Source of the DNA: Granulicella sp.
Lineage (GTDB): Bacteria > Acidobacteriota > Terriglobia > Terriglobales > Acidobacteriaceae
Direction of reading: 5' to 3'
Assembly: GCA_027452215.1 (NCBI GenBank)
Contig: DAIDGQ010000037.1
Span: 1-64,000, forward strand
Length of the DNA stretch: 64,000 bases
The notes below the pieces were generated by a model. That model did no database searches, had not been told where the DNA came from, and saw nothing but the letters and a program-made list of their open reading frames with translations. Shown here in pieces: positions 1-64,000 of this stretch; within the stretch, counting starts at the first letter, position 1, and each line of letters opens with the position of its first letter. Both the position numbers and the translations under genes were made by a program.

Positions 1-1395
1 CTGGATGTCGCGCTCGGGGTCGATGTTGTTGCCGACGCGGAGCATGACGTCGGAGACGTCCTGGACGTCGCAGTCTTCGTCGACGACGACGATGCACTTG
101 GTGAACATGGCCTGGCCGAGGCCCCAGATGGCGTGCATGACTTTGCGGGCGTGGCCGGGGTAGCTCTTGCGGATGCGGACGAGCATGAGGTTGTGGGCGA
201 CGCCTTCGGCGGGGAGGTTGATGTCGAGGATCTCGGGGATGGTGAGCTTCATGAGCGGGAGGAAGATTCGCTCGACTCCCTTGATCATCCAGGTGTCTTC
301 CATGGGAGGGCGGCCGACGACGGTGGCGGCGTAGATGGGGTCTTTGCGGTGGGTGATGCAGGTGAGGTGGAAGACGGGGTACTCGTCCTGCATGGTGTAG
401 AAACCGGTGTGGTCGCCGAAGGGGCCTTCGGTGCGGAGCTCGCCCAGCTCGACGTAGCCTTCGAGAATGATTTCGGCGTGGGCGGGGACGTCGAGGTCGA
501 CGGTCTCGCAGCGGACGAGCTCGACGGACTGCTGGCGGAGGAAGCCGGCGATGAGGTACTCCTCGACCTCGGGGGGCGCGGGGACGATGGCGGAGAAGGT
601 GGTGGCGGGGTCGGTGCCGATGGCGACGGCGACCTCCATGCGTGCGCCGCGGATTTTGGTGGCGACGAGTTGGGGAACGGAGTTGGGCGCGGCGGCGGCG
701 GTTCCTCCGGCGGTGAGGGCCATGAGCTCGACCTGTCCGGCGGAGTCTTCGGCGACGGCTCTCATGCGGTCGCGGGCTTGCTCGGCGGCTACCTTCTGGC
801 GCTGCCAGTGCATGCCGGTGGTCTGGCCGTCGTAGACCTGGATGCGGTACATGCCGAGGTTGCGCTTGTTGGATTTGGGGTCGCGGGTGGTGACGCAGGG
901 GAGGGTGATGAAGCGGCCGCCGTCGAGGGGCCAAGTTTGGAGGACGGGGAATTTGAGGACGTCAATGTCGTCGCCTTGCAGGATGACTTCTTTGCAGGGG
1001 GCCTTTTTGCGGTCGATGAGTTTGGGGAAGAAGCTTCCGACTTCGGCGAGCATGGGGAGGAGCTTGAGCTTGTCCATGATGCCGGTGGGAGCGACGGGGT
1101 GGATGAGGGTTTCGATGCGTTTGGCGACGTCGTCGAGTGAGTTGACTTCGAGCGCGAGACGCATGCGGCGGTCGCTGCCGAACTGGTTCATGAGGACGCG
1201 CGAGCCTTTGTAGCCAGTGACGTTTTCAAAGAGGAGAGCGGGGCCTCCGGCGCGGGCGGTTCCCTTCCCGGATTTGGAGGCGCGGTCGGCGATCTCGGCC
1301 ATCTCGAGGATGGGGGAGACTTCTTGCGTGATGCGCTTCAGCTCGCCGGCTTTGTCGAGTGCTTTGATCCAATCTCTCAGGCTTTCGTATCCCAC
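1..1395 (-). CDS. ubiD: UbiD family decarboxylase, 3' end outside the window
   Basis: The reverse strand reads as a UbiD-type decarboxylase, 465 codons with no stop before the window edge. The N-terminus runs GYESLRDWIKALDKAGELKR, and the middle contains the family stretch EGPFGDHTGFY followed by FHLTCITHRKDPIYAATVVG and a PPMEDTWM segment. UbiD enzymes use prenylated FMN to decarboxylate aromatic or polyprenylated aromatic acids. In organisms without ubiquinone a close relative acts in the futalosine menaquinone route, so quinone synthesis is the likely role, by inference. The start is a GTG at 1395 behind the purine-rich AAGGAAGAGGG; an in-frame TAG lies 10 codons upstream and no ATG intervenes. 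The large plus-strand frame opposite is an artefact of GC bias. Confidence 0.9.
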   Translation of the reverse strand, partial: MGYESLRDWIKALDKAGELKRITQEVSPILEMAEIADRASKSGKGTARAGGPALLFENVTGYKGSRVLMNQFGSDRRMRLALEVNSLDDVAKRIETLIHPVAPTGIMDKLKLLPMLAEVGSFFPKLIDRKKAPCKEVILQGDDIDVLKFPVLQTWPLDGGRFITLPCVTTRDPKSNKRNLGMYRIQVYDGQTTGMHWQRQKVAAEQARDRMRAVAEDSAGQVELMALTAGGTAAAAPNSVPQLVATKIRGARMEVAVAIGTDPATTFSAIVPAPPEVEEYLIAGFLRQQSVELVRCETVDLDVPAHAEIILEGYVELGELRTEGPFGDHTGFYTMQDEYPVFHLTCITHRKDPIYAATVVGRPPMEDTWMIKGVERIFLPLMKLTIPEILDINLPAEGVAHNLMLVRIRKSYPGHARKVMHAIWGLGQAMFTKCIVVVDEDCDVQDVSDVMLRVGNNIDPERDIQ

Positions 1396-1483
1396 GGTGG
1401 TTCCCTCTTCCTTTGTAGCGATGCTCTTCTATTGTGACGCGATGGAGGGAATTGTGCAGGGGTGGAGTGGTGGAGAGGCGGGT

Positions 1484-1864
1484 TCAACTTCGAGGGCGTA
1501 GATAGAATTCGATGCGCATTCCATCGGGATCATCGAGCCAGATGAATTCCTTGAGGCCGTAGGGATCGAGCTGGATGCCGCTGTGGGGGATGTTGGCGGT
1601 GTTGAGCTGCTGCTGTAGTTCCTGTAGGTCGGCGAGGGTGCGGATGGCGAAGGCGAGGTGGTTGAGGCCGATGTGCTCTTTGTCGTAGAGAGTGGATGGC
1701 GCGGTGGATGGGGTGAAGAAGAGAAGCGTGCTGCCGATGGTGTAGAACAGGCTGTGTGCGGTGCGTTCGGGAGACTGGGATAAAAGCGCGGAGTAGAAGC
1801 GCTCGGTGCGATCGAGGGCGGCGACGCGGAAGACGAGATGGTCGATGGAGGTTGATTGGATCAC
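1484..1864 (-). CDS. VOC superfamily (glyoxalase/bleomycin resistance/dioxygenase) protein
   Basis: A 126-residue single-domain protein. It opens with IDHLVFRVAALDRTERFYSALL and ends with EFIWLDDPDGMRIEFYLRP, the two beta-alpha-beta-beta-beta halves of a vicinal oxygen chelate fold. The candidate metal ligands are His9 in the first strand, a central His (GLNHLAFAI) and the terminal Glu in IEFY. Members include glyoxalases, dioxygenases and fosfomycin or bleomycin resistance proteins, and the substrate cannot be read from the sequence. The only available start is GTG at 1864, with no clear Shine-Dalgarno site. It lies 50 bases downstream of the DedA-rhodanese gene on the same strand. Confidence 0.8.
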   Translation of the reverse strand: MIQSTSIDHLVFRVAALDRTERFYSALLSQSPERTAHSLFYTIGSTLLFFTPSTAPSTLYDKEHIGLNHLAFAIRTLADLQELQQQLNTANIPHSGIQLDPYGLKEFIWLDDPDGMRIEFYLRPRS

Positions 1865-1914
1865 GGGAGGTCTCGGGGGCGGGAATGGCCGATGCGGCTG
1901 CTTGAACTGAAGAA

Positions 1915-2871
1915 TTAGACGAAGACGGCCTGGTCGAGGGGGTAGCCTGCTTCACGCCAGCCCTGGAGGCCTCCGCGGAGGGGGCGGACTCGCTTGATGC
2001 CGAGGCGGCGGAGTTCGAGGGCGATCTTGGCGCTGGTCTCTTCGCTGGGGCAGGTGCAGTAGAGGACGATGTCGCGGTCGAGGGGGATGATTTCGCGGCG
2101 CTGCTTGAGCTCGTCGGGACCGATGCGGAGGGCGCCGGGGAGGACGAGGGGGTCGGTCATGACGTCGAGCGGGTGGCGGAGGTCGATGATGAAGGGGCGG
2201 TCGAGGCCTTCGCGCTCGGCGTCATGGATCATGGCCATGAGCTGGGAGGGCTCGAGGCGGAGACCGCGGAGCTCGGCGAGGAACTGGCGGCGCTTGACGA
2301 GGCGATAGATGATGAGCCCCACGACCATGAGGAAGACAAGGGCGATGCCGAAGTGGCCGAGCATGGAGAAGAAGTCCGTGCTGCGGCGAGCGAGGTCGCC
2401 GAAGAACCTTCCGGCGAAGAGCCAGGCGCTGGCCCAGATGAGGGAGCCGGCCATGTCATAGGCGACGAAGGTGCCGTAATCGATTCGGGCCTGGCCGGCG
2501 ATGGGAGCGGCGACGGTGCTGAGGCCGGGGACGAACTTGGCGAAGAGCAGGGTGACGGCTCCTCGCTTTGAGACGGTGCCGTGGGTACGCTCGACGCAGG
2601 TGGCGGCCTCGAGGGAGAACCGGCAGAGGATGTTGAGGACGCGACCGCCGAAACGCCTGCCGAGGAAGTACCAGGCGGAGTCGGAGATGAGGCAGGCGAG
2701 AAGGATGACGGGGATGGCGTAGGCGACGTGGAGCTTGTGGGCGGCGCTCATGGTGCCGGCGGCGAGCATGACGGGGACGCTGGGGATCGGGACACCGCCT
2801 TGCTCGATGAGTACCCATCCGAACATGACAGCGTAGGTGTGGTGCACTAGTAGGTGCAGAACCGAATGCAT
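1915..2871 (-). CDS. DedA family membrane protein fused to a C-terminal rhodanese domain
   Basis: A 318-residue protein. Residues 1-195 are a DedA/SNARE-associated domain with several hydrophobic helices and the DedA patterns EQGGVPIPSVPVMLAAG and FAKFVPGLSTVAAPIAG. Residues 215-318 are a rhodanese homology domain (IIDLRHPLDV, then YCTCPSEETSA), in which Cys274 aligns with the catalytic cysteine. DedA proteins are inner-membrane proteins linked to undecaprenyl phosphate or lipid recycling and membrane potential; rhodanese domains carry persulfide sulfur. The rhodanese part follows the last helix and its cytoplasmic side is inferred. The ATG at 2871 is preferred to a TTG two codons earlier because GAGGGGGATTGACC precedes it at normal spacing. 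Confidence 0.88.
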   Translation of the reverse strand: MHSVLHLLVHHTYAVMFGWVLIEQGGVPIPSVPVMLAAGTMSAAHKLHVAYAIPVILLACLISDSAWYFLGRRFGGRVLNILCRFSLEAATCVERTHGTVSKRGAVTLLFAKFVPGLSTVAAPIAGQARIDYGTFVAYDMAGSLIWASAWLFAGRFFGDLARRSTDFFSMLGHFGIALVFLMVVGLIIYRLVKRRQFLAELRGLRLEPSQLMAMIHDAEREGLDRPFIIDLRHPLDVMTDPLVLPGALRIGPDELKQRREIIPLDRDIVLYCTCPSEETSAKIALELRRLGIKRVRPLRGGLQGWREAGYPLDQAVFV

Positions 2872-2978
2872 GGTCAATCCCCCTCTCCGCAGACAGACTT
2901 TACGCCCTGCTGATTCTCTTTAGGTTAACTAGATGATACTGACACGCGCAGGGTGCAAAAGGTTGTGTGTGGAAAGAA

Positions 2979-3004
2979 GACGGCCCAGCCGAAGCTGGGC
3001 CGTC
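2979..3004 (-). terminator. Rho-independent terminator of dps
   Basis: A perfect 11-bp stem (2979-2989 with 2994-3004) is closed on the minus strand by a UUCG tetraloop and followed by a pyrimidine run TTCTTTCC. It sits 34 bases after the dps stop codon. Confidence 0.85.
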
Positions 3005-3037
3005 GTTCGATATCTCCGGAGTTAGCCGACGATCGGG

Positions 3038-3637
3038 TTACTCGGCGATGGTGAGGGGCATCTCGACGAGGTGATTGCCGATGAACCAGGACTGGAGCTC
3101 ATTGACGCGGAGGACGTCGCTGACGACGAGGTCGTTGGTGCCGTCATCGCCGGCTTTGTCGGCGGCCCTAGCGAGATCGAGACACTCCTGGAGGATGATC
3201 TTGTGGGCTTCGAGGAGGCGGGAGATCTGGACGGGAACCTCCTCGCGGCCGCGTGGGGGAGCTGGGATTTTGGTCTGTGCGGAGACATCGCCTCCCATGG
3301 CGATGGTGACTCCGCCGAGGAGCTGGATGCGTTCGGCGATGGTGTCGACGATCTCAACCTGCTCGTTGAAGTGCTTGTCGAAGAGCAGGTGGAGCTGGTA
3401 GAAGGTGGGGCCGGCGACCTGCCAGTGGTGTTTCTTGTAGAGATCACGGAGGGTGATCGAATCGGCGAGGAGCTGGTTGAGCCTCTTGCACATCTGCGAG
3501 CGGATGTCCGCGTCGAGGGGGTGGGGGAGATGCTTCACGACGTCGCCGTACTTCTGGATCTCGCGGCCGTGCTGCTGATAGTGCTCCGTGACAAAGTCCT
3601 TCTTGGTGCTGTTACCGTTCTTCGCTGCAATGGGCAT
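3038..3637 (-). CDS. dps: Dps family ferritin-like DNA-binding stress protein
   Basis: A 199-residue Dps. It has the family core HHWQVAGPTFYQLHLLFDKH, and the ferroxidase ligands can be assigned by spacing: His71, His83, Asp87, Asp98 and Glu102, matching the E. coli Dps ligands without gaps. Dps forms a dodecameric shell that oxidises Fe(II) with peroxide and protects DNA in starvation or oxidative stress. The N-terminal 40 residues are longer than usual and contain several Lys and His, which could contact DNA (inference). The ATG at 3637 has GAGGTGA directly upstream. The gene appears monocistronic, with a terminator at 2979-3004 and the terminator of the efflux pair just upstream at 3719-3744. 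Confidence 0.93.
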   Translation of the reverse strand: MPIAAKNGNSTKKDFVTEHYQQHGREIQKYGDVVKHLPHPLDADIRSQMCKRLNQLLADSITLRDLYKKHHWQVAGPTFYQLHLLFDKHFNEQVEIVDTIAERIQLLGGVTIAMGGDVSAQTKIPAPPRGREEVPVQISRLLEAHKIILQECLDLARAADKAGDDGTNDLVVSDVLRVNELQSWFIGNHLVEMPLTIAE

Positions 3638-3718
3638 ACTTCACCTCTCTCCGGTTTTGATGCAGACGAGGGAGAAACCGATGGATGAAGATCTCGTGAC
3701 AGAGGGAGAAAAAGAAAG

Positions 3719-3744
3719 GGGCAGACAGCCGAAGCTGCCTGCCC
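3719..3744 (-). terminator. Rho-independent terminator of the efflux operon
   Basis: Two 11-base arms (3719-3729 and 3734-3744) with one mismatch form a stem around a UUCG loop on the minus strand. The downstream strand continues CCCTTTCTTTTTC. It lies 20 bases past the stop of the membrane fusion gene and has the same loop as the dps terminator. Confidence 0.8.
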
Positions 3745-3763
3745 GGGGATGATCGAGAAAGGG

Positions 3764-4996
3764 TTAGTCTTTGACTCGCACGACGGGCTCGACGGACATG
3801 CCGATGCGGAGCGCAAAGTCTTTGTTTTCCTGGTCGAGGTTGGTGAAGTTGATGCGGACCGGGATGCGCTGGACTACCTTGACGTAGTTGCCGGTCGCGT
3901 TCTCTGGCGGGAAGAGGCTGAGGGAGCTTCCTGTGGCTCCTCCGATCTGGGCTACCTTGCCTTCGAACTTGCGGCCACCGAGGGCGTCGACCTGGATTTT
4001 GACCTCCTGGCCTACCTTCATCTCCTTGAGCTGCGTCTCCTTGAAGTTGGCCGTGACCCAGAGATCCTTGAGGGGAACGATGGTCATGAGGGATTGGCCG
4101 ACGCTGAGGTTGACCCCGACGACGACGCTCTTGCGGCTGACGATTCCGGTGACAGGGGAGGTGATTTTGGTGTAGCTGAGGTTGAGCAGGGCCTGATCGA
4201 CCTTGGCCTGGGCCTGCTTGACGGCGGCGGCGGCGGCATCGGCGCGAGCCTGCTGGGCTGCGACCTGCTTGGGACCGTTCTTCCGGCTCTGGCTCTCCTG
4301 CGACTGCGACTGGGCGAGGCGCTGGACCATGAGGCGGACGGCGTCCTGCTGAGCCTTGACGTTACGCTGGGCTTCCTCAAGGGCGGCCTGATCGGCGGTG
4401 GCCTGGGCTACGGCGGCGTCGTATTGCTGCTTGGAGATGACGTCCTTGGCAACGAGCGGAGTGTAGCGGTCGACGTCAAGCTGGGACTTGAGAGCCTGGG
4501 CCTTGGCGGACTGGACGCGGGAGAGAGCGGCCTGCGCCTGAGCCTCAGCCTGATCGACGGAGGCCTGGCTGCCGAGGACGTCGGAGCCGGAGGTCTGGAG
4601 GGTAGTGGAGACCTGCACGTTGGTGATGGGGACGTTGACGCTGGCCTGCTCGTAGTCAGCCTGGGCGTTGGCGAGATCGGCCTTGGCCTGCTCGACGGCT
4701 ACCTCATAGTCCTTGGGGTCGACCTCGGCGATGGGGTCGCCCTGGTGGACGAACTGAGCCTCTTCGACGTCGACGTGAATGACCTGGCCGGCGACACGGG
4801 AGCTGACCTGGTAGAGGTTGCCGTCCACTTGTGCGTCGTCGGTGTCTTCGGTGAAGGTCGAGCGCCAGTAAAAGAACAAGGCGCCGAGGATGAGCGCGGC
4901 CACGACGATGATGCCGATCATCTTCTTGCCGGAGTTGTCCTTTGGCGGAGCCTCGAGCTCATTCTGGTTCTGCGGAATTTCGTTCTGGTCGGCCAC
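3764..4996 (-). CDS. HlyD/EmrA family membrane fusion protein
   Basis: A 410-residue periplasmic adaptor. An N-terminal cytoplasmic stub and a single transmembrane helix (about residues 25-45, IGIIVVAALILGALFFYW) are followed by the EmrA signature TEDTDDAQVDGNLYQVSSRV, a biotinyl-lipoyl half motif, a long Ala/Gln-rich coiled-coil hairpin (about residues 105-255), and the second lipoyl half with SPVTGIVSRKSVVVG. It would link an inner-membrane transporter to the TolC-like channel encoded just upstream. The start is GTG at 4996, two bases after the stop of the channel gene, served by GGAGG inside the end of that gene, so the two are translationally linked. No EmrB-type MFS partner follows, because a terminator and dps come next. 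Confidence 0.9.
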   Translation of the reverse strand: MADQNEIPQNQNELEAPPKDNSGKKMIGIIVVAALILGALFFYWRSTFTEDTDDAQVDGNLYQVSSRVAGQVIHVDVEEAQFVHQGDPIAEVDPKDYEVAVEQAKADLANAQADYEQASVNVPITNVQVSTTLQTSGSDVLGSQASVDQAEAQAQAALSRVQSAKAQALKSQLDVDRYTPLVAKDVISKQQYDAAVAQATADQAALEEAQRNVKAQQDAVRLMVQRLAQSQSQESQSRKNGPKQVAAQQARADAAAAAVKQAQAKVDQALLNLSYTKITSPVTGIVSRKSVVVGVNLSVGQSLMTIVPLKDLWVTANFKETQLKEMKVGQEVKIQVDALGGRKFEGKVAQIGGATGSSLSLFPPENATGNYVKVVQRIPVRINFTNLDQENKDFALRIGMSVEPVVRVKD

Positions 4997-4998
4997 GC

Positions 4999-6531
4999 TT
5001 ACTTTCCTCCGAGATACTCTTTGTAGTTGGTCGACGCCACACCGAGCGCACGGGCTAAGGAGAGCTTGGCCACGTTGTGCTGGTAGAGGGCGCTGATGTA
5101 TTGGTCTTCGGCCTGGCGGTCGGTTGCCAGGGCCTGGGAGACGGCCAGACTCTGGTCGACTCCTGCCTTGAATCGTTGCTGAGCTTCGCTCAGAGCCTCG
5201 CGGGCGAGGTCGACGTTGCTGCGGGTCGCATCGACTAGCTTGGCTGCGGTCTGGATGTCGAGGATGGCGTCGCGGACGTCGGCGTTGACCTGCTGGACCT
5301 GGTCGGAGAGCTTGGCCCGGGCCTGATCAAGCTGGGCACCGGCTACCTCCTGCTCGCCGCGATTTTTGGCGATCTGGAGGATCGGGGCGGAGAGGTCTCC
5401 CTGGGCGGTAAAGGTCCCGTGGGAGTGGGCGACGGTTTCACCCTGATCGCCGTAGTTGCCACTGGCCTTGAGGGTCGGAAACTGGTCGTAGAAGGCAGCC
5501 TTCTTCTGGGCCTCGGCGGCTTTGGTCTGCTCGGCTGCGGCGGCGACATCCTTGCGTTGCTTGAGGGCCTGCTGGAAGGCGGCGTCGGGGTCCGGGGTGT
5601 CGAGGGCCTGGAAGGGGTTGGTGTCGGTGAGTGAAAATTTCTGATCGAGCGGAAGGCCAATGGCGCGGGCCAGAGAGAGCTTGTCTTTGGCGAGCTGATT
5701 GGTCGTGGCGATGAGGGTCTGCTGCTCGCTCTGGTAGTCGACCTGGGCGCGGAGGACGTCGAGGCGCGGGCTGGTGCCGGCCTCATGGGCGTCTTTGGCC
5801 TGGTTGAAGGAGAGCTGGGAGCTGTCGAGCTCGGCCTGCACGGCCTGGATGCGGGTCTGGTCCGCTACGCAGAGGAGGTAGGCGTTGCCGACGGTGAGGA
5901 CGACGAGGTCGCGGGCGTCCTGGGCGGAGAGCTTCGCGGCCTGGAAGTTGTGCTTGGCGGCCAAGTAGGACTGGAAGGCGTTGAGGTTGACGAGGTTCTG
6001 GGTGAGGTAGGCTCGGAAATCCTCTACTTGAAAGGGGCCGATGATGGGGTTGATTCCGGGGAATTTAAGGCCGAAGGCGGCGAGGTCCACCTGCTCGACG
6101 GTGATGGAGGCGTCGGCGGTGACGGTGGGGAGCAGGGCCTGTAGTTGCTCGAGACGCTGGCCGTTGGCCTGACGCTGGCTGGAGGTCTGGAGGATGAGGC
6201 CGAGGTTGTTACGGAGACCTCGCTGGATGGCGTCGTCGAGGCTGATGGGGAGGACGTCGGCGGTGGCTTTGCCGTTGACGAGGCTGCCTCGGAAGCTGGG
6301 GTCGATGGTGCTGGGCGAGGCGCTTCCGGAGGGATTGAGCGGCGGACCAGGCTGGGCGAGCTGCTGCTGGGTCTGCACGGCCGTGCCCAGCTCGGAGGAG
6401 GCTCCGGTGTAGCCGTTATTGCTGCCGCTCTGAGGTGCCTGCGCCTGCGCTGTGGCAGCGCTGGCCGCAATCAGGAGCAGGGCGGTCGCGTTCCAGGACG
6501 CGCGTCTCATTATTTGAATCATAGGTTTCAT
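4999..6531 (-). CDS. TolC family outer membrane efflux protein
   Basis: A 510-residue exported protein. The first 30 residues are a signal peptide (MRRASWNATALLLIAASAATAQAQA). Two OEP repeats follow, each rich in Ala/Gln coiled-coil helices: LDDAIQRGLRNNLGLILQ... in the first, and KAAFYDQFPTLKASGNYGDQG with LSEAQQRFKAGVDQSLAVSQA in the second. TolC homologues trimerise to form a channel through the outer membrane and a periplasmic tunnel. It is the first gene of a two-gene operon with the EmrA-like adaptor. Three ATGs lie in the first eight codons; the outermost is given and either inner one would also leave an intact signal peptide. Confidence 0.92.
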   Translation of the reverse strand: MKPMIQIMRRASWNATALLLIAASAATAQAQAPQSGSNNGYTGASSELGTAVQTQQQLAQPGPPLNPSGSASPSTIDPSFRGSLVNGKATADVLPISLDDAIQRGLRNNLGLILQTSSQRQANGQRLEQLQALLPTVTADASITVEQVDLAAFGLKFPGINPIIGPFQVEDFRAYLTQNLVNLNAFQSYLAAKHNFQAAKLSAQDARDLVVLTVGNAYLLCVADQTRIQAVQAELDSSQLSFNQAKDAHEAGTSPRLDVLRAQVDYQSEQQTLIATTNQLAKDKLSLARAIGLPLDQKFSLTDTNPFQALDTPDPDAAFQQALKQRKDVAAAAEQTKAAEAQKKAAFYDQFPTLKASGNYGDQGETVAHSHGTFTAQGDLSAPILQIAKNRGEQEVAGAQLDQARAKLSDQVQQVNADVRDAILDIQTAAKLVDATRSNVDLAREALSEAQQRFKAGVDQSLAVSQALATDRQAEDQYISALYQHNVAKLSLARALGVASTNYKEYLGGK

Positions 6532-6789
6532 GCTAAATCGTCGGCTGGACCGTGGATTGCTGTGGTCCTTTGTGCTTTGAGTAACAGATGCAGAGAGGGC
6601 CGCGATGTATGCAAAACTTCCTCGGGAAATCCACAGGTAAGGGATTTGCGGGATTTGGAGGCGGAAGGTTGAGCGCTGCGGAGGGGAGGCTGGAGGTGAT
6701 GATCGCCTTGGCTAAAACGATTAAACCAAAATCAGCCCCGACGCTTTACACTCTTGGATGCAACCAGATCTCGCGTAATCAGGAGCCCC
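6532..6789. promoter_or_regulatory. Divergent intergenic region between the efflux operon and xylulokinase
   Basis: This gap of about 260 bases must hold promoters for both directions. The only sequence that stands out is an A/T-rich stretch at 6711-6730 (CTAAAACGATTAAACC), which loosely resembles a LacI-type operator half-and-half around a central CG. The match is weak and no regulator gene is adjacent. No hairpin or small gene was recognised. Confidence 0.25.
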
Positions 6790-8262
6790 ATGTTTCTAGG
6801 AATCGACGTTGGTACGGGTGGGACCCGTGCGCTGCTTATCGACCGCACCGGAAGGGTGCTGGCCTCACATTCGGCGGAACATGCGCCGATCCATTCGGAG
6901 TTTATCGGCTGGGCGGAGCAGGACCCGGAGGATTGGTGGCGCGCGGCGCAGCTGGCGATTGCGGGAGCTCTGAAGGCGGCGGCGGAGGCTGGGCATACGG
7001 AGGCGGTGGAGGCCGTCGGGCTGACGGGGCAGATGCATGGCTGCGTGATGCTGGACGCAGCGGGTGAAGTGCTGCGGCCGGCGCTGATATGGTGCGACCA
7101 GAGGACGCAGCCGCAGTGCGACTGGCTGAACGAGACGATTGGCTATGAGCGGATTATTGAGCTGACGGCGAATCCGGCGCTGCCGAACTTTACGCTGACC
7201 AAGCTGCTGTGGGTTCGCGAGGAGCAGCCGGAGATCTTTGCGAGGATTGCGCATGTGCTGTGCCCGAAGGACTATGTTCGGCTGCGGATGACGGGCGTGT
7301 ATGCGATGGACATGCAGGAGGCGTCGGGGACGCTGCTGCTGGATGTGGTGCACAGGCGGTGGTCGACCGAGATGGCTGCGGCCGCGGGGATTCCGATGAG
7401 CTGGCTGCCGGAGTTGTTTGAAGGGCCGGAGATATGCGCGAGGATTTCGGCTGCGGGAGCTGCGGCTACGGGACTCAAGGTGGGTACCCCGGTGGCGGCC
7501 GGGGCCGGGGACCAGGGCGCGGGAGCGGTGGGGATGGGGATCCTGGCGCCGGGATCGGTTTCTGCGACGATTGGGACGTCGGGCGTAGTGTTTGCGGCGA
7601 CTGCTGAGCCAACGCTCGATCCGAAGGGGAGGCTGCACACGTTCTGCCACGCGGCTCCGGGAGTGTGGCATGTGATGGGAGTGACGAATGGGGCGGGGCT
7701 GAGCTTCCGGTATTTGAAGGATACCTTCTTCCCTTCCCGCTCGTATGACGAGCTGACGGCGGTGGCGGCGGAGGTTCCGGCGGGGAGCGATGGGCTGCTG
7801 TGGGCTCCCTACTTGTTTGGGGAGCGGACTCCTCATCTGGACCCGGAGGCGCGGGCGGCGTTTGTGGGGATTACGGCGTCGACGACGAGCGCTCACTTCG
7901 TACGTGCGGTGCTGGAGGGCGTGGCGTTTTCGCTGAAGGATACGTTCACGCTATTTGCTGAGCTGGGAATCCCGGTGGAGCGGATTCGGCTGGGCGGAGG
8001 TGGAGCGCGGGGGCCGCTGTGGAGGCAGATTCAGGCTGACGTGTATGGCCAGCCGGTGGAGTTGCTGGAGGCCGAGGAGGGTGGAGCGTTTGGAGCGGCT
8101 CTGCTGGCGGGAACGGGCGTGGGTGCGTGGGCGTCGGTGGAAGCAGCGTGCGAGGCGACGATCCGGGCGGCCGAGACGATTGTTCCGCAGCATGCGGAGA
8201 GGATGGCCTCGGCGTATGTTCATTACCGCAAACTATATCCGGCGCTGTACTCGATTCGCTAA
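6790..8262 (+). CDS. xylB: Xylulokinase
   Basis: A 490-residue FGGY-family sugar kinase. The N-terminal ATPase strand reads MFLGIDVGTGGTRALLIDRTG, residues around 75 show the FGGY pattern (GQMHGCVMLD), the middle has the hinge ATIGTSGVVFA, and the C-terminal half ends in RLGGGGARGPLWRQIQADVYGQPV, the FGGY signature 2. It phosphorylates D-xylulose to xylulose 5-phosphate for the pentose phosphate pathway. The ATG at 6790 has AGGAG just upstream; a TTG 12 codons earlier is open but adds residues unlike the family. No xylose isomerase or transporter is nearby, so the sugar assignment rests on similarity to XylB. Confidence 0.9.
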   Translation: MFLGIDVGTGGTRALLIDRTGRVLASHSAEHAPIHSEFIGWAEQDPEDWWRAAQLAIAGALKAAAEAGHTEAVEAVGLTGQMHGCVMLDAAGEVLRPALIWCDQRTQPQCDWLNETIGYERIIELTANPALPNFTLTKLLWVREEQPEIFARIAHVLCPKDYVRLRMTGVYAMDMQEASGTLLLDVVHRRWSTEMAAAAGIPMSWLPELFEGPEICARISAAGAAATGLKVGTPVAAGAGDQGAGAVGMGILAPGSVSATIGTSGVVFAATAEPTLDPKGRLHTFCHAAPGVWHVMGVTNGAGLSFRYLKDTFFPSRSYDELTAVAAEVPAGSDGLLWAPYLFGERTPHLDPEARAAFVGITASTTSAHFVRAVLEGVAFSLKDTFTLFAELGIPVERIRLGGGGARGPLWRQIQADVYGQPVELLEAEEGGAFGAALLAGTGVGAWASVEAACEATIRAAETIVPQHAERMASAYVHYRKLYPALYSIR

Positions 8263-8285
8263 CAAAACGGGCAGGCGGTACGTCG

Positions 8286-8298
8286 TAGGATGTAGGCT
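8286..8298 (+). promoter_or_regulatory. Candidate -10 box for a near-leaderless start
   Basis: TAGGAT (8286-8291) lies seven bases before the ATG at 8299 with no Shine-Dalgarno site between them. The arrangement matches the TAnnnT boxes in front of several other genes in this window. Confidence 0.4.
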
Positions 8299-9144
8299 AT
8301 GAGCGCTCTGTCGAAGTCCCTGGTGTTGCCTGCGCTGATTGTAGCCGTGTTGTGTTCCCTGCCGGTAATGGTGAAGGCTCAGGCACAGAGTCCTGGGTCC
8401 GCTCCACCTGATCCGGCGGTTGTACCTACCGATCGGCTGTCGGTGGGGTGGTGGGCGGAGCGGCATAAGACGATCGTAGATGGGCTGGCGAGCCATAAGG
8501 ACGCGCAGTTGCTGATGATTGGCGACTCGATTACGAACAATTACGAGAAGGCAAATCCTCCGAATGAGGATTTTCAGCCGATCTGGCAGCAGTATTATGC
8601 TCCGCGGAAGGCGCTGAACCTGGGCTTTAGCGGGGATACGACGGCGAATGTGCTGTGGCGGCTGGATCATGGCGAGGTCGAAGGGCTGCATCCGAAGCTG
8701 GTGGTGCTGCTGATAGGGACGAACAATACCGGGATGATGCATGAGACGGCGGAGGAGACAGAGGCTGGCATCGATGCGGTGATCGCTGACCTGGAGCGGC
8801 GGCTGCCCGAGACGAAGATTCTGCTGCTGGGGATTCTGCCGAGCCGGCTGCCTTCGAAGGATTTGAACTTCGATGTGAATGGCTATCTGGGGCTGCACTA
8901 TGCGGGGGGCGAAGACCCGCATGTGACGTATATGGATATCAGCGTGATCTTTTACCAGGGCGGATCGCTGAACGATTCTGTTTTCTATGATCCTTACCTG
9001 AATCCTCCTCGGGCGTCGCTGCACCCGAACACGCTGGGGCAACGGATGATGGCGTCGGCGATTGAGCCGACGGTGGCGAGACTGATGGGCGATACTCCGG
9101 TGAAGCCGACCGAGGTTCCGGTTCCGACGTCGGCGCAACCCTAA
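8299..9144 (+). CDS. Secreted SGNH/GDSL-family hydrolase
   Basis: A 281-residue protein with an N-terminal signal peptide (SKSLVLPALIVAVLCSLPVMVKAQA). The SGNH blocks are visible in order: block I IGDSI with Ser77, block II NLGFSGDTT, block III IGTNN, and block V DPYLNPPRASLHPN supplying the catalytic Asp and His. The order and the WQQYY...LNLGFSGDTT context resemble platelet-activating-factor acetylhydrolase subunit-like lipases and acetylhydrolases, often carbohydrate esterases. It would act outside the cytoplasm on an acyl or acetyl ester; the substrate is unknown. It follows xylB by 36 bases, so either a shared transcript or its own leaderless promoter could serve it. Confidence 0.87.
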   Translation: MSALSKSLVLPALIVAVLCSLPVMVKAQAQSPGSAPPDPAVVPTDRLSVGWWAERHKTIVDGLASHKDAQLLMIGDSITNNYEKANPPNEDFQPIWQQYYAPRKALNLGFSGDTTANVLWRLDHGEVEGLHPKLVVLLIGTNNTGMMHETAEETEAGIDAVIADLERRLPETKILLLGILPSRLPSKDLNFDVNGYLGLHYAGGEDPHVTYMDISVIFYQGGSLNDSVFYDPYLNPPRASLHPNTLGQRMMASAIEPTVARLMGDTPVKPTEVPVPTSAQP

Positions 9145-9189
9145 TGGATTCATAGGGGCGGAGTCTCGACGGAGTTGCGGAGGGGGCTG

Positions 9190-9201
9190 TAGGATAATCC
9201 G
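9190..9201 (+). promoter_or_regulatory. Candidate -10 box for a leaderless oxidoreductase mRNA
   Basis: TAGGAT (9190-9195) is followed by exactly six bases and then the ATG at 9202, the spacing expected if transcription starts at or next to the A of the ATG. An overlapping GATAAT at 9193 is an alternative. Confidence 0.45.
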
Positions 9202-10305
9202 ATGTCAATGCCGATACGCACTGCCGTTCTTGGATATGGATTCGCTGGCCGCATCTTTCATTCACCGTTCGTAGCTAAGGTTCCGGGGCTTGAGCTTTCG
9301 ATGATTGTGCAGCGGCATGGCGATACGGCCGCAGCGGATTATCCGGGGACGAAGATCGTTCGCACGGTGGAGGAGGCGTTCGGTGATCCGGCGATCGATT
9401 TGATCGTTGTGGGGACTCCGAACGATAGCCACTTCGAGCTCGCGAAGGCGGCGCTGCTGGCGGGTAAGCATGTGGTGATCGATAAGCCATTTGCGGCGAC
9501 GTCGGCGCAGGCTCGCGAGCTGATTGCGCTGGCGACGGAGCGGGGCAAGGTGCTTGCTCCGTTCCATAACCGGCGGTTCGACAGTGACTTTGTGACGCTG
9601 CGGAAGGTGCTGGCGGAGGGTACGCTGGGGCGCGTGACGCAGGTGATCTCGCACTATGACCGGTACCGGCCGGTTCAGCGGGTGGGGACGTGGAAGGAGG
9701 CCGGTGGAGCGGCGAATGGGCTGCTGTTCGACCTGGGGCCGCACCTGGTGGATCAGGCGCTGGCACTGTATGGAGCTCCGAAGTACATTACGGCGAGCGT
9801 ACGGTCAGAGCGAGACGTGACGAAGATTGAGGATGCGTTCGACATTGTGCTGGACTTTGTGCGGGAGGGCGAGCGAGGGATTCGGTATGAGTGCCACTCG
9901 ACGATGATCGGGGCTGAGGCGGCTCCGCGATTCCTGGTGCACGGGACGCATGGGAGCTTTGTGAAGTATGGTCTGGATCCGCAGGAGGCGGCGCTGCTGG
10001 CGGGGGCGAGGCCTCCGGTGATGGGGTCTCCGGAGGTGTGGCTGGCGGAGCCGGAGGCGGCGTGGGGGACGTTGGCGGTGGCTCCGAATCCGGCGGAACC
10101 GACGAAGATCGAGCGTCATAAGGTGGCGTCGGAGGCTGGTGATTACCGTCACTTCTATGCGAGTGTGCGCGATGCGATACTGGGTGTGTCGCCGCTGGTG
10201 ATCCCGGCAGAGGACGCTTATCGCACGGTGAGGCTGCTGGAGATGGCCTTGCAATCGAGCGAGGAGAGACGCACGCTCGAGATCGAGTTCGGCGGCGTAA
10301 ACTAG
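9202..10305 (+). CDS. Gfo/Idh/MocA family NAD(P)-dependent oxidoreductase
   Basis: A 367-residue protein. The N-terminal Rossmann domain begins TAVLGYGFAGRIFHSPF with a GxGxxG-type loop, and the family motif EKP appears as IDKPFAATSAQA near residue 98. The second domain contains GGAANGLLFDLGPHLVDQAL, carrying the D-x-G-x-H catalytic patch. Family members oxidise or reduce sugars, inositols and related polyols; the GFAGRIFHSPF opening is close to the YdgJ/scyllo-inositol dehydrogenase branch, but the substrate cannot be fixed. The gene stands between the SGNH hydrolase and ccmE on the same strand and stops seven bases before ccmE begins. Confidence 0.9.
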   Translation: MSMPIRTAVLGYGFAGRIFHSPFVAKVPGLELSMIVQRHGDTAAADYPGTKIVRTVEEAFGDPAIDLIVVGTPNDSHFELAKAALLAGKHVVIDKPFAATSAQARELIALATERGKVLAPFHNRRFDSDFVTLRKVLAEGTLGRVTQVISHYDRYRPVQRVGTWKEAGGAANGLLFDLGPHLVDQALALYGAPKYITASVRSERDVTKIEDAFDIVLDFVREGERGIRYECHSTMIGAEAAPRFLVHGTHGSFVKYGLDPQEAALLAGARPPVMGSPEVWLAEPEAAWGTLAVAPNPAEPTKIERHKVASEAGDYRHFYASVRDAILGVSPLVIPAEDAYRTVRLLEMALQSSEERRTLEIEFGGVN

Positions 10306-10311
10306 GAGAGT

Positions 10312-10764
10312 ATGTCAAAGCCAAAGTCCAACTCGTTCGCCAAGTTTTTTATTGCGGGCGCCATTGTTGTGGCGACCGTTGTGTGGCTCGCCATCTCCGC
10401 CTCGGGGAACGCCAAGAGCTATTACGTGACCATCAATGAGCTGAACGCGATGGGCAGCAAGGCGTATAAGGTCAACCTTCGGGTTGCAGGCAATGTGCAG
10501 CCGGGCAGCATCACACGCTTTGGGCCGAACGCGAACTTTACGCTGGTGGAGCAGGGTAAGACGCTGCGCGTGGTGTACGAGGGCGCGGAGCCTCCTCCGG
10601 ACACGTTCAAGGATGAGGCACAGGCGCTGGCGATTGGAACCTATGGACGCGATGGCACGTTCCACGCGACGCAGTTGCAGGCCAAGTGTGCCAGCAAGTA
10701 TGCCCCGGCCAAGCCCGGTGCCGCGCCCACGGGAAATCTGGCGACGCTGGCACCGAAGTCCTAG
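10312..10764 (+). CDS. ccmE: CcmE-type haem chaperone with a Cys-x3-Tyr haem site
   Basis: A 150-residue protein with one N-terminal membrane helix (residues 11-31) and a periplasmic OB-fold domain. CcmE carries haem covalently before transfer to apocytochrome c. The usual haem-binding motif His-x3-Tyr is replaced here: residues 126-130 read CASKY, so Cys126 sits where the histidine is expected and Tyr130 is kept. A CxxxY form of CcmE is known from Desulfovibrio and some other bacteria, where the Ccm system also lacks other subunits. An AGGAG overlapping the stop of the preceding oxidoreductase gene provides its ribosome site. No other ccm gene lies in the window. Confidence 0.85.
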   Translation: MSKPKSNSFAKFFIAGAIVVATVVWLAISASGNAKSYYVTINELNAMGSKAYKVNLRVAGNVQPGSITRFGPNANFTLVEQGKTLRVVYEGAEPPPDTFKDEAQALAIGTYGRDGTFHATQLQAKCASKYAPAKPGAAPTGNLATLAPKS

Positions 10765-10774
10765 CGTTCGGGCG

Positions 10775-12202
10775 CTACTTAGTGAGCGCCTTCAGGTAGA
10801 GGTAGAAGAACTCCACGCTCTTGTAGTAGGCGTCGACTCGGATTCGTTCGTCGCGGCCGTGCATGCGGTCGTCGTCGAAGTCGATACCGGCACCACCAAT
10901 GCCGTAGCTGGGGATTCCTGCGGCGGTGGTGTAGATGGAGTCGCTGGCGCCGACCATCATGCTGGGGATGACGGGGGTTCCGGGCCATAGCTGCTCGACG
11001 ACCTGGTGGAGGGGGTTGAAGACGTCGGCACGGACGGGGGGCGGGGCCTGGCTTTGGCGGTCGGGAGCGGTGGGCGAGACGGTGCCATCATCCGAGTAAT
11101 ATTCGACCGTGAGCTTGGGGTCGTTGAAGATGCCGATGAGGGTCTTGCGCACCTCTTCCTGCGAGTGGCCGGGAAGGATTCTGCAGTTGACGTTGGCCTG
11201 GGCCTCGCCGGGAAGGGCGTTGGGAGCGTGGCCTCCCTTGAGCATGGTGGCGACGCAGGTGGTGCGAAGGGTGGCGTTGTCGTTGGGGTCTTTGGAGAAG
11301 TCGGCGATGGCCTTGGGGTCGGGCGGAGTGGCGAGGACGCCACGGATCTGCGCGGCTCGTTCGGGGGTTGTGACCTTCTCGCTTTCGATGAGCGATGCAC
11401 GCGAGACCTCGTTGAGCTCGACGGGAAAGGGTGTGGCTTCGAGCTTTTCGAGAGCGTGCATGAGCTCATAGATGGCGTTGTCCGGGCGAGGCACGGAGCT
11501 GTGGCCGCCGGGGTTGGTGGCGATGACGAGGTAGTCTGCGTAGGTCTTTTCAGTGGCCTCGACGTCGAGCTCGACGGCCTTGCCGTTGCGCAGCGTGGGG
11601 CCGGCGCCATCGGGGTTGATGACGAAGTCGGCGGCCATGAGCTCGGGGCGATTCTTGAGCAGCCAGGCGACGCCGTTCGATTTGCCTCCCTCTTCGTCGG
11701 CGGTGAGAGCGAGGGTGATGTCGCGGTCGGGTACGTAGCCTTCGCGATGCATACGGATGAGGCTCTCGACGACGTCGGCGTCACCGTCCTTCATGTCCTG
11801 GGTGCCACGACCGTAGAAGTAGCCATCCTTCTCGGTGAGGGTGTAGGGGTCGAGCGTCCAGTCGGAGCGGCGGGCTTCTACGACGTCGATGTGTCCGATG
11901 ATGAGGACGGGCTTGAGCCTGGATCCGGGCGTGCCGTGATAGCGGACGACGAGGTTCTGCTTGCGATCATTGGGGCCGGCGAGGATGAGGTCGGCGGGAG
12001 AGAATCCGGCGGCGAGAAATTCTTTGCGTGCGGCCTCGGAGACGGCGGTGACGCTGCCGTTAGAGTCCTGCGAGTTGGTCTCGATGAACTCCTTGAAGAT
12101 CTGGCGCGCGAGGACGCGATCCTGTTCGGGCAACTGCGGTCCCTGCGCAACGGCCGAGCTGCAAAGTACGACTGCCAAGATGCCAACGCCACAAACTTTC
12201 AT
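10775..12202 (-). CDS. Exported M20 family zinc peptidase
   Basis: A 475-residue protein with a short signal peptide (VGILAVVLCSSAVAQG). The di-zinc site of M20 peptidases is readable: His104 in IIGHIDVV, Asp136 in GRGTQDMKDG as the bridging ligand, Glu170-Glu171 in TADEEGG, Asp195 in INPDGAG, and the terminal His in DDDRMHGRDERI. The dimerisation domain lies between about residues 210 and 340. M20 enzymes are carboxypeptidases or dipeptidases; cleavage of small peptides in the periplasm is the likely job. It sits 39 bases downstream of the DUF5996 gene on the same strand and converges with ccmE, with only ten bases between the stops. Confidence 0.9.
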   Translation of the reverse strand: MKVCGVGILAVVLCSSAVAQGPQLPEQDRVLARQIFKEFIETNSQDSNGSVTAVSEAARKEFLAAGFSPADLILAGPNDRKQNLVVRYHGTPGSRLKPVLIIGHIDVVEARRSDWTLDPYTLTEKDGYFYGRGTQDMKDGDADVVESLIRMHREGYVPDRDITLALTADEEGGKSNGVAWLLKNRPELMAADFVINPDGAGPTLRNGKAVELDVEATEKTYADYLVIATNPGGHSSVPRPDNAIYELMHALEKLEATPFPVELNEVSRASLIESEKVTTPERAAQIRGVLATPPDPKAIADFSKDPNDNATLRTTCVATMLKGGHAPNALPGEAQANVNCRILPGHSQEEVRKTLIGIFNDPKLTVEYYSDDGTVSPTAPDRQSQAPPPVRADVFNPLHQVVEQLWPGTPVIPSMMVGASDSIYTTAAGIPSYGIGGAGIDFDDDRMHGRDERIRVDAYYKSVEFFYLYLKALTK

Positions 12203-12241
12203 GCAGACTCCGGTGAGATCAAATGGTGGTGATTCCCTATC

Positions 12242-13153
12242 CTAAACCGGGTGGCGCTCCAGTGCGCTGCGATCCCATGCGGAGAGATCGGCGGCGCGGT
12301 CGTAGGTGCTCTGGAGAAAGGCCATGAGGGCGTCGGCGGGCGATGGAGAGCGGCGCATGTCGTCGTAGGGGAGGATGAATTCGCCGAGGCCCTGGTCGAA
12401 GAAGGCCTGCGGGGGCTGGATGATTGCGGAGTCGAGGCCGGGGGGCGAGGGCGCGGCGTAACAGTAGAAGGCTGCCTTGCCGTAACCTCCGTTGCCGGGC
12501 CAGAAGCCGGCGCTGATGACCTCGTGTGAGTAGGCCTCGCGGGTGATGGGGTCTGCTCCGTCGCGGGGAGGAGCTGGCCGACCGGAGAAGCGGGTGACCG
12601 CGAGATCGAAGCTACCCCAGAAGAAATGGACCGGGCTGACCTTGCCGATGAAGCTGCTGGAGAATTTCTGGAAGACCTGGTCGGCCTGCACGAGGATGCG
12701 CCAGAAGCGGTGCGCGGCGGCGGGGTCGTAGGAGGCGTGCTGGACGTCGTCGGCGAACGGGATGGGGTGGGCGAGTTCTACGGGAGTTGCGTAGAGTGCA
12801 ACGTGGACGCCGAGATCGGAGAGAGTTCGGAGGTACTCGGCGTAGAAGTCGGCGACGCTTTGTGCGCGTAGAGGCGTGGAAGCGCTGGCCCCGGTGCTGC
12901 TGCGGAAGTGCAGCGAGTGGCTGACGAAGTCGAACTCAATTTCGAGGAACTCCGAGCCGTAGGGCATCGCCGCGGTGCTGAGGCCGCGGGCGCTGACGTA
13001 GAGCGGGACGTTCCACCAGTGGGCCTGGAGCGGGCTGAGCGCGAGGCGGGTCTTGCCCACGATCTGCGTCCACATGTGGAGGGTGTCCGCGGTTGCGGAC
13101 CAGTCGTCCCAGCGAAGCTCGGGCCAGATGTCTTGTGGCAGAGTCTTCTCCAT
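12242..13153 (-). CDS. DUF5996 family protein
   Basis: A 303-residue cytosolic-looking protein with no signal peptide or membrane helix. It begins LPQDIWPELRWDDWSATADTLHMWTQIVGKTRLAL and continues with HWWNVPLYVSARGL, the hallmark of the DUF5996 family, and later PVHFFWGSFDLAVTRFSGRPAP and SAGFWPGNGGYGKAAFYCYA. It is rich in Trp, Tyr and His, and its biochemical function is not known. The gene begins 21 bases after the methionine synthase C-terminal gene, with GAGGG before its ATG, so it probably shares that transcript. Confidence 0.8.
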   Translation of the reverse strand: MEKTLPQDIWPELRWDDWSATADTLHMWTQIVGKTRLALSPLQAHWWNVPLYVSARGLSTAAMPYGSEFLEIEFDFVSHSLHFRSSTGASASTPLRAQSVADFYAEYLRTLSDLGVHVALYATPVELAHPIPFADDVQHASYDPAAAHRFWRILVQADQVFQKFSSSFIGKVSPVHFFWGSFDLAVTRFSGRPAPPRDGADPITREAYSHEVISAGFWPGNGGYGKAAFYCYAAPSPPGLDSAIIQPPQAFFDQGLGEFILPYDDMRRSPSPADALMAFLQSTYDRAADLSAWDRSALERHPV

Positions 13154-13174
13154 GGTGAATCCCTCAAGGAAGAG

Positions 13175-15879
<2,705 letters not shown>

Positions 15880-15883
<4 letters not shown>

Positions 15884-16995
15884 GCGGTCACCTCGCGACG
15901 TGCGGATTGGCGCTGGGCAAGTTCGCGTGGATGCATTCCTTCGAGGGCTTTGGCGATGGCGGCGATGTGCTCGGGCGTGTTGCCGCAGCAGCCTCCGGCG
16001 ATGTTGATAAGGCCTCCGCGAGCGAAGTCCCCGAGGTAGCGCGCCATGTCGTTGGGGCCGAGATCGAAGCCGGTTTCGGAGAGTGGGTTTGGCAGGCCGG
16101 CGTTCGGATAGCAGGAGATTGCGACGTCCGCCTTCTCAGATAGTTCACTGAGAAAGGGGTACATTAGGTCGGGGCCTAGCGAGCAGTTGAGGCCTACAGA
16201 CAGGGGTTTGACGTGCTTGACGGCGTTCCAGAAGGCTTCGGTGGTTTGAGCGGAGATGAGGGTTTCGCCGCCTCGTCCGACGGCTGCTGAGATCATGACG
16301 GGAAGCTGTAGTTGGTCTTCGTCGAAGACCTCGCGGATGGCGACGAGCGCTGCTTTGGCATTGAGCGAATCGAAGATGGTTTCGACGAGCAGGAGGTCCG
16401 AGCCTCCGGCGATGAGCGCTCGCACCTGATGGGCGTAGGCGGACTTTACCTGATCGAAGGTGACGACGCGGAAGCCGGCGTCGTCGGCGTCGGGCGAGTT
16501 GGAGAGCGAGACGGTCAGAGGACCGATGGCTCCTGCGACGAAGCGCTGGCGTCCGGTGGCAGTGCCGACGCGGTCGGCCCACTCGCGACACTGGCGAGCG
16601 GAGGTCTCGTTGATGTCCCAGGCGAGGTCGTTGAGGAATTTGTCCTCGATGATTTTTTGGTAGAACTCGGGATCTTTGCGACCACCGGTTTCGCGAGGAT
16701 CTTCGACGAAGAATTCGCTTTGGGTGATGCTGGTGGCGCCGAAGGTGTTGGTCTCGATGATGTCTGCGCCAGCCTCCAGAAAGCGGCGGTGAATGTCGCC
16801 GATCATCTTCTCCTGCGTGAGCGAAAAGAGGTCTCCGTTGTTGAGTAGATCTTTGGTGGAATCTTTGAAGCGGTCGCCGCGGATATCGGTTTCGGTCATG
16901 CCGTAGGTGCGGATGGTGGTGCCCATAGCGCCGTCGATAATGGCGATTCGGTCTTGGAGAATCTTCTCCAGCGGATGTTGGTGAGCTGTTGTCAT
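15880..16995 (-). CDS. metH: Methionine synthase homocysteine-binding part (split MetH)
   Basis: A 371-residue protein equal to module 1 of MetH, a zinc-dependent homocysteine S-methyltransferase barrel. It begins [21 protein letters not shown]. The zinc cysteines are seen in [11 protein letters not shown] and in [10 protein letters not shown]. The start at 16995 (MTTAHQHPL) is chosen because it matches the usual beginning and has AAGGAA upstream; an upstream start at 17049 would lie inside an inverted repeat. In most bacteria this module is fused to the rest of MetH, and here it ends in a four-base overlap with the gene for the remaining modules. Confidence 0.94.
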
Positions 16996-17039
16996 GGGTG
17001 TCAATTCCTTGCGCGTAGACTCAGCGCTGATCGCACTAC

Positions 17040-17060
17040 GGCGAGCCAACTTGGCTCGCC
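17040..17060. repeat. Perfect 10-bp inverted repeat upstream of split metH
   Basis: GGCGAGCCAA (17040-17049) is mirrored by TTGGCTCGCC (17051-17060) around a single base. It lies 29 bases past the nuoI stop and 45 bases before the metH start. No T-run follows on either strand, so it may be an operator or an mRNA hairpin rather than an intrinsic terminator. Confidence 0.5.
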
Positions 17061-17089
17061 GCTTGCTTGCTAATCCGCAATTTCAAACC

Positions 17090-17587
17090 TTAAGCGAGAA
17101 CTTCAGCCTCTTCATTATTCGAACGCGGAAGACCGGTGGCTACTTGCACCAGCAGGTCTTCCTTGCGCATGACCATGGTGGTGGCGTTGAGGCTGGCGAG
17201 TTCGAAGCCGTGGCCGTGGGTGATGGCATCGGTGGGGCAGGCCTCGACGCAGTAGCCGCAGAAGATGCAGCGGTTGTAGTCGATGTTATAGACCTTGGCG
17301 TAACGCTCGGCGGACGAGATACGGACTTCGGCGGTGTTGTCCGCGGCCTCGATGTAGATGCAGTTGGAGGGGCAGGCGGCGGCGCAGAGGAAACAGGCGA
17401 CGCATTTTTCGAGGCCGGCCTCGTCACGCTGCAGTTGATGCTTGCCGCGGAAGCGCTCCTGAAACTGGGCACCGCGCATGGGCCCTTTGCCGTCTGGATA
17501 ATTCTCGACTTCGGTGGGCTGGAAACCTTCCCTTAGCGTGATGCTCATTCCCTTGGCGATGGCGGCGACATTGCGAATGATCGACAT
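17090..17587 (-). CDS. nuoI: NADH-quinone oxidoreductase subunit I (NuoI)
   Basis: A 165-residue ferredoxin-like subunit. Two CxxCxxCxxxCP clusters are present: CVACFLCAAACP at about residue 62 and CIFCGYCVEACP at about residue 110, each holding a [4Fe-4S] centre (N6a and N6b in complex I). The N-terminal stretch IAKGMSITLREGFQP is the usual amphipathic anchor. NuoI passes electrons towards the quinone site. The gene stands alone here: metH follows and an unrelated plus-strand gene diverges upstream. The ATG at 17587 is eight bases after a TATACT box. Confidence 0.92.
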   Translation of the reverse strand: MSIIRNVAAIAKGMSITLREGFQPTEVENYPDGKGPMRGAQFQERFRGKHQLQRDEAGLEKCVACFLCAAACPSNCIYIEAADNTAEVRISSAERYAKVYNIDYNRCIFCGYCVEACPTDAITHGHGFELASLNATTMVMRKEDLLVQVATGLPRSNNEEAEVLA

Positions 17588-17601
17588 AGAGTTCCAGTAT
17601 A
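17588..17601 (-). promoter_or_regulatory. Candidate -10 box close to the nuoI start
   Basis: On the minus strand TATACT (17601 to 17596) is followed by eight bases and the nuoI ATG, leaving room for a leader of only one or two bases and no Shine-Dalgarno site. Confidence 0.4.
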
Positions 17602-17620
17602 CGTCGTCAGGCGGCAGGAG

Positions 17621-17632
17621 TAGCCTAGTCGG
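17621..17632 (+). promoter_or_regulatory. Candidate -10 box for a leaderless mRNA
   Basis: TAGCCT (17621-17626), six bases, then ATG at 17633. It diverges from the nuoI box 20 bases away. Confidence 0.4.
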
Positions 17633-18214
17633 ATGAAGCCATCAACAACTGCGGCCGTTCTGTTCCTTCTTAGCCCAATGGCGATGCGCGCCCAGACGGA
17701 TGCGGCGCCACCGGAGACGAAAGCACCGGCACCTGTGCGGCACGGCAGTGACATGGCCGGGCGCGTTAAGCCGGACGTAAAGCCGTCGAGTTCAGTGACG
17801 GTTGTGTATCGCGGGGTGTCCACGGTGCTGACGGTCGGGGAGTTGATCAAGCTGCCGCAGGTGAAGGTCACGGTTCGCGACGGGCATACGAATAAGGATG
17901 TGGAATTTACGGGGCCACTGGTCTCCGATGTGCTGGCGAAGGGAGGGCTGGTGGCGTCTCCGGAGACTCATTCGCTGATCCTGCATAGCACGGTTGTGGC
18001 TACGGGCGCGGACGGCTTCTATGCGCTGTACTCTGGCGGTGAGGTCGAGCCGGAGTTCAGTTCGGCCAAGCCCATTCTCGCGATCATGCGGTTTGAGCTT
18101 CCGAATACTGAAGGCGGCATGATCGAGATTGTCGACCCGCAGGACGCGAGCCCCTCACGCTGGGTGAACGGCGTTACGACGCTTTCGGTGATGACTCTGG
18201 CGCAGTCAAAGTAG
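17633..18214 (+). CDS. Exported protein resembling a molybdopterin-binding oxidoreductase fold, function unknown
   Basis: A 193-residue protein with a signal peptide (TTAAVLFLLSPMAMRAQ) and a Pro/Ala-rich linker. The segment from residue 55 (TVVYRGVSTVLTVGELIKLPQVKVTVRDGHTNKDVEFTGPLVSDVLAKGG) and the close (DPQDASPSRWVNGVTTLSVM) resemble the small oxidoreductase molybdopterin-binding-like domain, in which a substrate-like motif defines a beta-rich fold. The cofactor-binding cysteine expected in catalytic members is absent (the mature part has no Cys), so it is unlikely to be an active molybdoenzyme. It converges with the metalloprotease-like gene, ten bases apart. Confidence 0.6.
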   Translation: MKPSTTAAVLFLLSPMAMRAQTDAAPPETKAPAPVRHGSDMAGRVKPDVKPSSSVTVVYRGVSTVLTVGELIKLPQVKVTVRDGHTNKDVEFTGPLVSDVLAKGGLVASPETHSLILHSTVVATGADGFYALYSGGEVEPEFSSAKPILAIMRFELPNTEGGMIEIVDPQDASPSRWVNGVTTLSVMTLAQSK

Positions 18215-18224
18215 GCGCGGGAGC

Positions 18225-19784
<1,560 letters not shown>

Positions 19785-19973
19785 ACTTCCTCCAAACGCG
19801 CTACAAACTGTATGACTTAGTGTACCCAGCGGATGTCACCGGAGGCGAATCGGAGCGTTCACAGGGTGCATCCAAGCATACGCAATCAAATGCACATCGT
19901 TCCTACGTATCCACGATATTCTTAGGATGCGCGCCGGTTCCCGATCCGGTCAGTGAATGAAGAGACGAGAGCT

Positions 19974-21023
19974 ATGCCGGTAGAAGCGAGATTGTTGCCC
20001 GAGGATTCACAGACTGAGTTGGCTGCCCTTCGCGAAGCTGCGGGGTTTGCAACGATCACGGACCGCGGCTTCCTGCGCGTGACCGGCCCGGATGCTGCGC
20101 GATGGCTAAACGGTATCGTCACGAATGCTATCCTGACGCTCGCTCCGGGTGAAGGCTGTTACAACTTTCTGCTGAACGCGCAGGGGCGAATTGAGGGTGA
20201 TTGCACGATCTATCGCGAGCCCGGTGAGGGGCCCACAGAGTTTCTTCTGGCGACGACCGCCGCGCAGGTGGAGGCGATTCGGCAACACCTCGACCGCTTC
20301 ATCATCATGGACGACGTGGAACTGACCGTGCTTGAAGGACTCGCAGGGGTCCTCGTCGCTGGCCCGCAGGCTCTGTCGGTTGTGGCGGCACTCGGGACTG
20401 AGAATCAGCGGTCTGCTCCCTGTTCTCCAGGCACACAAGGACCTCCTCCGCAGACGCTGAATTTGAAACAAACGATGTATGCGGGTGCCCCTGTACGGCT
20501 GATGCTGGCCTTCAGCCGTCTTATTCCGCGTTACGAGATCTGGTCTGATCCGTCCACCATCGCGAGCATCCTGGTCGAACTCAATGACAGCGAGGCCGTT
20601 CCCGTTTCCTCCCGCGCGCTGGAACACCTGCGGTTGCTGGAAGGGACGCCGCTGTACGGGCAGGATATTCGTAATAGCGAGACGGCCCGCGACCTTCCGC
20701 AGGAGACCTCGCAGACCCAGGCGCTGCATTATTCGAAGGGCTGCTATCTGGGCCAGGAGATCGTCGAGCGAATCCATTCGCGTGGGCAGGTGCACCGCCA
20801 GTTCATGGCGTTCCGGCTTACAGGAGAGCTTCCAGAGACGCTGCCTGCGGCGCTTGAAGCGGCTGGAAAACCGGCTGGAGAGATCACCAGCGCCGCGGTC
20901 GTGCCGCTGGCTGAGGGGCCAACCCTCGTGGCACTGGGCTATGCTCGACGTGAGGCTCTGGACACCGGACAGACACTTTCTTACTCGGGGGGCATTGCCC
21001 TTCCGCACCGAAATGACAACTAA
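19974..21023 (+). CDS. ygfZ: YgfZ/GcvT-like folate-binding protein
   Basis: A 349-residue protein of the aminomethyltransferase fold. The early part has LRVTGPDAARWLNGIVTNAI and the diagnostic YgfZ signature KGCYLGQEIVERIHSRGQVHR is present at about residue 250. YgfZ proteins bind tetrahydrofolate and support iron-sulfur cluster assembly or repair of enzymes such as MiaB. The ATG at 19974 is used; a GTG seven codons earlier (19953) is also open and neither has a strong ribosome site. It leads a plus-strand run with the DUF1844 gene, the PhnP-like hydrolase and ribF. Confidence 0.88.
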   Translation: MPVEARLLPEDSQTELAALREAAGFATITDRGFLRVTGPDAARWLNGIVTNAILTLAPGEGCYNFLLNAQGRIEGDCTIYREPGEGPTEFLLATTAAQVEAIRQHLDRFIIMDDVELTVLEGLAGVLVAGPQALSVVAALGTENQRSAPCSPGTQGPPPQTLNLKQTMYAGAPVRLMLAFSRLIPRYEIWSDPSTIASILVELNDSEAVPVSSRALEHLRLLEGTPLYGQDIRNSETARDLPQETSQTQALHYSKGCYLGQEIVERIHSRGQVHRQFMAFRLTGELPETLPAALEAAGKPAGEITSAAVVPLAEGPTLVALGYARREALDTGQTLSYSGGIALPHRNDN

Positions 21024-21041
21024 GAGAAACCGAGAATTAAC

Positions 21042-21734
21042 ATGGCAGATATTAAAGAGTTCGTCGTCAACGACCGTCGCAAGTTTACTGCAGAGGGTGA
21101 GGTCCGTCCGGATGCTCCTCCATCAGAACCGAAACCTCCACGGCCGGAGACGCTGCAGCCGAAGGAGGATACGGAGTCGTCGGCTCGCTTGATTGAGGAC
21201 TCGGAACAGAAGGGGCCACGGGCGGTTACGACGCAGCAGGTCGAAACGGAGGCCGCTGCGGGGTCGACGGAAGAGGGCCATGTGGAGCATGAGGAGGCGT
21301 TGCCCCCGCCTCCAACAGCGGAGCAGACTGCTCAGGCTAAGCGTGCTTTCGACGCTACAGTGGATCGTTTGGACACGGCGATTCGGGCTACAAATCCGGG
21401 CATGGAGCACGCTCCTCCGTTGACGTTTGAGCGAGTGATTCAGTCGCTTTATATGCAGGCGATGATGCAGCTTGGCGGGGCCGCGGCTCCCGGCCAGCAG
21501 CCTCAGGTGGACATCCTCGGGGCGCGCCAGACGATCGACATGCTTGGGATACTGTCAACGAAGACTGCGGGAAATTTGTCTAAAGATGAGGCGACGCTGT
21601 TAGAGACGGCGCTGTTCGAGTTGCACATGGGATTTCTGGAAGTGACGCAGGCGCTGGCGCGGCAGGCTGCTGGACGCAATGCTGGAACTCCTCCTGGCGG
21701 AGGCCCGAGCGGCGGGCCGAGCATCGTTCGCTAA
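21042..21734 (+). CDS. DUF1844 domain protein
   Basis: A 230-residue protein in two parts. Residues 1-115 are low-complexity, rich in Pro, Glu and Ala, and probably disordered. Residues 125-210 form the DUF1844 domain: LTFERVIQSLYMQAMMQLGG, then QTIDMLGILSTKTAGNLSKDEATLLETALFELHMGFLEV. The domain is all-helical and its function is unknown. It lies 18 bases after ygfZ and its stop is only four bases before the ATG of the next gene, so a shared transcript is very likely. Confidence 0.85.
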   Translation: MADIKEFVVNDRRKFTAEGEVRPDAPPSEPKPPRPETLQPKEDTESSARLIEDSEQKGPRAVTTQQVETEAAAGSTEEGHVEHEEALPPPPTAEQTAQAKRAFDATVDRLDTAIRATNPGMEHAPPLTFERVIQSLYMQAMMQLGGAAAPGQQPQVDILGARQTIDMLGILSTKTAGNLSKDEATLLETALFELHMGFLEVTQALARQAAGRNAGTPPGGGPSGGPSIVR

Positions 21735-21738
21735 CGGC

Positions 21739-22533
21739 ATGCGGGCCACGCTCACTTTTCTCGGAACGGGAACGTCGATGGCGGTTCCGACCCTCGGTTG
21801 CCCGTGTGCGGTGTGCGCGGCGGCGCATGATCCTGCGTCGCCGAATCGTCGCACGCGACCGTCTGTGCTGGTTTCGTATGGCGGACACAACGTCGTGATC
21901 GATACGGGGCAGGACTTTCATGTGCAGGCTGTGCGCGAGAATCTGCGTGCGGTCGACGCGGTGCTGTACACCCACGGCCACGCGGACCACGTTCTCGGCA
22001 TGGATGACCTTCGGTCTCTCAGCTTCAAGAATTCCGGGGGACTGCCGCTCTATGCAGATGATGCTACTGCGGACGTTATCGAGCGGATCTTCGAGTACAC
22101 CTTTCGCAAGGTTGACCGTTACCCGACCAGCGCGGACGTCACGCTGCACCGAACGGCCACGGCTGCCGGTACCGAGATCCCGCTGTTCGGCGTGACGTTT
22201 GTTCGCGTGCCTGTTACGCATGGGCGCAATACGATCGCCGGTTATCGGTTTGGCGACGCCGCTTACCTGACCGACATGAGCGATATTCCGGACGAGAGCC
22301 TGCCGCTGTTGGAGGGCCTCGATATTCTGGTGCTCGACGCGCTGCGACGCGAGCCGCACCCGAGTCACTCGCACCTTGCGAAGTCGGTTGCGCTGGTGCA
22401 GAAGGTTGCGCCGAAGAGAGCTTTCTTTACGCACATCTCGCACGACCTCGAGCACGATACGATCAATGCTTCGCTACCGGGGCACATCCGTCTTGCACAC
22501 GACGGGCTTAAACTTGAGTTTGATATTGCGTGA
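21739..22533 (+). CDS. PhnP-like metallo-beta-lactamase fold hydrolase
   Basis: A 264-residue MBL-fold enzyme. The metal motif is THGHADHVLGMDDLR (HxHxDH), with later ligands at PVTHGRN and TDMSD and a final His in FFTHISHDLEH. Near the N-terminus LGCPCAVC supplies the extra structural zinc cysteines known from PhnP, the phosphoribosyl cyclic phosphodiesterase. A phosphodiesterase role is therefore likely, but no phosphonate genes are near and the substrate may differ. ATG at 21739 follows the previous stop by four bases; an earlier start inside the DUF1844 gene (21679) would add 20 residues outside the fold. Confidence 0.85.
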   Translation: MRATLTFLGTGTSMAVPTLGCPCAVCAAAHDPASPNRRTRPSVLVSYGGHNVVIDTGQDFHVQAVRENLRAVDAVLYTHGHADHVLGMDDLRSLSFKNSGGLPLYADDATADVIERIFEYTFRKVDRYPTSADVTLHRTATAAGTEIPLFGVTFVRVPVTHGRNTIAGYRFGDAAYLTDMSDIPDESLPLLEGLDILVLDALRREPHPSHSHLAKSVALVQKVAPKRAFFTHISHDLEHDTINASLPGHIRLAHDGLKLEFDIA

Positions 22534-23492
22534 TGAAGATCGCTCGTTCGCTTGGTGAACTCGACTCCTTTGACTCCACCTCCGTCGTGACGGTCGGCAA
22601 CTTCGACGGTGTTCACTGTGGACATCGTATGGTGATTGCGTCGGTCCTGGAGAGGGCTCGTGCGTGCGGGGCGAAGGCCGTGGCGGTGACGTTCGACCCG
22701 CATCCGGCACATGTTCTGCGCACGGATTCGCACCTTCCGCTGATTACACCGGTTGCGGAGAAGCTTGAGCTGCTGGCAGCCACGGGGCTTGATCTGGTGC
22801 TCGTGCTTCCCTTCACCGAGGAGCTTCGCCACTGGACGGCGCGCCAGTTTGCGGTGCGCGTGTTGCGCGATGGGTTGCATGCGGTCGAAGTTCACGAAGG
22901 CGAGACCTTTCGCTTTGGGCACCAGGCTGAGGCCGACATTGTGGGGCTATCGCAGCTGGGCAACGAGCTGGGATTCGCGGTGCGGACGTATGTTCCCCGG
23001 ATCGCTCGCGGTGCCGCGATCTCGTCCAGTCGCATACGTTTGCTGATCGGGGCGGGCAATCTGCATGAGGCTCGCGCTTTGCTGGGGCGATCGTTTTCCG
23101 TTCGAAGCACTCCTGCATCGGGTCGCGGCTACGGGACAAAGCACGCTGTTCCTACGATCAATCTTGCTCCGTACACCGAGTTGCTGCCTGCGCACGGGGT
23201 GTACATTACGACGCTGAAGATTGCGGGGGAGCGGGTCTTTCGCGGCGTGACAAACGTTGGCAATCGACCTACCTTTGGCGCAGATTCGTTTGCCGTGGAG
23301 ACCCACCTCCTGGACTTTGAGGCGATAGATCTGAATGAGTCGACATCGCTCGAGATGACGTTTCTGCGGAGGCTCAGGCCAGAGCTCCGCTTCGATTCTC
23401 CGGAAGCTCTGCGCGCACAGATTGGCGTCGATGTGAAGAAGGCGCTGCGCTACTTCGCGCTCGCTGACGCTCTGCATGCGCGCCTGGGCTAG
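22533..23492 (+). CDS. ribF: Bifunctional riboflavin kinase/FAD synthetase
   Basis: A 319-residue RibF. The N-terminal FAD synthetase domain starts VVTVGNFDGVHCGHRMVI, a nucleotidyltransferase HxGH-type site, and has ISSSRIRLLIGAGNLHEARALLGRSF at its end. The C-terminal kinase domain contains KHAVPTINLAPY, GVYITTLKIAG and GVTNVGNRPTFG, the flavin and MgATP site. It makes FMN and FAD from riboflavin. The ATG at 22533 overlaps the stop of the MBL gene by one base (TGATG); a GTG one codon earlier is possible. It converges with the PBP gene and the coding ends overlap by four bases. Confidence 0.95.
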   Translation: MKIARSLGELDSFDSTSVVTVGNFDGVHCGHRMVIASVLERARACGAKAVAVTFDPHPAHVLRTDSHLPLITPVAEKLELLAATGLDLVLVLPFTEELRHWTARQFAVRVLRDGLHAVEVHEGETFRFGHQAEADIVGLSQLGNELGFAVRTYVPRIARGAAISSSRIRLLIGAGNLHEARALLGRSFSVRSTPASGRGYGTKHAVPTINLAPYTELLPAHGVYITTLKIAGERVFRGVTNVGNRPTFGADSFAVETHLLDFEAIDLNESTSLEMTFLRRLRPELRFDSPEALRAQIGVDVKKALRYFALADALHARLG

Positions 23493-26062
23493 TAGTGCGG
23501 CTGAGTGAGCAGTTGGGCTCGCTTACTGATCTTCGGTGCTGGCTTTGCCGTGGTGGGCTTTGATGGGACAGGCTTTGCCGGGGCAACGATTGTAGCGGCC
23601 CTCGGTGTTGGCTTGGCCGCGATCGTGGGAGTCGCTGGCTTCGGCAGTAGCTTCGGGGGATGAGCGGCGAGCTTGCTCGTGCCGGCGTCGTCGGGCAGCA
23701 CGGCAGGGGCGATGGAGGGTGCGGCGGGCTGGGCGGCTGGAGTGCTCGCGTCGGGCTCGGCCGGATCGGAGGGCTCGTCGTGGGTTGGTTGCGGGACGGC
23801 CTCGGGAGCTGGCTCGGTGGCGACCTCTAGCTCGCGCTTGGGAGCGTTGGGCTGGGCGAAGTTCTCGTTCGGCTTGCCTGCGATGGCGACCTTCATAAAG
23901 TCGATCCACATGGGCAATGCGGCGCGGGCACCTGTTTCCTTCTCGCCCAGCGACTGCCGGTTATCGAAACCGATCCAGGTTCCGCAGGTGATCGAGGGCG
24001 AGAATCCGATGAACCACGCGTCGGTGTAGTTGTTGGTGGTGCCGGTCTTGCCGCCGAGGGCGTGGTGCAACTGCGCAGCGGTGGCGCCTGTTCCATGCTG
24101 CACCACCGCTTGCAGGAGCACCATCATTTGGCGGGCGATGTCGACGGAGATTACATCGCTGACCTGTGGGCGCTGTTGCTGCAAAGGCAGGCCGTCGGAC
24201 TGGGTGACGCGACGAATGGTGTGGGGCGCGACGCGTATGCCGTCGTTGGGGAAGACGCTGTATGCGCCGACCTGCTCGGCCAACGTGAGGTCGGCGGCAC
24301 CGATTGCGACGGGGAGGAACGCGGGCATGTCGCTGGTGATGCCGAAGCGATGCGCGACGTCGATGACTCGTTTGATGCCGACTTTATCGGCGAGGCGGAG
24401 TGCGGGAATGTTTCTGGACTCGGCGAAGGCGTCGACGAGAGTCATGGGGCCGTGATAGTCGGCCTCGTAGTTGTGCGGAGTGTAGGGGCCACCGGCGGTG
24501 TAGAAGGTTGTGGGCTCATCGAGCACGATGTCGTTGGGCTTCATTCCTGCTTCCATGGCAGCCGTGTAGACGTATGGCTTGAAGGACGAGCCTACCTGGC
24601 GCTGCGCCTGGGTTGCTCGATTGAACTGCGAGAGCGCAAAGTCGCGACCTCCGATCATCGCGAGCACCTCGCCGTTCGAATTGTCGACGGCCATCAACGA
24701 TGCCTGGGCGCCGCTGTCCTGCTCGAGGATGAGGTGCGGCGACGAGGTCTCTGCACCGTTTGCAACCTTGACATAGACGATGTCACCGACTTGCGCCAGG
24801 TCCGTGGCTCGCGCTTGCGTTGTCCACGCCCAATCTTCGGGAACCAGGGTCGCGGTGAGCGCGCCGATCTTGACGGTCATGTGGGATGCGGCGACGTCGG
24901 TGACCAGAGCATGGAAGTAGGCACCGTCCTTGAGGGGCTGGGTCCAGTCGGGATGCTTGTAGGTGTCGAGCCCAGCTCCGGTGATCATCATGTTGTCGAG
25001 ATGGCCCCTCCAGCCGTGCCGGCGCTCATAGGTGGCGGTTCCGTCGAGGACGGCCTTGTTCGCGGCGCGCTGGAGATCGAGATCGAGGGTGGTGTAGACG
25101 CGGAGGCCCGCCCCGTGAACCTCATCGGCCCCATATTCGCGCTCCAGCTGCCGACGCACCTCTTCGACGAAGTACGGGGCCTCGCTGTTCGGCGGTGACT
25201 CGAGATGCAGGCCGAGAGGGGTTGCCTTGGCCTCGGCTGCCTGCTGGGCGGTGATCTTGCGGTCGTTCAACATCTCCTGCAGGACCAGGTTTCTGCGCTT
25301 GAGGGCGCGATCCGGGTAGCGCACAGGCGAGTAGGATTCAGGGCCCTTGGGCAACGCCGCGAGCATAGCGGCTTCGGGTAGCGTGAGGTCGCGAGCGTGC
25401 TTGCTGAAGTAGTACTCCGAGCCAGCCTCAAAGCCGTAGGTGCCGCGGCCAAGATAAATCTGGTTGGCATACAGCGTGAAGATCTGCTGTTTGGTAAAGC
25501 GGCGTTCGATTTGCAGGGTGAGGAAGATCTCCTGGAGCTTGCGGCCGTAGGTCTTCTCGGACGATAGAAAGAGATTGCGGGCCAGCTGCATGGTCAGCGT
25601 GGATGCTCCCTGAGACTTGCCGTGGGAGTGCAGATCGCGATAGGCGGCTCCGACGACTCGGACCAGATTGAGGCCTGCGTTGGACTCAAAGTCCTTGTCC
25701 TCGATGGAGAAGATTGCCTGACGGAGGATGGGCGGAAACTCCGAATAGGGCACCACAATGCGGCGCTCGAGCGCAAAGGATCCGAAGACTTTGCCGTGAA
25801 TATCGTAGAGCTCGGTGGTGGTGCTGGGGCGGTAACGTTCAAGCTCGGCCATCTGCGGCAGATTGATGGAGTAGACCAGCATCAGGCCGAGCATGACTCC
25901 GAATAGCGCCGACGCCGCGAGGAGAAGGAGAAAGCCGGCGCGGGCGGCGAGATGCCGATTGCGAAATTCAGGCTCGCGAAACGGAAAGCGGCGCATGGCG
26001 CGCCACAGCGCCGACCGCGAATTCAGGGAGTCATGATGGTCAAGGTTCGGTGAATTAGGCAC
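23489..26062 (-). CDS. Penicillin-binding protein 1A-type transglycosylase/transpeptidase
   Basis: An 857-residue class A PBP. A membrane helix (about residues 44-67) is followed by the GT51 glycosyltransferase domain with IEDKDFESNAGLN and GASTLTMQLARNLFL. The transpeptidase domain has SSFKPYVYT (S-x-x-K), SRN as the second motif in FAESRNIPAL, and GGKTGTTNNYTD (KTG). From about residue 730 a tail of some 125 residues is rich in Pro, Ala and Lys and probably unstructured. It polymerises and cross-links peptidoglycan in the periplasm. Start is GTG at 26062; an ATG 22 codons later (MRRFPF) would keep the membrane helix. The gene is monocistronic by spacing. Confidence 0.93.
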   Translation of the reverse strand: MPNSPNLDHHDSLNSRSALWRAMRRFPFREPEFRNRHLAARAGFLLLLAASALFGVMLGLMLVYSINLPQMAELERYRPSTTTELYDIHGKVFGSFALERRIVVPYSEFPPILRQAIFSIEDKDFESNAGLNLVRVVGAAYRDLHSHGKSQGASTLTMQLARNLFLSSEKTYGRKLQEIFLTLQIERRFTKQQIFTLYANQIYLGRGTYGFEAGSEYYFSKHARDLTLPEAAMLAALPKGPESYSPVRYPDRALKRRNLVLQEMLNDRKITAQQAAEAKATPLGLHLESPPNSEAPYFVEEVRRQLEREYGADEVHGAGLRVYTTLDLDLQRAANKAVLDGTATYERRHGWRGHLDNMMITGAGLDTYKHPDWTQPLKDGAYFHALVTDVAASHMTVKIGALTATLVPEDWAWTTQARATDLAQVGDIVYVKVANGAETSSPHLILEQDSGAQASLMAVDNSNGEVLAMIGGRDFALSQFNRATQAQRQVGSSFKPYVYTAAMEAGMKPNDIVLDEPTTFYTAGGPYTPHNYEADYHGPMTLVDAFAESRNIPALRLADKVGIKRVIDVAHRFGITSDMPAFLPVAIGAADLTLAEQVGAYSVFPNDGIRVAPHTIRRVTQSDGLPLQQQRPQVSDVISVDIARQMMVLLQAVVQHGTGATAAQLHHALGGKTGTTNNYTDAWFIGFSPSITCGTWIGFDNRQSLGEKETGARAALPMWIDFMKVAIAGKPNENFAQPNAPKRELEVATEPAPEAVPQPTHDEPSDPAEPDASTPAAQPAAPSIAPAVLPDDAGTSKLAAHPPKLLPKPATPTIAAKPTPRAATIVAPAKPVPSKPTTAKPAPKISKRAQLLTQPHY

Positions 26063-26124
26063 GGCAACCCCACCTTACCACGCACGCTTTCGACAACAAC
26101 GCCGGCCTCCGCTCGAGACGGTCC

Positions 26125-27360
26125 TCAGGCCGTCTTCGCCTTCAGCAGATCGAGGGCCTTGGTGAGTTGATCGTCGGGTGCCGGCGCAGCTTTTTTCGGT
26201 GTCGCCGCACCGTTTGAGGTCGACGTATCGTCGTCAGAACCCTCATCAAGCGCGTCCTGGTTCGATGCCACGATTGTTCCTGGCGTTACCGCATCCGAGT
26301 CAAACTGCTTGCCCGAGGGGGACGCATATTTTGCAATCGACAGAATGACGGCACTGCCATCCGGCAGGTCGAAGGTCTTCTGGAGCGATCCCTCGCCGAA
26401 GGTCTTTTCTCCCACTAACTGGCCACGCTTGTCGTCCTGGATGGCGGCGGCTACGACCTCTGCCGGGCCGGACGTTCCGCGGTTCACGAGCACCGCCATC
26501 GGAGCGGTCGTGTTGATCGCCTTGGATGGCTCTGCGCTGAATGTCTGCTTGGGGAACTTCTGGCCCTCGAGGGTCGTGATCGTTCCGGAGCCGATGAAGA
26601 AGTTGGCGAGGCGAATCGCCTCGGGCATCTCACCGCCAGCGACATCGCGAAGGTCAAGGAGGATCTTCTTGTTCCCTGCCTTGTTCATTGCCTTCAGCTT
26701 GGACTCAACTTCCTGGACGTGCTCGCGGTCTATGTCCATTGGCTTGAGGTACAGGATGGAAGCATCCTCATAGAGGGTCTCGGACACAGGCGGCTCGGAT
26801 ACGATTACCCGCTTCAACATGATCTTTTCAGGCTCTGCCTTGCGGGGGCGAATGACCGCGATCTGCAGGTCGGTGCCGGGAGCTCCTTCAAGCAGCAACC
26901 GGATCACGGCAAGTGAGAGGTCGCGGGTGTCCAGATTGCCGATGGCTTCAATGATGTCGCCATCGGAGAGATTTGCCTTGTCCGCCGGGGAGCCGGGAAC
27001 GACCGAGACGATGGTCGCGTAGCCGTAGCGCTTGGACACGTTCAGGCCTACCTGCGCCTTTCCGCCCTTATCCTCTTTGTAGGCCTTGTAGTCGGCCGGG
27101 GTGAGGTAGCTGGAGTCCGCATCAAGGGACTCGAGCAGGCCTCGGAGCGCACCGTTGGTGACCTGTGGGATGTTCGGAACCTCCACATAATCCGACTGGA
27201 TGTGCTGCAGGACTTCGCCGTAGACGTTGATCTGGTTATACGCGCCCTGCTGGGAATCCTCGCTTGCGGCGCGCACGCCATGGGCGTTGACGCCAACGAA
27301 GACGCAGAGGACTAGGGCAACCGAGACGGCTAGTAGGGAGATCTTGAGGCTCTTTGGCAT
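26125..27360 (-). CDS. S41/CtpA-like PDZ protein with an altered active site
   Basis: A 411-residue protein: signal peptide or anchor (residues 5-25), a PDZ domain (about 95-185: VSVVPGSPADKANLSDGDIIEAI), then the S41 peptidase fold (ILLDLRDVAGG, LVNRGTSGPAEVVAAAIQDDKRGQLVGEKTFGEGS). Aligning Glu301 with Glu433 of E. coli Tsp, without gaps, puts Gly298 at the nucleophile Ser430 and Glu323 at the general base Lys455. A Ser-Lys dyad is thus not seen, though Ser297 is adjacent. It may be a non-catalytic PDZ scaffold or use another arrangement. A GTG upstream at 27450 is open, but the ATG at 27360 begins the signal-like segment. It is followed by a disordered Ala/Pro tail. Confidence 0.82.
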   Translation of the reverse strand: MPKSLKISLLAVSVALVLCVFVGVNAHGVRAASEDSQQGAYNQINVYGEVLQHIQSDYVEVPNIPQVTNGALRGLLESLDADSSYLTPADYKAYKEDKGGKAQVGLNVSKRYGYATIVSVVPGSPADKANLSDGDIIEAIGNLDTRDLSLAVIRLLLEGAPGTDLQIAVIRPRKAEPEKIMLKRVIVSEPPVSETLYEDASILYLKPMDIDREHVQEVESKLKAMNKAGNKKILLDLRDVAGGEMPEAIRLANFFIGSGTITTLEGQKFPKQTFSAEPSKAINTTAPMAVLVNRGTSGPAEVVAAAIQDDKRGQLVGEKTFGEGSLQKTFDLPDGSAVILSIAKYASPSGKQFDSDAVTPGTIVASNQDALDEGSDDDTSTSNGAATPKKAAPAPDDQLTKALDLLKAKTA

Positions 27361-27534
27361 AGTGCGGTGATGGACTCCGAAATCGGTTTGGCGGTCGCGT
27401 CGAACTGCCTGAGGTTTAGACGTAGCTCGATAGCAGAATGATACTCCCACCGCCGCGAACTTCCCTTCCTGCCAGCTCGGGGGAGCAACGGCGAGGGAGT
27501 GCGGCGGAGGGAGCGAGTTGCTTCGCCAGACGTA

Positions 27535-28965
27535 TCAACAGCCCATAAATGCGGCGGTTGCGGCGGTCAGGATGCCTCCCGGGGTCAGGACAATGGGGCC
27601 ATTCGGGATGAGCGATCCGGGAGCTCCCGGGATCATAGTGGTTATCTTGATTTCGGAGGCAGAGCAGGTTGGATTACCTGCTGAATCTGTAGCGAGGACG
27701 TCGATGGCATCTGTCACGGGGGCGGCCACGGACTGGGTAAACTGCGCTCCTGAAGCGACATAGGCGCCGGTATTCGGCCAGGCCGCTGGCACTTTCAGGG
27801 TGTAGGCGGCGCAGTCGGTTCCGGATGGGCAGTTGTTTGCCTCCGTCACATAGGCCCCGTCTGTGGCGTTCTGCGAGGGCAGCAAAGGAATGGTGACCAT
27901 CAGGCCGGAGGCGGTCGCCTGTTGCAGAGCAGCGACCTGGGTGTTGATGGAGACGGCGCCGTTCGAGGCGCTTTGGGAGGTAACCTGGCCGTTGAGGGTC
28001 ATCTGGGCACCGGCCGGAATGAGGGGAATGTTTCCGGCGGCATTGCCGGGCTGTAGCCCTGTCTCCACTCCGGCGGAGTAGGTAACGCCGCTGCCGTCGA
28101 CTGCCACCGCGACGATGTCATAGCTGCCAGCCATCAGAGGGCAGAAGACAAAGCCTCCGGTGACGGGATCGGCGACGGTGGTCATGAGGATCCGATCCAC
28201 TCCGGTGTTATCGGTTTGCTCGACGGCGACGACCACGGTTCCTCCGACGATGGGCTTAAGTGTTTGAGCATTGAGGATCGTGCCGTTGATGGAGGTTGAC
28301 GTCGTCGAGACCTCGCCGGCATGGAGGACTGGCTTGAGACGAAATTGTCCGTTCCCCTCCTGGATGATGGAGACACAAGTATTGAAGTCCACGTCCAGAT
28401 CTTCCGTCTGACCTGTTCCGACGACAAACTGTCCATTTTCAATCTGTCCGGAGGGGATCTTCAATCCCGTCTTTGCCTCGCTGGAGAGAGCGAGGTCATG
28501 CGTGGTGCCATCGCTGAGGACGACGCAGTTGGCAAACGAGCCACAGGCATTTTGCTGGATCGATCCAGCGGCGGAGTCCGGGGCCAGCATGATGCGAATC
28601 TGTTGATAATTCCCTGCCGGCAACTCCGTCGTCGAGCCGAGGCTGGCGAGGAAGCAGTTATTATTCGCCTGGCCGAGTAGATCCACTTGCATCGGGGCGC
28701 CTGATTTCAAGGTTGGCGTTAGGTCGACGAAACTTGAATCACCCGGACCGGCGTCTCCGTTGGTGCTGGCCTGAACGTCCGTGACGGTCACGTAAACGTG
28801 CTCATACTGACCATTCGGTGCCTGACATGCCGCTGGGTCGCTGATGGTTGTCTTAACCGTCGTGGCCTGAGGGGTGACCATGGATGTGTTTGATCCCGAA
28901 TTACAACCGAAAGTGATGGATCCTACGAGGAGTATTCCGGGTAAGACAAAATGCTTGATCCGCAT
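27535..28965 (-). CDS. DUF4382 domain lipoprotein
   Basis: A 476-residue protein. The N-terminus is a lipoprotein signal (LPGILLVGSITFGC, Cys21 as the lipid site). The DUF4382 domain follows at about residues 35-200 (YEHVYVTVTDVQASTNGDAG, FVDLTPTLKSGAPMQVDLLG, LPAGNYQQIRIML). Residues 230-300 resemble a carboxypeptidase-regulatory-like beta sandwich (INGTILNAQTLKPIVGGTVVVAVE...). DUF4382 proteins are surface or periplasmic proteins of unknown role, common in Acidobacteria and Bacteroidetes. AGGAGA precedes the ATG at 28965 at the usual spacing. It appears monocistronic. Confidence 0.85.
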   Translation of the reverse strand: MRIKHFVLPGILLVGSITFGCNSGSNTSMVTPQATTVKTTISDPAACQAPNGQYEHVYVTVTDVQASTNGDAGPGDSSFVDLTPTLKSGAPMQVDLLGQANNNCFLASLGSTTELPAGNYQQIRIMLAPDSAAGSIQQNACGSFANCVVLSDGTTHDLALSSEAKTGLKIPSGQIENGQFVVGTGQTEDLDVDFNTCVSIIQEGNGQFRLKPVLHAGEVSTTSTSINGTILNAQTLKPIVGGTVVVAVEQTDNTGVDRILMTTVADPVTGGFVFCPLMAGSYDIVAVAVDGSGVTYSAGVETGLQPGNAAGNIPLIPAGAQMTLNGQVTSQSASNGAVSINTQVAALQQATASGLMVTIPLLPSQNATDGAYVTEANNCPSGTDCAAYTLKVPAAWPNTGAYVASGAQFTQSVAAPVTDAIDVLATDSAGNPTCSASEIKITTMIPGAPGSLIPNGPIVLTPGGILTAATAAFMGC

Positions 28966-29314
28966 CAGTATTCTCCTGCCAACACGAATTGGCCCAGTAA
29001 CATGTCGCGATAGAGGAAGAGAGCTGGAACCGGCGGCTCCATCGCCTTATCCAAATGAAGCAACCTAAGAATAATGTTCGGCGATGCTCTTGACAATGAC
29101 TGGCAAAGCACAGACAGCTTTGGTTCCCCCTTCTTTTTCACGCTGTCATCGCTAACATTTGGGGCTGCATGTTTTGATGCAATGTGGAGTGCCAGTTGTT
29201 GCCGCGAAGATTTGTGACCTCGATAGGTGGAAGGCAAATGAACGGACAAAACCGGGGAGCGTCGACCGTTGAATCGCTGCGGAATGATCTAGTATGAATC
29301 GTCAGGAAGGAAAA
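28966..29314. other. Gene-free stretch between the DUF4382 gene and tRNA-Met
   Basis: No convincing gene is seen in this 349-base gap. A minus-strand frame of 94 codons (28965-29249) ends exactly at the DUF4382 start, but its composition is not protein-like and it has no recognisable domain. The promoter of the DUF4382 gene is presumably here; no clear -35/-10 pair was identified. Confidence 0.5.
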
Positions 29315-29391
29315 TGGTGGCGGTGATTGGAATCGAACCAATGACCTACGGGTTATGAGTCCGTCGCTCTAACCATCTGAGCTACACCGCC
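29315..29391 (-). tRNA. tRNA-Met (anticodon CAT), CCA encoded
   Basis: The minus strand folds as a standard cloverleaf: acceptor arm GGCGGTG/CACCGCC, D-arm GCTC...GAGC, anticodon loop CTCATAA, T-arm ATTGG/CCAAT with TTCGATT. The discriminator A is followed by encoded CCA and then TTTTCC. The first pair is G-C, so it is an elongator (or an Ile-lysidine) tRNA and not the initiator. The anticodon is at plus-strand positions 29355-29357. One A-C mismatch closes the anticodon stem. Confidence 0.95.
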
Positions 29392-29483
29392 GGGTGGGGA
29401 GACTGCATCCAGCGGCCATAAATTATTCGGCCGCGACAACAGCCGCAACACCATCATAAATTTGGTATGTTCGTAGGTCAACC

Positions 29484-29765
29484 GTGCTGAACGATTCTGC
29501 ATTCCGAAGACGATCCTCGCTGATGGTTCCGATGCTGCTGGCGCTGGCGTTTGGCAGTGTAAGCTGCGCGGTGGCCCATGCGTCGGAGCTCTTGCTCTCG
29601 ACCAATTGCAGTGCGTCAGGAGACAGTCTGAAGTGTCATCTGAATGAGTTTCTATGGTTTCTGTATGCGACGGCTGGCGTTCTTGGGATTGTCCTGGTTA
29701 TCGTCATTGCGCTTACGGTTCAGAGCTATCTTGCAACCAGGAAAGACGATAAGAACGACTCATGA
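29484..29765 (+). CDS. Small membrane protein of unknown function
   Basis: A 93-residue protein with an N-terminal hydrophobic or signal-like segment (VPMLLALAFGSVSCAVAHA), a short exported loop with two cysteines (NCSASGDSLKCH) and one C-terminal transmembrane helix (WFLYATAGVLGIVLVIVIALTV) followed by a charged tail. Its only usable start is GTG at 29484. It overlaps kdsB by four bases (ATGA), a sign of translational coupling, so it may belong to outer-membrane biogenesis, but no family was recognised. Confidence 0.6.
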   Translation: MLNDSAFRRRSSLMVPMLLALAFGSVSCAVAHASELLLSTNCSASGDSLKCHLNEFLWFLYATAGVLGIVLVIVIALTVQSYLATRKDDKNDS

Positions 29766-30520
29766 GTAATCATCCGCCACGCGTTGTCGGCGTCATTCCG
29801 GCTCGGCTAGCGTCCAGCCGACTTCCCCGCAAGGTCCTACGGACACTTCTGGGCGAGCCCCTGCTTGCATGGGTGTATCGCGCTGCACGAGCCTGCGCAG
29901 AACTGGATGAAGTGGTCGTTGCCGCTGACTCGGTGGAGGTTGAGCAGCTTTGCGAGCGAAACGGCTGGCCCTGCGTCCTCACTTCACCCGAGCTGCCTAG
30001 CGGGACCGACCGCCTGTTCGCTGTTTCGCAAATCGAGCTCTGGTCTGAGTTCGACCTGTACGTCAATATCCAAGGCGATGAGCCCCTGCTATTACCCGAG
30101 CACATTGCGGCTTTGCTCGCGCCGTTCGAAGGGCCAGCCGTCGACGTCACGACGCTCAAGGTTCGCTGCGCGGCCGAGAACATCGCGAACCCGAATGCAG
30201 TGAAAGTTGTTTGCGCCAGCGATGGCCGCGCCCTCTACTTCTCTCGCGCGGCTATCCCGTTCGACCGGGATAGCACGGGCCGGGCGCATTACTGGAAGCA
30301 CCTTGGGCTCTATGCGTACCGGCGCTCCGCGCTGCAGCGATTCGCAGCGCTCGCACCTGGTGAGCTTGAGCAGGTGGAGAGACTGGAGCAGCTTCGGCTG
30401 CTGGAAAATGGCATGGCTTTGTATGTTGCGGAGACAGCACACGACACCGTTGGCGTCGACACTGAAGAAGATCTGGCGCGTGTAGAAAAAATTCTTCTGC
30501 ACCGAGCGCAGCGCGCTTAG
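29762..30520 (+). CDS. kdsB: 3-deoxy-manno-octulosonate cytidylyltransferase
   Basis: A 252-residue KdsB. It opens VVGVIPARLASSRLPRKVLRTLLGEPLL, the CMP-Kdo synthetase signature, and has SGTDRLF, NIQGDEPL and HLGLYAYRR in the expected places. It activates Kdo to CMP-Kdo for lipid A-core assembly, which marks an LPS-bearing cell. The ATG overlaps the stop of the small membrane protein gene. Its 3' end overlaps the convergent HAD gene by four bases. Confidence 0.94.
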   Translation: MSNHPPRVVGVIPARLASSRLPRKVLRTLLGEPLLAWVYRAARACAELDEVVVAADSVEVEQLCERNGWPCVLTSPELPSGTDRLFAVSQIELWSEFDLYVNIQGDEPLLLPEHIAALLAPFEGPAVDVTTLKVRCAAENIANPNAVKVVCASDGRALYFSRAAIPFDRDSTGRAHYWKHLGLYAYRRSALQRFAALAPGELEQVERLEQLRLLENGMALYVAETAHDTVGVDTEEDLARVEKILLHRAQRA

Positions 30521-31185
30521 AGCGTATTGATGTGGATCGTCAGGCAGTGCTGACCAACCGTCGCACTTACGTCCTCTAGCGACCGCACCACCCAGCTGGC
30601 TCCGGCGGCTCGCAGTTCCCTTTCGTCGTGCGTACCGAGAACACCGAGCACGCGGCAACCCGCTGCCACTCCCGCGCCGATGCCACTCGGCGCATCCTCG
30701 ACTACGATGCAATCTGCTGGCGACATCCCGAGCAGCTCCGCTCCGCGGCGATAGGGTTCAGGATCAGGCTTTCCGCGCTCCACCATGTCACCGCTAATGA
30801 TGCGTTCCGGTACCGGCAACTCGGCGGCGCGAAGTCGCCCGAGCAGCAGACGGTACGTTGCTGAAGTCACTATCGCCCAACGCTCCACTGGAAGACTTTT
30901 GAGCAATGTACCGGCTCCAGGAAGTACTTTCAGGTCGGCGACGTCTTCGATCTCCATGTCCTCGATCAGACGAAGACCCTCGGCTACATCCAGTTCCGGC
31001 TTCAGCGTCTTAATGATGTCCACGGCGCGCGTGCCGTGAGGGATCTCGTATGTTTCCCAGCCAGCAATGCCGTAGTGATGAGTCCATCGTCGCCAGCAGC
31101 GGTTCACGCTCTCGATAGAGCTGATAAGCACTCCGTCCATATCGAAGAGAAATCCAGCGGCCTCCACATCGACCTCGACGCTCAC
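30517..31185 (-). CDS. HAD family phosphatase/phosphoglucomutase-like enzyme
   Basis: A 222-residue HAD hydrolase of subclass I. Motif I is FLFDMDGVLISS (nucleophile Asp and the following acid Asp), motif II is IVTSAT, motif III is the Lys in GKPDPEPY, and motif IV is VVEDAPSGI. The HGTRAVDII segment in the helical cap resembles sugar phosphatases and beta-phosphoglucomutases. It probably dephosphorylates a sugar phosphate. The start is the GTG at 31185, overlapping the mutase stop by four bases (GTGA) with AAGGA before it; longer versions would run into the mutase gene. Confidence 0.87.
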   Translation of the reverse strand: MSVEVDVEAAGFLFDMDGVLISSIESVNRCWRRWTHHYGIAGWETYEIPHGTRAVDIIKTLKPELDVAEGLRLIEDMEIEDVADLKVLPGAGTLLKSLPVERWAIVTSATYRLLLGRLRAAELPVPERIISGDMVERGKPDPEPYRRGAELLGMSPADCIVVEDAPSGIGAGVAAGCRVLGVLGTHDERELRAAGASWVVRSLEDVSATVGQHCLTIHINTL

Positions 31186-32615
31186 TGCGAATTTCCTTGC
31201 AGGATGAAGGCTCTCGCTGCCTCCAGCACCAACTGCACGCTCTCCTGGCTGCAACTCTCGCAATACACGCGGAGCAGCGGTTCCGTCCCACTCGCACGCA
31301 GCAGCAGCCACGTCTCAGCCGCGTTTAGCTTGTTTGCACACGCTGGATTTTCGAGGAAGAATTTGATGCCGTCGAGTGTTTCCATGCGGAGAACCTTGAG
31401 CCCGGCGATGTCCTTCACTCCTGCTCGCGCTCGTTCGATGGCAGACACTTTCAATGCGTCGCTGATATGCATATCGATGCGTCCGTACTGGTGTTCGCCG
31501 TACTCCTCCTGGAGCGCGGCGACGAGTTCGCCGAGCGTCATGTGCTCGTCGGCCATTACGTTCGCGAGCAGAAGGCTATTGAGCAGACCGTCGCGCTCTG
31601 GGAGATGGCGGCTGATGCCGACGCCTCCCGATTCCTCGCCGCCGATGAGAATCTCGCGCTCCAACATCAGGTCGCAGACATACTTGAAGCCGATGCCATG
31701 CTCGATGAGCGTGCGGCCATGCTTCGCGGCAATGCGGTCGAGCATCTTGGTCGTGTTGAACGCGCGGGTTACGGCGCCCGGCCACTGCTTACGCTTCAAA
31801 AGCCATTGCAACAGAATTGAAAAGATCTTATGTGCGTCGACAACGTTCCCATGCTCATCGACTGCACCAATGCGGTCCGCATCGCCGTCGGTGATGAAGC
31901 CCGCATCGCAATGCTCTTCGACCACGGCCTTCTGAGTCGCGGCAATATGCGGAAGGATCGGCTCAGGATTGATGCCCGGGAATGCAGGGTTGATCTCGTT
32001 GCGGAACTCAACAAATGGAATGCCTGCGCGCGCAAAAATTCCTGCCACGTATCCCTTGCCCGCGCCATACATGGTGTCGATCAGGAAACGATAACCCGAT
32101 GCTTTGATCGCCTTCAGATCGACGAAGGCCTCAATCGCGGCAATATACGGGGACGAGAAATCCACTACCTCTATGGCTGCTGGCGTCGCTGCGAGCGGCA
32201 ATGGCTTCAACAGGTAGGTCTCGATTGAGGCAATGATCGCGGGGCTTCCTGAACCGCCATAGCTCGCCTTGTACTTCACGCCATTCCACTCTGCGGGGTT
32301 GTGGCTGGAAGTAATCATCACGCCCCCCGCCGCCCCGCGCCCGCGCACGGCGAAGGACAACTCCGGCGTTGGCGTCACTTTATTGGCTAGCGCTACGGGA
32401 ATACCAGCATTTGCGAGGACGTCCGCGACTACCGTTGCAAACGACTTTGATCCGAAGCGCGTGTCGTAGCCGATGCAAACGCCAGCCTTGGGATCCTCGT
32501 GCTCGAGAACGTAGTGAGCGATGGCCCGCGCTGCAATGCGGACATTGTCGTAGGTGAAATCGTCAGCGATGATTCCACGCCAGCCATCGGTTCCAAATTT
32601 TACCGCGGTGCTCAA
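31182..32615 (-). CDS. Alpha-D-phosphohexomutase (phosphoglucomutase/phosphomannomutase)
   Basis: A 477-residue phosphohexomutase. The four domain landmarks are present: substrate loop FGTDGWRG, active-site phosphoserine loop TSSHNPAEWNG, metal loop DGDADRIG, and sugar loop GGEESGG, with the phosphate-binding loop RASGTEPLLR near the C-terminus. GEESGG is more usual in phosphoglucomutases, but its position directly behind the GDP-mannose enzyme gene (four-base ATGA overlap) suggests it may supply mannose 1-phosphate. Both activities are possible and the sequence does not decide. Confidence 0.9.
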   Translation of the reverse strand: MSTAVKFGTDGWRGIIADDFTYDNVRIAARAIAHYVLEHEDPKAGVCIGYDTRFGSKSFATVVADVLANAGIPVALANKVTPTPELSFAVRGRGAAGGVMITSSHNPAEWNGVKYKASYGGSGSPAIIASIETYLLKPLPLAATPAAIEVVDFSSPYIAAIEAFVDLKAIKASGYRFLIDTMYGAGKGYVAGIFARAGIPFVEFRNEINPAFPGINPEPILPHIAATQKAVVEEHCDAGFITDGDADRIGAVDEHGNVVDAHKIFSILLQWLLKRKQWPGAVTRAFNTTKMLDRIAAKHGRTLIEHGIGFKYVCDLMLEREILIGGEESGGVGISRHLPERDGLLNSLLLANVMADEHMTLGELVAALQEEYGEHQYGRIDMHISDALKVSAIERARAGVKDIAGLKVLRMETLDGIKFFLENPACANKLNAAETWLLLRASGTEPLLRVYCESCSQESVQLVLEAARAFILQGNSQ

Positions 32616-33760
32616 ATGAGATCCACCCTGCCTGTGCTCTTCAATTGCTTCACGACCTTGCCCACATCCTGCGATCCATCGCGCGTCGTGATGAGGATTG
32701 CATCGTCTGTTTCGACAACGACGATATCCTTCACGCCGACCAATGCGACCATTTTTTTTGGTGCAAAAACATAGCAGCCGCTGGACTCAATCTGTACGTT
32801 ATCCGCTGCTTCAATCACATTGGCATTGGTGCATTCTCGAGTTTCCGCCACGTACTCGTGTAGCGCTGCCCATGAGCCCAGATCATTCCACGCAAAGTCT
32901 GCGGGCAGGCAGTAAAGTTCCGAGGAGTTCTCACCCTTTGCGGAGCGCGGCTCCAGGATTGCGTAGTCAATCGAGATCGATTCACATTGGGGATAGAGGT
33001 CGGCGAACACCGCGTCAAACTCTGAGGTTCCCCATGCCTGCGCAATCTTTTCGAGCAGTGGTGCCATAGCTGGGGAGTGTTCGCGCACCGCATCGCAGAG
33101 GGTCTTTGCGCTCCACAAGAACATACCGCTGTTCCAAACATAGTTTCCCGAACGCAGAAATGCTTTTGCTTTGGCGCGATCCGGCTTCTCGGTGAAGCGG
33201 CGCACGTGCCGCACGGGGATCGCCTCTCCACCTACGGTGGTCGGGGTAACGGCCGCACCTAATTCGATGTACCCGTAGCCTGTCTCATCGCGGGTCGGAG
33301 GGACACCCAGCACTACGATCTTGGGGCCTGAGGCTGCTAGTTTAATCGCGGCTCGCAGGATCATGTGGAAGCGAGCCACATTGCCAATCGTATGGTCTGA
33401 AGGGAAAATGCCGATTACGGTCTGGGGGTCATCGCGCTCCAGCAGAAATGCGGCGAGCGCACAGGCTGGGGCGGTGTTGCGAGACTCCGGCTCTCGTAGA
33501 ATGCGCTCCGGGACTACCTCGGGTAACTGCCCTGTGATTGTGTCGCAGAGGAGGTCGTTTGTGATCACCCATACTGCGTGATCCTGCATGACATCGTCCA
33601 ACCGCGCGACCGTCTGCTGGATCATGGTGCGCTCGCCGTCCAGCTGTAAGACCTGCTTGGCCCGTGCGCGGCGGCTGCGTGGCCAAAACCGCGTCCCACT
33701 ACCTCCCGCGAGCACGACAGCTGCAAACGGGTGATGCGTCTTCGTCTTTCCTGAGGGCAT
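32612..33760 (-). CDS. manC: Mannose-1-phosphate guanylyltransferase
   Basis: A 382-residue nucleotidyltransferase. The N-terminal pyrophosphorylase motif is VVLAGGSGTRFWPRSRRARAKQ, the active-site patch FTEKP occurs in RRFTEKPDRAKAK, and VWNSGMFLW is the sugar-binding strand. It makes GDP-mannose from mannose 1-phosphate and GTP. The C-terminal cupin found in bifunctional ManC/AlgA proteins is absent. The ATG at 33760 is preferred to a TTG five codons earlier. It overlaps the mutase gene, so the two form a GDP-mannose module. Confidence 0.9.
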   Translation of the reverse strand: MPSGKTKTHHPFAAVVLAGGSGTRFWPRSRRARAKQVLQLDGERTMIQQTVARLDDVMQDHAVWVITNDLLCDTITGQLPEVVPERILREPESRNTAPACALAAFLLERDDPQTVIGIFPSDHTIGNVARFHMILRAAIKLAASGPKIVVLGVPPTRDETGYGYIELGAAVTPTTVGGEAIPVRHVRRFTEKPDRAKAKAFLRSGNYVWNSGMFLWSAKTLCDAVREHSPAMAPLLEKIAQAWGTSEFDAVFADLYPQCESISIDYAILEPRSAKGENSSELYCLPADFAWNDLGSWAALHEYVAETRECTNANVIEAADNVQIESSGCYVFAPKKMVALVGVKDIVVVETDDAILITTRDGSQDVGKVVKQLKSTGRVDLI

Positions 33761-33819
33761 ACGTCTCCATATCAAACCGCGGAGACCGATCCCATTAGCC
33801 TCGGCCTCCGCTCAGAACA

Positions 33820-35016
33820 TCAGTCCAGCTTTGCAAAAAAATCACGAAGGCGTTGGACGCCCTTGTCGATCACGTCTCCAGAGACCGCATAGGAAAGGCG
33901 AATATGCGAATCAGTTCCAAACGCCTCTCCCGGAACCACGACGACATGGGCTTCGCTGAGGAGTCTGGCCGCCAGGTCCGAAGCAGATTTGATCCCTCCC
34001 TTGCCTATGAAAGCGCTGATGTTTGGATATACATAGAAGGCCCCTTCGGGGACGGTGCAGGTCAGTCCGGGGATCGTCTTCAGACCATCGAGGACACGAT
34101 CCCTCAACTTGATATAGTCGTCTCGCATCTCCGCGACGCACTCCTGAGACGCCGTCAGCGCGGCAATGGATGCGCGCTGCACCATGCTGGCGGCGTTCGA
34201 TGTGCTCTGCGATTGCAGCTTGCTCATTGCTGCGATTACCTGCTTTGGTCCGAGGGCAAATCCGGCACGCCAGCCAGTCATGGCATAGGTTTTGGACAGC
34301 GATCCGAGCACGACTACATGCTCCTTGCAATCGATGAACGATGCTCCGCTGACGATCTTACCGGTGAAGTTCAAGTACACATAACACTCGTCGAGGAGGA
34401 GGTAGATGCCCCGCGCATGGGCCAGCCGCACGATCGCCTCGAGGTCATCGGGGCTCACCACTGCGCCCGACGGATTCGATGGCGTGTTCAGGATGATGAC
34501 CTTTGTTCGCGGCGTGATGGCGGCCTCTATCATCTTTGCTGTGATGCGGAAATTCTCCGTTTCGTCGCTTTCGACATAGACAACTTTTCCTCCCGCGTAC
34601 TGGATGATGTCCTTGAAGCTGACCCAATACGGAACCGGCAGAATGACCTCGTCGCCGTGATCGACCAGCACCTGGACTGCGTTGAACAGTGCCAGTTTGC
34701 CTCCAGTGGTGAAGACGCACTCGTCGACGGCGTAATTGGTGCCGAAGTCCGCGGCGTGGCGATCGATGATGGCCTTCCGTACCTCGGGCGTTCCAGCCAC
34801 GGCCGTGTAGCGCGTGACGTTCTGCTGGATGGCGTCAATCGCAGCCTGCTTGATATGCTGCGGAGTCGAAAAATGAGGTTCGCCAGCGCCAAAGTCAGCG
34901 AGGTCGATGCCCTGCGCTTTCAACTTCAGCGCCTCAGCGGTAATGGCCATGGTGGCAGAAACTTCTATGCGGTTGATCCGGTCGGTCAACACCTTCGTCG
35001 CCGTTAATGTGCTCAT
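33820..35016 (-). CDS. Class I pyridoxal phosphate aminotransferase (aspartate type)
   Basis: A 398-residue fold-type I aminotransferase. The PLP lysine is in GSLSKTYAMTGWRAGF; NTPSNPSGAV, DECYVYL and the terminal Arg of SHIRLSYA complete the site. The opening ATMAITAEALKLKAQGIDLADFGAGEPHFSTP matches aspartate aminotransferases of the Ib type, which may also use prephenate. It interconverts aspartate and oxaloacetate with 2-oxoglutarate and glutamate. It lies between the methyltransferase gene (47 bases) and manC (59 bases), all on one strand. Confidence 0.9.
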   Translation of the reverse strand: MSTLTATKVLTDRINRIEVSATMAITAEALKLKAQGIDLADFGAGEPHFSTPQHIKQAAIDAIQQNVTRYTAVAGTPEVRKAIIDRHAADFGTNYAVDECVFTTGGKLALFNAVQVLVDHGDEVILPVPYWVSFKDIIQYAGGKVVYVESDETENFRITAKMIEAAITPRTKVIILNTPSNPSGAVVSPDDLEAIVRLAHARGIYLLLDECYVYLNFTGKIVSGASFIDCKEHVVVLGSLSKTYAMTGWRAGFALGPKQVIAAMSKLQSQSTSNAASMVQRASIAALTASQECVAEMRDDYIKLRDRVLDGLKTIPGLTCTVPEGAFYVYPNISAFIGKGGIKSASDLAARLLSEAHVVVVPGEAFGTDSHIRLSYAVSGDVIDKGVQRLRDFFAKLD

Positions 35017-35063
35017 GTCACTAGTCTTTCAGATTTGCGCGTGGATATAAAGTGGTTTCCCCG

Positions 35064-35702
35064 CTATCTAGCTTCGATGCGTTTTCGGACCACCCAGGTC
35101 GTCATGCAACGAAAATCCTGCACAATTGTGGTTTTGAGCGGATCGACCAAGAGGCCGTTCATCTGCTCGGTCATCCGCAGCAATACCGCTTCGTCGACCA
35201 GGAACCACTCCGACCCGTCGCCAACGCGATACACGTTGCCACGGAGCCGCTCGAAGTCCATGCCGATCCTCGATCCCAGCCGGCAGAACAGCATTCCCCC
35301 AGGCCGGAGGACCCGCCAAAGCTCCTCCACCATGGCCAGGAAGTGCTGCTCGTCCCGCGCGAAATGGAGCACTGAGTTGCAGAGGACGATATCCGCGAAT
35401 CCATCCGGGAAGTCCATTCGCTCAATTGCTCCCACCTGGAAGTTGTCGGGCGGAAGCTGCGGGGCCAGTATCCTGGCTAGTTGCCGGACGTGCGCTATTC
35501 CTTCCTCGTTTGCGTCCAGGGCAAAGACCTCGCAGCCCTCCCGCAGGAGATGGACAAGGTTGCGACCGTAACCGCAGCCCGCGTCCAGTATGCGCATTCC
35601 CGGAGCAATGTTTCCTCGCAGAATCTGGTCGAAGACATAGATATCGATCTGCCCAAACTGCTCCTGCAGGCTCATCCGCGGCTCATCCGCCGACACGGTC
35701 AC
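35064..35702 (-). CDS. Class I SAM-dependent methyltransferase
   Basis: A 212-residue methyltransferase. Motif I is ILDAGCGYGRNL, the acidic residue of motif II is in VFALDANEE, and motif IV is ADIVLCNSVLHFA, with EELWRVLRPGGMLFCRL after it. The fold binds SAM; the substrate is unknown. The start is GTG at 35702, overlapping the coaD stop by four bases (GTGA), so it is coupled to coaD. The C-terminal third is specific to this protein. Confidence 0.85.
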   Translation of the reverse strand: MTVSADEPRMSLQEQFGQIDIYVFDQILRGNIAPGMRILDAGCGYGRNLVHLLREGCEVFALDANEEGIAHVRQLARILAPQLPPDNFQVGAIERMDFPDGFADIVLCNSVLHFARDEQHFLAMVEELWRVLRPGGMLFCRLGSRIGMDFERLRGNVYRVGDGSEWFLVDEAVLLRMTEQMNGLLVDPLKTTIVQDFRCMTTWVVRKRIEAR

Positions 35703-36205
35703 GCGTGCTTCCCCGGCACCTTGCGCTTCAGACGTTCCACGACATTCGAAGGGACGAGCGCGCTCACGTCTCCGCCGAGGTGGAACACGCCCTTAATCAG
35801 CCGCGAACTCACGTACGTGTACTTTTCCCCGGGCATCATGAATAGCGTCTCCAGTTCCGGATCGAGCTTTCGGTTCATCATTGCCATCTGTAGTTCGTAC
35901 TCATAGTCCGAGACAGCCCGAATGCCGCGCAGCACAGCCTTGGCTCCTTGTTCCCGAGCGAAGTCGACGAGAAGACCGTCGAAGGTCGTGACGCATACAT
36001 TTTCAATTCCGACGGTCGCCTCGCGGAGCATCTGCTCACGCTCGAGCACCGTAAATAGTGGCTTGCCCTTTTCCGAGTTGCGCAGCACCGCAACGACCAG
36101 TTCGTCCACGATCTTTGAGCCTCGCGCAATCAGGTCGAGGTGCCCATTGGTCAGTGGATCAAACGTTCCGGGATAGATTGCCTTCGTTCGTTTCGCTCTC
36201 TGCAT
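35699..36205 (-). CDS. coaD: Phosphopantetheine adenylyltransferase
   Basis: A 168-residue CoaD. Signature segments are YPGTFDPLTNGHLDLI with the nucleotidyltransferase motif NGH, LRGIRAVSDYEYELQMAMMNRKL, and YTYVSSRLIKG. It makes dephospho-CoA from 4'-phosphopantetheine and ATP, the fourth step of CoA synthesis. It follows hldD by 33 bases and overlaps the methyltransferase gene. Length matches the family (about 160 residues). Confidence 0.95.
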   Translation of the reverse strand: MQRAKRTKAIYPGTFDPLTNGHLDLIARGSKIVDELVVAVLRNSEKGKPLFTVLEREQMLREATVGIENVCVTTFDGLLVDFAREQGAKAVLRGIRAVSDYEYELQMAMMNRKLDPELETLFMMPGEKYTYVSSRLIKGVFHLGGDVSALVPSNVVERLKRKVPGKHA

Positions 36206-36238
36206 CGCTCCGCCAGCATACTCGTTTGTACGCGCAGT

Positions 36239-37216
36239 TCACACCTCGCGCGGCAGGTAGTACCCGTGGACATACTCGCGCACGCCCTCTTCAAGACTGG
36301 TAAAAGGCTTGGTGTATCCCGCGGCCCGCAGCTTGTTCTCGCTGGCCTCGGTGAAGTACTGGTACTTCCCTTGCAGTTGCTGCGGCATCTCGATGAACTC
36401 GATCTTCGGCGGAAGTCCCATTGCGTCAAATACGGCGGTTACTAGGTCGACCCAGGTGCGCGCCTTCCCAGTTCCGCAGTTCAAGAGGCCACCTGGAGCA
36501 GCGGCATCCTGTAGAGCAAAGTGCAGTGTCACGTCCACAGCGTCCTTCACCGAGATGAAGTCGCGCATCTGTTCGCCGTCCTTATACTGTGGCTTATAAC
36601 TCTTGAAGAGCTTCACTACACCGGTCGCTCGAACCTGCTCGTAGCTCTTTGATACTACGGATCGCATGTCGCCTTTGTGATCCTCATAGGGCCCAAATAC
36701 GTTGAAGTATTTCAGCCCAACAATGTTTTCAAACAATCCCTGCTTCAACGCCCAGAGGTCGAAGATGTGCTTCGAATATCCATACATGTTCAATGGCTTC
36801 AGGCTTGGCGTTACCTCATCCGAGTCGTTGTAGCCTTCGGCCCCATCACCATAGGTTGCAGCGCTCGATGCATAGACAAATCGAATCTCATTTGACTGCG
36901 CCCAGTTGCATAGCACCCGGGTGTACTGATAGTTGTTTCGAAGCAGGTAGTCCGCGTCCTTCTCGGTCGTCGCGCTACAGGCACCCAAGTGGATGATCGA
37001 CGTTGCATCCGCGAACGCTCCGTCCTCGATCAGGCCCAGAAACTCCTCTGGCGAAACTATTTCTTCATACCGCAAGCCAACGAGATTCTTCCACTTCTCG
37101 TCCTTGCCCAGATCGTCGACGAGGATCAACTCGTTCTTGCCTCGCGCGTTCAACTCGGCGACGGTATTGCGCCCAATGAACCCCGCAGCTCCCGTCACAA
37201 TGATTGGCTTCGCCAT
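36239..37216 (-). CDS. hldD: ADP-glyceromanno-heptose 6-epimerase
   Basis: A 325-residue short-chain dehydrogenase-like epimerase. The NAD(P) loop is TGAAGFIGRN, and IVTGAAGFIG, LGACSATTEKDADYLLRNNYQYT and the catalytic Tyr-x3-Lys in YGYSKHIFDLW are characteristic of HldD/RfaD. It epimerises ADP-D-glycero-D-manno-heptose at C6 for the inner LPS core. With kdsB nearby it confirms a heptose- and Kdo-containing outer membrane. AAGGAG precedes the ATG at 37216. Confidence 0.93.
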   Translation of the reverse strand: MAKPIIVTGAAGFIGRNTVAELNARGKNELILVDDLGKDEKWKNLVGLRYEEIVSPEEFLGLIEDGAFADATSIIHLGACSATTEKDADYLLRNNYQYTRVLCNWAQSNEIRFVYASSAATYGDGAEGYNDSDEVTPSLKPLNMYGYSKHIFDLWALKQGLFENIVGLKYFNVFGPYEDHKGDMRSVVSKSYEQVRATGVVKLFKSYKPQYKDGEQMRDFISVKDAVDVTLHFALQDAAAPGGLLNCGTGKARTWVDLVTAVFDAMGLPPKIEFIEMPQQLQGKYQYFTEASENKLRAAGYTKPFTSLEEGVREYVHGYYLPREV

Positions 37217-37351
37217 CGACTGCTTCTCCTTAGCGGCTCAACTCTTCATCTCCGATGGTACCTGTTCCCCATCGTTGCCTCACTGAACATTTGACTTTGA
37301 TAATGACTGGCACGAGATTGATTTTACGTAGGATCTTTGTATTCGTTGAAT

Positions 37352-38503
37352 CTACGAGCCCATCGCTTGATCAAGGTCGGCTAGGATATCCGATACGTCC
37401 TCAATTCCTACGGAGATTCGCATTAGGCCGTCGGTGATGCCGAGCTTCTGGCGCCCTTCTACTCCTAATGCTGCATGGGTCATAGTTGCTGGATGGCACA
37501 TCAGCGACTCAACGCCTCCGAGGGACTCGGCTAGAAAGCAAAGCTTAAGCCTTGTCGCAAAGCGATTGGCATTTTCGAGTGAGCCTAACTCGAATGAGAT
37601 CATTGACCCAAAGCCTCGCTGCTGACGCTTCGCAAGCTCGTGCTGGGGATGCGTTTCGAGCCCTGGATAGAAGACCTTGTCGGAGCCCAGCTTGCGGGAG
37701 AGATATTCCGCTACGACTCGCCCGTTCGCGTCGTGCTGCTCCATCCGGACGGCCAAGGTCTTCACGCCGCGAAGCAGGAGATAGCTGTCGAATGGCGATA
37801 GGATTCCTCCTGTGCATTTTTGAACAAACCGGAAGGTTTCGGCCTGCTGCGGCGTGGTGCAGATGAGCACGCCTCCCAATCCGTCAGAATGGCCATTAAG
37901 AAATTTGGTGGTCGAGTGCATCACGATGTCCGCGCCAAGCTCGATGGGCCGCTGCAGGTATGGCGAGAGAAATGTGTTGTCGACGCTTAGCTCGACACCC
38001 TTCGCGTGACACACGTCCGCGACTGCGCGAATGTCTGTCACGGACATCATGGGATTGGTCGGAGTTTCAATATGCACGAGCTTGGTCTCGGGCCGAATCG
38101 CCACTCTGACGGCTTCGACGTCGCTTGAATCGACATAGGTGAACGTGAGCCCGTAGTTCACCAGGACCTTGTCGAACAGGCGCGATGTTCCGCCATACAC
38201 GTTGTCGGAGCAGACGACGTGATCACCTGACTTCATCATGGTACAAAGCGCTGTGATCGCTGCCATACCGGAGCCGAAGCAATGCGCCGAGGTTCCTCCC
38301 TCAAGCGAGCAAAGGCTCTCCTCCAGAGCATCGCGTGTCGGGTTTGTGAGCCGGGCATATTCGTGCCCCTTGTTTACTCCGATCGCCTCCTGCTGATACG
38401 TCGACGTCAGGTAGATCGGCACATTCACCGCACCGGTAAGAGGATCGGGTTTCTGGCCATCGTGAATCGCACGCGTGGCAAAGCTCAGCTTCGGATCGGA
38501 CAT
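37352..38503 (-). CDS. metB: Cystathionine gamma-synthase/lyase family enzyme
   Basis: A 383-residue Cys/Met metabolism PLP enzyme. It opens LSFATRAIHDGQKPDPLTGAVNVPIYLTSTY, the PLP lysine is in HSTTKFLNGHSDGLGG, and ETPTNPMM, SVDNTFLSPYL and GGVESLMCHPATMTHA complete the signature. Cystathionine gamma-synthase makes cystathionine from an activated homoserine and cysteine; some members are lyases, and the sequence does not fully separate them. It links with the methionine synthase elsewhere in the window. The mRNA may be leaderless (box at 38510-38515). Confidence 0.9.
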   Translation of the reverse strand: MSDPKLSFATRAIHDGQKPDPLTGAVNVPIYLTSTYQQEAIGVNKGHEYARLTNPTRDALEESLCSLEGGTSAHCFGSGMAAITALCTMMKSGDHVVCSDNVYGGTSRLFDKVLVNYGLTFTYVDSSDVEAVRVAIRPETKLVHIETPTNPMMSVTDIRAVADVCHAKGVELSVDNTFLSPYLQRPIELGADIVMHSTTKFLNGHSDGLGGVLICTTPQQAETFRFVQKCTGGILSPFDSYLLLRGVKTLAVRMEQHDANGRVVAEYLSRKLGSDKVFYPGLETHPQHELAKRQQRGFGSMISFELGSLENANRFATRLKLCFLAESLGGVESLMCHPATMTHAALGVEGRQKLGITDGLMRISVGIEDVSDILADLDQAMGS

Positions 38504-38515
38504 AACACTAGGATA
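38504..38515 (-). promoter_or_regulatory. Candidate -10 box for a leaderless metB mRNA
   Basis: On the minus strand TATCCT (38515 to 38510) is followed by exactly six bases and the ATG of metB. There is no ribosome-binding sequence between them. Confidence 0.5.
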
Positions 38516-38532
38516 CCGAAGGCGAAGGGAAA

Positions 38533-38558
38533 CGGCAGCCGAAGCTGCTCGGCTGCCG
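38533..38558 (-). terminator. Rho-independent terminator of gltB
   Basis: A perfect 10-bp stem (38533-38542 with 38549-38558) and a six-base loop, followed on the minus strand by TTTCCCTTC. It lies between the gltB stop and the metB promoter. Confidence 0.8.
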
Positions 38559-38599
38559 CTATTCTCTGCTCTTTTCGGTCGAGTCCCTGCGGTGTGGCT

Positions 38600-41500
38600 T
38601 TACGCTTGTGGCTTCGGGGTGAAGAGGATGAAGTTGGCTGAGGTCTTCGACCAATCGGCAAGCATCCGCTGCCCAAGGGTGCTATGCGCGAGACTGACGT
38701 GCTCCTCGATCAGCGCGCGCAAGGCGTTCTGTTGGTCGGTGGTTGTCTCCGCAAAGGTCTGGGCTCCGAGGAAGTCGGTGTGATAGCGCTCCTCCGAGAG
38801 CATTGTCTGCTGCGTATCGAGTACCCAGGCTAAACCTCCCGTCATTCCGGCACCAAAGTTGATGCCGATCTCGCCGAGAATGACGACTAGACCTCCGGTC
38901 ATGTACTCGCAGGCGTGGTCGCCCACACCCTCGATCACGGCCGTGACTCCGGAGTTGCGCACGGCGAAACGCTCGCCCGCGCGGCCAGCGGCGAACAGAC
39001 GTCCCGAGGTCGCACCATAAAGCGCTACGTTGCCGAGCAGAACGTGCTCATCGCTGCGTTCCGCCGCTCGTCCGACAGCTCGCAGGATCAGGTCGGCGCC
39101 AGAGAGCCCCTTGCCAACGAAGTCGTTCGCTTGCCCGGTGAGAATGAGCTTCATCCCACTGCCGGCGAACGCTCCGAAGGATTGGCCGGCGGTACCGTCC
39201 AGTTCGAAGGTCAAGTTGGCCACATCGAGCTCGCCCTTGGCGCGGCGGATCGACAGTTCGCCCGAGAGCCGAGCTCCAACCGCACGATGTTCGTTGCAGA
39301 TCGTTGTGTGCACGTGGAATGCTTCGCCCTTGGCCGTGGCGGTAAGCGCTGGTTCCGTCCACGGATCGTCGAGCGGATGGTCTTCGCCAGGGCGCTGGTT
39401 GGGCGATCCCATCCAGCGAGTTGGTCCTTCGCCGACATCGGAGAGCATAGGAGTCAGGTCGAGATTTCCGTCAAAGCGAACTTGCTCGAGCAGGTCGACG
39501 CGACCGATGGCGGACTCGATGCTGGGCAGGCCAAACTTTGCCAGCAGCCTGCGGAGGTCGGATGAAAGCTGCTGGAAGTACGCGACGACGTGCTCAGGCT
39601 TTCCGCGGAACTTGGCGCGAAGCTCAGGCCGCTGCGTCGCGATGCCCGTCGGACAGGTATTGAGGTGACATTGACGCGCCATGTCGCAGCCCAGAGCGAC
39701 GAGGACTGCGGTGCCGAAGGCATATTCGTCCGCTCCCAGCAGTGCAGCGACGAGCACGTCGCGAGCAGTGGTGATGCCGCCGTCGGTGCGCAGGCGCACA
39801 CGCTCACGCATGCCGCTGGAGCGGAGTTGTTGCTGCGCTTCGGAGAGTCCAAGCTCCCACGGATTGCCCGCGTACTTGATGCTTGATAGCGCCGCTGCGC
39901 CCGTTCCTCCAGCGTTGCCGGCGATGACGATGAAGTCCGCGTAGGCCTTTGCAACGCCTGCGGCAACGGTTCCGACGCCGCATCCAGATACCAGCTTCAC
40001 GCCAACCGCTGCGCGAGGATTCACGCGTTTGAGGTCGTAGATGAGCTGCGCGAGATCTTCGATCGAGTAGATGTCGTGATGAGGAGGCGGCGAGATCAGT
40101 GACACGCCGGGTTGCGCGTGACGGAGCCTCGCGATCAGTCCGGAGACTTTGTGCCCGGGTAGTTGACCACCTTCGCCTGGCTTGGCTCCCTGTGCGACCT
40201 TGATCTCAATCTCTTCTGCGTGAGCGAGGTACTCTGCGGTGACGCCGAAGCGCCCCGAAGCGATCTGCTTGATCTTGTTGTTGAGGGAGTTGTGCACGGC
40301 GGGCGCGGAGATCCACTCGGCGACGGCTGAGGCACTCCCCTGGCTGCCGGAGCGTGCCGAGATTGCTCCAGCCCCGCCGTCTGGTGCCGCGATGGGAGCT
40401 GTGCCTACAGGACGATAGACGTCGGGGTCTTCACCACCTTCGCCGGTGTTGGAGCGGGCTCCGAGCGAGTTCATCGCCTGCGTGATGGTCTGGTGCGCCT
40501 CGGGGCTGAGGGAGCCGAGAGACATCGCACTAGAGACGAAACGCTTGCAAAGACTGTCGGCGAGCTCTACTTCGTCGAGCCGTAATTCGGGACCAGCGGG
40601 GCGAACTTCGAGCAGGTCGCGCAGCGTTACGGCTTCACCAGCATCCATATTACGGCTGAAGATGGTGAAGGCTGCGGCGGGGTCTGTGCTTGTAGAGACG
40701 CCGCGAGCGCTGCCTACTACGGTCTGGAGGGACTTCACGGTCGACGGCTGCCAGAGGTGAGGCTCGGCGCTGTCGGTCTTGCGGAAACGCACCCAGCCAA
40801 AGTCAGGAAGGTCCCTTGAGGGGGCCTCTACCTCGGGCAGCCAGGTCAGGCGTAAGCGACGATCGAGCTCGGCGAAACCGATGCCGGAGAGCGGCGCGGG
40901 CGTGTTGGGGAAGCAGCGGTCGACAACGCTGGCATGCAGGCCGAGCAGGTCAAAGAGGTGCGCTCCACGATAACTGTCCACTACCGAGATGCCCATCTTG
41001 GACATGACCTTCGCGAGGCCGGCGTCAAGAGCCTTGAGCATCATCTTCTCGCCGTCGATGCCCTCGGGCTGCAGGGAGCGAGCGGTCTCCAGCGCGAGCC
41101 ACGGACATACGGCACCGGCACCATAACCAATCAGGATGGCAGCGTGATGGATGTCGCGACAATCGCCGGCTTCGACTGCAAGGCCGCAGAGGGTGCGCAG
41201 ACCGGCCTCGACGAGGCCCTGGTGGACAGCACCAGTCGCCATCGCCATGGGGATCGGGAGGGCCATTGCACTGGCTCCGCGGTCGGTGAGCAGAAGGAGG
41301 CGAACGCCGGAGCGGACCATCTCGACGGCGTGCCCACAGAGGTCGTCCAGGGATTGTTCCAGGGTCTTCTCCGGCGAGAAGAGGCACGGCAACTCTTCCA
41401 GCCGAAGCACTTCGGCATGGGGATATACATGAGCCCGAAGAGCCGCAACCTGGCCCAGGGACAGGAAGGGCGAGCTGAGGGAGATTCCGGGCAGCGGTGC

Positions 41501-43165
41501 ATTCTTATCCAGAATGTGGGCCCAAGGGCCAAGCCTTGTGTCCAGCGAAACGACGATCGCCTCCCGTAGCGGATCGATCGCGGGATTGGTCACCTGTGCA
41601 AAGCGCTGTCGAAAAAATGAGTACAACGGACGAGGACTGCGCGCGAGAAAGGCCAGCGGCGTGTCGTCACCCATCGACCAGACGGCGTCCTTACCGCTCG
41701 CCGCCATCGGCTGCAGGATCATCTTTACGTCTTCCTGGGTGTAGCCGAAGCCGCTTTGCAGCGCAGCCAAATCGAGGGGCGCTGAAGTCTCTGCGACGGG
41801 GATGAGGGGCGTCGCCTCAACGAGCGAGGCGTAGGTCGCCTTGGCGTCGAAGGCGTCGAGCATCTCGTCGTTATGGTAGATCTTGTGCTCCGTCGTATCG
41901 ACGCCAAGCATCTGTCCCGGGCCTAAGCGCCCGCTCTCGATGATGGTCTCGGGATCCAGGTCCACGAGGCCAGCCTCGCTTCCGGCGACGACCAATCCGT
42001 CGCTGGTGATGGCATATCGGCAAGGCCGGAGGCCGTTGCGATCCAACGCGGCTCCTACAACGATGCCATCGCTATAGGCGATGGCCGCTGGGCCATCCCA
42101 TGGCTCGGTGCAGCCTGCGTGATATTGGAGAAAGGGACTGGGACGGCTGACCATGGCCGGAGGCAGAAGCATCCGGACGGCTTCTGAGATGGTGCGGCCA
42201 TTCTGGCTCAGCAGCTCGATGGTCTCATCGAGGCTTGTGGAGTCCGTTCCATCCTTAGTCAGGACGGGCTTGCACTCGACAGGCAGCGTGGAATCCCTCG
42301 CGGCCATACGCGAACGATTTCCCCAAACGGTATTGATCTCGCCGTTATGACCAAGCGTGCGGCCAGGTTGTGCGCGATGCCATGCGGGAAGCGTATTGGT
42401 GGCATAACGCTGATGAAAGACGGCAAAATGCGTGATGTAGTGGGGCGATGCGAGATCCGGAAAGAACTCGGGCAACAGGCGGCCGAGGCACATTGCCTTG
42501 TACACAATGGTGGTCGTGGACAGAGAGCAGATGTAGCCGCTCACTTCGCCGAAGGCAGCACTGCGCTCGAACTGCTTGCGGGCAAGATAGAGACGACGCT
42601 CCATAGGGTCGGCGTCCTTCGATGCCGCGTCGGCGACGAGGACCTGGCGGATGCGTGGCATGGTGCTGAGAGCGATTTCGCCGAGGATCTCAGGCCTGGT
42701 CGGCACATCGCGCCATGTCAGCACTCGGAGCTGCTGCGAGGCGAGGCAGCTTTCGAGGACCGCCTCTGCGCGCGTCTCCGACGACGGCCAAAAGACCATG
42801 CCCACGCCCAGGAGTTCATCCTCACCGAGTTCGATGCCGGTCGCTGCAAGGAGGAGGTCGCGCGGCACCGCGGTCATGAGACCGATGCCATCACTACTGG
42901 CTCCATCCGCAGCAACCGCACCGCGGTGTTCGAGCCGCGAGAGGGCTGTTAGAGCGTGCTGCAGAATTTTGTGATTGGTATGTCCAAGGGCTGAAGCGAC
43001 GAAACCTACTCCACAGGAGTCATGGTCAAATGCCGGATCGAGGAGCGAAACCGGAGCTTCCCGTCGTAACCTCGGAGCAGTCTCCTTCGAGGAGGGTTGG
43101 GATGGCTCATGACCGGCGTGCTTTTGCTCAACGCACTTTGCGCGATTTACTTCAGCGAGGACCAT
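38600..43165 (-). CDS. gltB: Glutamate synthase large subunit
   Basis: A 1521-residue glutamate synthase. After a 50-residue propeptide-like stretch, Cys51 in FDHDSCGVGFVAS would be the N-terminal nucleophile of the glutaminase domain after processing. The central domain is followed by the FMN synthase barrel (SGCGVGTVAAGVAKAYADFIVI) with the 3Fe-4S cysteines in CDMARQCHLNTCPTG, then the glycine-rich GXGXG helix at the C-terminus. It makes two glutamates from glutamine and 2-oxoglutarate. The small NADPH subunit gltD is not beside it; it could be elsewhere, or a ferredoxin could serve as donor. The ATG is five bases after a TATAGT box. Confidence 0.95.
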   Translation of the reverse strand: MVLAEVNRAKCVEQKHAGHEPSQPSSKETAPRLRREAPVSLLDPAFDHDSCGVGFVASALGHTNHKILQHALTALSRLEHRGAVAADGASSDGIGLMTAVPRDLLLAATGIELGEDELLGVGMVFWPSSETRAEAVLESCLASQQLRVLTWRDVPTRPEILGEIALSTMPRIRQVLVADAASKDADPMERRLYLARKQFERSAAFGEVSGYICSLSTTTIVYKAMCLGRLLPEFFPDLASPHYITHFAVFHQRYATNTLPAWHRAQPGRTLGHNGEINTVWGNRSRMAARDSTLPVECKPVLTKDGTDSTSLDETIELLSQNGRTISEAVRMLLPPAMVSRPSPFLQYHAGCTEPWDGPAAIAYSDGIVVGAALDRNGLRPCRYAITSDGLVVAGSEAGLVDLDPETIIESGRLGPGQMLGVDTTEHKIYHNDEMLDAFDAKATYASLVEATPLIPVAETSAPLDLAALQSGFGYTQEDVKMILQPMAASGKDAVWSMGDDTPLAFLARSPRPLYSFFRQRFAQVTNPAIDPLREAIVVSLDTRLGPWAHILDKNAPLPGISLSSPFLSLGQVAALRAHVYPHAEVLRLEELPCLFSPEKTLEQSLDDLCGHAVEMVRSGVRLLLLTDRGASAMALPIPMAMATGAVHQGLVEAGLRTLCGLAVEAGDCRDIHHAAILIGYGAGAVCPWLALETARSLQPEGIDGEKMMLKALDAGLAKVMSKMGISVVDSYRGAHLFDLLGLHASVVDRCFPNTPAPLSGIGFAELDRRLRLTWLPEVEAPSRDLPDFGWVRFRKTDSAEPHLWQPSTVKSLQTVVGSARGVSTSTDPAAAFTIFSRNMDAGEAVTLRDLLEVRPAGPELRLDEVELADSLCKRFVSSAMSLGSLSPEAHQTITQAMNSLGARSNTGEGGEDPDVYRPVGTAPIAAPDGGAGAISARSGSQGSASAVAEWISAPAVHNSLNNKIKQIASGRFGVTAEYLAHAEEIEIKVAQGAKPGEGGQLPGHKVSGLIARLRHAQPGVSLISPPPHHDIYSIEDLAQLIYDLKRVNPRAAVGVKLVSGCGVGTVAAGVAKAYADFIVIAGNAGGTGAAALSSIKYAGNPWELGLSEAQQQLRSSGMRERVRLRTDGGITTARDVLVAALLGADEYAFGTAVLVALGCDMARQCHLNTCPTGIATQRPELRAKFRGKPEHVVAYFQQLSSDLRRLLAKFGLPSIESAIGRVDLLEQVRFDGNLDLTPMLSDVGEGPTRWMGSPNQRPGEDHPLDDPWTEPALTATAKGEAFHVHTTICNEHRAVGARLSGELSIRRAKGELDVANLTFELDGTAGQSFGAFAGSGMKLILTGQANDFVGKGLSGADLILRAVGRAAERSDEHVLLGNVALYGATSGRLFAAGRAGERFAVRNSGVTAVIEGVGDHACEYMTGGLVVILGEIGINFGAGMTGGLAWVLDTQQTMLSEERYHTDFLGAQTFAETTTDQQNALRALIEEHVSLAHSTLGQRMLADWSKTSANFILFTPKPQA

Positions 43166-43176
43166 AGTTCACTATA
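43166..43176 (-). promoter_or_regulatory. Candidate -10 box next to the gltB start
   Basis: Minus-strand TATAGT (43176 to 43171), five bases, then the gltB ATG. No Shine-Dalgarno site is present, so the mRNA may be leaderless. Confidence 0.4.
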
Positions 43177-43261
43177 CTTCCGTTCCCGCACAACCCTGTA
43201 GTTACATGTCTGCACCCTGTACACTGACGTTGGAGCGGCAAGGTGGAAAGAACCTGACTTC

Positions 43262-43311
43262 TTGACAATGTGCGTATGTATATTTATACATGAAATATGA
43301 GTTTTTATGCG
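43262..43311 (+). promoter_or_regulatory. argR promoter with tandem ARG boxes
   Basis: TTGACA (43262-43267) and TATACA (43285-43290) are 17 bases apart, a near-consensus sigma-70 promoter. An ARG-box-like palindrome TGTATATTTATACA (43277-43290) covers the -10, and a weaker half-conserved copy TGAGTTTTTATGCG (43298-43311) follows. Their centres are 21 bases apart, the spacing of natural ARG box pairs. This would let ArgR repress its own operon. Confidence 0.7.
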
Positions 43312-43380
43312 AACGGCGTGGCGCTTTGTGCGTCACGTTTTTTCGTGTTTCAAGATTAGCGCTTTTTAGATGGGACCTGC

Positions 43381-43818
43381 ATGAAGAGTCAACGGCATAG
43401 TGCGATTCAAGAGCTCCTGGTGACGACCACGGTCACGAACCAGGATGAACTGCGCCGCAAGCTTGCAGGGCGCGGTATCCATGTGACGCAGGCTACGCTC
43501 TCCCGCGACATACGTGAACTGAAGCTTATGAAGGGACCTGCAGGGTACGCCCTTCCGGTGTCGCTCGATGGAGAAGATGATCTTCCGGCGATTGCGAGTG
43601 TGCTGGCGGACTTTGGGCTGGAGGTTCGGCAGGCCCTAAATCTGCTGATCGTGCTGACCACGATGGGCGGGGCGCAACCGGTAGCTGCGAGCATCGACTC
43701 CGAAGATTGGGTAGAGGTCGTTGGAACGATTGCCGGAGATAACACGGTGTTGATCATCTGCCCGGATAGCGATAAAGCAGCCCTACTGAGGAGCCGAATC
43801 GAGGCGTACATTGCCTGA
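43381..43818 (+). CDS. argR: Arginine repressor
   Basis: A 145-residue ArgR. The N-terminal winged helix has ELRRKLAGRGIHVTQATLSRDIREL, with the Ser-Arg-Asp recognition helix. The C-terminal hexamerisation and arginine-binding domain has GTIAGDNTVLIIC. It senses arginine and binds ARG boxes, two of which overlap its own promoter. It is the first gene of the arginine cluster and ends eight bases inside the argC start region. A leader of about 80 bases precedes its ATG. Confidence 0.93.
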   Translation: MKSQRHSAIQELLVTTTVTNQDELRRKLAGRGIHVTQATLSRDIRELKLMKGPAGYALPVSLDGEDDLPAIASVLADFGLEVRQALNLLIVLTTMGGAQPVAASIDSEDWVEVVGTIAGDNTVLIICPDSDKAALLRSRIEAYIA

Positions 43819-44887
43819 GACGGGTATTAGTCTCCCTCGCACGGCAGTAGCTGGTGTGAGTGGATATGCGGGCGGCGAGCTTGCTCGTCTGTTGCTGCGA
43901 CACCCGCGGCTGTTGGATACGCCGCCTGTTTTCGTAGGACGGCTGGGCGAGAATGACGCCTTGCCTGTGGCGCTTACCTCGCTCCATCCTCAGTTATCCG
44001 GGCTTCCCCATGCTGACGAATCAACCGTCGCTGCGTTTAGCTGGAAGCAGTTGCAGCGCGAGTCCGTCGACATTCTTTTTATGGCTACGCCGCATGAGCA
44101 ATCGCGAGCCTGGGTTCCGGAGGCGCTTGCGCACGGAATCCGGGTCATTGATCTCAGCGGGGCGTGGAGATTGCAGGACGAGCACCATCGTGCGGTGTAC
44201 AAGTTGCAGGATATGGATCCTGCACTCGCTGCGAAGTTACAGAGTGAGGCGGTGTATGGATCGCCGGAGTTGCACGGACCTGCGATTGCGCATGCGCGCC
44301 TGGTGGCGAATCCCGGTTGCTACGCTACGTCGATCATCCTGGCTCTGGCGCCGCTCGTGCGGGCCAACATTGTCGATCTCGATTACGGGATTGTCTGCGA
44401 TGCGAAGTCCGGCGTTAGCGGAGCGGGAAAATCGCTCGTTCCGACCAACCAATTTATGTACGCTGCAGATAATCTGTCTGCGTACGCGGTCTTTGGGCAT
44501 CGTCATACCGGCGAGCTTCTTGAGCAACTAAATCTTGCGCAGGATCAACTGCAGTTCACTCCGCATTTGCTCCCGATTCCGCGGGGAATCCTTTCGACCA
44601 TGTATGTGCGGCTGAACGAGCGTCTGGCATTGGAAGAGATTCAATCGCGGTTTGACGACTTCTATACCAATGCCCCACTGGTTCGGGTTCGCCGTTCACC
44701 CCAACTGCCACAGATTCAGCATGTGGTACGTACTGCTTTCTGTGACCTTGGCTTTGAGCTCTCACCCGACGGACGCCGGTTGGTGGTTGTGTCCTGTATT
44801 GACAATCTATTGAAGGGCGCGGCCTCGCAGGCGGTGCAGAATATGAATCTCATGGCTGGCTGGCATGAGACGGAGGGTCTCCTATGA
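43811..44887 (+). CDS. argC: N-acetyl-gamma-glutamyl-phosphate reductase
   Basis: A 358-residue ArgC. The NADP loop is AVAGVSGYAGGELARLL, the catalytic cysteine is in VANPGCYATSIILAL, and the GHRHTGELLEQL segment carries the active-site His. It reduces N-acetylglutamyl phosphate to the semialdehyde. The start is a TTG at 43811, since a TGA closes the frame eight codons upstream and the next candidate would remove part of the Rossmann fold. It overlaps the argR stop by eight bases and the argB start by four. Confidence 0.92.
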   Translation: MPETGISLPRTAVAGVSGYAGGELARLLLRHPRLLDTPPVFVGRLGENDALPVALTSLHPQLSGLPHADESTVAAFSWKQLQRESVDILFMATPHEQSRAWVPEALAHGIRVIDLSGAWRLQDEHHRAVYKLQDMDPALAAKLQSEAVYGSPELHGPAIAHARLVANPGCYATSIILALAPLVRANIVDLDYGIVCDAKSGVSGAGKSLVPTNQFMYAADNLSAYAVFGHRHTGELLEQLNLAQDQLQFTPHLLPIPRGILSTMYVRLNERLALEEIQSRFDDFYTNAPLVRVRRSPQLPQIQHVVRTAFCDLGFELSPDGRRLVVVSCIDNLLKGAASQAVQNMNLMAGWHETEGLL

Positions 44888-45666
44888 AGTTCGTAGTAAA
44901 GCTCGGCGGCGCGGCCCTGGAGGATCTGGAGCTTCTGCAGCGCTGCGCACGGGCCGTCACAGAACTTGCGCGGGATGGCCACAAGGTGGCGCTGGTGCAT
45001 GGAGGCGGAGTGCAGCTTACGAGGGTGCTGGCTCAGATGGGCAAAAAGAGTGAGTTTGTGGCCGGACTTCGAGTGACGGATGCAGAGACGCGCGATGCAG
45101 CGCTCATGGTTCTCGGCGGCCGCGTGAATAAGTCGTTGGTTGCAGCGCTTGACCAGTGTGGACAGGCGGCAATGGGACTGACCGGCGGCGATGGTCATGT
45201 CTTTCGGGCTCGCAAGAAGAAGACGAATCCGGATCTGGGGTATGTTGGCGAAATTGCTGCAACGGATCCGAAGTGGCTCGACGCCATCTGGACCATGGGT
45301 GCGGTGCCCGTAATCTCTTCGATTGCTCTCGGGTTCGACGGCGAATATTACAACATCAACGCAGACGAAATGGCAGCGGCCTGTGCAGTTGCGACGAAGG
45401 CCGATGCGCTGGTTTTTCTCACCGACGTTCCCGGGGTAAAGGGAGCGGACGGAACCGTAATGCGCTGGCTATCGCTCAAGCAAATCCCGATGCTGGAGGA
45501 GCAAGCCATCGTCTCTGGAGGCATGTTGCCGAAGCTGAATGCATGTAAGGATGCGCTGCTACACGGGGTGAAGCGTGTTCGTATTCTCCCCGCAGAATCT
45601 GCATCGGTTTTACCCGATTTGCTGAGTTCGCGAGTCAATGATGGAACTGAGGTAATGGTCGCATGA
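44884..45666 (+). CDS. argB: N-acetylglutamate kinase
   Basis: A 260-residue amino acid kinase. It begins KFVVKLGGAALEDLEL, has LVHGGGVQLTRVL as the substrate loop, and LTDVPGVKG near residue 180 for ATP binding. It phosphorylates N-acetylglutamate. The N-terminal extension seen in arginine-inhibited hexameric ArgB enzymes is missing, so it may be the arginine-insensitive dimeric type (inference). ATG overlaps argC and the stop overlaps argD, each by four bases (ATGA). Confidence 0.93.
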   Translation: MKFVVKLGGAALEDLELLQRCARAVTELARDGHKVALVHGGGVQLTRVLAQMGKKSEFVAGLRVTDAETRDAALMVLGGRVNKSLVAALDQCGQAAMGLTGGDGHVFRARKKKTNPDLGYVGEIAATDPKWLDAIWTMGAVPVISSIALGFDGEYYNINADEMAAACAVATKADALVFLTDVPGVKGADGTVMRWLSLKQIPMLEEQAIVSGGMLPKLNACKDALLHGVKRVRILPAESASVLPDLLSSRVNDGTEVMVA

Positions 45667-46940
45667 GTGTTTCGATCGGTAGCAGCTTGAAAGATCTTCA
45701 GGCTGCTGAGTCAAAGTTGCTGATTCAGACGTATGAGCGGTATCCCCTGCTCTTCGTTTCGGGCAAGGGGGTGTATCTAACCGATGAACAGGGCAACCAG
45801 TATCTGGATCTGCTGAGTGGTATCGGCGTGTGCGCGCTGGGGTATAACCATCCGGCGGTTACTGAGGTGATTGCAAAACAGAGTGCTGAGTTACTGCACA
45901 CGTCGAATCTTTTCTATCACCGCGGAACTACCGAGTTGGCCATTCGGCTGACAGAGATTACCGGACTCGATCGAGTGTTCTTCTGCAATAGCGGAACGGA
46001 AGCGTGGGAGGCGGCGCTCAAGCTTGCGAGAGCCCATGCTGGGCGCCTACGGTCTGAAGGCAAGCATCTCGGCACCAAGTTTCTTGCACTCGAACATAGT
46101 TTTCACGGTCGCACAATGGGTTCGGTCGCGACGACTCACAAGCTGAAGTATCGCGCCCCTTTCGCGCCCGTGATGCCCGATGTTGAGTTCGTTGCCTTCA
46201 ACGACGTTACCGCGCTGCGTGCTGCATTCTCCCCCGAAGTTTGCGCGATCGCCATGGAGACCGTCCAGGGTGAGGGCGGGATCAATCCTGTCTCGGAGGA
46301 GTTTCTGTCAGCCGCACGGGAGCTATGCGATTCCACGGGTGCGCTGCTGATCCTCGACGAGATTCAGAGCGGAATGGGACGTACAGGCAAGTGGTGCGCC
46401 TACCAGCATTACGGCATAAAGCCGGACGTCACGACGCTTGCAAAGCCGATGGCGGGAGGTATTCCAGTCGGAGCAATGCTCTGTACGGAAGAGGCAGCGC
46501 GCGCCTTCACGCCAGGGATGCATGGAACGACGTTCGGCGGAAATCCGTTGGCCTGTGCAGTAGCGAACGCGGTGATTGACGAGATAAGGCAAGCTGGGTT
46601 GCTTGATCACATTCTCTCTACGGGAGAGTACTTCCGTTCGCAAATTCTGGAACTCAAGGCGAAGTATCCGGCGATCGTCGAGGTGCGGGGTCTTGGTTTG
46701 ATGATCGGAGTCGAACTCGACTCTGATGAACTGGCAAAGTCGATTCTTGCCGGCATGATGTCACGTCGCATTCTAATTAATCGCACGCATGAGACTGTGC
46801 TGCGCTTCCTTCCACCATTTCTCATTACGCGGGAGCATGTCGACCAGACGATCATCGCGCTGAATGAGCTACTCGCGGAGCACACCTCGACCAATTCATC
46901 GCACAGCAGCTTGCTGGCTGGAGAACCGATCCATGGATAG
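45663..46940 (+). CDS. argD: Acetylornithine aminotransferase
   Basis: A 425-residue class III PLP aminotransferase. Key segments are FFCNSGTEAWEAALKLAR, LEHSFHGRTMGSVATTH, LLILDEIQSGMGRTG with the PLP Asp, and TTLAKPMAGGIPVGAM with the PLP Lys. It converts N-acetylglutamate semialdehyde to N-acetylornithine and may also act as succinyl-diaminopimelate aminotransferase. It overlaps argB by four bases and the argF start by eight. Confidence 0.92.
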   Translation: MSVSIGSSLKDLQAAESKLLIQTYERYPLLFVSGKGVYLTDEQGNQYLDLLSGIGVCALGYNHPAVTEVIAKQSAELLHTSNLFYHRGTTELAIRLTEITGLDRVFFCNSGTEAWEAALKLARAHAGRLRSEGKHLGTKFLALEHSFHGRTMGSVATTHKLKYRAPFAPVMPDVEFVAFNDVTALRAAFSPEVCAIAMETVQGEGGINPVSEEFLSAARELCDSTGALLILDEIQSGMGRTGKWCAYQHYGIKPDVTTLAKPMAGGIPVGAMLCTEEAARAFTPGMHGTTFGGNPLACAVANAVIDEIRQAGLLDHILSTGEYFRSQILELKAKYPAIVEVRGLGLMIGVELDSDELAKSILAGMMSRRILINRTHETVLRFLPPFLITREHVDQTIIALNELLAEHTSTNSSHSSLLAGEPIHG

Positions 46941-48012
46941 TAAAACCATCATGATGAATCCGCCCAAGGGCTCGCGTCCGGTAGTAATGCTGGGCATTCA
47001 GTCCGATACTGCTTTCAGTGAGACCGCAAAGAACCTTGCCGGACGCGACCTCTGTTCCATCGCTGATCTGTCTGTTGCAGAGATGGCAACGATCATGGAG
47101 TTAGCGCATGCGGTTAAAGCTCAGCCTGAAGACTTCAGAAATGCACTCGATGCCAAGCAGATGGTTTTGATTTTCGAGAAGGAATCGCTGCGTACTCGAC
47201 TGACGTTTGAAACGGCGATGAACACTGTGGGGGGCAATGCTCTCTTTGTGGATCAGACGAGTTCGCCGCTAGGAGAGCGCGAGTCTATTCCAGATATAGC
47301 TCGTAACCTGGAGCGGTGGATGCACGTAATCGTGTTGCGAACGTACGCGCACGACACGATCACGGAGATGGCGGCAAATGCAAAGGTTCCCGTCATTAAT
47401 GCGCTCTCTGACCTTGAACATCCATGTCAGGCTATCGCTGATTTCATGACGCTCGAGGAACGATTTGGCTCTCTTCAAGGATTGAAGTTTACCTACGTGG
47501 GTGATGGCAATAACGTGTGCCATTCGCTGATGCTTACGGCAGCACTGCTCGGCGTTCACTGCACTGTTGCGACGCCAAAGGGCTTCGGCCCCAAGCTGGA
47601 AATCGTGCATAAGGCGATCGAGATTGCTGAAAGCACGGGTGGCTCGCTGACGATCACGCACGATCCGATGAAAGCCGCTACTGAAGCGGATGCGATCTAC
47701 ACCGATGTATGCACTAGCATGGGACAGGAACATGAGGCTGCTCGACGCGCACCAATCTTCAAGCCCTTCCAGGTGAATGAGGATCTGATGGCGCGAGCGC
47801 AGCAATCGGCGGTGTTCATGCACTGCCTCCCTGCGCATCGCGGCGCGGAGGTCACAGATGCGGTCCTTGATGGACCACAGTCTGTGGTGTTTGATCAAGC
47901 CGAAAACCGCATGCACGCGCAGAAGGCTATTACTCTTATGTTGCTCGGCGGAGCAAAGCGCATTCCCACCAACCGTAACCGCGGCGGCCTGCAGGCCCGC
48001 ACTAAGCGATAA
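46933..48012 (+). CDS. argF: Ornithine carbamoyltransferase
   Basis: A 359-residue transcarbamoylase. The carbamoyl phosphate loop reads EKESLRTRLTFE, the ornithine-side motifs are ALSDLEHPCQAIADFMT and TSMGQEHE, and the catalytic loop is FMHCLPAHRGAEVTD. It makes citrulline from ornithine. The usual S-T-R-T-R is S-L-R-T-R here, a form that also occurs in N-succinylornithine transcarbamylases. The SMG loop and HCLPA argue for ornithine as substrate. Start ATG at 46933, behind GGAG inside argD; a longer frame begins at 46864. Confidence 0.9.
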   Translation: MDSKTIMMNPPKGSRPVVMLGIQSDTAFSETAKNLAGRDLCSIADLSVAEMATIMELAHAVKAQPEDFRNALDAKQMVLIFEKESLRTRLTFETAMNTVGGNALFVDQTSSPLGERESIPDIARNLERWMHVIVLRTYAHDTITEMAANAKVPVINALSDLEHPCQAIADFMTLEERFGSLQGLKFTYVGDGNNVCHSLMLTAALLGVHCTVATPKGFGPKLEIVHKAIEIAESTGGSLTITHDPMKAATEADAIYTDVCTSMGQEHEAARRAPIFKPFQVNEDLMARAQQSAVFMHCLPAHRGAEVTDAVLDGPQSVVFDQAENRMHAQKAITLMLLGGAKRIPTNRNRGGLQARTKR

Positions 48013-48031
48013 GTAAAGAAAGGCTTGAATC

Positions 48032-49246
48032 ATGGCAGAGAAAGTTGTTCTTGCATACTCCGGCGGTCTTGATACGTCCATCATTATCCCGTGGCTGAAT
48101 GAGAACTATGGCTACGACGTCATCGCGTTTATTGCCGATGTAGGGCAGGGCGAAGATATCGATGCCGTTGTCGAAAAGGCATACAAGACCGGTGCGAAAA
48201 GGGCAATCGTTAAGGACCTTCGCGAGGAGTTTTTGACCGACTATGTTTGGCCAACGCTGCGGGCTGGAGCTGTGTATGAGCATAAGTATCTGCTCGGGAC
48301 ATCGATTGCGAGACCAATCATCGCCAAGCACCAGGTTGAGGTGGCACTCGCTGAAGGAGCGACGGCACTGGCGCACGGATGCACGGGTAAGGGTAATGAC
48401 CAGGTGAGGTTCGAGCATGCATTTCAGGCTCTAGCCCCGGAATTGAAAGTGATTGCGCCGTGGCGTGAATGGGATCTGGTTTCACGAGAAGATTGTCTCG
48501 ACTATGCGGAGGCACATGGCGTGCAAGTTGAAGCCAGTCGCACAAAGATTCATTCGCGTGATCGCAATCTGTGGCATGTATCTCATGAAGGCGGCGAACT
48601 AGAAGGCACAGACAAGCCTGTTGATCCTACGACGTGGAGGATGAGCAATTCCCCGCAGGATGCTCCGGATCGGGAGGAGTTTGTCGAGATCGGATTTGAA
48701 TCGGGTGCTCCCGTCTCGGTGGATGGGCAACGCCTGCCGCCCGTGCAGCTTGTTGAGCTTCTGAACGAAATAGGTGGACGTAATGCGATCGGACGAATTG
48801 ACATCGTTGAGAACCGTTTTGTTGGCATGAAGTCGCGCGGGGCCTATGAGACGCCGGGAGGCACCCTCATCCTCGAAGCTCTCCGTCAGTTGGAGTCGCT
48901 TACGTTGGACCGCGAGACGGCACACTTTAAGGAGACACTCGCGCTGAAGTATGCAGAGCTCGTTTACTTTGGCCTATGGTTTACGCCCCTTCGCGAATCA
49001 CTCGATGCATTCTTTGTAAAGACTGAAGAGAATACAACCGGGTCGGTGAGGCTAGCGCTGTATAAGGGAAACATCAGCTTCGTGAGTCGCCAGAGCGATA
49101 GCTCCCTTTACAGCGCCGATCTGTCCTCGTTCACGATGGGTTCTACGTACGATCAGAAGGATGCCGCTGGATTCATTCAGATTCTTGGACTTCCGGCTCG
49201 TGTCCGGGCACAAGTGCTCGGCAGGCAGAAGGCGGCGGTAAAGTGA
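48032..49246 (+). CDS. argG: Argininosuccinate synthase
   Basis: A 404-residue ArgG. The N-terminal ATP pyrophosphatase loop is VVLAYSGGLDTSIIIPWL, and AHGCTGKGNDQVRFE and the KSRGAYETPGG segment follow in order. It condenses citrulline with aspartate. An AAAGG site precedes its ATG 19 bases after argF. Its stop overlaps the GTG of argH by four bases. Length is typical for the family. Confidence 0.95.
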   Translation: MAEKVVLAYSGGLDTSIIIPWLNENYGYDVIAFIADVGQGEDIDAVVEKAYKTGAKRAIVKDLREEFLTDYVWPTLRAGAVYEHKYLLGTSIARPIIAKHQVEVALAEGATALAHGCTGKGNDQVRFEHAFQALAPELKVIAPWREWDLVSREDCLDYAEAHGVQVEASRTKIHSRDRNLWHVSHEGGELEGTDKPVDPTTWRMSNSPQDAPDREEFVEIGFESGAPVSVDGQRLPPVQLVELLNEIGGRNAIGRIDIVENRFVGMKSRGAYETPGGTLILEALRQLESLTLDRETAHFKETLALKYAELVYFGLWFTPLRESLDAFFVKTEENTTGSVRLALYKGNISFVSRQSDSSLYSADLSSFTMGSTYDQKDAAGFIQILGLPARVRAQVLGRQKAAVK

Positions 49247-50748
49247 GCGATACAAAGGCCAGCAAAATGTGGTCGGGTCGCTTTCGCGAGCCCCTCGATC
49301 GCACGTTTGAGCAGTGGCAGCGGTCGTTTCCGGTTGACTGGCGATTACTTCCTCACGAAGTGGCTGCCAGTTCTGCGCATGCTCGGATGATTGCTGCTGC
49401 TGGTGTTCTTACATCTGAAGAGCTTGAGAAGACGCTTCAGGGGCTTATCGCAGTAGGACAACGCCCGGACAACTGGGCACACCGTATATCTGCTACCTCG
49501 GGCGAGCCAGAGTATGCGACCAGCACACAGCAGATCGGCGCTGCTATTGTGGCCAGCGCACCGCAAGCGGAGGATATTCATCACTACGTTGAGCTGGAAC
49601 TCACTCGCGAGATTGGCAGTCTTGCGTTGAAGCTTCATACTGGCCGCAGCCGCAACGAGCAGATCGCGACGGACATGCGCCTCTTCGTGCGCGAGAGTAT
49701 CGATGCAACTCTCTTTGGTCTTGAGCAATGGATTGCAGCCCTCCTCTCACTTGCGGAGTCAGCCGGAGACTCGGTGATGCCCAGCTATACCCACTTGCAA
49801 CGAGCGGAGCCTGTGCTCGTTGCGCATTGGATGTTGGCATATGTCAGCATGGCTGAACGGGATCATTCGAGGCTGGTGGATGCACGCATCCGCGTGAACT
49901 TATGCCCGCTAGGATCCGGTGCGGTGGCCGGTGCAACGCTAGCTCTTGATCGCCACATCGCAGCTGAAGCTCTGAACTTTGATGCTCCTACGCCGAATAG
50001 CATGGACGCTACGAGTGATCGCGACTTTGCCATTGAGTTTGCTCAAGCTCTTTCGATGCTTGGGCTGCATATCTCACGCTTTGCCGAAGAACTCACACTC
50101 TACTCCACAGCTGAATTTGGATTTCTGGATCTACCGGAGCGATTCTCCACCGGTTCAAGCGCTATGCCACAGAAGAAGAATCCCGATCTGACCGAATTGA
50201 TTCGCGGCAAGTGCGGACGACTCACTGGGACGGTGGTGGCGCTCAGTACCATCATGAAGGGACTACCCCTCGCTTACAACAAGGATTTGCAGGAAGGCCA
50301 AGAGCCCGTATTTGACGCGGCTGATACGATTGCAGGCGTCCTTAGCGTGCTGCCCTCCTTTACAAGGTCTCTCAAATTTCGCTTTGACAAGATGGCGGGC
50401 GCGGCCGAAACCGGCTATCTGAATGCGATGGCTGCCGCGACGTATCTAACTCACAAAGGAGTTCCATTTCGGAAGGCACACGAGATCATTGGGAATGTCG
50501 TTCGTTTCGCACTTGAACACGATAAGGAACTCCACGCTCTTCGTCTTGATGAGTTACAGATGTTTGCTCCTGAGTTTAGTCTGGATTTTCACGATGCAAT
50601 TTCATTGCGAGCGACGATTGATTGCCATGATGTGATGGGCGGTACGGCTACGGCTCGCGTGAAGCAGTCCCTGACGGAGGCACAGTCTCGAGCGAAGGCT
50701 CGGGATTTGACACGACACCATTCCGTTTCGGAGGTTGTCAATGCCTGA
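49243..50748 (+). CDS. argH: Argininosuccinate lyase
   Basis: A 501-residue fumarase/aspartase superfamily lyase. KMWSGRFREPLDRTFEQWQRSFPVDWRL is the family opening, LHTGRSRNEQIATDMRLF and TSDRDFAIEF lie in the active site, and GSSAMPQKKNPD is the signature with the catalytic Ser. It splits argininosuccinate to arginine and fumarate. The start is GTG at 49243 within the argG stop (GTGA). The acetyltransferase gene overlaps its last codons. Confidence 0.95.
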   Translation: MSDTKASKMWSGRFREPLDRTFEQWQRSFPVDWRLLPHEVAASSAHARMIAAAGVLTSEELEKTLQGLIAVGQRPDNWAHRISATSGEPEYATSTQQIGAAIVASAPQAEDIHHYVELELTREIGSLALKLHTGRSRNEQIATDMRLFVRESIDATLFGLEQWIAALLSLAESAGDSVMPSYTHLQRAEPVLVAHWMLAYVSMAERDHSRLVDARIRVNLCPLGSGAVAGATLALDRHIAAEALNFDAPTPNSMDATSDRDFAIEFAQALSMLGLHISRFAEELTLYSTAEFGFLDLPERFSTGSSAMPQKKNPDLTELIRGKCGRLTGTVVALSTIMKGLPLAYNKDLQEGQEPVFDAADTIAGVLSVLPSFTRSLKFRFDKMAGAAETGYLNAMAAATYLTHKGVPFRKAHEIIGNVVRFALEHDKELHALRLDELQMFAPEFSLDFHDAISLRATIDCHDVMGGTATARVKQSLTEAQSRAKARDLTRHHSVSEVVNA

Positions 50749-51286
50749 GATCCGGGTGCACAAAGCACATCTTCAGGACGCACGGAACGTCTTCGACCTG
50801 GTGAATTCGCTTTCCGGCGACGGCACCCTACTGCGCCGGAGTTATGCGGAAATTTGCGAAAACATTCGTGACTTCACGGTTGTCGAGGAAGAGAACGAGA
50901 ATTTTCTTGGCTGCGGAGCGTTGCATCTCTATGGACCTCATCTTGCTGAGGTCCGCTCAATCGTCGTCAAGCCTGAGTCTAAAGGGCTCGGTGCGGGTGG
51001 CCTATTGCTTCAGGCTCTCGTAGAGGAAGCAGAGGAGCATGCCGTACTTTCAGTATGCCTTTTCACGCGCATTCCTGAGTTCTTCGAACACTTCGGTTTC
51101 CGTGTGGCGGAACGCGATGCAATGCCTGACAAGATTTATAAAGACTGCCAAACATGCCCACGGCTCTACGCGTGCGATGAGGTTGCGATGGTGCGCGGAC
51201 CATTGCCGAAGGTCGCGATGCTGGGACCCCGAACTCTGCAGCGTCCAGAGCTTGTAACACTGCAGCTGAGTTCTACAGGCACTTAG
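50741..51286 (+). CDS. argA: N-acetylglutamate synthase-like GNAT acetyltransferase
   Basis: A 181-residue single GNAT domain. It opens EIRVHKAHLQDARNVFDLVNSLSGDGTLLRRSYAEI, the pattern of short ArgA-type enzymes, and the acetyl-CoA loop is VVKPESKGLGAGGLLL. A late patch (DCQTCPRLYACDEVAM) contains three cysteines. It would acetylate glutamate to start arginine synthesis; the cluster carries no argJ to recycle the acetyl group. ATG at 50741 follows GGAGG and overlaps argH by eight bases. It ends 12 bases from the convergent ABC ATPase gene. Confidence 0.82.
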   Translation: MPEIRVHKAHLQDARNVFDLVNSLSGDGTLLRRSYAEICENIRDFTVVEEENENFLGCGALHLYGPHLAEVRSIVVKPESKGLGAGGLLLQALVEEAEEHAVLSVCLFTRIPEFFEHFGFRVAERDAMPDKIYKDCQTCPRLYACDEVAMVRGPLPKVAMLGPRTLQRPELVTLQLSSTGT

Positions 51287-51298
51287 CCCTAGGCATGC

Positions 51299-52099
51299 TT
51301 ACCATGCATTCCAATAACCTGCGCGCTCCGTTAGGGCGATGTCGCGTCCAAATAAGCCACTCAAATGCTCCGGGGTTAGCAGAACCTTCTTGGATCCGTC
51401 CGCCACGACGCGCCCGTCACGCATCATCACGATGCGATTGATCTCGGGCAGTATGTCAGCGATGTGATGGGTGATGAGAAGGATCGCTGTCCCTCGCTGT
51501 GCAAGACCACGCAGCATCTCGCGCAGGTCATGCTGCGCACCAGGATCCAGGGCATTAGAAGGCTCGTCCAACAGCAACATTTGGACATCACTATGATCAT
51601 CAGTGGTTGTTGTTCCAGCTATTGCGCGGCCTATCATGATCCGCCGCTGCTGGCCGGCGGACATCTCCCCTACCAGCTTAGAGCGCAGATCTTCTGCTCC
51701 TATCCAACCAGTGATCTCTTCAGCGCGCTCACGCATTTGCGGGGTGACCGTAAGGTTCGGCCATAGTGTCGAACTGGAAAAGAAGCCTGTGAGAATGGTG
51801 TCGAACCCCGTAGTGGACAAAGTCGGCTTTCCAGGAAGCTCCGTTGCCACCACACCCATTTTTCGCCTCAGTTGGGTTAAGTCCCAGCGCTCACGTCCCA
51901 TGATACGCAAATGCATTTCGGGGCGAACCAACGGGTAGACTTCGCAGGTGATCGTCTTAAGCAATGTGGATTTGCCGCATCCGTTAGGGCCGAGAATCGC
52001 GAGATGTTCGCCAGGATTTATCTGCAAACTCAGATCATGCAGAATGATGTTGTCCCCACGAGCAACAGATACATGCCTCAGATCAACGATTGGATCCAT
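51299..52099 (-). CDS. Orphan ABC transporter ATPase
   Basis: A 266-residue ATPase. Walker A is LGPNGCGKST, the Q-loop segment lies near ATELPGKP, the signature is MSAGQQRR in place of LSGGQ, Walker B is VQMLLLDEPSNALDPG, and the switch is THH. No permease gene is adjacent. Such stand-alone ATPases resemble molybdate or iron ATPases, but the substrate is not deducible. It is the last gene of a four-gene operon and its ATG overlaps the glycosyltransferase stop by one base (a GTG one codon earlier is also open). Confidence 0.87.
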   Translation of the reverse strand: MDPIVDLRHVSVARGDNIILHDLSLQINPGEHLAILGPNGCGKSTLLKTITCEVYPLVRPEMHLRIMGRERWDLTQLRRKMGVVATELPGKPTLSTTGFDTILTGFFSSSTLWPNLTVTPQMRERAEEITGWIGAEDLRSKLVGEMSAGQQRRIMIGRAIAGTTTTDDHSDVQMLLLDEPSNALDPGAQHDLREMLRGLAQRGTAILLITHHIADILPEINRIVMMRDGRVVADGSKKVLLTPEHLSGLFGRDIALTERAGYWNAW

Positions 52100-52791
52100 C
52101 ACTGCGCTCCTCGACGAACGCGCAGAAAAACACCTAAAATCCGTCGTGCTGCGTCGACAGAAGCGCCTAGGTTACCAGAGACTTTAGATTCGCCGCCGAT
52201 CCTCCGCTTGTAATCTACAGGGATCTCAATAATCCGCAAGTTGAGTTGAATCGCTTTCAATTGCATCTCAAGATTCCATCCATAGGTCATCTCGCTCATT
52301 TGCATTTGCTCCAAAGATCCGCGCCGTATTGCACGGAAGGGACCCATATCGGTGTATCGAAATCCGTAGAAGATCTTTGTCAGCCAGCCCATCAGAAATG
52401 CCGCAAATAACTGGCTTGTCAGCATCGATCCGGGGTCGCGCTGCCCGCGCACTCGAGACCCAATCACAAAGTCCGCCTCGTTCCGCGCGATCGGCCCGAT
52501 GAGTCGTGACATGTCATGAATGCAGTCAGAACCATCTCCATCCATGCATAGCAGAATCGTGCTCGAACTCAGCGCCGCGTTCACTCCGGCTTGCATTGCG
52601 GCACCATAGCCGCGCGGCGACTTGATGACACGAGCTCCCGCTGCCGCTGCAATTTCGTCCGTCCCATCGGTGCTCCCGTTGTCTACGACGATGCATTCGT
52701 CGATGAGCTCCCATGGCATAGAAGACACAACCAAGCCGATTGATTCAGCTTCATTAAGCGCGGGAATGATCACAGAAACATACGAGGACAT
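52099..52791 (-). CDS. Family 2 glycosyltransferase (polyprenyl-phosphate sugar transferase type)
   Basis: A 230-residue GT-A glycosyltransferase. It begins VSVIIPALNEAESIGLVVSSMP, then VDNGSTDGTDEIAAAAGA and MDGDGSDC as the metal-binding DxD-like motif. The length and absence of transmembrane helices resemble dolichyl- or polyprenyl-phosphate mannosyltransferase-type enzymes, which feed a membrane GT-C transferase. The upstream neighbour is such a GT-C protein, four bases away. Confidence 0.87.
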   Translation of the reverse strand: MSSYVSVIIPALNEAESIGLVVSSMPWELIDECIVVDNGSTDGTDEIAAAAGARVIKSPRGYGAAMQAGVNAALSSSTILLCMDGDGSDCIHDMSRLIGPIARNEADFVIGSRVRGQRDPGSMLTSQLFAAFLMGWLTKIFYGFRYTDMGPFRAIRRGSLEQMQMSEMTYGWNLEMQLKAIQLNLRIIEIPVDYKRRIGGESKVSGNLGASVDAARRILGVFLRVRRGAQ

Positions 52792-52795
52792 CGAT

Positions 52796-54223
52796 CTAGT
52801 TTAGCTGCCGTGATTCTTGGTGAGGCTCGACGTCGCTGAGATGAAAATGGCTGGACGTGATCGAAAAGCGTTTGATCGCAAAATGCAAGAGAAACGCGAG
52901 CAAAACAACACTATAGAGAATCTTGTTTAGCAAGAACATCTTTGGTCCTGGATCAGCCAAGGCCGTTGTAAAGAGATAGAAAAATGACATCAGGTAGGCA
53001 AGGAGCGGTAAATTGGGGGCGATCGTAAAGAGTGGTATGAGCCAGACAACATACCAAGGATAGTGCGGAGAAAACAAGAGCATCATGGCAAAGCCAAGTA
53101 ACATGGCGGCACGAAGGAACGCAGGATTGTTCTTGAAACGCTGCGCTTCGTCCTTGGCAGATTCCCTGCTCGCGTTATTCCATGACCAGAGGCTGATGCC
53201 TCCGAGGACAGCGGCGGAGAGTATCAGGTATCCGGCAACAGGGAAATGCTCGAGTCCGCGAAGAGACTGCACTAACTCGAGGAGAAAAAATCGAGCCCCA
53301 CTATCAATTCCCTCTTCTTGCGTGTAGCCAGGAAGAAATCCGAAGACCAGTTTGCCCACCGAAAGATAGGGCAGATAAGATAAAGCGCAGACGGTGGCAA
53401 GTGTAGTGGGCATCTTCCAATCTCCTCGCTTGTATAGCGCGGGAAGGAGCACCAGCGGGTAGAACTTTGTCATCACTGCGAGGGCAAGAAAGAGCCCCGT
53501 CAGCACGGGTTGCTCACGATAGCGGAACAGAAGCGCGAGTGTGACAAACGCAAAGACGGCCGCGTCGATGTGTCCAGCATCTCCAATTTCCCAAGCCAAT
53601 AACGGGCACCATGCGTACAGCAGGATCTGAGTTTTGGGACGGCGCGCCCCCCGGAGCAACGACAGCAGCGCACCTGCGGTGAGGCACTCGAAGCCGAACA
53701 TGACGATCTTCATCGCCAGAACGGTTGGCGAAATGAACGTCGCCAACCAATAGATCATCTGCGCGACTGGGGGATAGATGGTTCGTGCGTAATCACGACG
53801 ATTGATGTGATCAAAGATGCTTTGATTTGGCGCGCGCAGGAAGCCAAGGGCGGGGTCACCCGGCACATAGCGATAGGGGCTAATGTGCGCGTGCTGCACA
53901 ATGCCGTCCCAGACATACCGATAGATATCGGATGATAAAAATGGATCCGCTGACAGCGTGATGATGCGAAGCGCAATGGCAAAGACGATCACAATCCAGA
54001 AGGTTGCGCGATTGTCGGGTTGAGTAAGTACGACGATGACGGATGCGATATAAAGCAGTGCCGACCAGCCGGAGCAGCCGGAAAAGCCGATCGTGAAGTG
54101 GTGAAGTTGGAAGGTAAACTGCCTGGTTAGCATCAGAAGACCAATGCCAAAAACACAAAGCGTAACGTTGGTCATCCATGGGCGTCCCTGGCGCAATAAG
54201 ATTAAGGATGGACTTATCCTCAT
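52796..54223 (-). CDS. Polytopic GT-C (GT87-like) mannosyltransferase
   Basis: A 475-residue membrane protein with about 11 hydrophobic segments. Between the first helices is SADPFLSSDIYRYVWDG, the Asp-rich loop of GT-C enzymes, followed by HISPYRYVPGDPALGFLRAP and later GDAGHIDAAVFAFVTLAL and LAVMTKFYPLVLLPALY. These match alpha-mannosyltransferases that use polyprenyl-phosphate mannose. It would add a hexose on the periplasmic face of a lipid-linked acceptor. ATG overlaps the preceding gene by four bases (ATGA). Confidence 0.8.
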   Translation of the reverse strand: MRISPSLILLRQGRPWMTNVTLCVFGIGLLMLTRQFTFQLHHFTIGFSGCSGWSALLYIASVIVVLTQPDNRATFWIVIVFAIALRIITLSADPFLSSDIYRYVWDGIVQHAHISPYRYVPGDPALGFLRAPNQSIFDHINRRDYARTIYPPVAQMIYWLATFISPTVLAMKIVMFGFECLTAGALLSLLRGARRPKTQILLYAWCPLLAWEIGDAGHIDAAVFAFVTLALLFRYREQPVLTGLFLALAVMTKFYPLVLLPALYKRGDWKMPTTLATVCALSYLPYLSVGKLVFGFLPGYTQEEGIDSGARFFLLELVQSLRGLEHFPVAGYLILSAAVLGGISLWSWNNASRESAKDEAQRFKNNPAFLRAAMLLGFAMMLLFSPHYPWYVVWLIPLFTIAPNLPLLAYLMSFFYLFTTALADPGPKMFLLNKILYSVVLLAFLLHFAIKRFSITSSHFHLSDVEPHQESRQLN

Positions 54224-55068
54224 GGCTGTTCTTCCACTGAATGGTTCGACGACATATTCATATTTTCATGCAAGGCTTGTCGGCGCGCTGCAAGGTAGTC
54301 CCTGGTGCTCTCTGCCTTATAGCCGTCGATCCTTGAGAAGCGGGGTCTCACGCCGTTAAGGAGTTCCTCCTCCAGAACGGCAAGGGTTGCGGCATCGTCG
54401 ACGTCGTACCACTGAGGCAGTTCGACGAACTCCAATCGAGCATCACGAATGCGTTCGAGTGTCTCTAAATAGACACTCGCGGTACTCCATGTGATGCGCT
54501 CAAAGAGCGTGGCGTGAGGGTGCTTGACGCCAATCAGATAGTAGCCGCCATCTTCGGAGCCACCCAATACGACTCGATCGCCGGGTTGCATAAGTGCTTC
54601 AACGGCCAACTCAAGCGCCTTCACTGGAAGCGTCGGGGAGTCTGAATCGATGAGGCACACGGCGCCGTAACCACTAGTGAGAATGTCCTCGGCGGCTGCG
54701 AGTAGACGCTCACCAAAAGCTTCTCCTCTCTGGGGTATGAGCAAAAAGCCCTCTGGTAACAGTCCACTAAAGGCTGCTTCATCCCCTACTGGGGTGTAAC
54801 AGATGAGGCCTGCCGCTAAGCCCTGCGCAACTACCTCCGCGATGTTATTTGTAGTGTCTCGGAGGAAGCAGATATTTAGAGCCGCAGACTCATCAAGGGT
54901 AAGGGGGGGCGAGAGGCGCGTCTTTACTTTGCCGGGCCGCGGAGCTTTTGCCATAACGGCGAGGGCACACCTGGATTGGCGCACAGACTGAACCTCCGAC
55001 GGGTCAAGAATTGCATAGGAAGGACCTTGGGGTGTGATTGGTACATCTGCGGATGCATCCTGCGCCAT
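54220..55068 (-). CDS. DUF2064/TIGR04282-type glycosyltransferase
   Basis: A 282-residue protein of the nucleotide-diphospho-sugar transferase superfamily. The family opening is VMAKAPRPGKVKTRLSPPL, and LIDSDSPTLP and LGGSEDGGYYLIGV form the sugar nucleotide site. This family is annotated as arsenosugar-type glycosyltransferase in other bacteria, but no ars gene is near, and lipid glycosylation is the better guess from context. It is the first gene of the operon with the GT-C enzyme, GT2 and ABC ATPase. Confidence 0.82.
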   Translation of the reverse strand: MAQDASADVPITPQGPSYAILDPSEVQSVRQSRCALAVMAKAPRPGKVKTRLSPPLTLDESAALNICFLRDTTNNIAEVVAQGLAAGLICYTPVGDEAAFSGLLPEGFLLIPQRGEAFGERLLAAAEDILTSGYGAVCLIDSDSPTLPVKALELAVEALMQPGDRVVLGGSEDGGYYLIGVKHPHATLFERITWSTASVYLETLERIRDARLEFVELPQWYDVDDAATLAVLEEELLNGVRPRFSRIDGYKAESTRDYLAARRQALHENMNMSSNHSVEEQP

Positions 55069-55144
55069 ACGTTAGATTTCTCCCACCGGATTATTTAATG
55101 CGTTGCATGAGTGTAGCTGCACGAGGGTACCGAGTGCTCAACCA

Positions 55145-55747
55145 TTATTCATTCTCGAAGCCGCGGTTCCACTTCGAGATGATGCGCGTTTCGCGTTCGA
55201 ATCCGAGGACGCTAACGCTGCCGGTTCCCAATCCAAACAACTGTCCGCCAACCGCTGGCAGGCCGATCCATCGAGCGGCGAGAATCCGCAGGATATGGGC
55301 ATGCGCGAAGAGTGCAATGGCACCACCTGAAGGCGCTGAAGCTAGTGCTTTCGCGATCATCGCGTCTGCCCTGTCCCCGACGTGTTCTACCGATTCCCCA
55401 CCGAGGATGGGGTTGGTCCAGACACTCCAATTCGCACCGTGGATCTCACGCATTTGAGCCGTGGTCTTGCCTTCGCTTTCGCCGTAATTCCACTCCTTGA
55501 GATCTTGGTCGATGATCGCGATGTCGCCATAACCTGCGATGTCGCAAGTATCGCGAGCACGCTTCAGTGGACTCACGAATACCGCTGCAAACTTCTTGCC
55601 TGCCAGATAGTCCCGCAGTTCCACGGCGCGCTGGCGTCCGTGTGCCGTGAGCGGAATATCTGTCCAACTTGTGTGCCGTCCATCCAGGCTCCACTCGGTT
55701 TCACCATGTCGCACCAACCACAGTTCTATGTTTCCCTCAGGCATCAT
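55145..55747 (-). CDS. Histidine phosphatase superfamily protein
   Basis: A 200-residue phosphoglycerate-mutase-like phosphatase. The catalytic motif is [17 protein letters not shown] (RHG), the Glu general acid is in the VEHV/ELRDYL region, and the second His is in [13 protein letters not shown]. It dephosphorylates a small phosphate ester. A GGGAGGG site precedes its start. The start is ATG at 55747, only 28 bases from the divergent uvrB ATG, so the two promoters must overlap. Confidence 0.9.
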
Positions 55748-55763
55748 CGCCCTCCCTTTGCCT

Positions 55764-55775
55764 TATCCTACTAGG
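55764..55775 (+). promoter_or_regulatory. Candidate -10 box for a leaderless uvrB mRNA
   Basis: TATCCT (55764-55769), six bases, then the uvrB ATG at 55776. The complementary TAGGAT (55770 to 55765) can serve as -10 for the divergent phosphatase gene, so one short sequence may drive both. Confidence 0.5.
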
Positions 55776-57764
55776 ATGGACTTTCAACTCGTCTCTGAAT
55801 ACACGCCCCAGGGTGATCAGCCTCGCGCAATCTCCGACTTGGTATCGGGTATCAACGCGGGCGAAAAGGACCAGGTGCTATTGGGTGTTACGGGGTCGGG
55901 TAAAACCTTCACTATGGCAAAGGTGATACAGGAACTGAACCGACCGGCGCTTATTTTAGCGCACAACAAGACCCTTGCCGCACAGCTTTATCACGAGTTC
56001 AAGCAGTTCTTTCCCAACAATGCAGTTGAGTATTTCGTCTCCTACTATGACTACTACCAGCCTGAGGCATACATTCCTGCTGGCGACCTGTACATCGAGA
56101 AGGAATCCACGATCAATGATGAACTCGACAAACTCAGGCTCTCAGCGACGCGCAGTCTTTTTGAGCGCCGTGATGCCATCATCGTAAGCTCTGTGTCATG
56201 CATCTACGGTCTAGGCTCGCCGGAAGCCTACTATGGCATGCTCTTGCTGCTGGAAAAGGGCCAGAAAATTAAGCGCGAGGACATTACACGTCGGCTCGTT
56301 GAAATTCTGTACGAGCGCAACGATGTAGACTTCCGCCGGGGAACCTTCAGAGTGCGAGGAGATGTGATTGAGGTCTATCCGACCTATGATGAAAATGCCT
56401 TTCGGATCGAGCTATTTGGGGACGAGATCGATGCGCTCAGTCAGATCGATCCACTGTTCGGCACCGTCAAGCAACGGTATTCACGCCTGCCTATTTATCC
56501 CAAATCGCACTACGTGGTGCTACCGGAGCGCAAGAATGCGGCGGTGAACAATATCCTAGCCGAGCTCACCGACTGGGAGGCGCAACTCGAAAAAGAAGGT
56601 CGCCTGGTCGAGTCACAACGCATACATCAGCGCACTCGTTTCGACCTTGAGATGATCAAGTCTGTAGGTTTTTGTCACGGAATCGAAAATTATTCACGAC
56701 ACTTTTCCGGACGGCTTCCGGGAGAGCCTCCTCCTACACTTCTCGACTATTTTCCCCGCGACTTTCTGGTGTTCATCGACGAGTCTCATGTGACGGTTCC
56801 CCAACTCCATGGGATGTGGCACGGCGATCGTTCGCGCAAGCAGAACCTGGTTGATTACGGATTCAGGCTTCCTTCGGCGATGGATAATCGCCCGCTACGC
56901 TTTGAAGAGTTCGAGACACGCGTCGGCCAGACGATTTATGTCTCTGCTACTCCTGGCCCATTCGAGCTCACGAAGTCTGCTGGTGTCGTCGTTGAACAGA
57001 TCATTCGCCCCACTGGTCTGGTCGATCCGCAGGTTGAAATTCGACCGGTTAAAGGGCAGATCGACGATCTTCTAGCGGAGATTCGTGACCGTGCAGCGCA
57101 GAACCAGCGGGTCCTCGTTACGACGCTAACAAAGCGCATGGCAGAAGATCTCGCCAACTATTACACCGAAGTGGGTGTCCGCTGCCGCTACATGCACTCT
57201 GAGATTGAGACCCTGGAGCGTATCCGGCTACTTCGGGATCTGCGAAAGGGTGAGTATGACGTGTTGATCGGCATCAATCTTTTACGCGAGGGATTGGATC
57301 TTCCGGAGGTATCGCTGGTTGCCATTCTCGATGCGGATAAAGAGGGATTTCTGCGCTCGCAAGGATCGTTGATCCAGACGATTGGCCGCGCTGCCCGCCA
57401 CCTGGAGGGACGTGCAATTCTTTACGCCGACAAGATGACTGATTCCATGCGGCGCGCCATCGATGAGACGGATCGCCGACGCGAGAAGCAAATGGCTTAC
57501 AACGAGGAGCACGGCATCACGCCGCGGACCGTGATCCGTGGCATCGATGATTCGCTTGCTACCGTGCTGAAGGCTGATTATGCGGACCTGACAGAAGAGG
57601 ATGCAACGATGCCAGAGTTTGACACTCAGGCCGACCTCGACAAACACATTGCCAACCTTGAGAGCGATATGCGAGAGGCCGCAAAGAAGTTCGAGTTCGA
57701 GAAGGCTGCCAAGCTGCGAGATATGGTCAAAGACCTTCGCACCAAGGAGTTTCTTTTCAGCTAG
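55776..57764 (+). CDS. uvrB: Excinuclease ABC subunit B
   Basis: A 662-residue UvrB. It opens [24 protein letters not shown]; Walker A is [12 protein letters not shown], the beta-hairpin lies in [12 protein letters not shown], the DEAD-like box is [11 protein letters not shown], helicase motifs V-VI are [17 protein letters not shown] and [10 protein letters not shown], and the C-terminal UVR motif ([22 protein letters not shown]) binds UvrC. It loads onto damage with UvrA in nucleotide excision repair. The start at 55776 is the family start; upstream codons belong to the divergent gene. It converges with the Crp/Fnr gene. Confidence 0.96.
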
Positions 57765-57765
57765 A

Positions 57766-57794
57766 GGTTTCGGCGCAAGGTCTGCGCCGAAACC
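57766..57794. terminator. Hairpin between convergent uvrB and the Crp/Fnr gene
   Basis: A perfect 12-bp stem (57766-57777 with 57783-57794) with a five-base loop starts two bases past the uvrB stop and ends 12 bases before the Crp/Fnr stop. It has no strong T-run on either strand but is placed to stop both transcripts. Confidence 0.6.
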
Positions 57795-57805
57795 CAAAAG
57801 CACGA

Positions 57806-58492
57806 CTAGCAGGCGCAAAGCCTTTCCAGCGCCCGGGGCTGGAGTACAGTCAGCATGACGCCGCGTGTGGAAATGATCTTATCCTTGCGAAAGCGACCAA
57901 GAGTCCTGGTCACCGTTTCGCGAGTCGTCGCGGTCATCGACGCGACCTCCTCGTGAGTCAGGGACATAGTGATGAAGTCGCTTGAGTTCTTGCGCGCATC
58001 GGCAGCCCAGTCAAGAATCAGCCTAGCGACCCGTCCCGCGGGGGACGCTGGGAGCGCAATCAGTCGCGCTTCATCAAACGCCGCGCGATAGTCCATAGCC
58101 AGGGCATTCGCCGCCCCCAGACTTGCATCGCCATACTGCTGCAACATGTTGGTGAGATGCCTGAGATGAAGTACGCGAGCGTGGCAAGGCTCGAGGGCCT
58201 CGGCGGTCACTTCATACTCGCCCTTTGTGAGCGCCGCACTCATTCCCAGGACGTCCCCAGCATCTGCAATCCGCAGAATCATGGTACGGCCTTCACGTGA
58301 GGTGGCTGATACCTTAACTTTGCCAGAGCAAATCACAAAGACCGCCGCTGTACTGTCTCCCTCCCGGAACAGCGTGGAGCCGCGCGGATACTCCATATTG
58401 AGGGAGTTCGACTCAAAAAAACTACGCGAGGCCTGACCAAGATTGCAGAAGGCATGCTTCCCGGCTTGTTGGCAATTGAGGCAATTGGACAT
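57806..58492 (-). CDS. Crp/Fnr family regulator with four candidate Fe-S cysteines
   Basis: A 228-residue regulator. Residues 1-20 contain Cys4, Cys7 and Cys16; the effector barrel runs from about 25 to 125 (YPRGSTLFREGD, VICSGKVKV) with Cys103 in EPCHARVL; the dimer helix and winged helix follow. The recognition helix has RETVTR (191-196), the CRP-type contact residues Arg191, Glu192 and Arg196. Cys4-x2-Cys7-x8-Cys16 plus Cys103 matches an FNR-like [4Fe-4S] ligand set in placement, though not the exact N-terminal spacing. It is probably a redox- or oxygen-sensing activator that binds the TGTGA-N6-TCACA boxes listed here. The upstream box at 58557 suggests autoregulation. GGGAGG precedes the ATG. 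Confidence 0.88.
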   Translation of the reverse strand: MSNCLNCQQAGKHAFCNLGQASRSFFESNSLNMEYPRGSTLFREGDSTAAVFVICSGKVKVSATSREGRTMILRIADAGDVLGMSAALTKGEYEVTAEALEPCHARVLHLRHLTNMLQQYGDASLGAANALAMDYRAAFDEARLIALPASPAGRVARLILDWAADARKNSSDFITMSLTHEEVASMTATTRETVTRTLGRFRKDKIISTRGVMLTVLQPRALERLCAC

Positions 58493-58556
58493 TTGGATCC
58501 TCCCTGGAAAACGTCTTGCCCTTACTAGGGCAATTGCCCTGCCAAACTTGATTTAC

Positions 58557-58572
58557 CGTGATTTCAGTCACA
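58557..58572. promoter_or_regulatory. CRP/FNR-type box upstream of the regulator gene
   Basis: CGTGATTTCAGTCACA: the core of 15 bases from 58558 is identical to that at 60515-60529. It lies 65 bases upstream of the Crp/Fnr start and 125 bases upstream of the divergent sigma-54 response regulator start. Confidence 0.65.
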
Positions 58573-58696
58573 TGCAGACGTACAGTGTGACGCACGGGCT
58601 TGTGATCTGAGCGCAGAGACGCAGCGCCTGCGCCATTTGACCCAACTCGCCAACCCGGCCTTGGCACGATAGGATCTAGATATCGATGCTGCCCTT

Positions 58697-60043
58697 ATGT
58701 CCGAAACTGTCTCCATTGTTGTGATCGACGATAACCTGGGAAGCCTCGAGCTACTTTCTGAAGCTCTCGCTCACGCTGAAGTCACTGTGTACACGGCATC
58801 AAACCCGGTTTCCGGGCTGGAGCTGGTTCGGAAGCATCATCCCAGGCTAGTTGTGACGGATCTCGTGATGCCAGGCCTCAGTGGGCTTGAGGTGTTGCAG
58901 CAGGTGGTCAGCTTTGACCCCTCCATCGATGTCATCCTAATGACAGCCCATTACACGACCGAAACAGCCGTGGCGGCTATTCGTCAGGGCGCGGCGGATT
59001 ACCTTCAGAAGCCTGTAAAGATCGCGATTCTTCGCGAGCGTGTGGCGACGCTGATTGAGTCAGCCATCCGCCGAAGACGTAGCCATTCGGATGTAGCGGC
59101 GGGATCGCAGGATCTCGAGTTCGAGGGCCTCCGGGCAAAGAGCAATGTGATGTGGAATCTTTTCGCCATGATTCAGCGAGTGGCGCCACACTATCGCTCG
59201 GTGCTCGTTCATGGAGAGACCGGCTCGGGTAAGGACCTGGTCGCGAACGCCCTGCATCGATGCAGCCGTGTATCAGGAAAATTTGTCGTCCTGAACTGTT
59301 CAGCAGTGGTCGAGACCTTGTTCGAGAGTGAACTCTTCGGCCATGTGCGGGGGGCCTTTACGGGAGCGGATCGTGATAAAACCGGCCTGTTTGAGCTTGC
59401 CAATGGTGGAACGCTTTTCTTAGACGAGATCGGCGATATGCCTTTGCCGACACAGGCCAAACTCCTGCGAGCCATCCAGAACCAGGAGATCCTCCCCGTC
59501 GGCTCACTCACGGCCCGCAAGGTAAACGTCCGAATCGTCGCTGCAACGCATCGTGATCTGCAGGCGGCGATCGCCGGCGGAAGGTTCCGGGAGGATCTTT
59601 ACTACCGTCTTTCGATGGTCGAGCTTACCGTTCCTCCCTTGAAGGACAGAGCGGAGGATATTCCGCTGCTCGCACGCTACTTTGCCTCGAAGTTTAGCCG
59701 AGAGTTTTCGAAGCCGATTACGGGATTGACCCAGCGTGCCTTCATTGTGCTGCAGCGCCATACTTGGCCGGGTAACGTGCGGGAACTTGAGCACGTCATC
59801 GGTCGAGCATGCATGTTGACGGATAGCCCGACCATCGACGTTGAGGATTTGCCCGATAATCTGGTGCACGCGACTGCGCGCACGGACTCGAATGCTCAGG
59901 GGACATCGGCCCTTGAAGAGCAGGAACGCCGCCTGGTGGACGAGGCATTGCGGGCCTCTGGAGGCAACCAATCTGAGGCAGCCCGGCGGCTTGGAATTGG
60001 TCGCGACGCACTTCGCTACAAGATGAAGCGCTACGAACTCTAA
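58697..60043 (+). CDS. NtrC-type sigma-54-dependent response regulator
   Basis: A 448-residue response regulator in three parts. Receiver: Asp11-Asp12, phospho-acceptor Asp55 in VVTDLVMPG, Lys in LQKPVK. AAA+ domain: Walker A GETGSGKD, the sigma-54-contacting loop GAFTGA, Walker B GGTLFLDEIGDMP. C-terminal Fis helix-turn-helix: NQSEAARRLGIGRDALRYKMKRYEL. It would activate promoters with sigma-54 when phosphorylated. No sigma-54 promoter (TGGCAC-N5-TTGC) was found in the island. It sits divergently from the Crp/Fnr gene and may be the output of the histidine kinase at 60525-62165. Confidence 0.92.
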   Translation: MSETVSIVVIDDNLGSLELLSEALAHAEVTVYTASNPVSGLELVRKHHPRLVVTDLVMPGLSGLEVLQQVVSFDPSIDVILMTAHYTTETAVAAIRQGAADYLQKPVKIAILRERVATLIESAIRRRRSHSDVAAGSQDLEFEGLRAKSNVMWNLFAMIQRVAPHYRSVLVHGETGSGKDLVANALHRCSRVSGKFVVLNCSAVVETLFESELFGHVRGAFTGADRDKTGLFELANGGTLFLDEIGDMPLPTQAKLLRAIQNQEILPVGSLTARKVNVRIVAATHRDLQAAIAGGRFREDLYYRLSMVELTVPPLKDRAEDIPLLARYFASKFSREFSKPITGLTQRAFIVLQRHTWPGNVRELEHVIGRACMLTDSPTIDVEDLPDNLVHATARTDSNAQGTSALEEQERRLVDEALRASGGNQSEAARRLGIGRDALRYKMKRYEL

Positions 60044-60072
60044 TCGAACGAGATTTCAGGTATGGGGAGCAT

Positions 60073-60480
60073 CTACAGCAGTCTCGCGATGCATTGGCGA
60101 AGCCGCGCCGGACCGATGGGTTTGACCAGATAGCCTGTGAAACCGGCTTGAGTGATGCTTTCCGGAATCGCGTCAGCCAAGGTGGCGGCAAGCGCAACAA
60201 TCGGCGTTGTTGAGAATGCAGGAAGCTTTCGCAAGGCAGTGGCTGCGGCACACCCATCCAATTGGGGCGTTTGCAGGTCGAGGATCACGAGATCTGGCTG
60301 GAATGTGGTTGCAAGGTCAATCACCTGCTCGCAGTCTTCCGCTTCAACAACCTCATAGCCGCTGCTCTCCAAAATGGATCGGAGCAGTTCACGGCTACTC
60401 GGGGTATCGTCGGCGATAAGAATTCTCTTCGCCAACGGCGACGGAGTAACACCGGGAGGATCAGGGAGATTTATGTCCAC
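60073..60480 (-). CDS. Single-domain response regulator
   Basis: A 135-residue receiver with no output domain. Asp24-Asp25 (IADDTPSSRELL), phospho-acceptor Asp68 in LVILDLQTPQLDG, and YLVKPIG with the conserved Lys are visible. It may act as a phosphate sink or relay for the histidine kinase whose gene ends 44 bases upstream. The start is GTG at 60480, with TAAGCT on the minus strand six bases before it and a CRP-type box centred 41.5 bases upstream of it; a leaderless class II promoter is plausible. Confidence 0.87.
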   Translation of the reverse strand: MDINLPDPPGVTPSPLAKRILIADDTPSSRELLRSILESSGYEVVEAEDCEQVIDLATTFQPDLVILDLQTPQLDGCAAATALRKLPAFSTTPIVALAATLADAIPESITQAGFTGYLVKPIGPARLRQCIARLL

Positions 60481-60486
60481 CTAGGA

Positions 60487-60529
60487 AGCTTAGAAGGGCT
60501 CCGGGACTAGGATTGTGATTTCAGTCACA
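60487..60529 (-). promoter_or_regulatory. CRP/FNR-type box and -10 for the receiver gene
   Basis: TGTGATTTCAGTCACA (60514-60529) is a perfect TGTGA-N6-TCACA palindrome. TAAGCT lies at 60492 to 60487 on the minus strand. If transcription starts at the GTG, the box centre is at -41.5, the usual class II activator position. It also covers the stop codon of the upstream kinase gene. Confidence 0.65.
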
Positions 60530-62165
60530 GTTCGCTGTACGGCAAGGTGAAGTGAAAACGGCTTCCCTTCCGCGGTTCGCTCTCCACCCAGATCTTCCCC
60601 CCCTGCATCTCTACCAACTGCTTACAGATTGCCAGCCCCAGGCCTGTTCCCTCCCGAACACCCACTGGAGTGAATCCGACCTGGTAAAACTTGTCGAAGA
60701 TACGGACACACTCCTCTGCCGGTATTCCTAACCCGGTGTCGCCAACGGTTATTTTGACGGAACTTCCCTCAACGATAGCTTCGACCCAGACTTCGCCGCC
60801 GGACTTGGTGAACTTGGCTCCGTTGCTCAAGAGGTTGTACAAAATCTGGCGCAGTCTTGTCGGGTCAGCCCAGACGCCTACTTGAAGACGTCCTACCTCT
60901 CGGACGGAGATCGCCTTCGAATCAGCATAGGGGCGGATGGCGTTTACGGATTCTGCAATGATCTCCTGCAGGGAGAGGGCCTCGGCGCGCAGGTGCAGGC
61001 CTCCCGCTTCAATCCGGCTCAGATCCAGAACATCATTGATAAGGCTCAATAGATGCTCTGAATCCGTGTGGATATGATGCAGGAATCGCCGCTGCTTCTC
61101 GCTTAACGTGGTCCCAGTTTCTTCCTCGAGAAGCTCTGCAAACCCGATGATGGTGTGAAGCGGTGTTCGTAGCTCGTGGCTTATGCTAGCCATAAACTCG
61201 CTCTTGAGCCGATTCAAACGCTCAGCCTCTTTTTGTCGGGCCTCCAACTCGGTCATATAGCTTTCTTGCAGAGCTCGCACCCGCAACTCGGTCTGCTTGC
61301 GTTCGGTGACATCCCGAATCACGGCAGTCACATGGACTCCGCCGTCTGTCTTGATAGGACTGAGACTAATCTCTACGGGGAAGGTCGTTCCGTCTTTACG
61401 GCGGGCTAAGAGATCCAGGCCCAGCCCCATAGGCCGTGTCGCTCCAGCCGAAGCGAAGGCACGACGGTGCTCCGCATGGCCCGCCCGGAGTGCGTCGGGG
61501 ACAAGCATATCCACGCCGTTCCCCATCAACTCTTCCCTGCTGTATCGAAACATCGTCTCCGCGGTTCGGTTCGCGATCACAATCGAACCGGTCGAGTCCA
61601 CCTGCAGAATTGCGTCGGGAGCGTGCTCGATCAACTCCCGAAACTTACGTTCCGCAATCATCTCTGCGCGAGATGTGGACTCCTTCTCTTCGAGCACGTG
61701 CAAAAGTCGGCCCTGCTCCGCCATTGCCTGCTCCCTTATCTGTCGCTCTGTAATGTCGCGTGCGATCTTTGCAATGCCGATGATCTTACCGTCTGGGCCC
61801 ATGATTGCAGATAGGCTGAGCGAGACCATAATCTTCCGCCCACTCTTATGCCGTCTAGCCACTTCGTAGTGGTCGACACGCTCACCTCGCCGCAGCTTCT
61901 CGAGGAAGGACTCCATCTGTCCCTCAGCTCCAGGCCACGCTAGAAAAGAGACAGGCCTACCAATCGCCTCTTCCGCCTCATAGCCAAAGATTCGGGTCGC
62001 TGCAGCATTCCAACTGGTGATGATGCCCAACAAGGATTCACCTAAGATCGCATCGTCCGACGATTCGACGATCGCCGCTAGCCAGCGCTCAACATGCAGG
62101 CGCTCATCGACATTCTCTACCTTGAGGTAAAAAGGTTGATCAGAAGCCGTGATCCCATCGCTCAT
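60525..62165 (-). CDS. Soluble PAS-PAS sensor histidine kinase
   Basis: A 546-residue kinase with no transmembrane segment. PAS domain 1 covers about residues 28-140, PAS 2 about 172-290, then a coiled coil. HisKA has ASISHELRTPLHTIIGFAELL with His330, and the HATPase domain has the N-box LSNGAKF, then GDTGLGI and GTGLGLAICKQL. PAS domains bind haem, flavin or small ligands; no His or Cys pattern decides which. It would phosphorylate the receiver protein downstream and perhaps the NtrC-type regulator. It reads towards the receiver gene with a 44-base gap. Confidence 0.92.
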   Translation of the reverse strand: MSDGITASDQPFYLKVENVDERLHVERWLAAIVESSDDAILGESLLGIITSWNAAATRIFGYEAEEAIGRPVSFLAWPGAEGQMESFLEKLRRGERVDHYEVARRHKSGRKIMVSLSLSAIMGPDGKIIGIAKIARDITERQIREQAMAEQGRLLHVLEEKESTSRAEMIAERKFRELIEHAPDAILQVDSTGSIVIANRTAETMFRYSREELMGNGVDMLVPDALRAGHAEHRRAFASAGATRPMGLGLDLLARRKDGTTFPVEISLSPIKTDGGVHVTAVIRDVTERKQTELRVRALQESYMTELEARQKEAERLNRLKSEFMASISHELRTPLHTIIGFAELLEEETGTTLSEKQRRFLHHIHTDSEHLLSLINDVLDLSRIEAGGLHLRAEALSLQEIIAESVNAIRPYADSKAISVREVGRLQVGVWADPTRLRQILYNLLSNGAKFTKSGGEVWVEAIVEGSSVKITVGDTGLGIPAEECVRIFDKFYQVGFTPVGVREGTGLGLAICKQLVEMQGGKIWVESEPRKGSRFHFTLPYSEL

Positions 62166-62354
62166 TCAAACCTGCTCTGCTACCGTCCACCACCTTATTC
62201 TAGCCCAACCACAGGAAGTTGCCTCACGAGTCGAGCCCAGGCTGTGACACCTCTCGCTATCGTTGCTTAGGACAGCTTAGATAAATAGATCAGTAGAGAA
62301 GAACCGACTATAGTGCGCTAAATAATGCGTCGGCGTCGGTCACAGTAATCGAAG

Positions 62355-63248
62355 CTAGTGGCTGCAGAGGGTCATTACTGGACAACGTGCTCCTATAAGC
62401 ACCTGCCCTACAGTACCCTCTACAAGGTTTACGAACCAGGACGCGTTGTGCTTCGCACCGAGTACGATGAGATCGGCCTTGACCTTTCTTGCGAGACCCA
62501 GAATATGCTGCGCCGTGGGACCAACCTCGACAACAAACTTGGGACTGCACCGGTCATATGCCGACGGAGGAATCAGCCTCTCTAATGCAGATTCGCGTTT
62601 CATCTCCAAACTGATTGTTTCAGCGATGTCTCTGCCAGGATGGGCAAGCACGTGACAAAAATAGACATCTGCGGTGCTGTCTTGAGCAAAGCTCAGGGCC
62701 AAGGCAGCTTGCCTGGCTGCCTCGTTGCTGAAATCAGTTGCAAATACGACTGTATGAAACGGCACGGCACCATACGGATCCACATTAATTTTAGGCCCGA
62801 TCGTGAGCACCGGACAAGTCGCGTGCCGGATGATCGCTTCAGCACGCGAGCCAAGAATCATCTTGCTGATACCACTTCGAGCATTGGTTCCCGTCACAAT
62901 CAGATCCGCACGTAGCTCTTTTGCGAACCGTACAAGAGTTGCAGCGGGATCAGGCGACTCCACAATGTGTGCCGTTGTACGGACTCCGGCCGCAGTCATC
63001 TGATCAAGCAAGCATGCTTGATTCTCCGAACTGGCTAGACGCATCTCCTCGATAGGGAGCCCCATGACCGCATATTCGGGACGACTCGCTACCGAGGTAT
63101 CGACAACGTGTACTAGAGAAAGGCTTGAAGCAAAGCGCCTCGATAGACCTTGAGCATAGTCTGCCGCCCTCTTAGATACCGGAGAAAAGTCTGTTGCGAG
63201 AACGATCCGGTCCAATGTAAGCCCAACTTGATCGCTGATTACCGGCAT
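62355..63248 (-). CDS. Tandem universal stress protein
   Basis: A 297-residue protein with two UspA domains. The first (about 10-145) has IVLATDFSPVSKRAADYA and the ATP motif GTNARSGISKMILGSRAEAI; the second (about 160-295) has TVVFATDFSNEAARQAALAL and a weaker GAKHNASWFVNLVEGTVGQVL. Such proteins respond to hypoxia, stress or dormancy. The ATG at 63248 follows GAGGTG; a longer frame to 63317 adds a non-family segment. A CRP-type box is 150 bases upstream, so it is a candidate target of the Crp/Fnr regulator. Confidence 0.88.
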   Translation of the reverse strand: MPVISDQVGLTLDRIVLATDFSPVSKRAADYAQGLSRRFASSLSLVHVVDTSVASRPEYAVMGLPIEEMRLASSENQACLLDQMTAAGVRTTAHIVESPDPAATLVRFAKELRADLIVTGTNARSGISKMILGSRAEAIIRHATCPVLTIGPKINVDPYGAVPFHTVVFATDFSNEAARQAALALSFAQDSTADVYFCHVLAHPGRDIAETISLEMKRESALERLIPPSAYDRCSPKFVVEVGPTAQHILGLARKVKADLIVLGAKHNASWFVNLVEGTVGQVLIGARCPVMTLCSH

Positions 63249-63370
63249 GTTACACCTCACTACGTCCGTTCCAACATCGTTTCCGGACCTTGCGCTGAAA
63301 CAGTGGCAGAGCGGCACGAGACGATACAGAATGACCCAGATTCTCGTACACTCCGCACTATCTTTCTTTC

Positions 63371-63413
63371 AGCCTATTTTCCTGCCACCTATCTTGCTGT
63401 GATGCAACGCACA
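63371..63413 (-). promoter_or_regulatory. CRP/FNR-type box and -10 for the universal stress gene
   Basis: TGTGATGCAACGCACA (63398-63413) differs from the palindrome at one base (GCACA for TCACA). On the minus strand TAGGCT (63376 to 63371) is spaced so that the box would be centred at -41.5, with a leader of about 116 bases to the USP start. Confidence 0.5.
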
Positions 63414-63508
63414 CAGCAATGTCTAAGAAGTTTCTGAGGCACCGAGGTCTAAAGGAGTAACTCGTCACTCCTATACGCAGATCCTTTTCCATTTCATATC
63501 TCACACGT

Positions 63509-63524
63509 TGTGATCGTAGTCACA
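63509..63524 (+). promoter_or_regulatory. CRP/FNR-type box upstream of the membrane protein gene
   Basis: TGTGATCGTAGTCACA is a perfect TGTGA-N6-TCACA palindrome 67 bases before the ATG at 63592. A clear -10 at the class II position was not found. Confidence 0.6.
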
Positions 63525-63591
63525 GTGACGATTGCTCACTGTCACCGCTACGAAGGGCGCAGCAAGGAACGATAAGTATGAGGTTTTCACA

Positions 63592-64000
63592 ATGAAACAC
63601 GATGAACATTTCTGGTGGATAACCTTAGTACGCGGCTTCGTCGCGCTGATTGCAGGAAGCGCCATTGCGGTCATTCCCGACATGGCAAGAACTTTGCTAT
63701 TGCTTCCAATTGCGATAGTCGTCTCAATCCTCGGACTGGCCGTCTATGGTGTTCTCGACAGTGTTCTCGTATTCATCGCAAGCTATACCGTACCCTCGCG
63801 TCTCCCCCGAGTCATTGTGCGTCTGCAAGGCGTAATCGGCATAACACTCGGCATCCTCATCTATCGAGTCTTCTTCTTTCGCGTGCAGCTTTATTGGTTC
63901 CTCATCCTAATTGCGATCCAGTCGCTATCTACTGCAATTGCCGAGTTTCTTATTGCACGGCATTCGATCACACCTTCTACGTCACGCTGGAATTTTACTG
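63592..64000 (+). CDS. HdeD/DUF308-like membrane protein, 3' end outside the window
   Basis: 136 codons are visible. The protein starts MKHDEHFWWITLVRGFVALIAGSAIAVIPDM and shows four hydrophobic segments with short loops, in the style of HdeD/DUF308 membrane proteins linked to acid or envelope stress. A 5-codon frame (ATG at 63577, AGGTTTTCACAA then TGA) overlaps its start and could couple translation. GAGG lies 9 bases upstream of the ATG. The last residues visible are SRWNFT. Confidence 0.65.
   Translation, partial: MKHDEHFWWITLVRGFVALIAGSAIAVIPDMARTLLLLPIAIVVSILGLAVYGVLDSVLVFIASYTVPSRLPRVIVRLQGVIGITLGILIYRVFFFRVQLYWFLILIAIQSLSTAIAEFLIARHSITPSTSRWNFT

Follow-up and report, generated by a model that had tools for sequence, protein, structure and literature searches.

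A conserved DUF2064, GT-C and GT2 gene triad as the possible core of a lipid-linked sugar-capping pathway in Granulicella and other bacteria

What could be made by a tightly packed set of genes that places a DUF2064 protein and two glycosyltransferases beside an ABC ATPase lacking a permease? The question is raised by a locus of Granulicella sp., found in a stretch of DNA of 64,000 nucleotides (hereafter the window), in which four open reading frames (ORFs) at 51299-55068, all on the reverse strand, follow the gene order DUF2064, GT-C, GT2, ABC ATPase (Table 1). An earlier note on this DNA had described the four as linked by overlaps or gaps of four bases or less, and this was confirmed: DUF2064 and GT-C overlap by 4 bases, a 4-base gap separates GT-C from GT2, and GT2 overlaps the ABC gene by 4 bases. 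A histidine-phosphatase ORF that the note did not mention lies 76 bases upstream of DUF2064 on the same strand. The family assignments also hold, since DUF2064 (PF09837, 103.2 bits against a cut-off of 25.8), Glycos_transf_2 (PF00535, 74.4 against 23.3), ABC_tran (82.8 against 25) and GT87 (28.5 against 25, the weakest of the four matches) all exceed their curated cut-offs.

Table 1. Genes of the locus, with coordinates in the window
Feature	Coordinates	Strand	Description
DUF2064	55068-54220	-	282 aa; first gene of conserved triad
GT-C	54223-52796	-	475 aa; second gene of triad
GT2	52791-52099	-	230 aa; third gene of triad
ABC ATPase	52102-51299	-	267 aa; neighbour of triad, without permease
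Histidine phosphatase (branch 1)	55747-55145	-	PF00300, 164.8 bits; adjoins ABC gene in relatives

The operon had been called an orphan, a description that did not survive comparison with other genomes. We surveyed 120 genomes of the order, 80 fetched loci from Acidobacteriota and Alphaproteobacteria and four actinobacterial plasmid cassettes. Judged by sequence similarity, DUF2064, GT-C and GT2 (the triad) form a cassette that is conserved in both Acidobacteriota and Alphaproteobacteria and has a remote counterpart in Actinomycetota. Organisms with the cassette include Granulicella, Edaphobacter, Terriglobus, Methylobacterium and Bradyrhizobium, a recurrence that rules out a singleton operon. 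The triad is present in 21 of the 120 genomes; among the 80 loci, GT-C was found in 79, DUF2064 in 77, GT2 in 69 and all three in 66.

Further genes, located elsewhere in the genome, accompany the triad. At identity cut-offs chosen after the scores had been seen, and with related genomes among the 120 not being independent of each other, an epimerase-like SDR (83-100% identity) occurs in nine genomes and a radical SAM/SPASM enzyme (83-92%) in twelve; the two sets do not overlap and together make up exactly the 21 triad genomes. A Moco oxidoreductase with a best matched piece of at least 56% identity (several matches are split in two, the N-terminal piece being near 50%) occurs in 21/21 triad genomes versus 0/99 others, and the 99 triad-less genomes held neither SDR nor radical SAM enzyme at those similarities. 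Among the 80 loci, 47 have the radical SAM enzyme, 18 the SDR, none both and 15 neither. Linkage alone cannot account for the SDR/triad pattern, because the SDR is unlinked in four genomes; the regions around five unlinked SDR genes contained no other cassette gene above threshold. In the window's own genome the SDR (88%) and the b561-Moco pair (70%) lie on two other contigs (G000:C22 and G000:C35, respectively), and the radical SAM enzyme had no match there or in six other genomes. The oxidoreductase adjoins a b561 gene in 8/8 unlinked loci fetched (of 16 such loci in all). Plasmid-borne SDR matches, with identities of about 40%, were too general, and the single one fetched was unrelated. A SAM methyltransferase lies beside DUF2064 in 30 of the 80 loci; a close form was not found in the window's own genome, G024 or G120, and the methyltransferases of one acidobacterial cassette and the Arthrobacter cassette shared no BLAST similarity.

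The three roles proposed earlier (nucleotide-sugar enzyme, polyprenyl-phosphate sugar synthase, membrane transferase) find support at the level of family and fold. Structural comparisons drew on VIA-align and Foldseek lists, which cover listed families only. Among the matches listed, the predicted DUF2064 fold is closest to 3cgx (Z 26.0), followed by MM2497 (Z 20.0), the 3-phosphoglycerate guanylyltransferase 7p97 (Z 19.5) and FbiD/Rv2983 (Z 18.1), and K41, K49-TRL, D143, P145 and DGGY are invariant in 35 sequences. The model fits a CofC-like nucleotidyltransferase. It shares the fold of CofC/FbiD, whereas its score of 27.6 with the CofC model TIGR03552 does not reach the cut-off of 105 and its genetic partners are glycosyltransferases. 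The GT2 protein matches the profile of dolichol-phosphate mannose synthase 5mlz (E 1e-20), its best NCBIfam model is AglJ (122.5 bits, under the cut-off of 325), and D84, G85, D86 and D89 are invariant in 18 sequences; at family level it fits a predicted polyprenyl-phosphate sugar synthase. The GT-C model (pLDDT 91.4) aligns in VIA-align with ALG3 (Z 22.1), GPI mannosyltransferase 1 (Z 20.4), ArnT (Z 18.0) and PimE (Z 16.8), sharing their fold over 262-341 aligned residues but only 11-15% identity. S97 and D99 are invariant in 42 sequences, and the fold fits a predicted periplasmic transferase working with lipid-linked sugars. In the GT-C tree, a branch with support 88/84 places the Arthrobacter, Kitasatospora and Nonomuraea plasmid proteins on the same side as the window's GT-C.

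We propose that the triad is the core of a lipid-linked sugar-capping pathway, that the sugar is likely a nucleoside-derived 5-modified pentofuranose and that the ATPase stands apart, a reading to which we give an even chance. Its lipid-linked mechanism is, by inference, well supported. Judging from its fold, the DUF2064 enzyme would convert a small sugar phosphate into a nucleotide sugar, which would be adjusted by the SDR epimerase or, in other lineages, by the radical SAM/SPASM enzyme; these two are placed in one sugar-editing step because they replace each other mutually. GT2, by its family, would move the sugar onto polyprenyl phosphate in the cytoplasm, and after flipping by some flippase the GT-C protein may pass it to a surface glycan in the periplasm. 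The exported sugar might then be acted on by a cytochrome-b561-type/molybdopterin oxidoreductase resembling MsrP and sulfite oxidase. Our best guess for this sugar would be 5-methylthio-pentofuranose derived from methylthioadenosine, as in the MtxS/MtxT pathway, which caps mycobacterial lipoarabinomannan with methylthioxylose (MTX); that it is a methylthio-pentose is a guess whose chances we put a little below even.

Methylthio-pentofuranose capping is so far known from mycobacterial lipoarabinomannan, the surface glycan that carries this rare sugar in the tuberculosis bacillus, and the triad resembles that pathway. There, MtxS is Rv0539 and MtxT is Rv0541c (PMC8780516), the starting donor of the route is MTA (PMC11127046), and lipoarabinomannan carries both MTX and its sulfoxide (PMC9912281). 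By family, fold and gene content, both systems join a GT2-type polyprenyl-phosphate synthase to a GT-C transferase. The gene set resembles the MTX capping pathway further because two of the four actinobacterial plasmid cassettes add a methylthioadenosine phosphorylase (MTAP). The Arthrobacter plasmid cassette has the order GT2-DUF2064-MT-GT87-MTAP-SDR-Moco, its phosphorylase matching the solved MTA phosphorylase 1wta (E 5e-55), and in Kitasatospora an MTAP lies 1.7 kb from GT-C; none lay in those parts of the Nonomuraea and Miltoncostaea plasmids that were fetched. The systems also differ: the triad here belongs to Gram-negative soil bacteria, a radical SAM enzyme replaces the SDR in other triad lineages, and in the window's genome the SDR and b561-Moco genes are unlinked and no MTAP is linked. 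We know of no lipoarabinomannan synthesis in Gram-negative soil bacteria of this kind, nor of a counterpart of the SAM methyltransferase or the radical SAM enzyme in the mycobacterial MTX pathway. With a single-sequence model, triad-linked MTAP was found in 0/80 acidobacterial and alphaproteobacterial loci. An MTAP occurs somewhere in six of seven genomes searched, triad present or not, and was not found in the window's own genome, which is 59% complete. The three-component periplasmic pentofuranose addition of Kelly et al. 2024 (PMC11127046) likewise has a polyprenyl-phosphate pentofuranose donor and a periplasmic GT-C, but there the lipid is charged from PRPP and a flippase is present, whereas the triad has a CofC-like nucleotidyltransferase and GT2, and neither a PRPP-dependent enzyme nor a flippase was recognised among the cassette genes.

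The same lipid-linked machinery may carry another sugar, either a plain or 5-deoxy pentofuranose (for example from 5'-deoxyadenosine, a radical SAM by-product) or an ordinary hexose, with the Moco/b561 pair doing a different redox job. We regard this as a serious alternative of clearly less than even probability, as the GT2, GT-C and DUF2064 matches set the type of chemistry and not the identity of the sugar, and the best structural matches listed for GT-C are users of mannose or glucose. A purine-nucleoside-phosphorylase-like (PNP-like) gene that is not clearly an MTAP occurs in 7 of the 80 loci and overlaps the cassette by 1-13 bases in three of them (L125, L136, L146); an alphaproteobacterial PNP and the Arthrobacter MTAP shared no BLAST similarity. 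The clear MTAP genes in or near the cassette of two of the four plasmid relatives argue against another sugar, as does the oxidoreductase, whose nearest NCBIfam model is the methionine-sulfoxide reductase MsrP (66.7-73.7 bits, below the cut-off of 207).

The proposed separation of the ATPase from the sugar pathway rests on distribution. The earlier note had counted the ATPase as a member of the set and had named its occurrence alone in close relatives as the observation that would speak against this; across the order, the ATPase does occur alone. It is present in 86 of the 120 genomes, 65 of which have no triad, including five of seven same-genus relatives. We thus rejected a four-gene unit in which the ATPase energises export or flipping of the lipid-linked sugar, a reading that we consider very unlikely although GT2 and ABC ATPase overlap in the window, the identical order recurs in G024, L084 and L095, all 21 triad genomes also carry the ATPase, and in many genomes of one genus (g4) the triad lies within a few genes of it. 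In four genomes (G084, G016, G060 and G040) the triad is far from every ATPase match, and, as the note had observed, no membrane partner was seen beside the gene in the window, although an unlinked permease may exist. In 6/6 fetched same-genus loci that have no interposed triad (G106, G088, G107, G043, G083 and G084), the histidine phosphatase adjoins the ABC gene on the same strand, at a distance of 15-175 bases from the first codon matched in that gene; genes for this phosphatase, DoxX, GNAT and AIM24 recur beside the ATPase in fetched relatives. The ABC ATPase is thus probably a separate gene, and the triad may have been inserted between phosphatase and ATPase in the window's lineage, or lost there in relatives. 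In many g4 genomes the triad lies near argH as well as the ATPase, so that it may be ancestral, with later losses and relocations.

Arsenosugar biosynthesis is extremely improbable: DUF2064 does pass the curated threshold of TIGR04282, a family named for arsenosugar biosynthesis (157.8 bits against 134), and arsenite methyltransferases are among the best, though weak, matches of the linked methyltransferase in one representative relative, L077, but this methyltransferase scores at most 62 bits where ArsM models require 240-575, GT2 reaches 53.7 of the 182 required by TIGR04283, and the window, in which the earlier note rightly saw no sign of arsenic, has no methyltransferase, radical SAM or Moco match. 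To our knowledge, neither Moco/b561 nor GT-C belongs to the arsenosugar route.

To conclude, the lipid-linked capping pathway proposed for the triad touches a matter that Kelly et al. 2024 (PMC11127046) call unclear, namely whether MTX is added anywhere other than in lipoarabinomannan assembly. The titles among the matches listed offered no case of MTX outside mycobacteria; in the parts available, PMC9912281 and PMC3089613 name mycobacteria only and PMC6302742 does not mention MTX. Methylthio-pentofuranose capping could be a general bacterial surface modification, with at least two interchangeable enzymes, SDR and radical SAM, for one sugar-editing step and a dedicated periplasmic b561/molybdopterin oxidoreductase setting the thioether/sulfoxide state of the methylthio group, an idea that we advance tentatively and hold to be more probably wrong than right. 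The cassette names non-mycobacterial organisms, from Granulicella to Bradyrhizobium, in which to test for MTX addition. For the DUF2064 family, whose name refers to arsenosugars, it supplies a further concrete candidate role; it also predicts that one job is done by an SDR in some lineages and by a radical SAM enzyme in others, and suggests what one family of periplasmic molybdoenzymes may act on. If such capping is indeed general, Acidobacteria and rhizobia would use a redox-active surface sugar.

The four reverse-strand open reading frames described in the earlier note were confirmed, together with their coordinates and junctions (the first and third are overlaps of 4 bases, the second a 4-base gap). 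Pfam and NCBIfam assigned them to DUF2064 (TIGR04282), a GT87-type GT-C transferase (weakly), GT2 and an ABC ATPase. The same strand also carries, 76 bases upstream of the four, a histidine phosphatase gene that the note did not mention. The name "orphan operon" did not hold up, since the first three genes, hereafter the triad, form a widespread cassette among the best 80 of 320 relatives examined; the proposed sugar machinery stood on fold and family matches, and the ATPase probably lies outside it.

Features discussed in the text, with their coordinates
Feature	Location	Strand	Remark
Histidine phosphatase	window 55747-55145	-	
DUF2064	window 55068-54220	-	
GT-C	window 54223-52796	-	
GT2	window 52791-52099	-	
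ABC ATPase	window 52102-51299	-	no permease
GNAT protein	window 50735-51286		after argH
Close epimerase-like enzyme (SDR)	G000:C22:138192-139319		window's own genome, 88%
b561-Moco pair	G000:C35:118984-120078		window's own genome, 70%
FAD-dependent oxidoreductase-like protein, 562-588 aa	L189:3249-4937		judged by N-terminus
FAD-dependent oxidoreductase-like protein, 562-588 aa	L190:3225-4991		judged by N-terminus
FAD-dependent oxidoreductase-like protein, 562-588 aa	L191:2977-4734		judged by N-terminus
FAD-dependent oxidoreductase-like protein, 562-588 aa	L194:3485-5248		judged by N-terminus

In a sample of the order comprising 120 genomes, one of them the window's own, the ATPase was present in 86 (E <= 1e-40), including all 21 with the triad, so that 65 genomes carry it without the triad; it is therefore probably a neighbour outside the sugar machinery. 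Each of seven other genomes of the window's genus has the ATPase; the triad is in two of them, G024 and G084. At the six fetched genus loci lacking the triad at that place (G106, G088, G107, G043, G083, G084), the phosphatase is followed directly by the ATPase, both on one strand and with 15 to 175 bases between them. The triad is interposed in the window, in G024 and at loci L084 and L095, giving the order phosphatase, DUF2064, GT-C, GT2, ABC; G024 also has a small opposite-strand ORF between phosphatase and DUF2064. As many genomes of genus g4 likewise have the triad close to the ATPase and argH, both gain in the window and loss elsewhere are possible. In one alignment of the ATPase and its relatives (A4), all 19 sequences have the C-terminal tail G-(F/Y/W)-x-x-(A/S/V)-W. 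The GNAT protein scored 154.2 bits against an N-acetyltransferase family cut-off of 154 and is additionally similar to amino-acid N-acetyltransferases.

GT-C relatives occur in 37 of the 120 genomes (E <= 0.001), GT2 in 29 (E <= 1e-25) and DUF2064 in 34 (E <= 1e-5). Close forms of all three, GT-C at 360 bits or more, fall in the same 21 genomes, patchily spread over three genera (g1, 3; g4, 15; g8, 3). Scanning the GT-C alignment against 84,980 species genomes returned the 320 relatives, and in the best 80 loci profile searches found GT-C in 79, DUF2064 in 77, GT2 in 69 and all three in 66. Partners were a radical SAM/SPASM protein (47), a molybdopterin oxidoreductase (Moco, 32), a class I methyltransferase (30), cytochrome b561 (30) and the SDR (18), with the ATPase (11), a nucleoside phosphorylase (7) and the phosphatase (3) rarer; these counts are lower bounds, as contig ends interrupt many loci. 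Among the hosts are Acidobacteriaceae, Pyrinomonadaceae, Bradyrhizobium, Methylobacterium and Acetobacteraceae, and annotated plasmids of two Methylobacterium species carry cytochrome b, Moco, a hypothetical protein, DUF2064, GT87, radical SAM and GT2 consecutively. On the GT-C tree, Granulicella sapmiensis is the nearest named host to the window. The contigs of loci L095 (labelled Verrucomicrobia), L121 and L122 (both labelled Rhodanobacteraceae) are probably acidobacterial and mis-binned; in the tree, for which L121 was too short, the other two fall among Acidobacteriaceae. In a diverged acidobacterial relative of the triad (group GTC*, loci L055, L056, L057, L058 and L059) the genes run GT2-DUF2064-GT-C; four of the five loci have a DoxX-like gene upstream, and four have an exported-looking protein downstream; proteins similar to these also flank Bradyrhizobium cassettes. 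A plasmid of the actinobacterium Miltoncostaea oceani (L164) encodes a 651-aa protein annotated as GT2 that also matches GT-C and adjoins DUF2064, radical SAM, DoxX and selenocysteine genes.

The SDR and the radical SAM protein never occur together in the 80 loci, 15 of which have neither. Within the sample, nine genomes have a close SDR (over 700 bits, 83-100% to the G084 protein) and 12 have a close radical SAM protein (83-92%); the two sets are disjoint and together make up precisely the 21 triad genomes. The SDR cut, chosen after the scores were seen, falls in a wide gap, as the next-best protein has 331 bits and 46% identity. Weaker relatives in 34 further genomes (E <= 1e-60) bring the total to 43, and the SDR family is therefore common, only its close form tracking the triad. 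In a seven-genome comparison, all four genomes with the triad (G000, the window's own; G024, G084, G120) have the close SDR, the best in G106, G088 and G107 being 35-37%; no radical SAM relative was found in any of the seven. The SDR adjoins the triad in five genomes and is distant in four, the window's among them. The GT-C tree requires four changes of SDR label and eight of radical SAM label (at least four and at least six on well-supported branches), which suggests more than one swap, these labels covering linked genes only. No earlier report of such a mutually replacing pair was found among the literature matches listed, within their available text.

Moco belongs to Pfam Oxidored_molyb, its nearest NCBIfam model being MsrP, below cut-off. 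A relative occurs in all 21 triad genomes, the best matched piece having at least 56% identity, the match being split in about half of them with an N-terminal piece near 50%. Among the 99 triad-less genomes, the best reach 45-49% near full length (G075, G074, G033, G006, G036) and, in G015, 50% over 138 residues. Moco is linked to the triad in five of the 21 (G084, G060, G114, G016, G030), and b561 adjoins it at all eight unlinked loci fetched, of 16. The window organism thus has all of triad, SDR and b561-Moco, each on a contig of its own. Searches of G000, G024 and G120 yielded no close counterpart of the cassette methyltransferase. In four radical-SAM-type genomes the unlinked b561-Moco pair has, just upstream of it, the FAD-dependent oxidoreductase-like protein and a second, small one (about 130 aa), possibly further pathway members.

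The predicted DUF2064 structure (pLDDT 93.4) matched 3cgx (Z 26.0), MM2497 (20.0), 3-phospho-D-glycerate guanylyltransferase (19.5) and FbiD Rv2983 (18.1), and the protein is therefore likely to be a nucleotidyltransferase. The GT-C model (pLDDT 91.4) resembled, in fold, users of lipid-phosphate sugars, namely ALG3 (Z 22.1), GPI mannosyltransferase 1 (20.4), ALG6 (19.2), ArnT (18.0) and PimE (16.8); Foldseek gave a single match under E 0.001. GT2 matched dolichol-phosphate mannose synthase (E 1e-20). Sharing a fold is not proof of a shared function. We consider a lipid-linked capping mechanism quite probable.

A plasmid of Arthrobacter sp. U41 carries GT2, DUF2064, a methyltransferase, GT87, a phosphorylase of the methylthioadenosine phosphorylase (MTAP) family and an epimerase, with a reversed Moco gene. 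A Kitasatospora plasmid has MTAP, two Moco genes, cytochrome b, GT-C, a methyltransferase, DUF2064 and an epimerase. In gene composition, these actinobacterial plasmid cassettes are like the mycobacterial methylthioxylose (MTX) pathway, in whose cluster Rv0535, Rv0536 and Rv0540 are presumably the MTAP, epimerase and DUF2064. The Arthrobacter phosphorylase matched the solved MTA phosphorylase 1wta (E 5e-55). The window's proteins share 38% (GT2), 29% (DUF2064) and 26% (GT-C) identity with those of Arthrobacter, and relatives' proteins 35% over 347 columns (SDR) and 35% over 115 (Moco); no alignment was obtained between the methyltransferases of a cassette relative and Arthrobacter. An EEG motif is present in 22 of 29 GT-C sequences, the window, Arthrobacter and Kitasatospora among them, and missing from four GTC* sequences, Miltoncostaea, Nonomuraea and one Sphingomonas. 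The tree places Arthrobacter, Kitasatospora and Nonomuraea on the window's side, with support of only 88/84. According to the accessible part of each source, MtxS (Rv0539) produces lipid-linked MTX, which MtxT (Rv0541c) moves to lipoarabinomannan (PMC8780516), the pathway starting from methylthioadenosine (PMC11127046); MTX also exists as a sulfoxide (PMC9912281), which would suit an MsrP-like oxidoreductase.

The sugar may, however, be a different nucleoside-derived pentose or of another kind altogether, because MTAP is linked to the triad at none of the best 80 loci and the phosphorylase that overlaps the cassette in some Alphaproteobacteria (L125, L136, L146) has general purine nucleoside phosphorylases as its best solved relatives. 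MTAP occurs in six of seven genomes searched irrespective of the triad, was not found in the window's own incomplete assembly (59% complete, 2.5 Mb, 45 contigs), and is absent from the fetched stretches of the Nonomuraea and Miltoncostaea plasmids, the other two of the four actinobacterial loci. On balance, we put a nucleoside-derived pentofuranose at about an even chance, and a methylthio-pentofuranose remains a tentative proposal, somewhat short of even. Whether the MTX reaction exists outside lipoarabinomannan assembly is, in the accessible part of PMC11127046, described as unclear, and it is on this question that the cassette bears.
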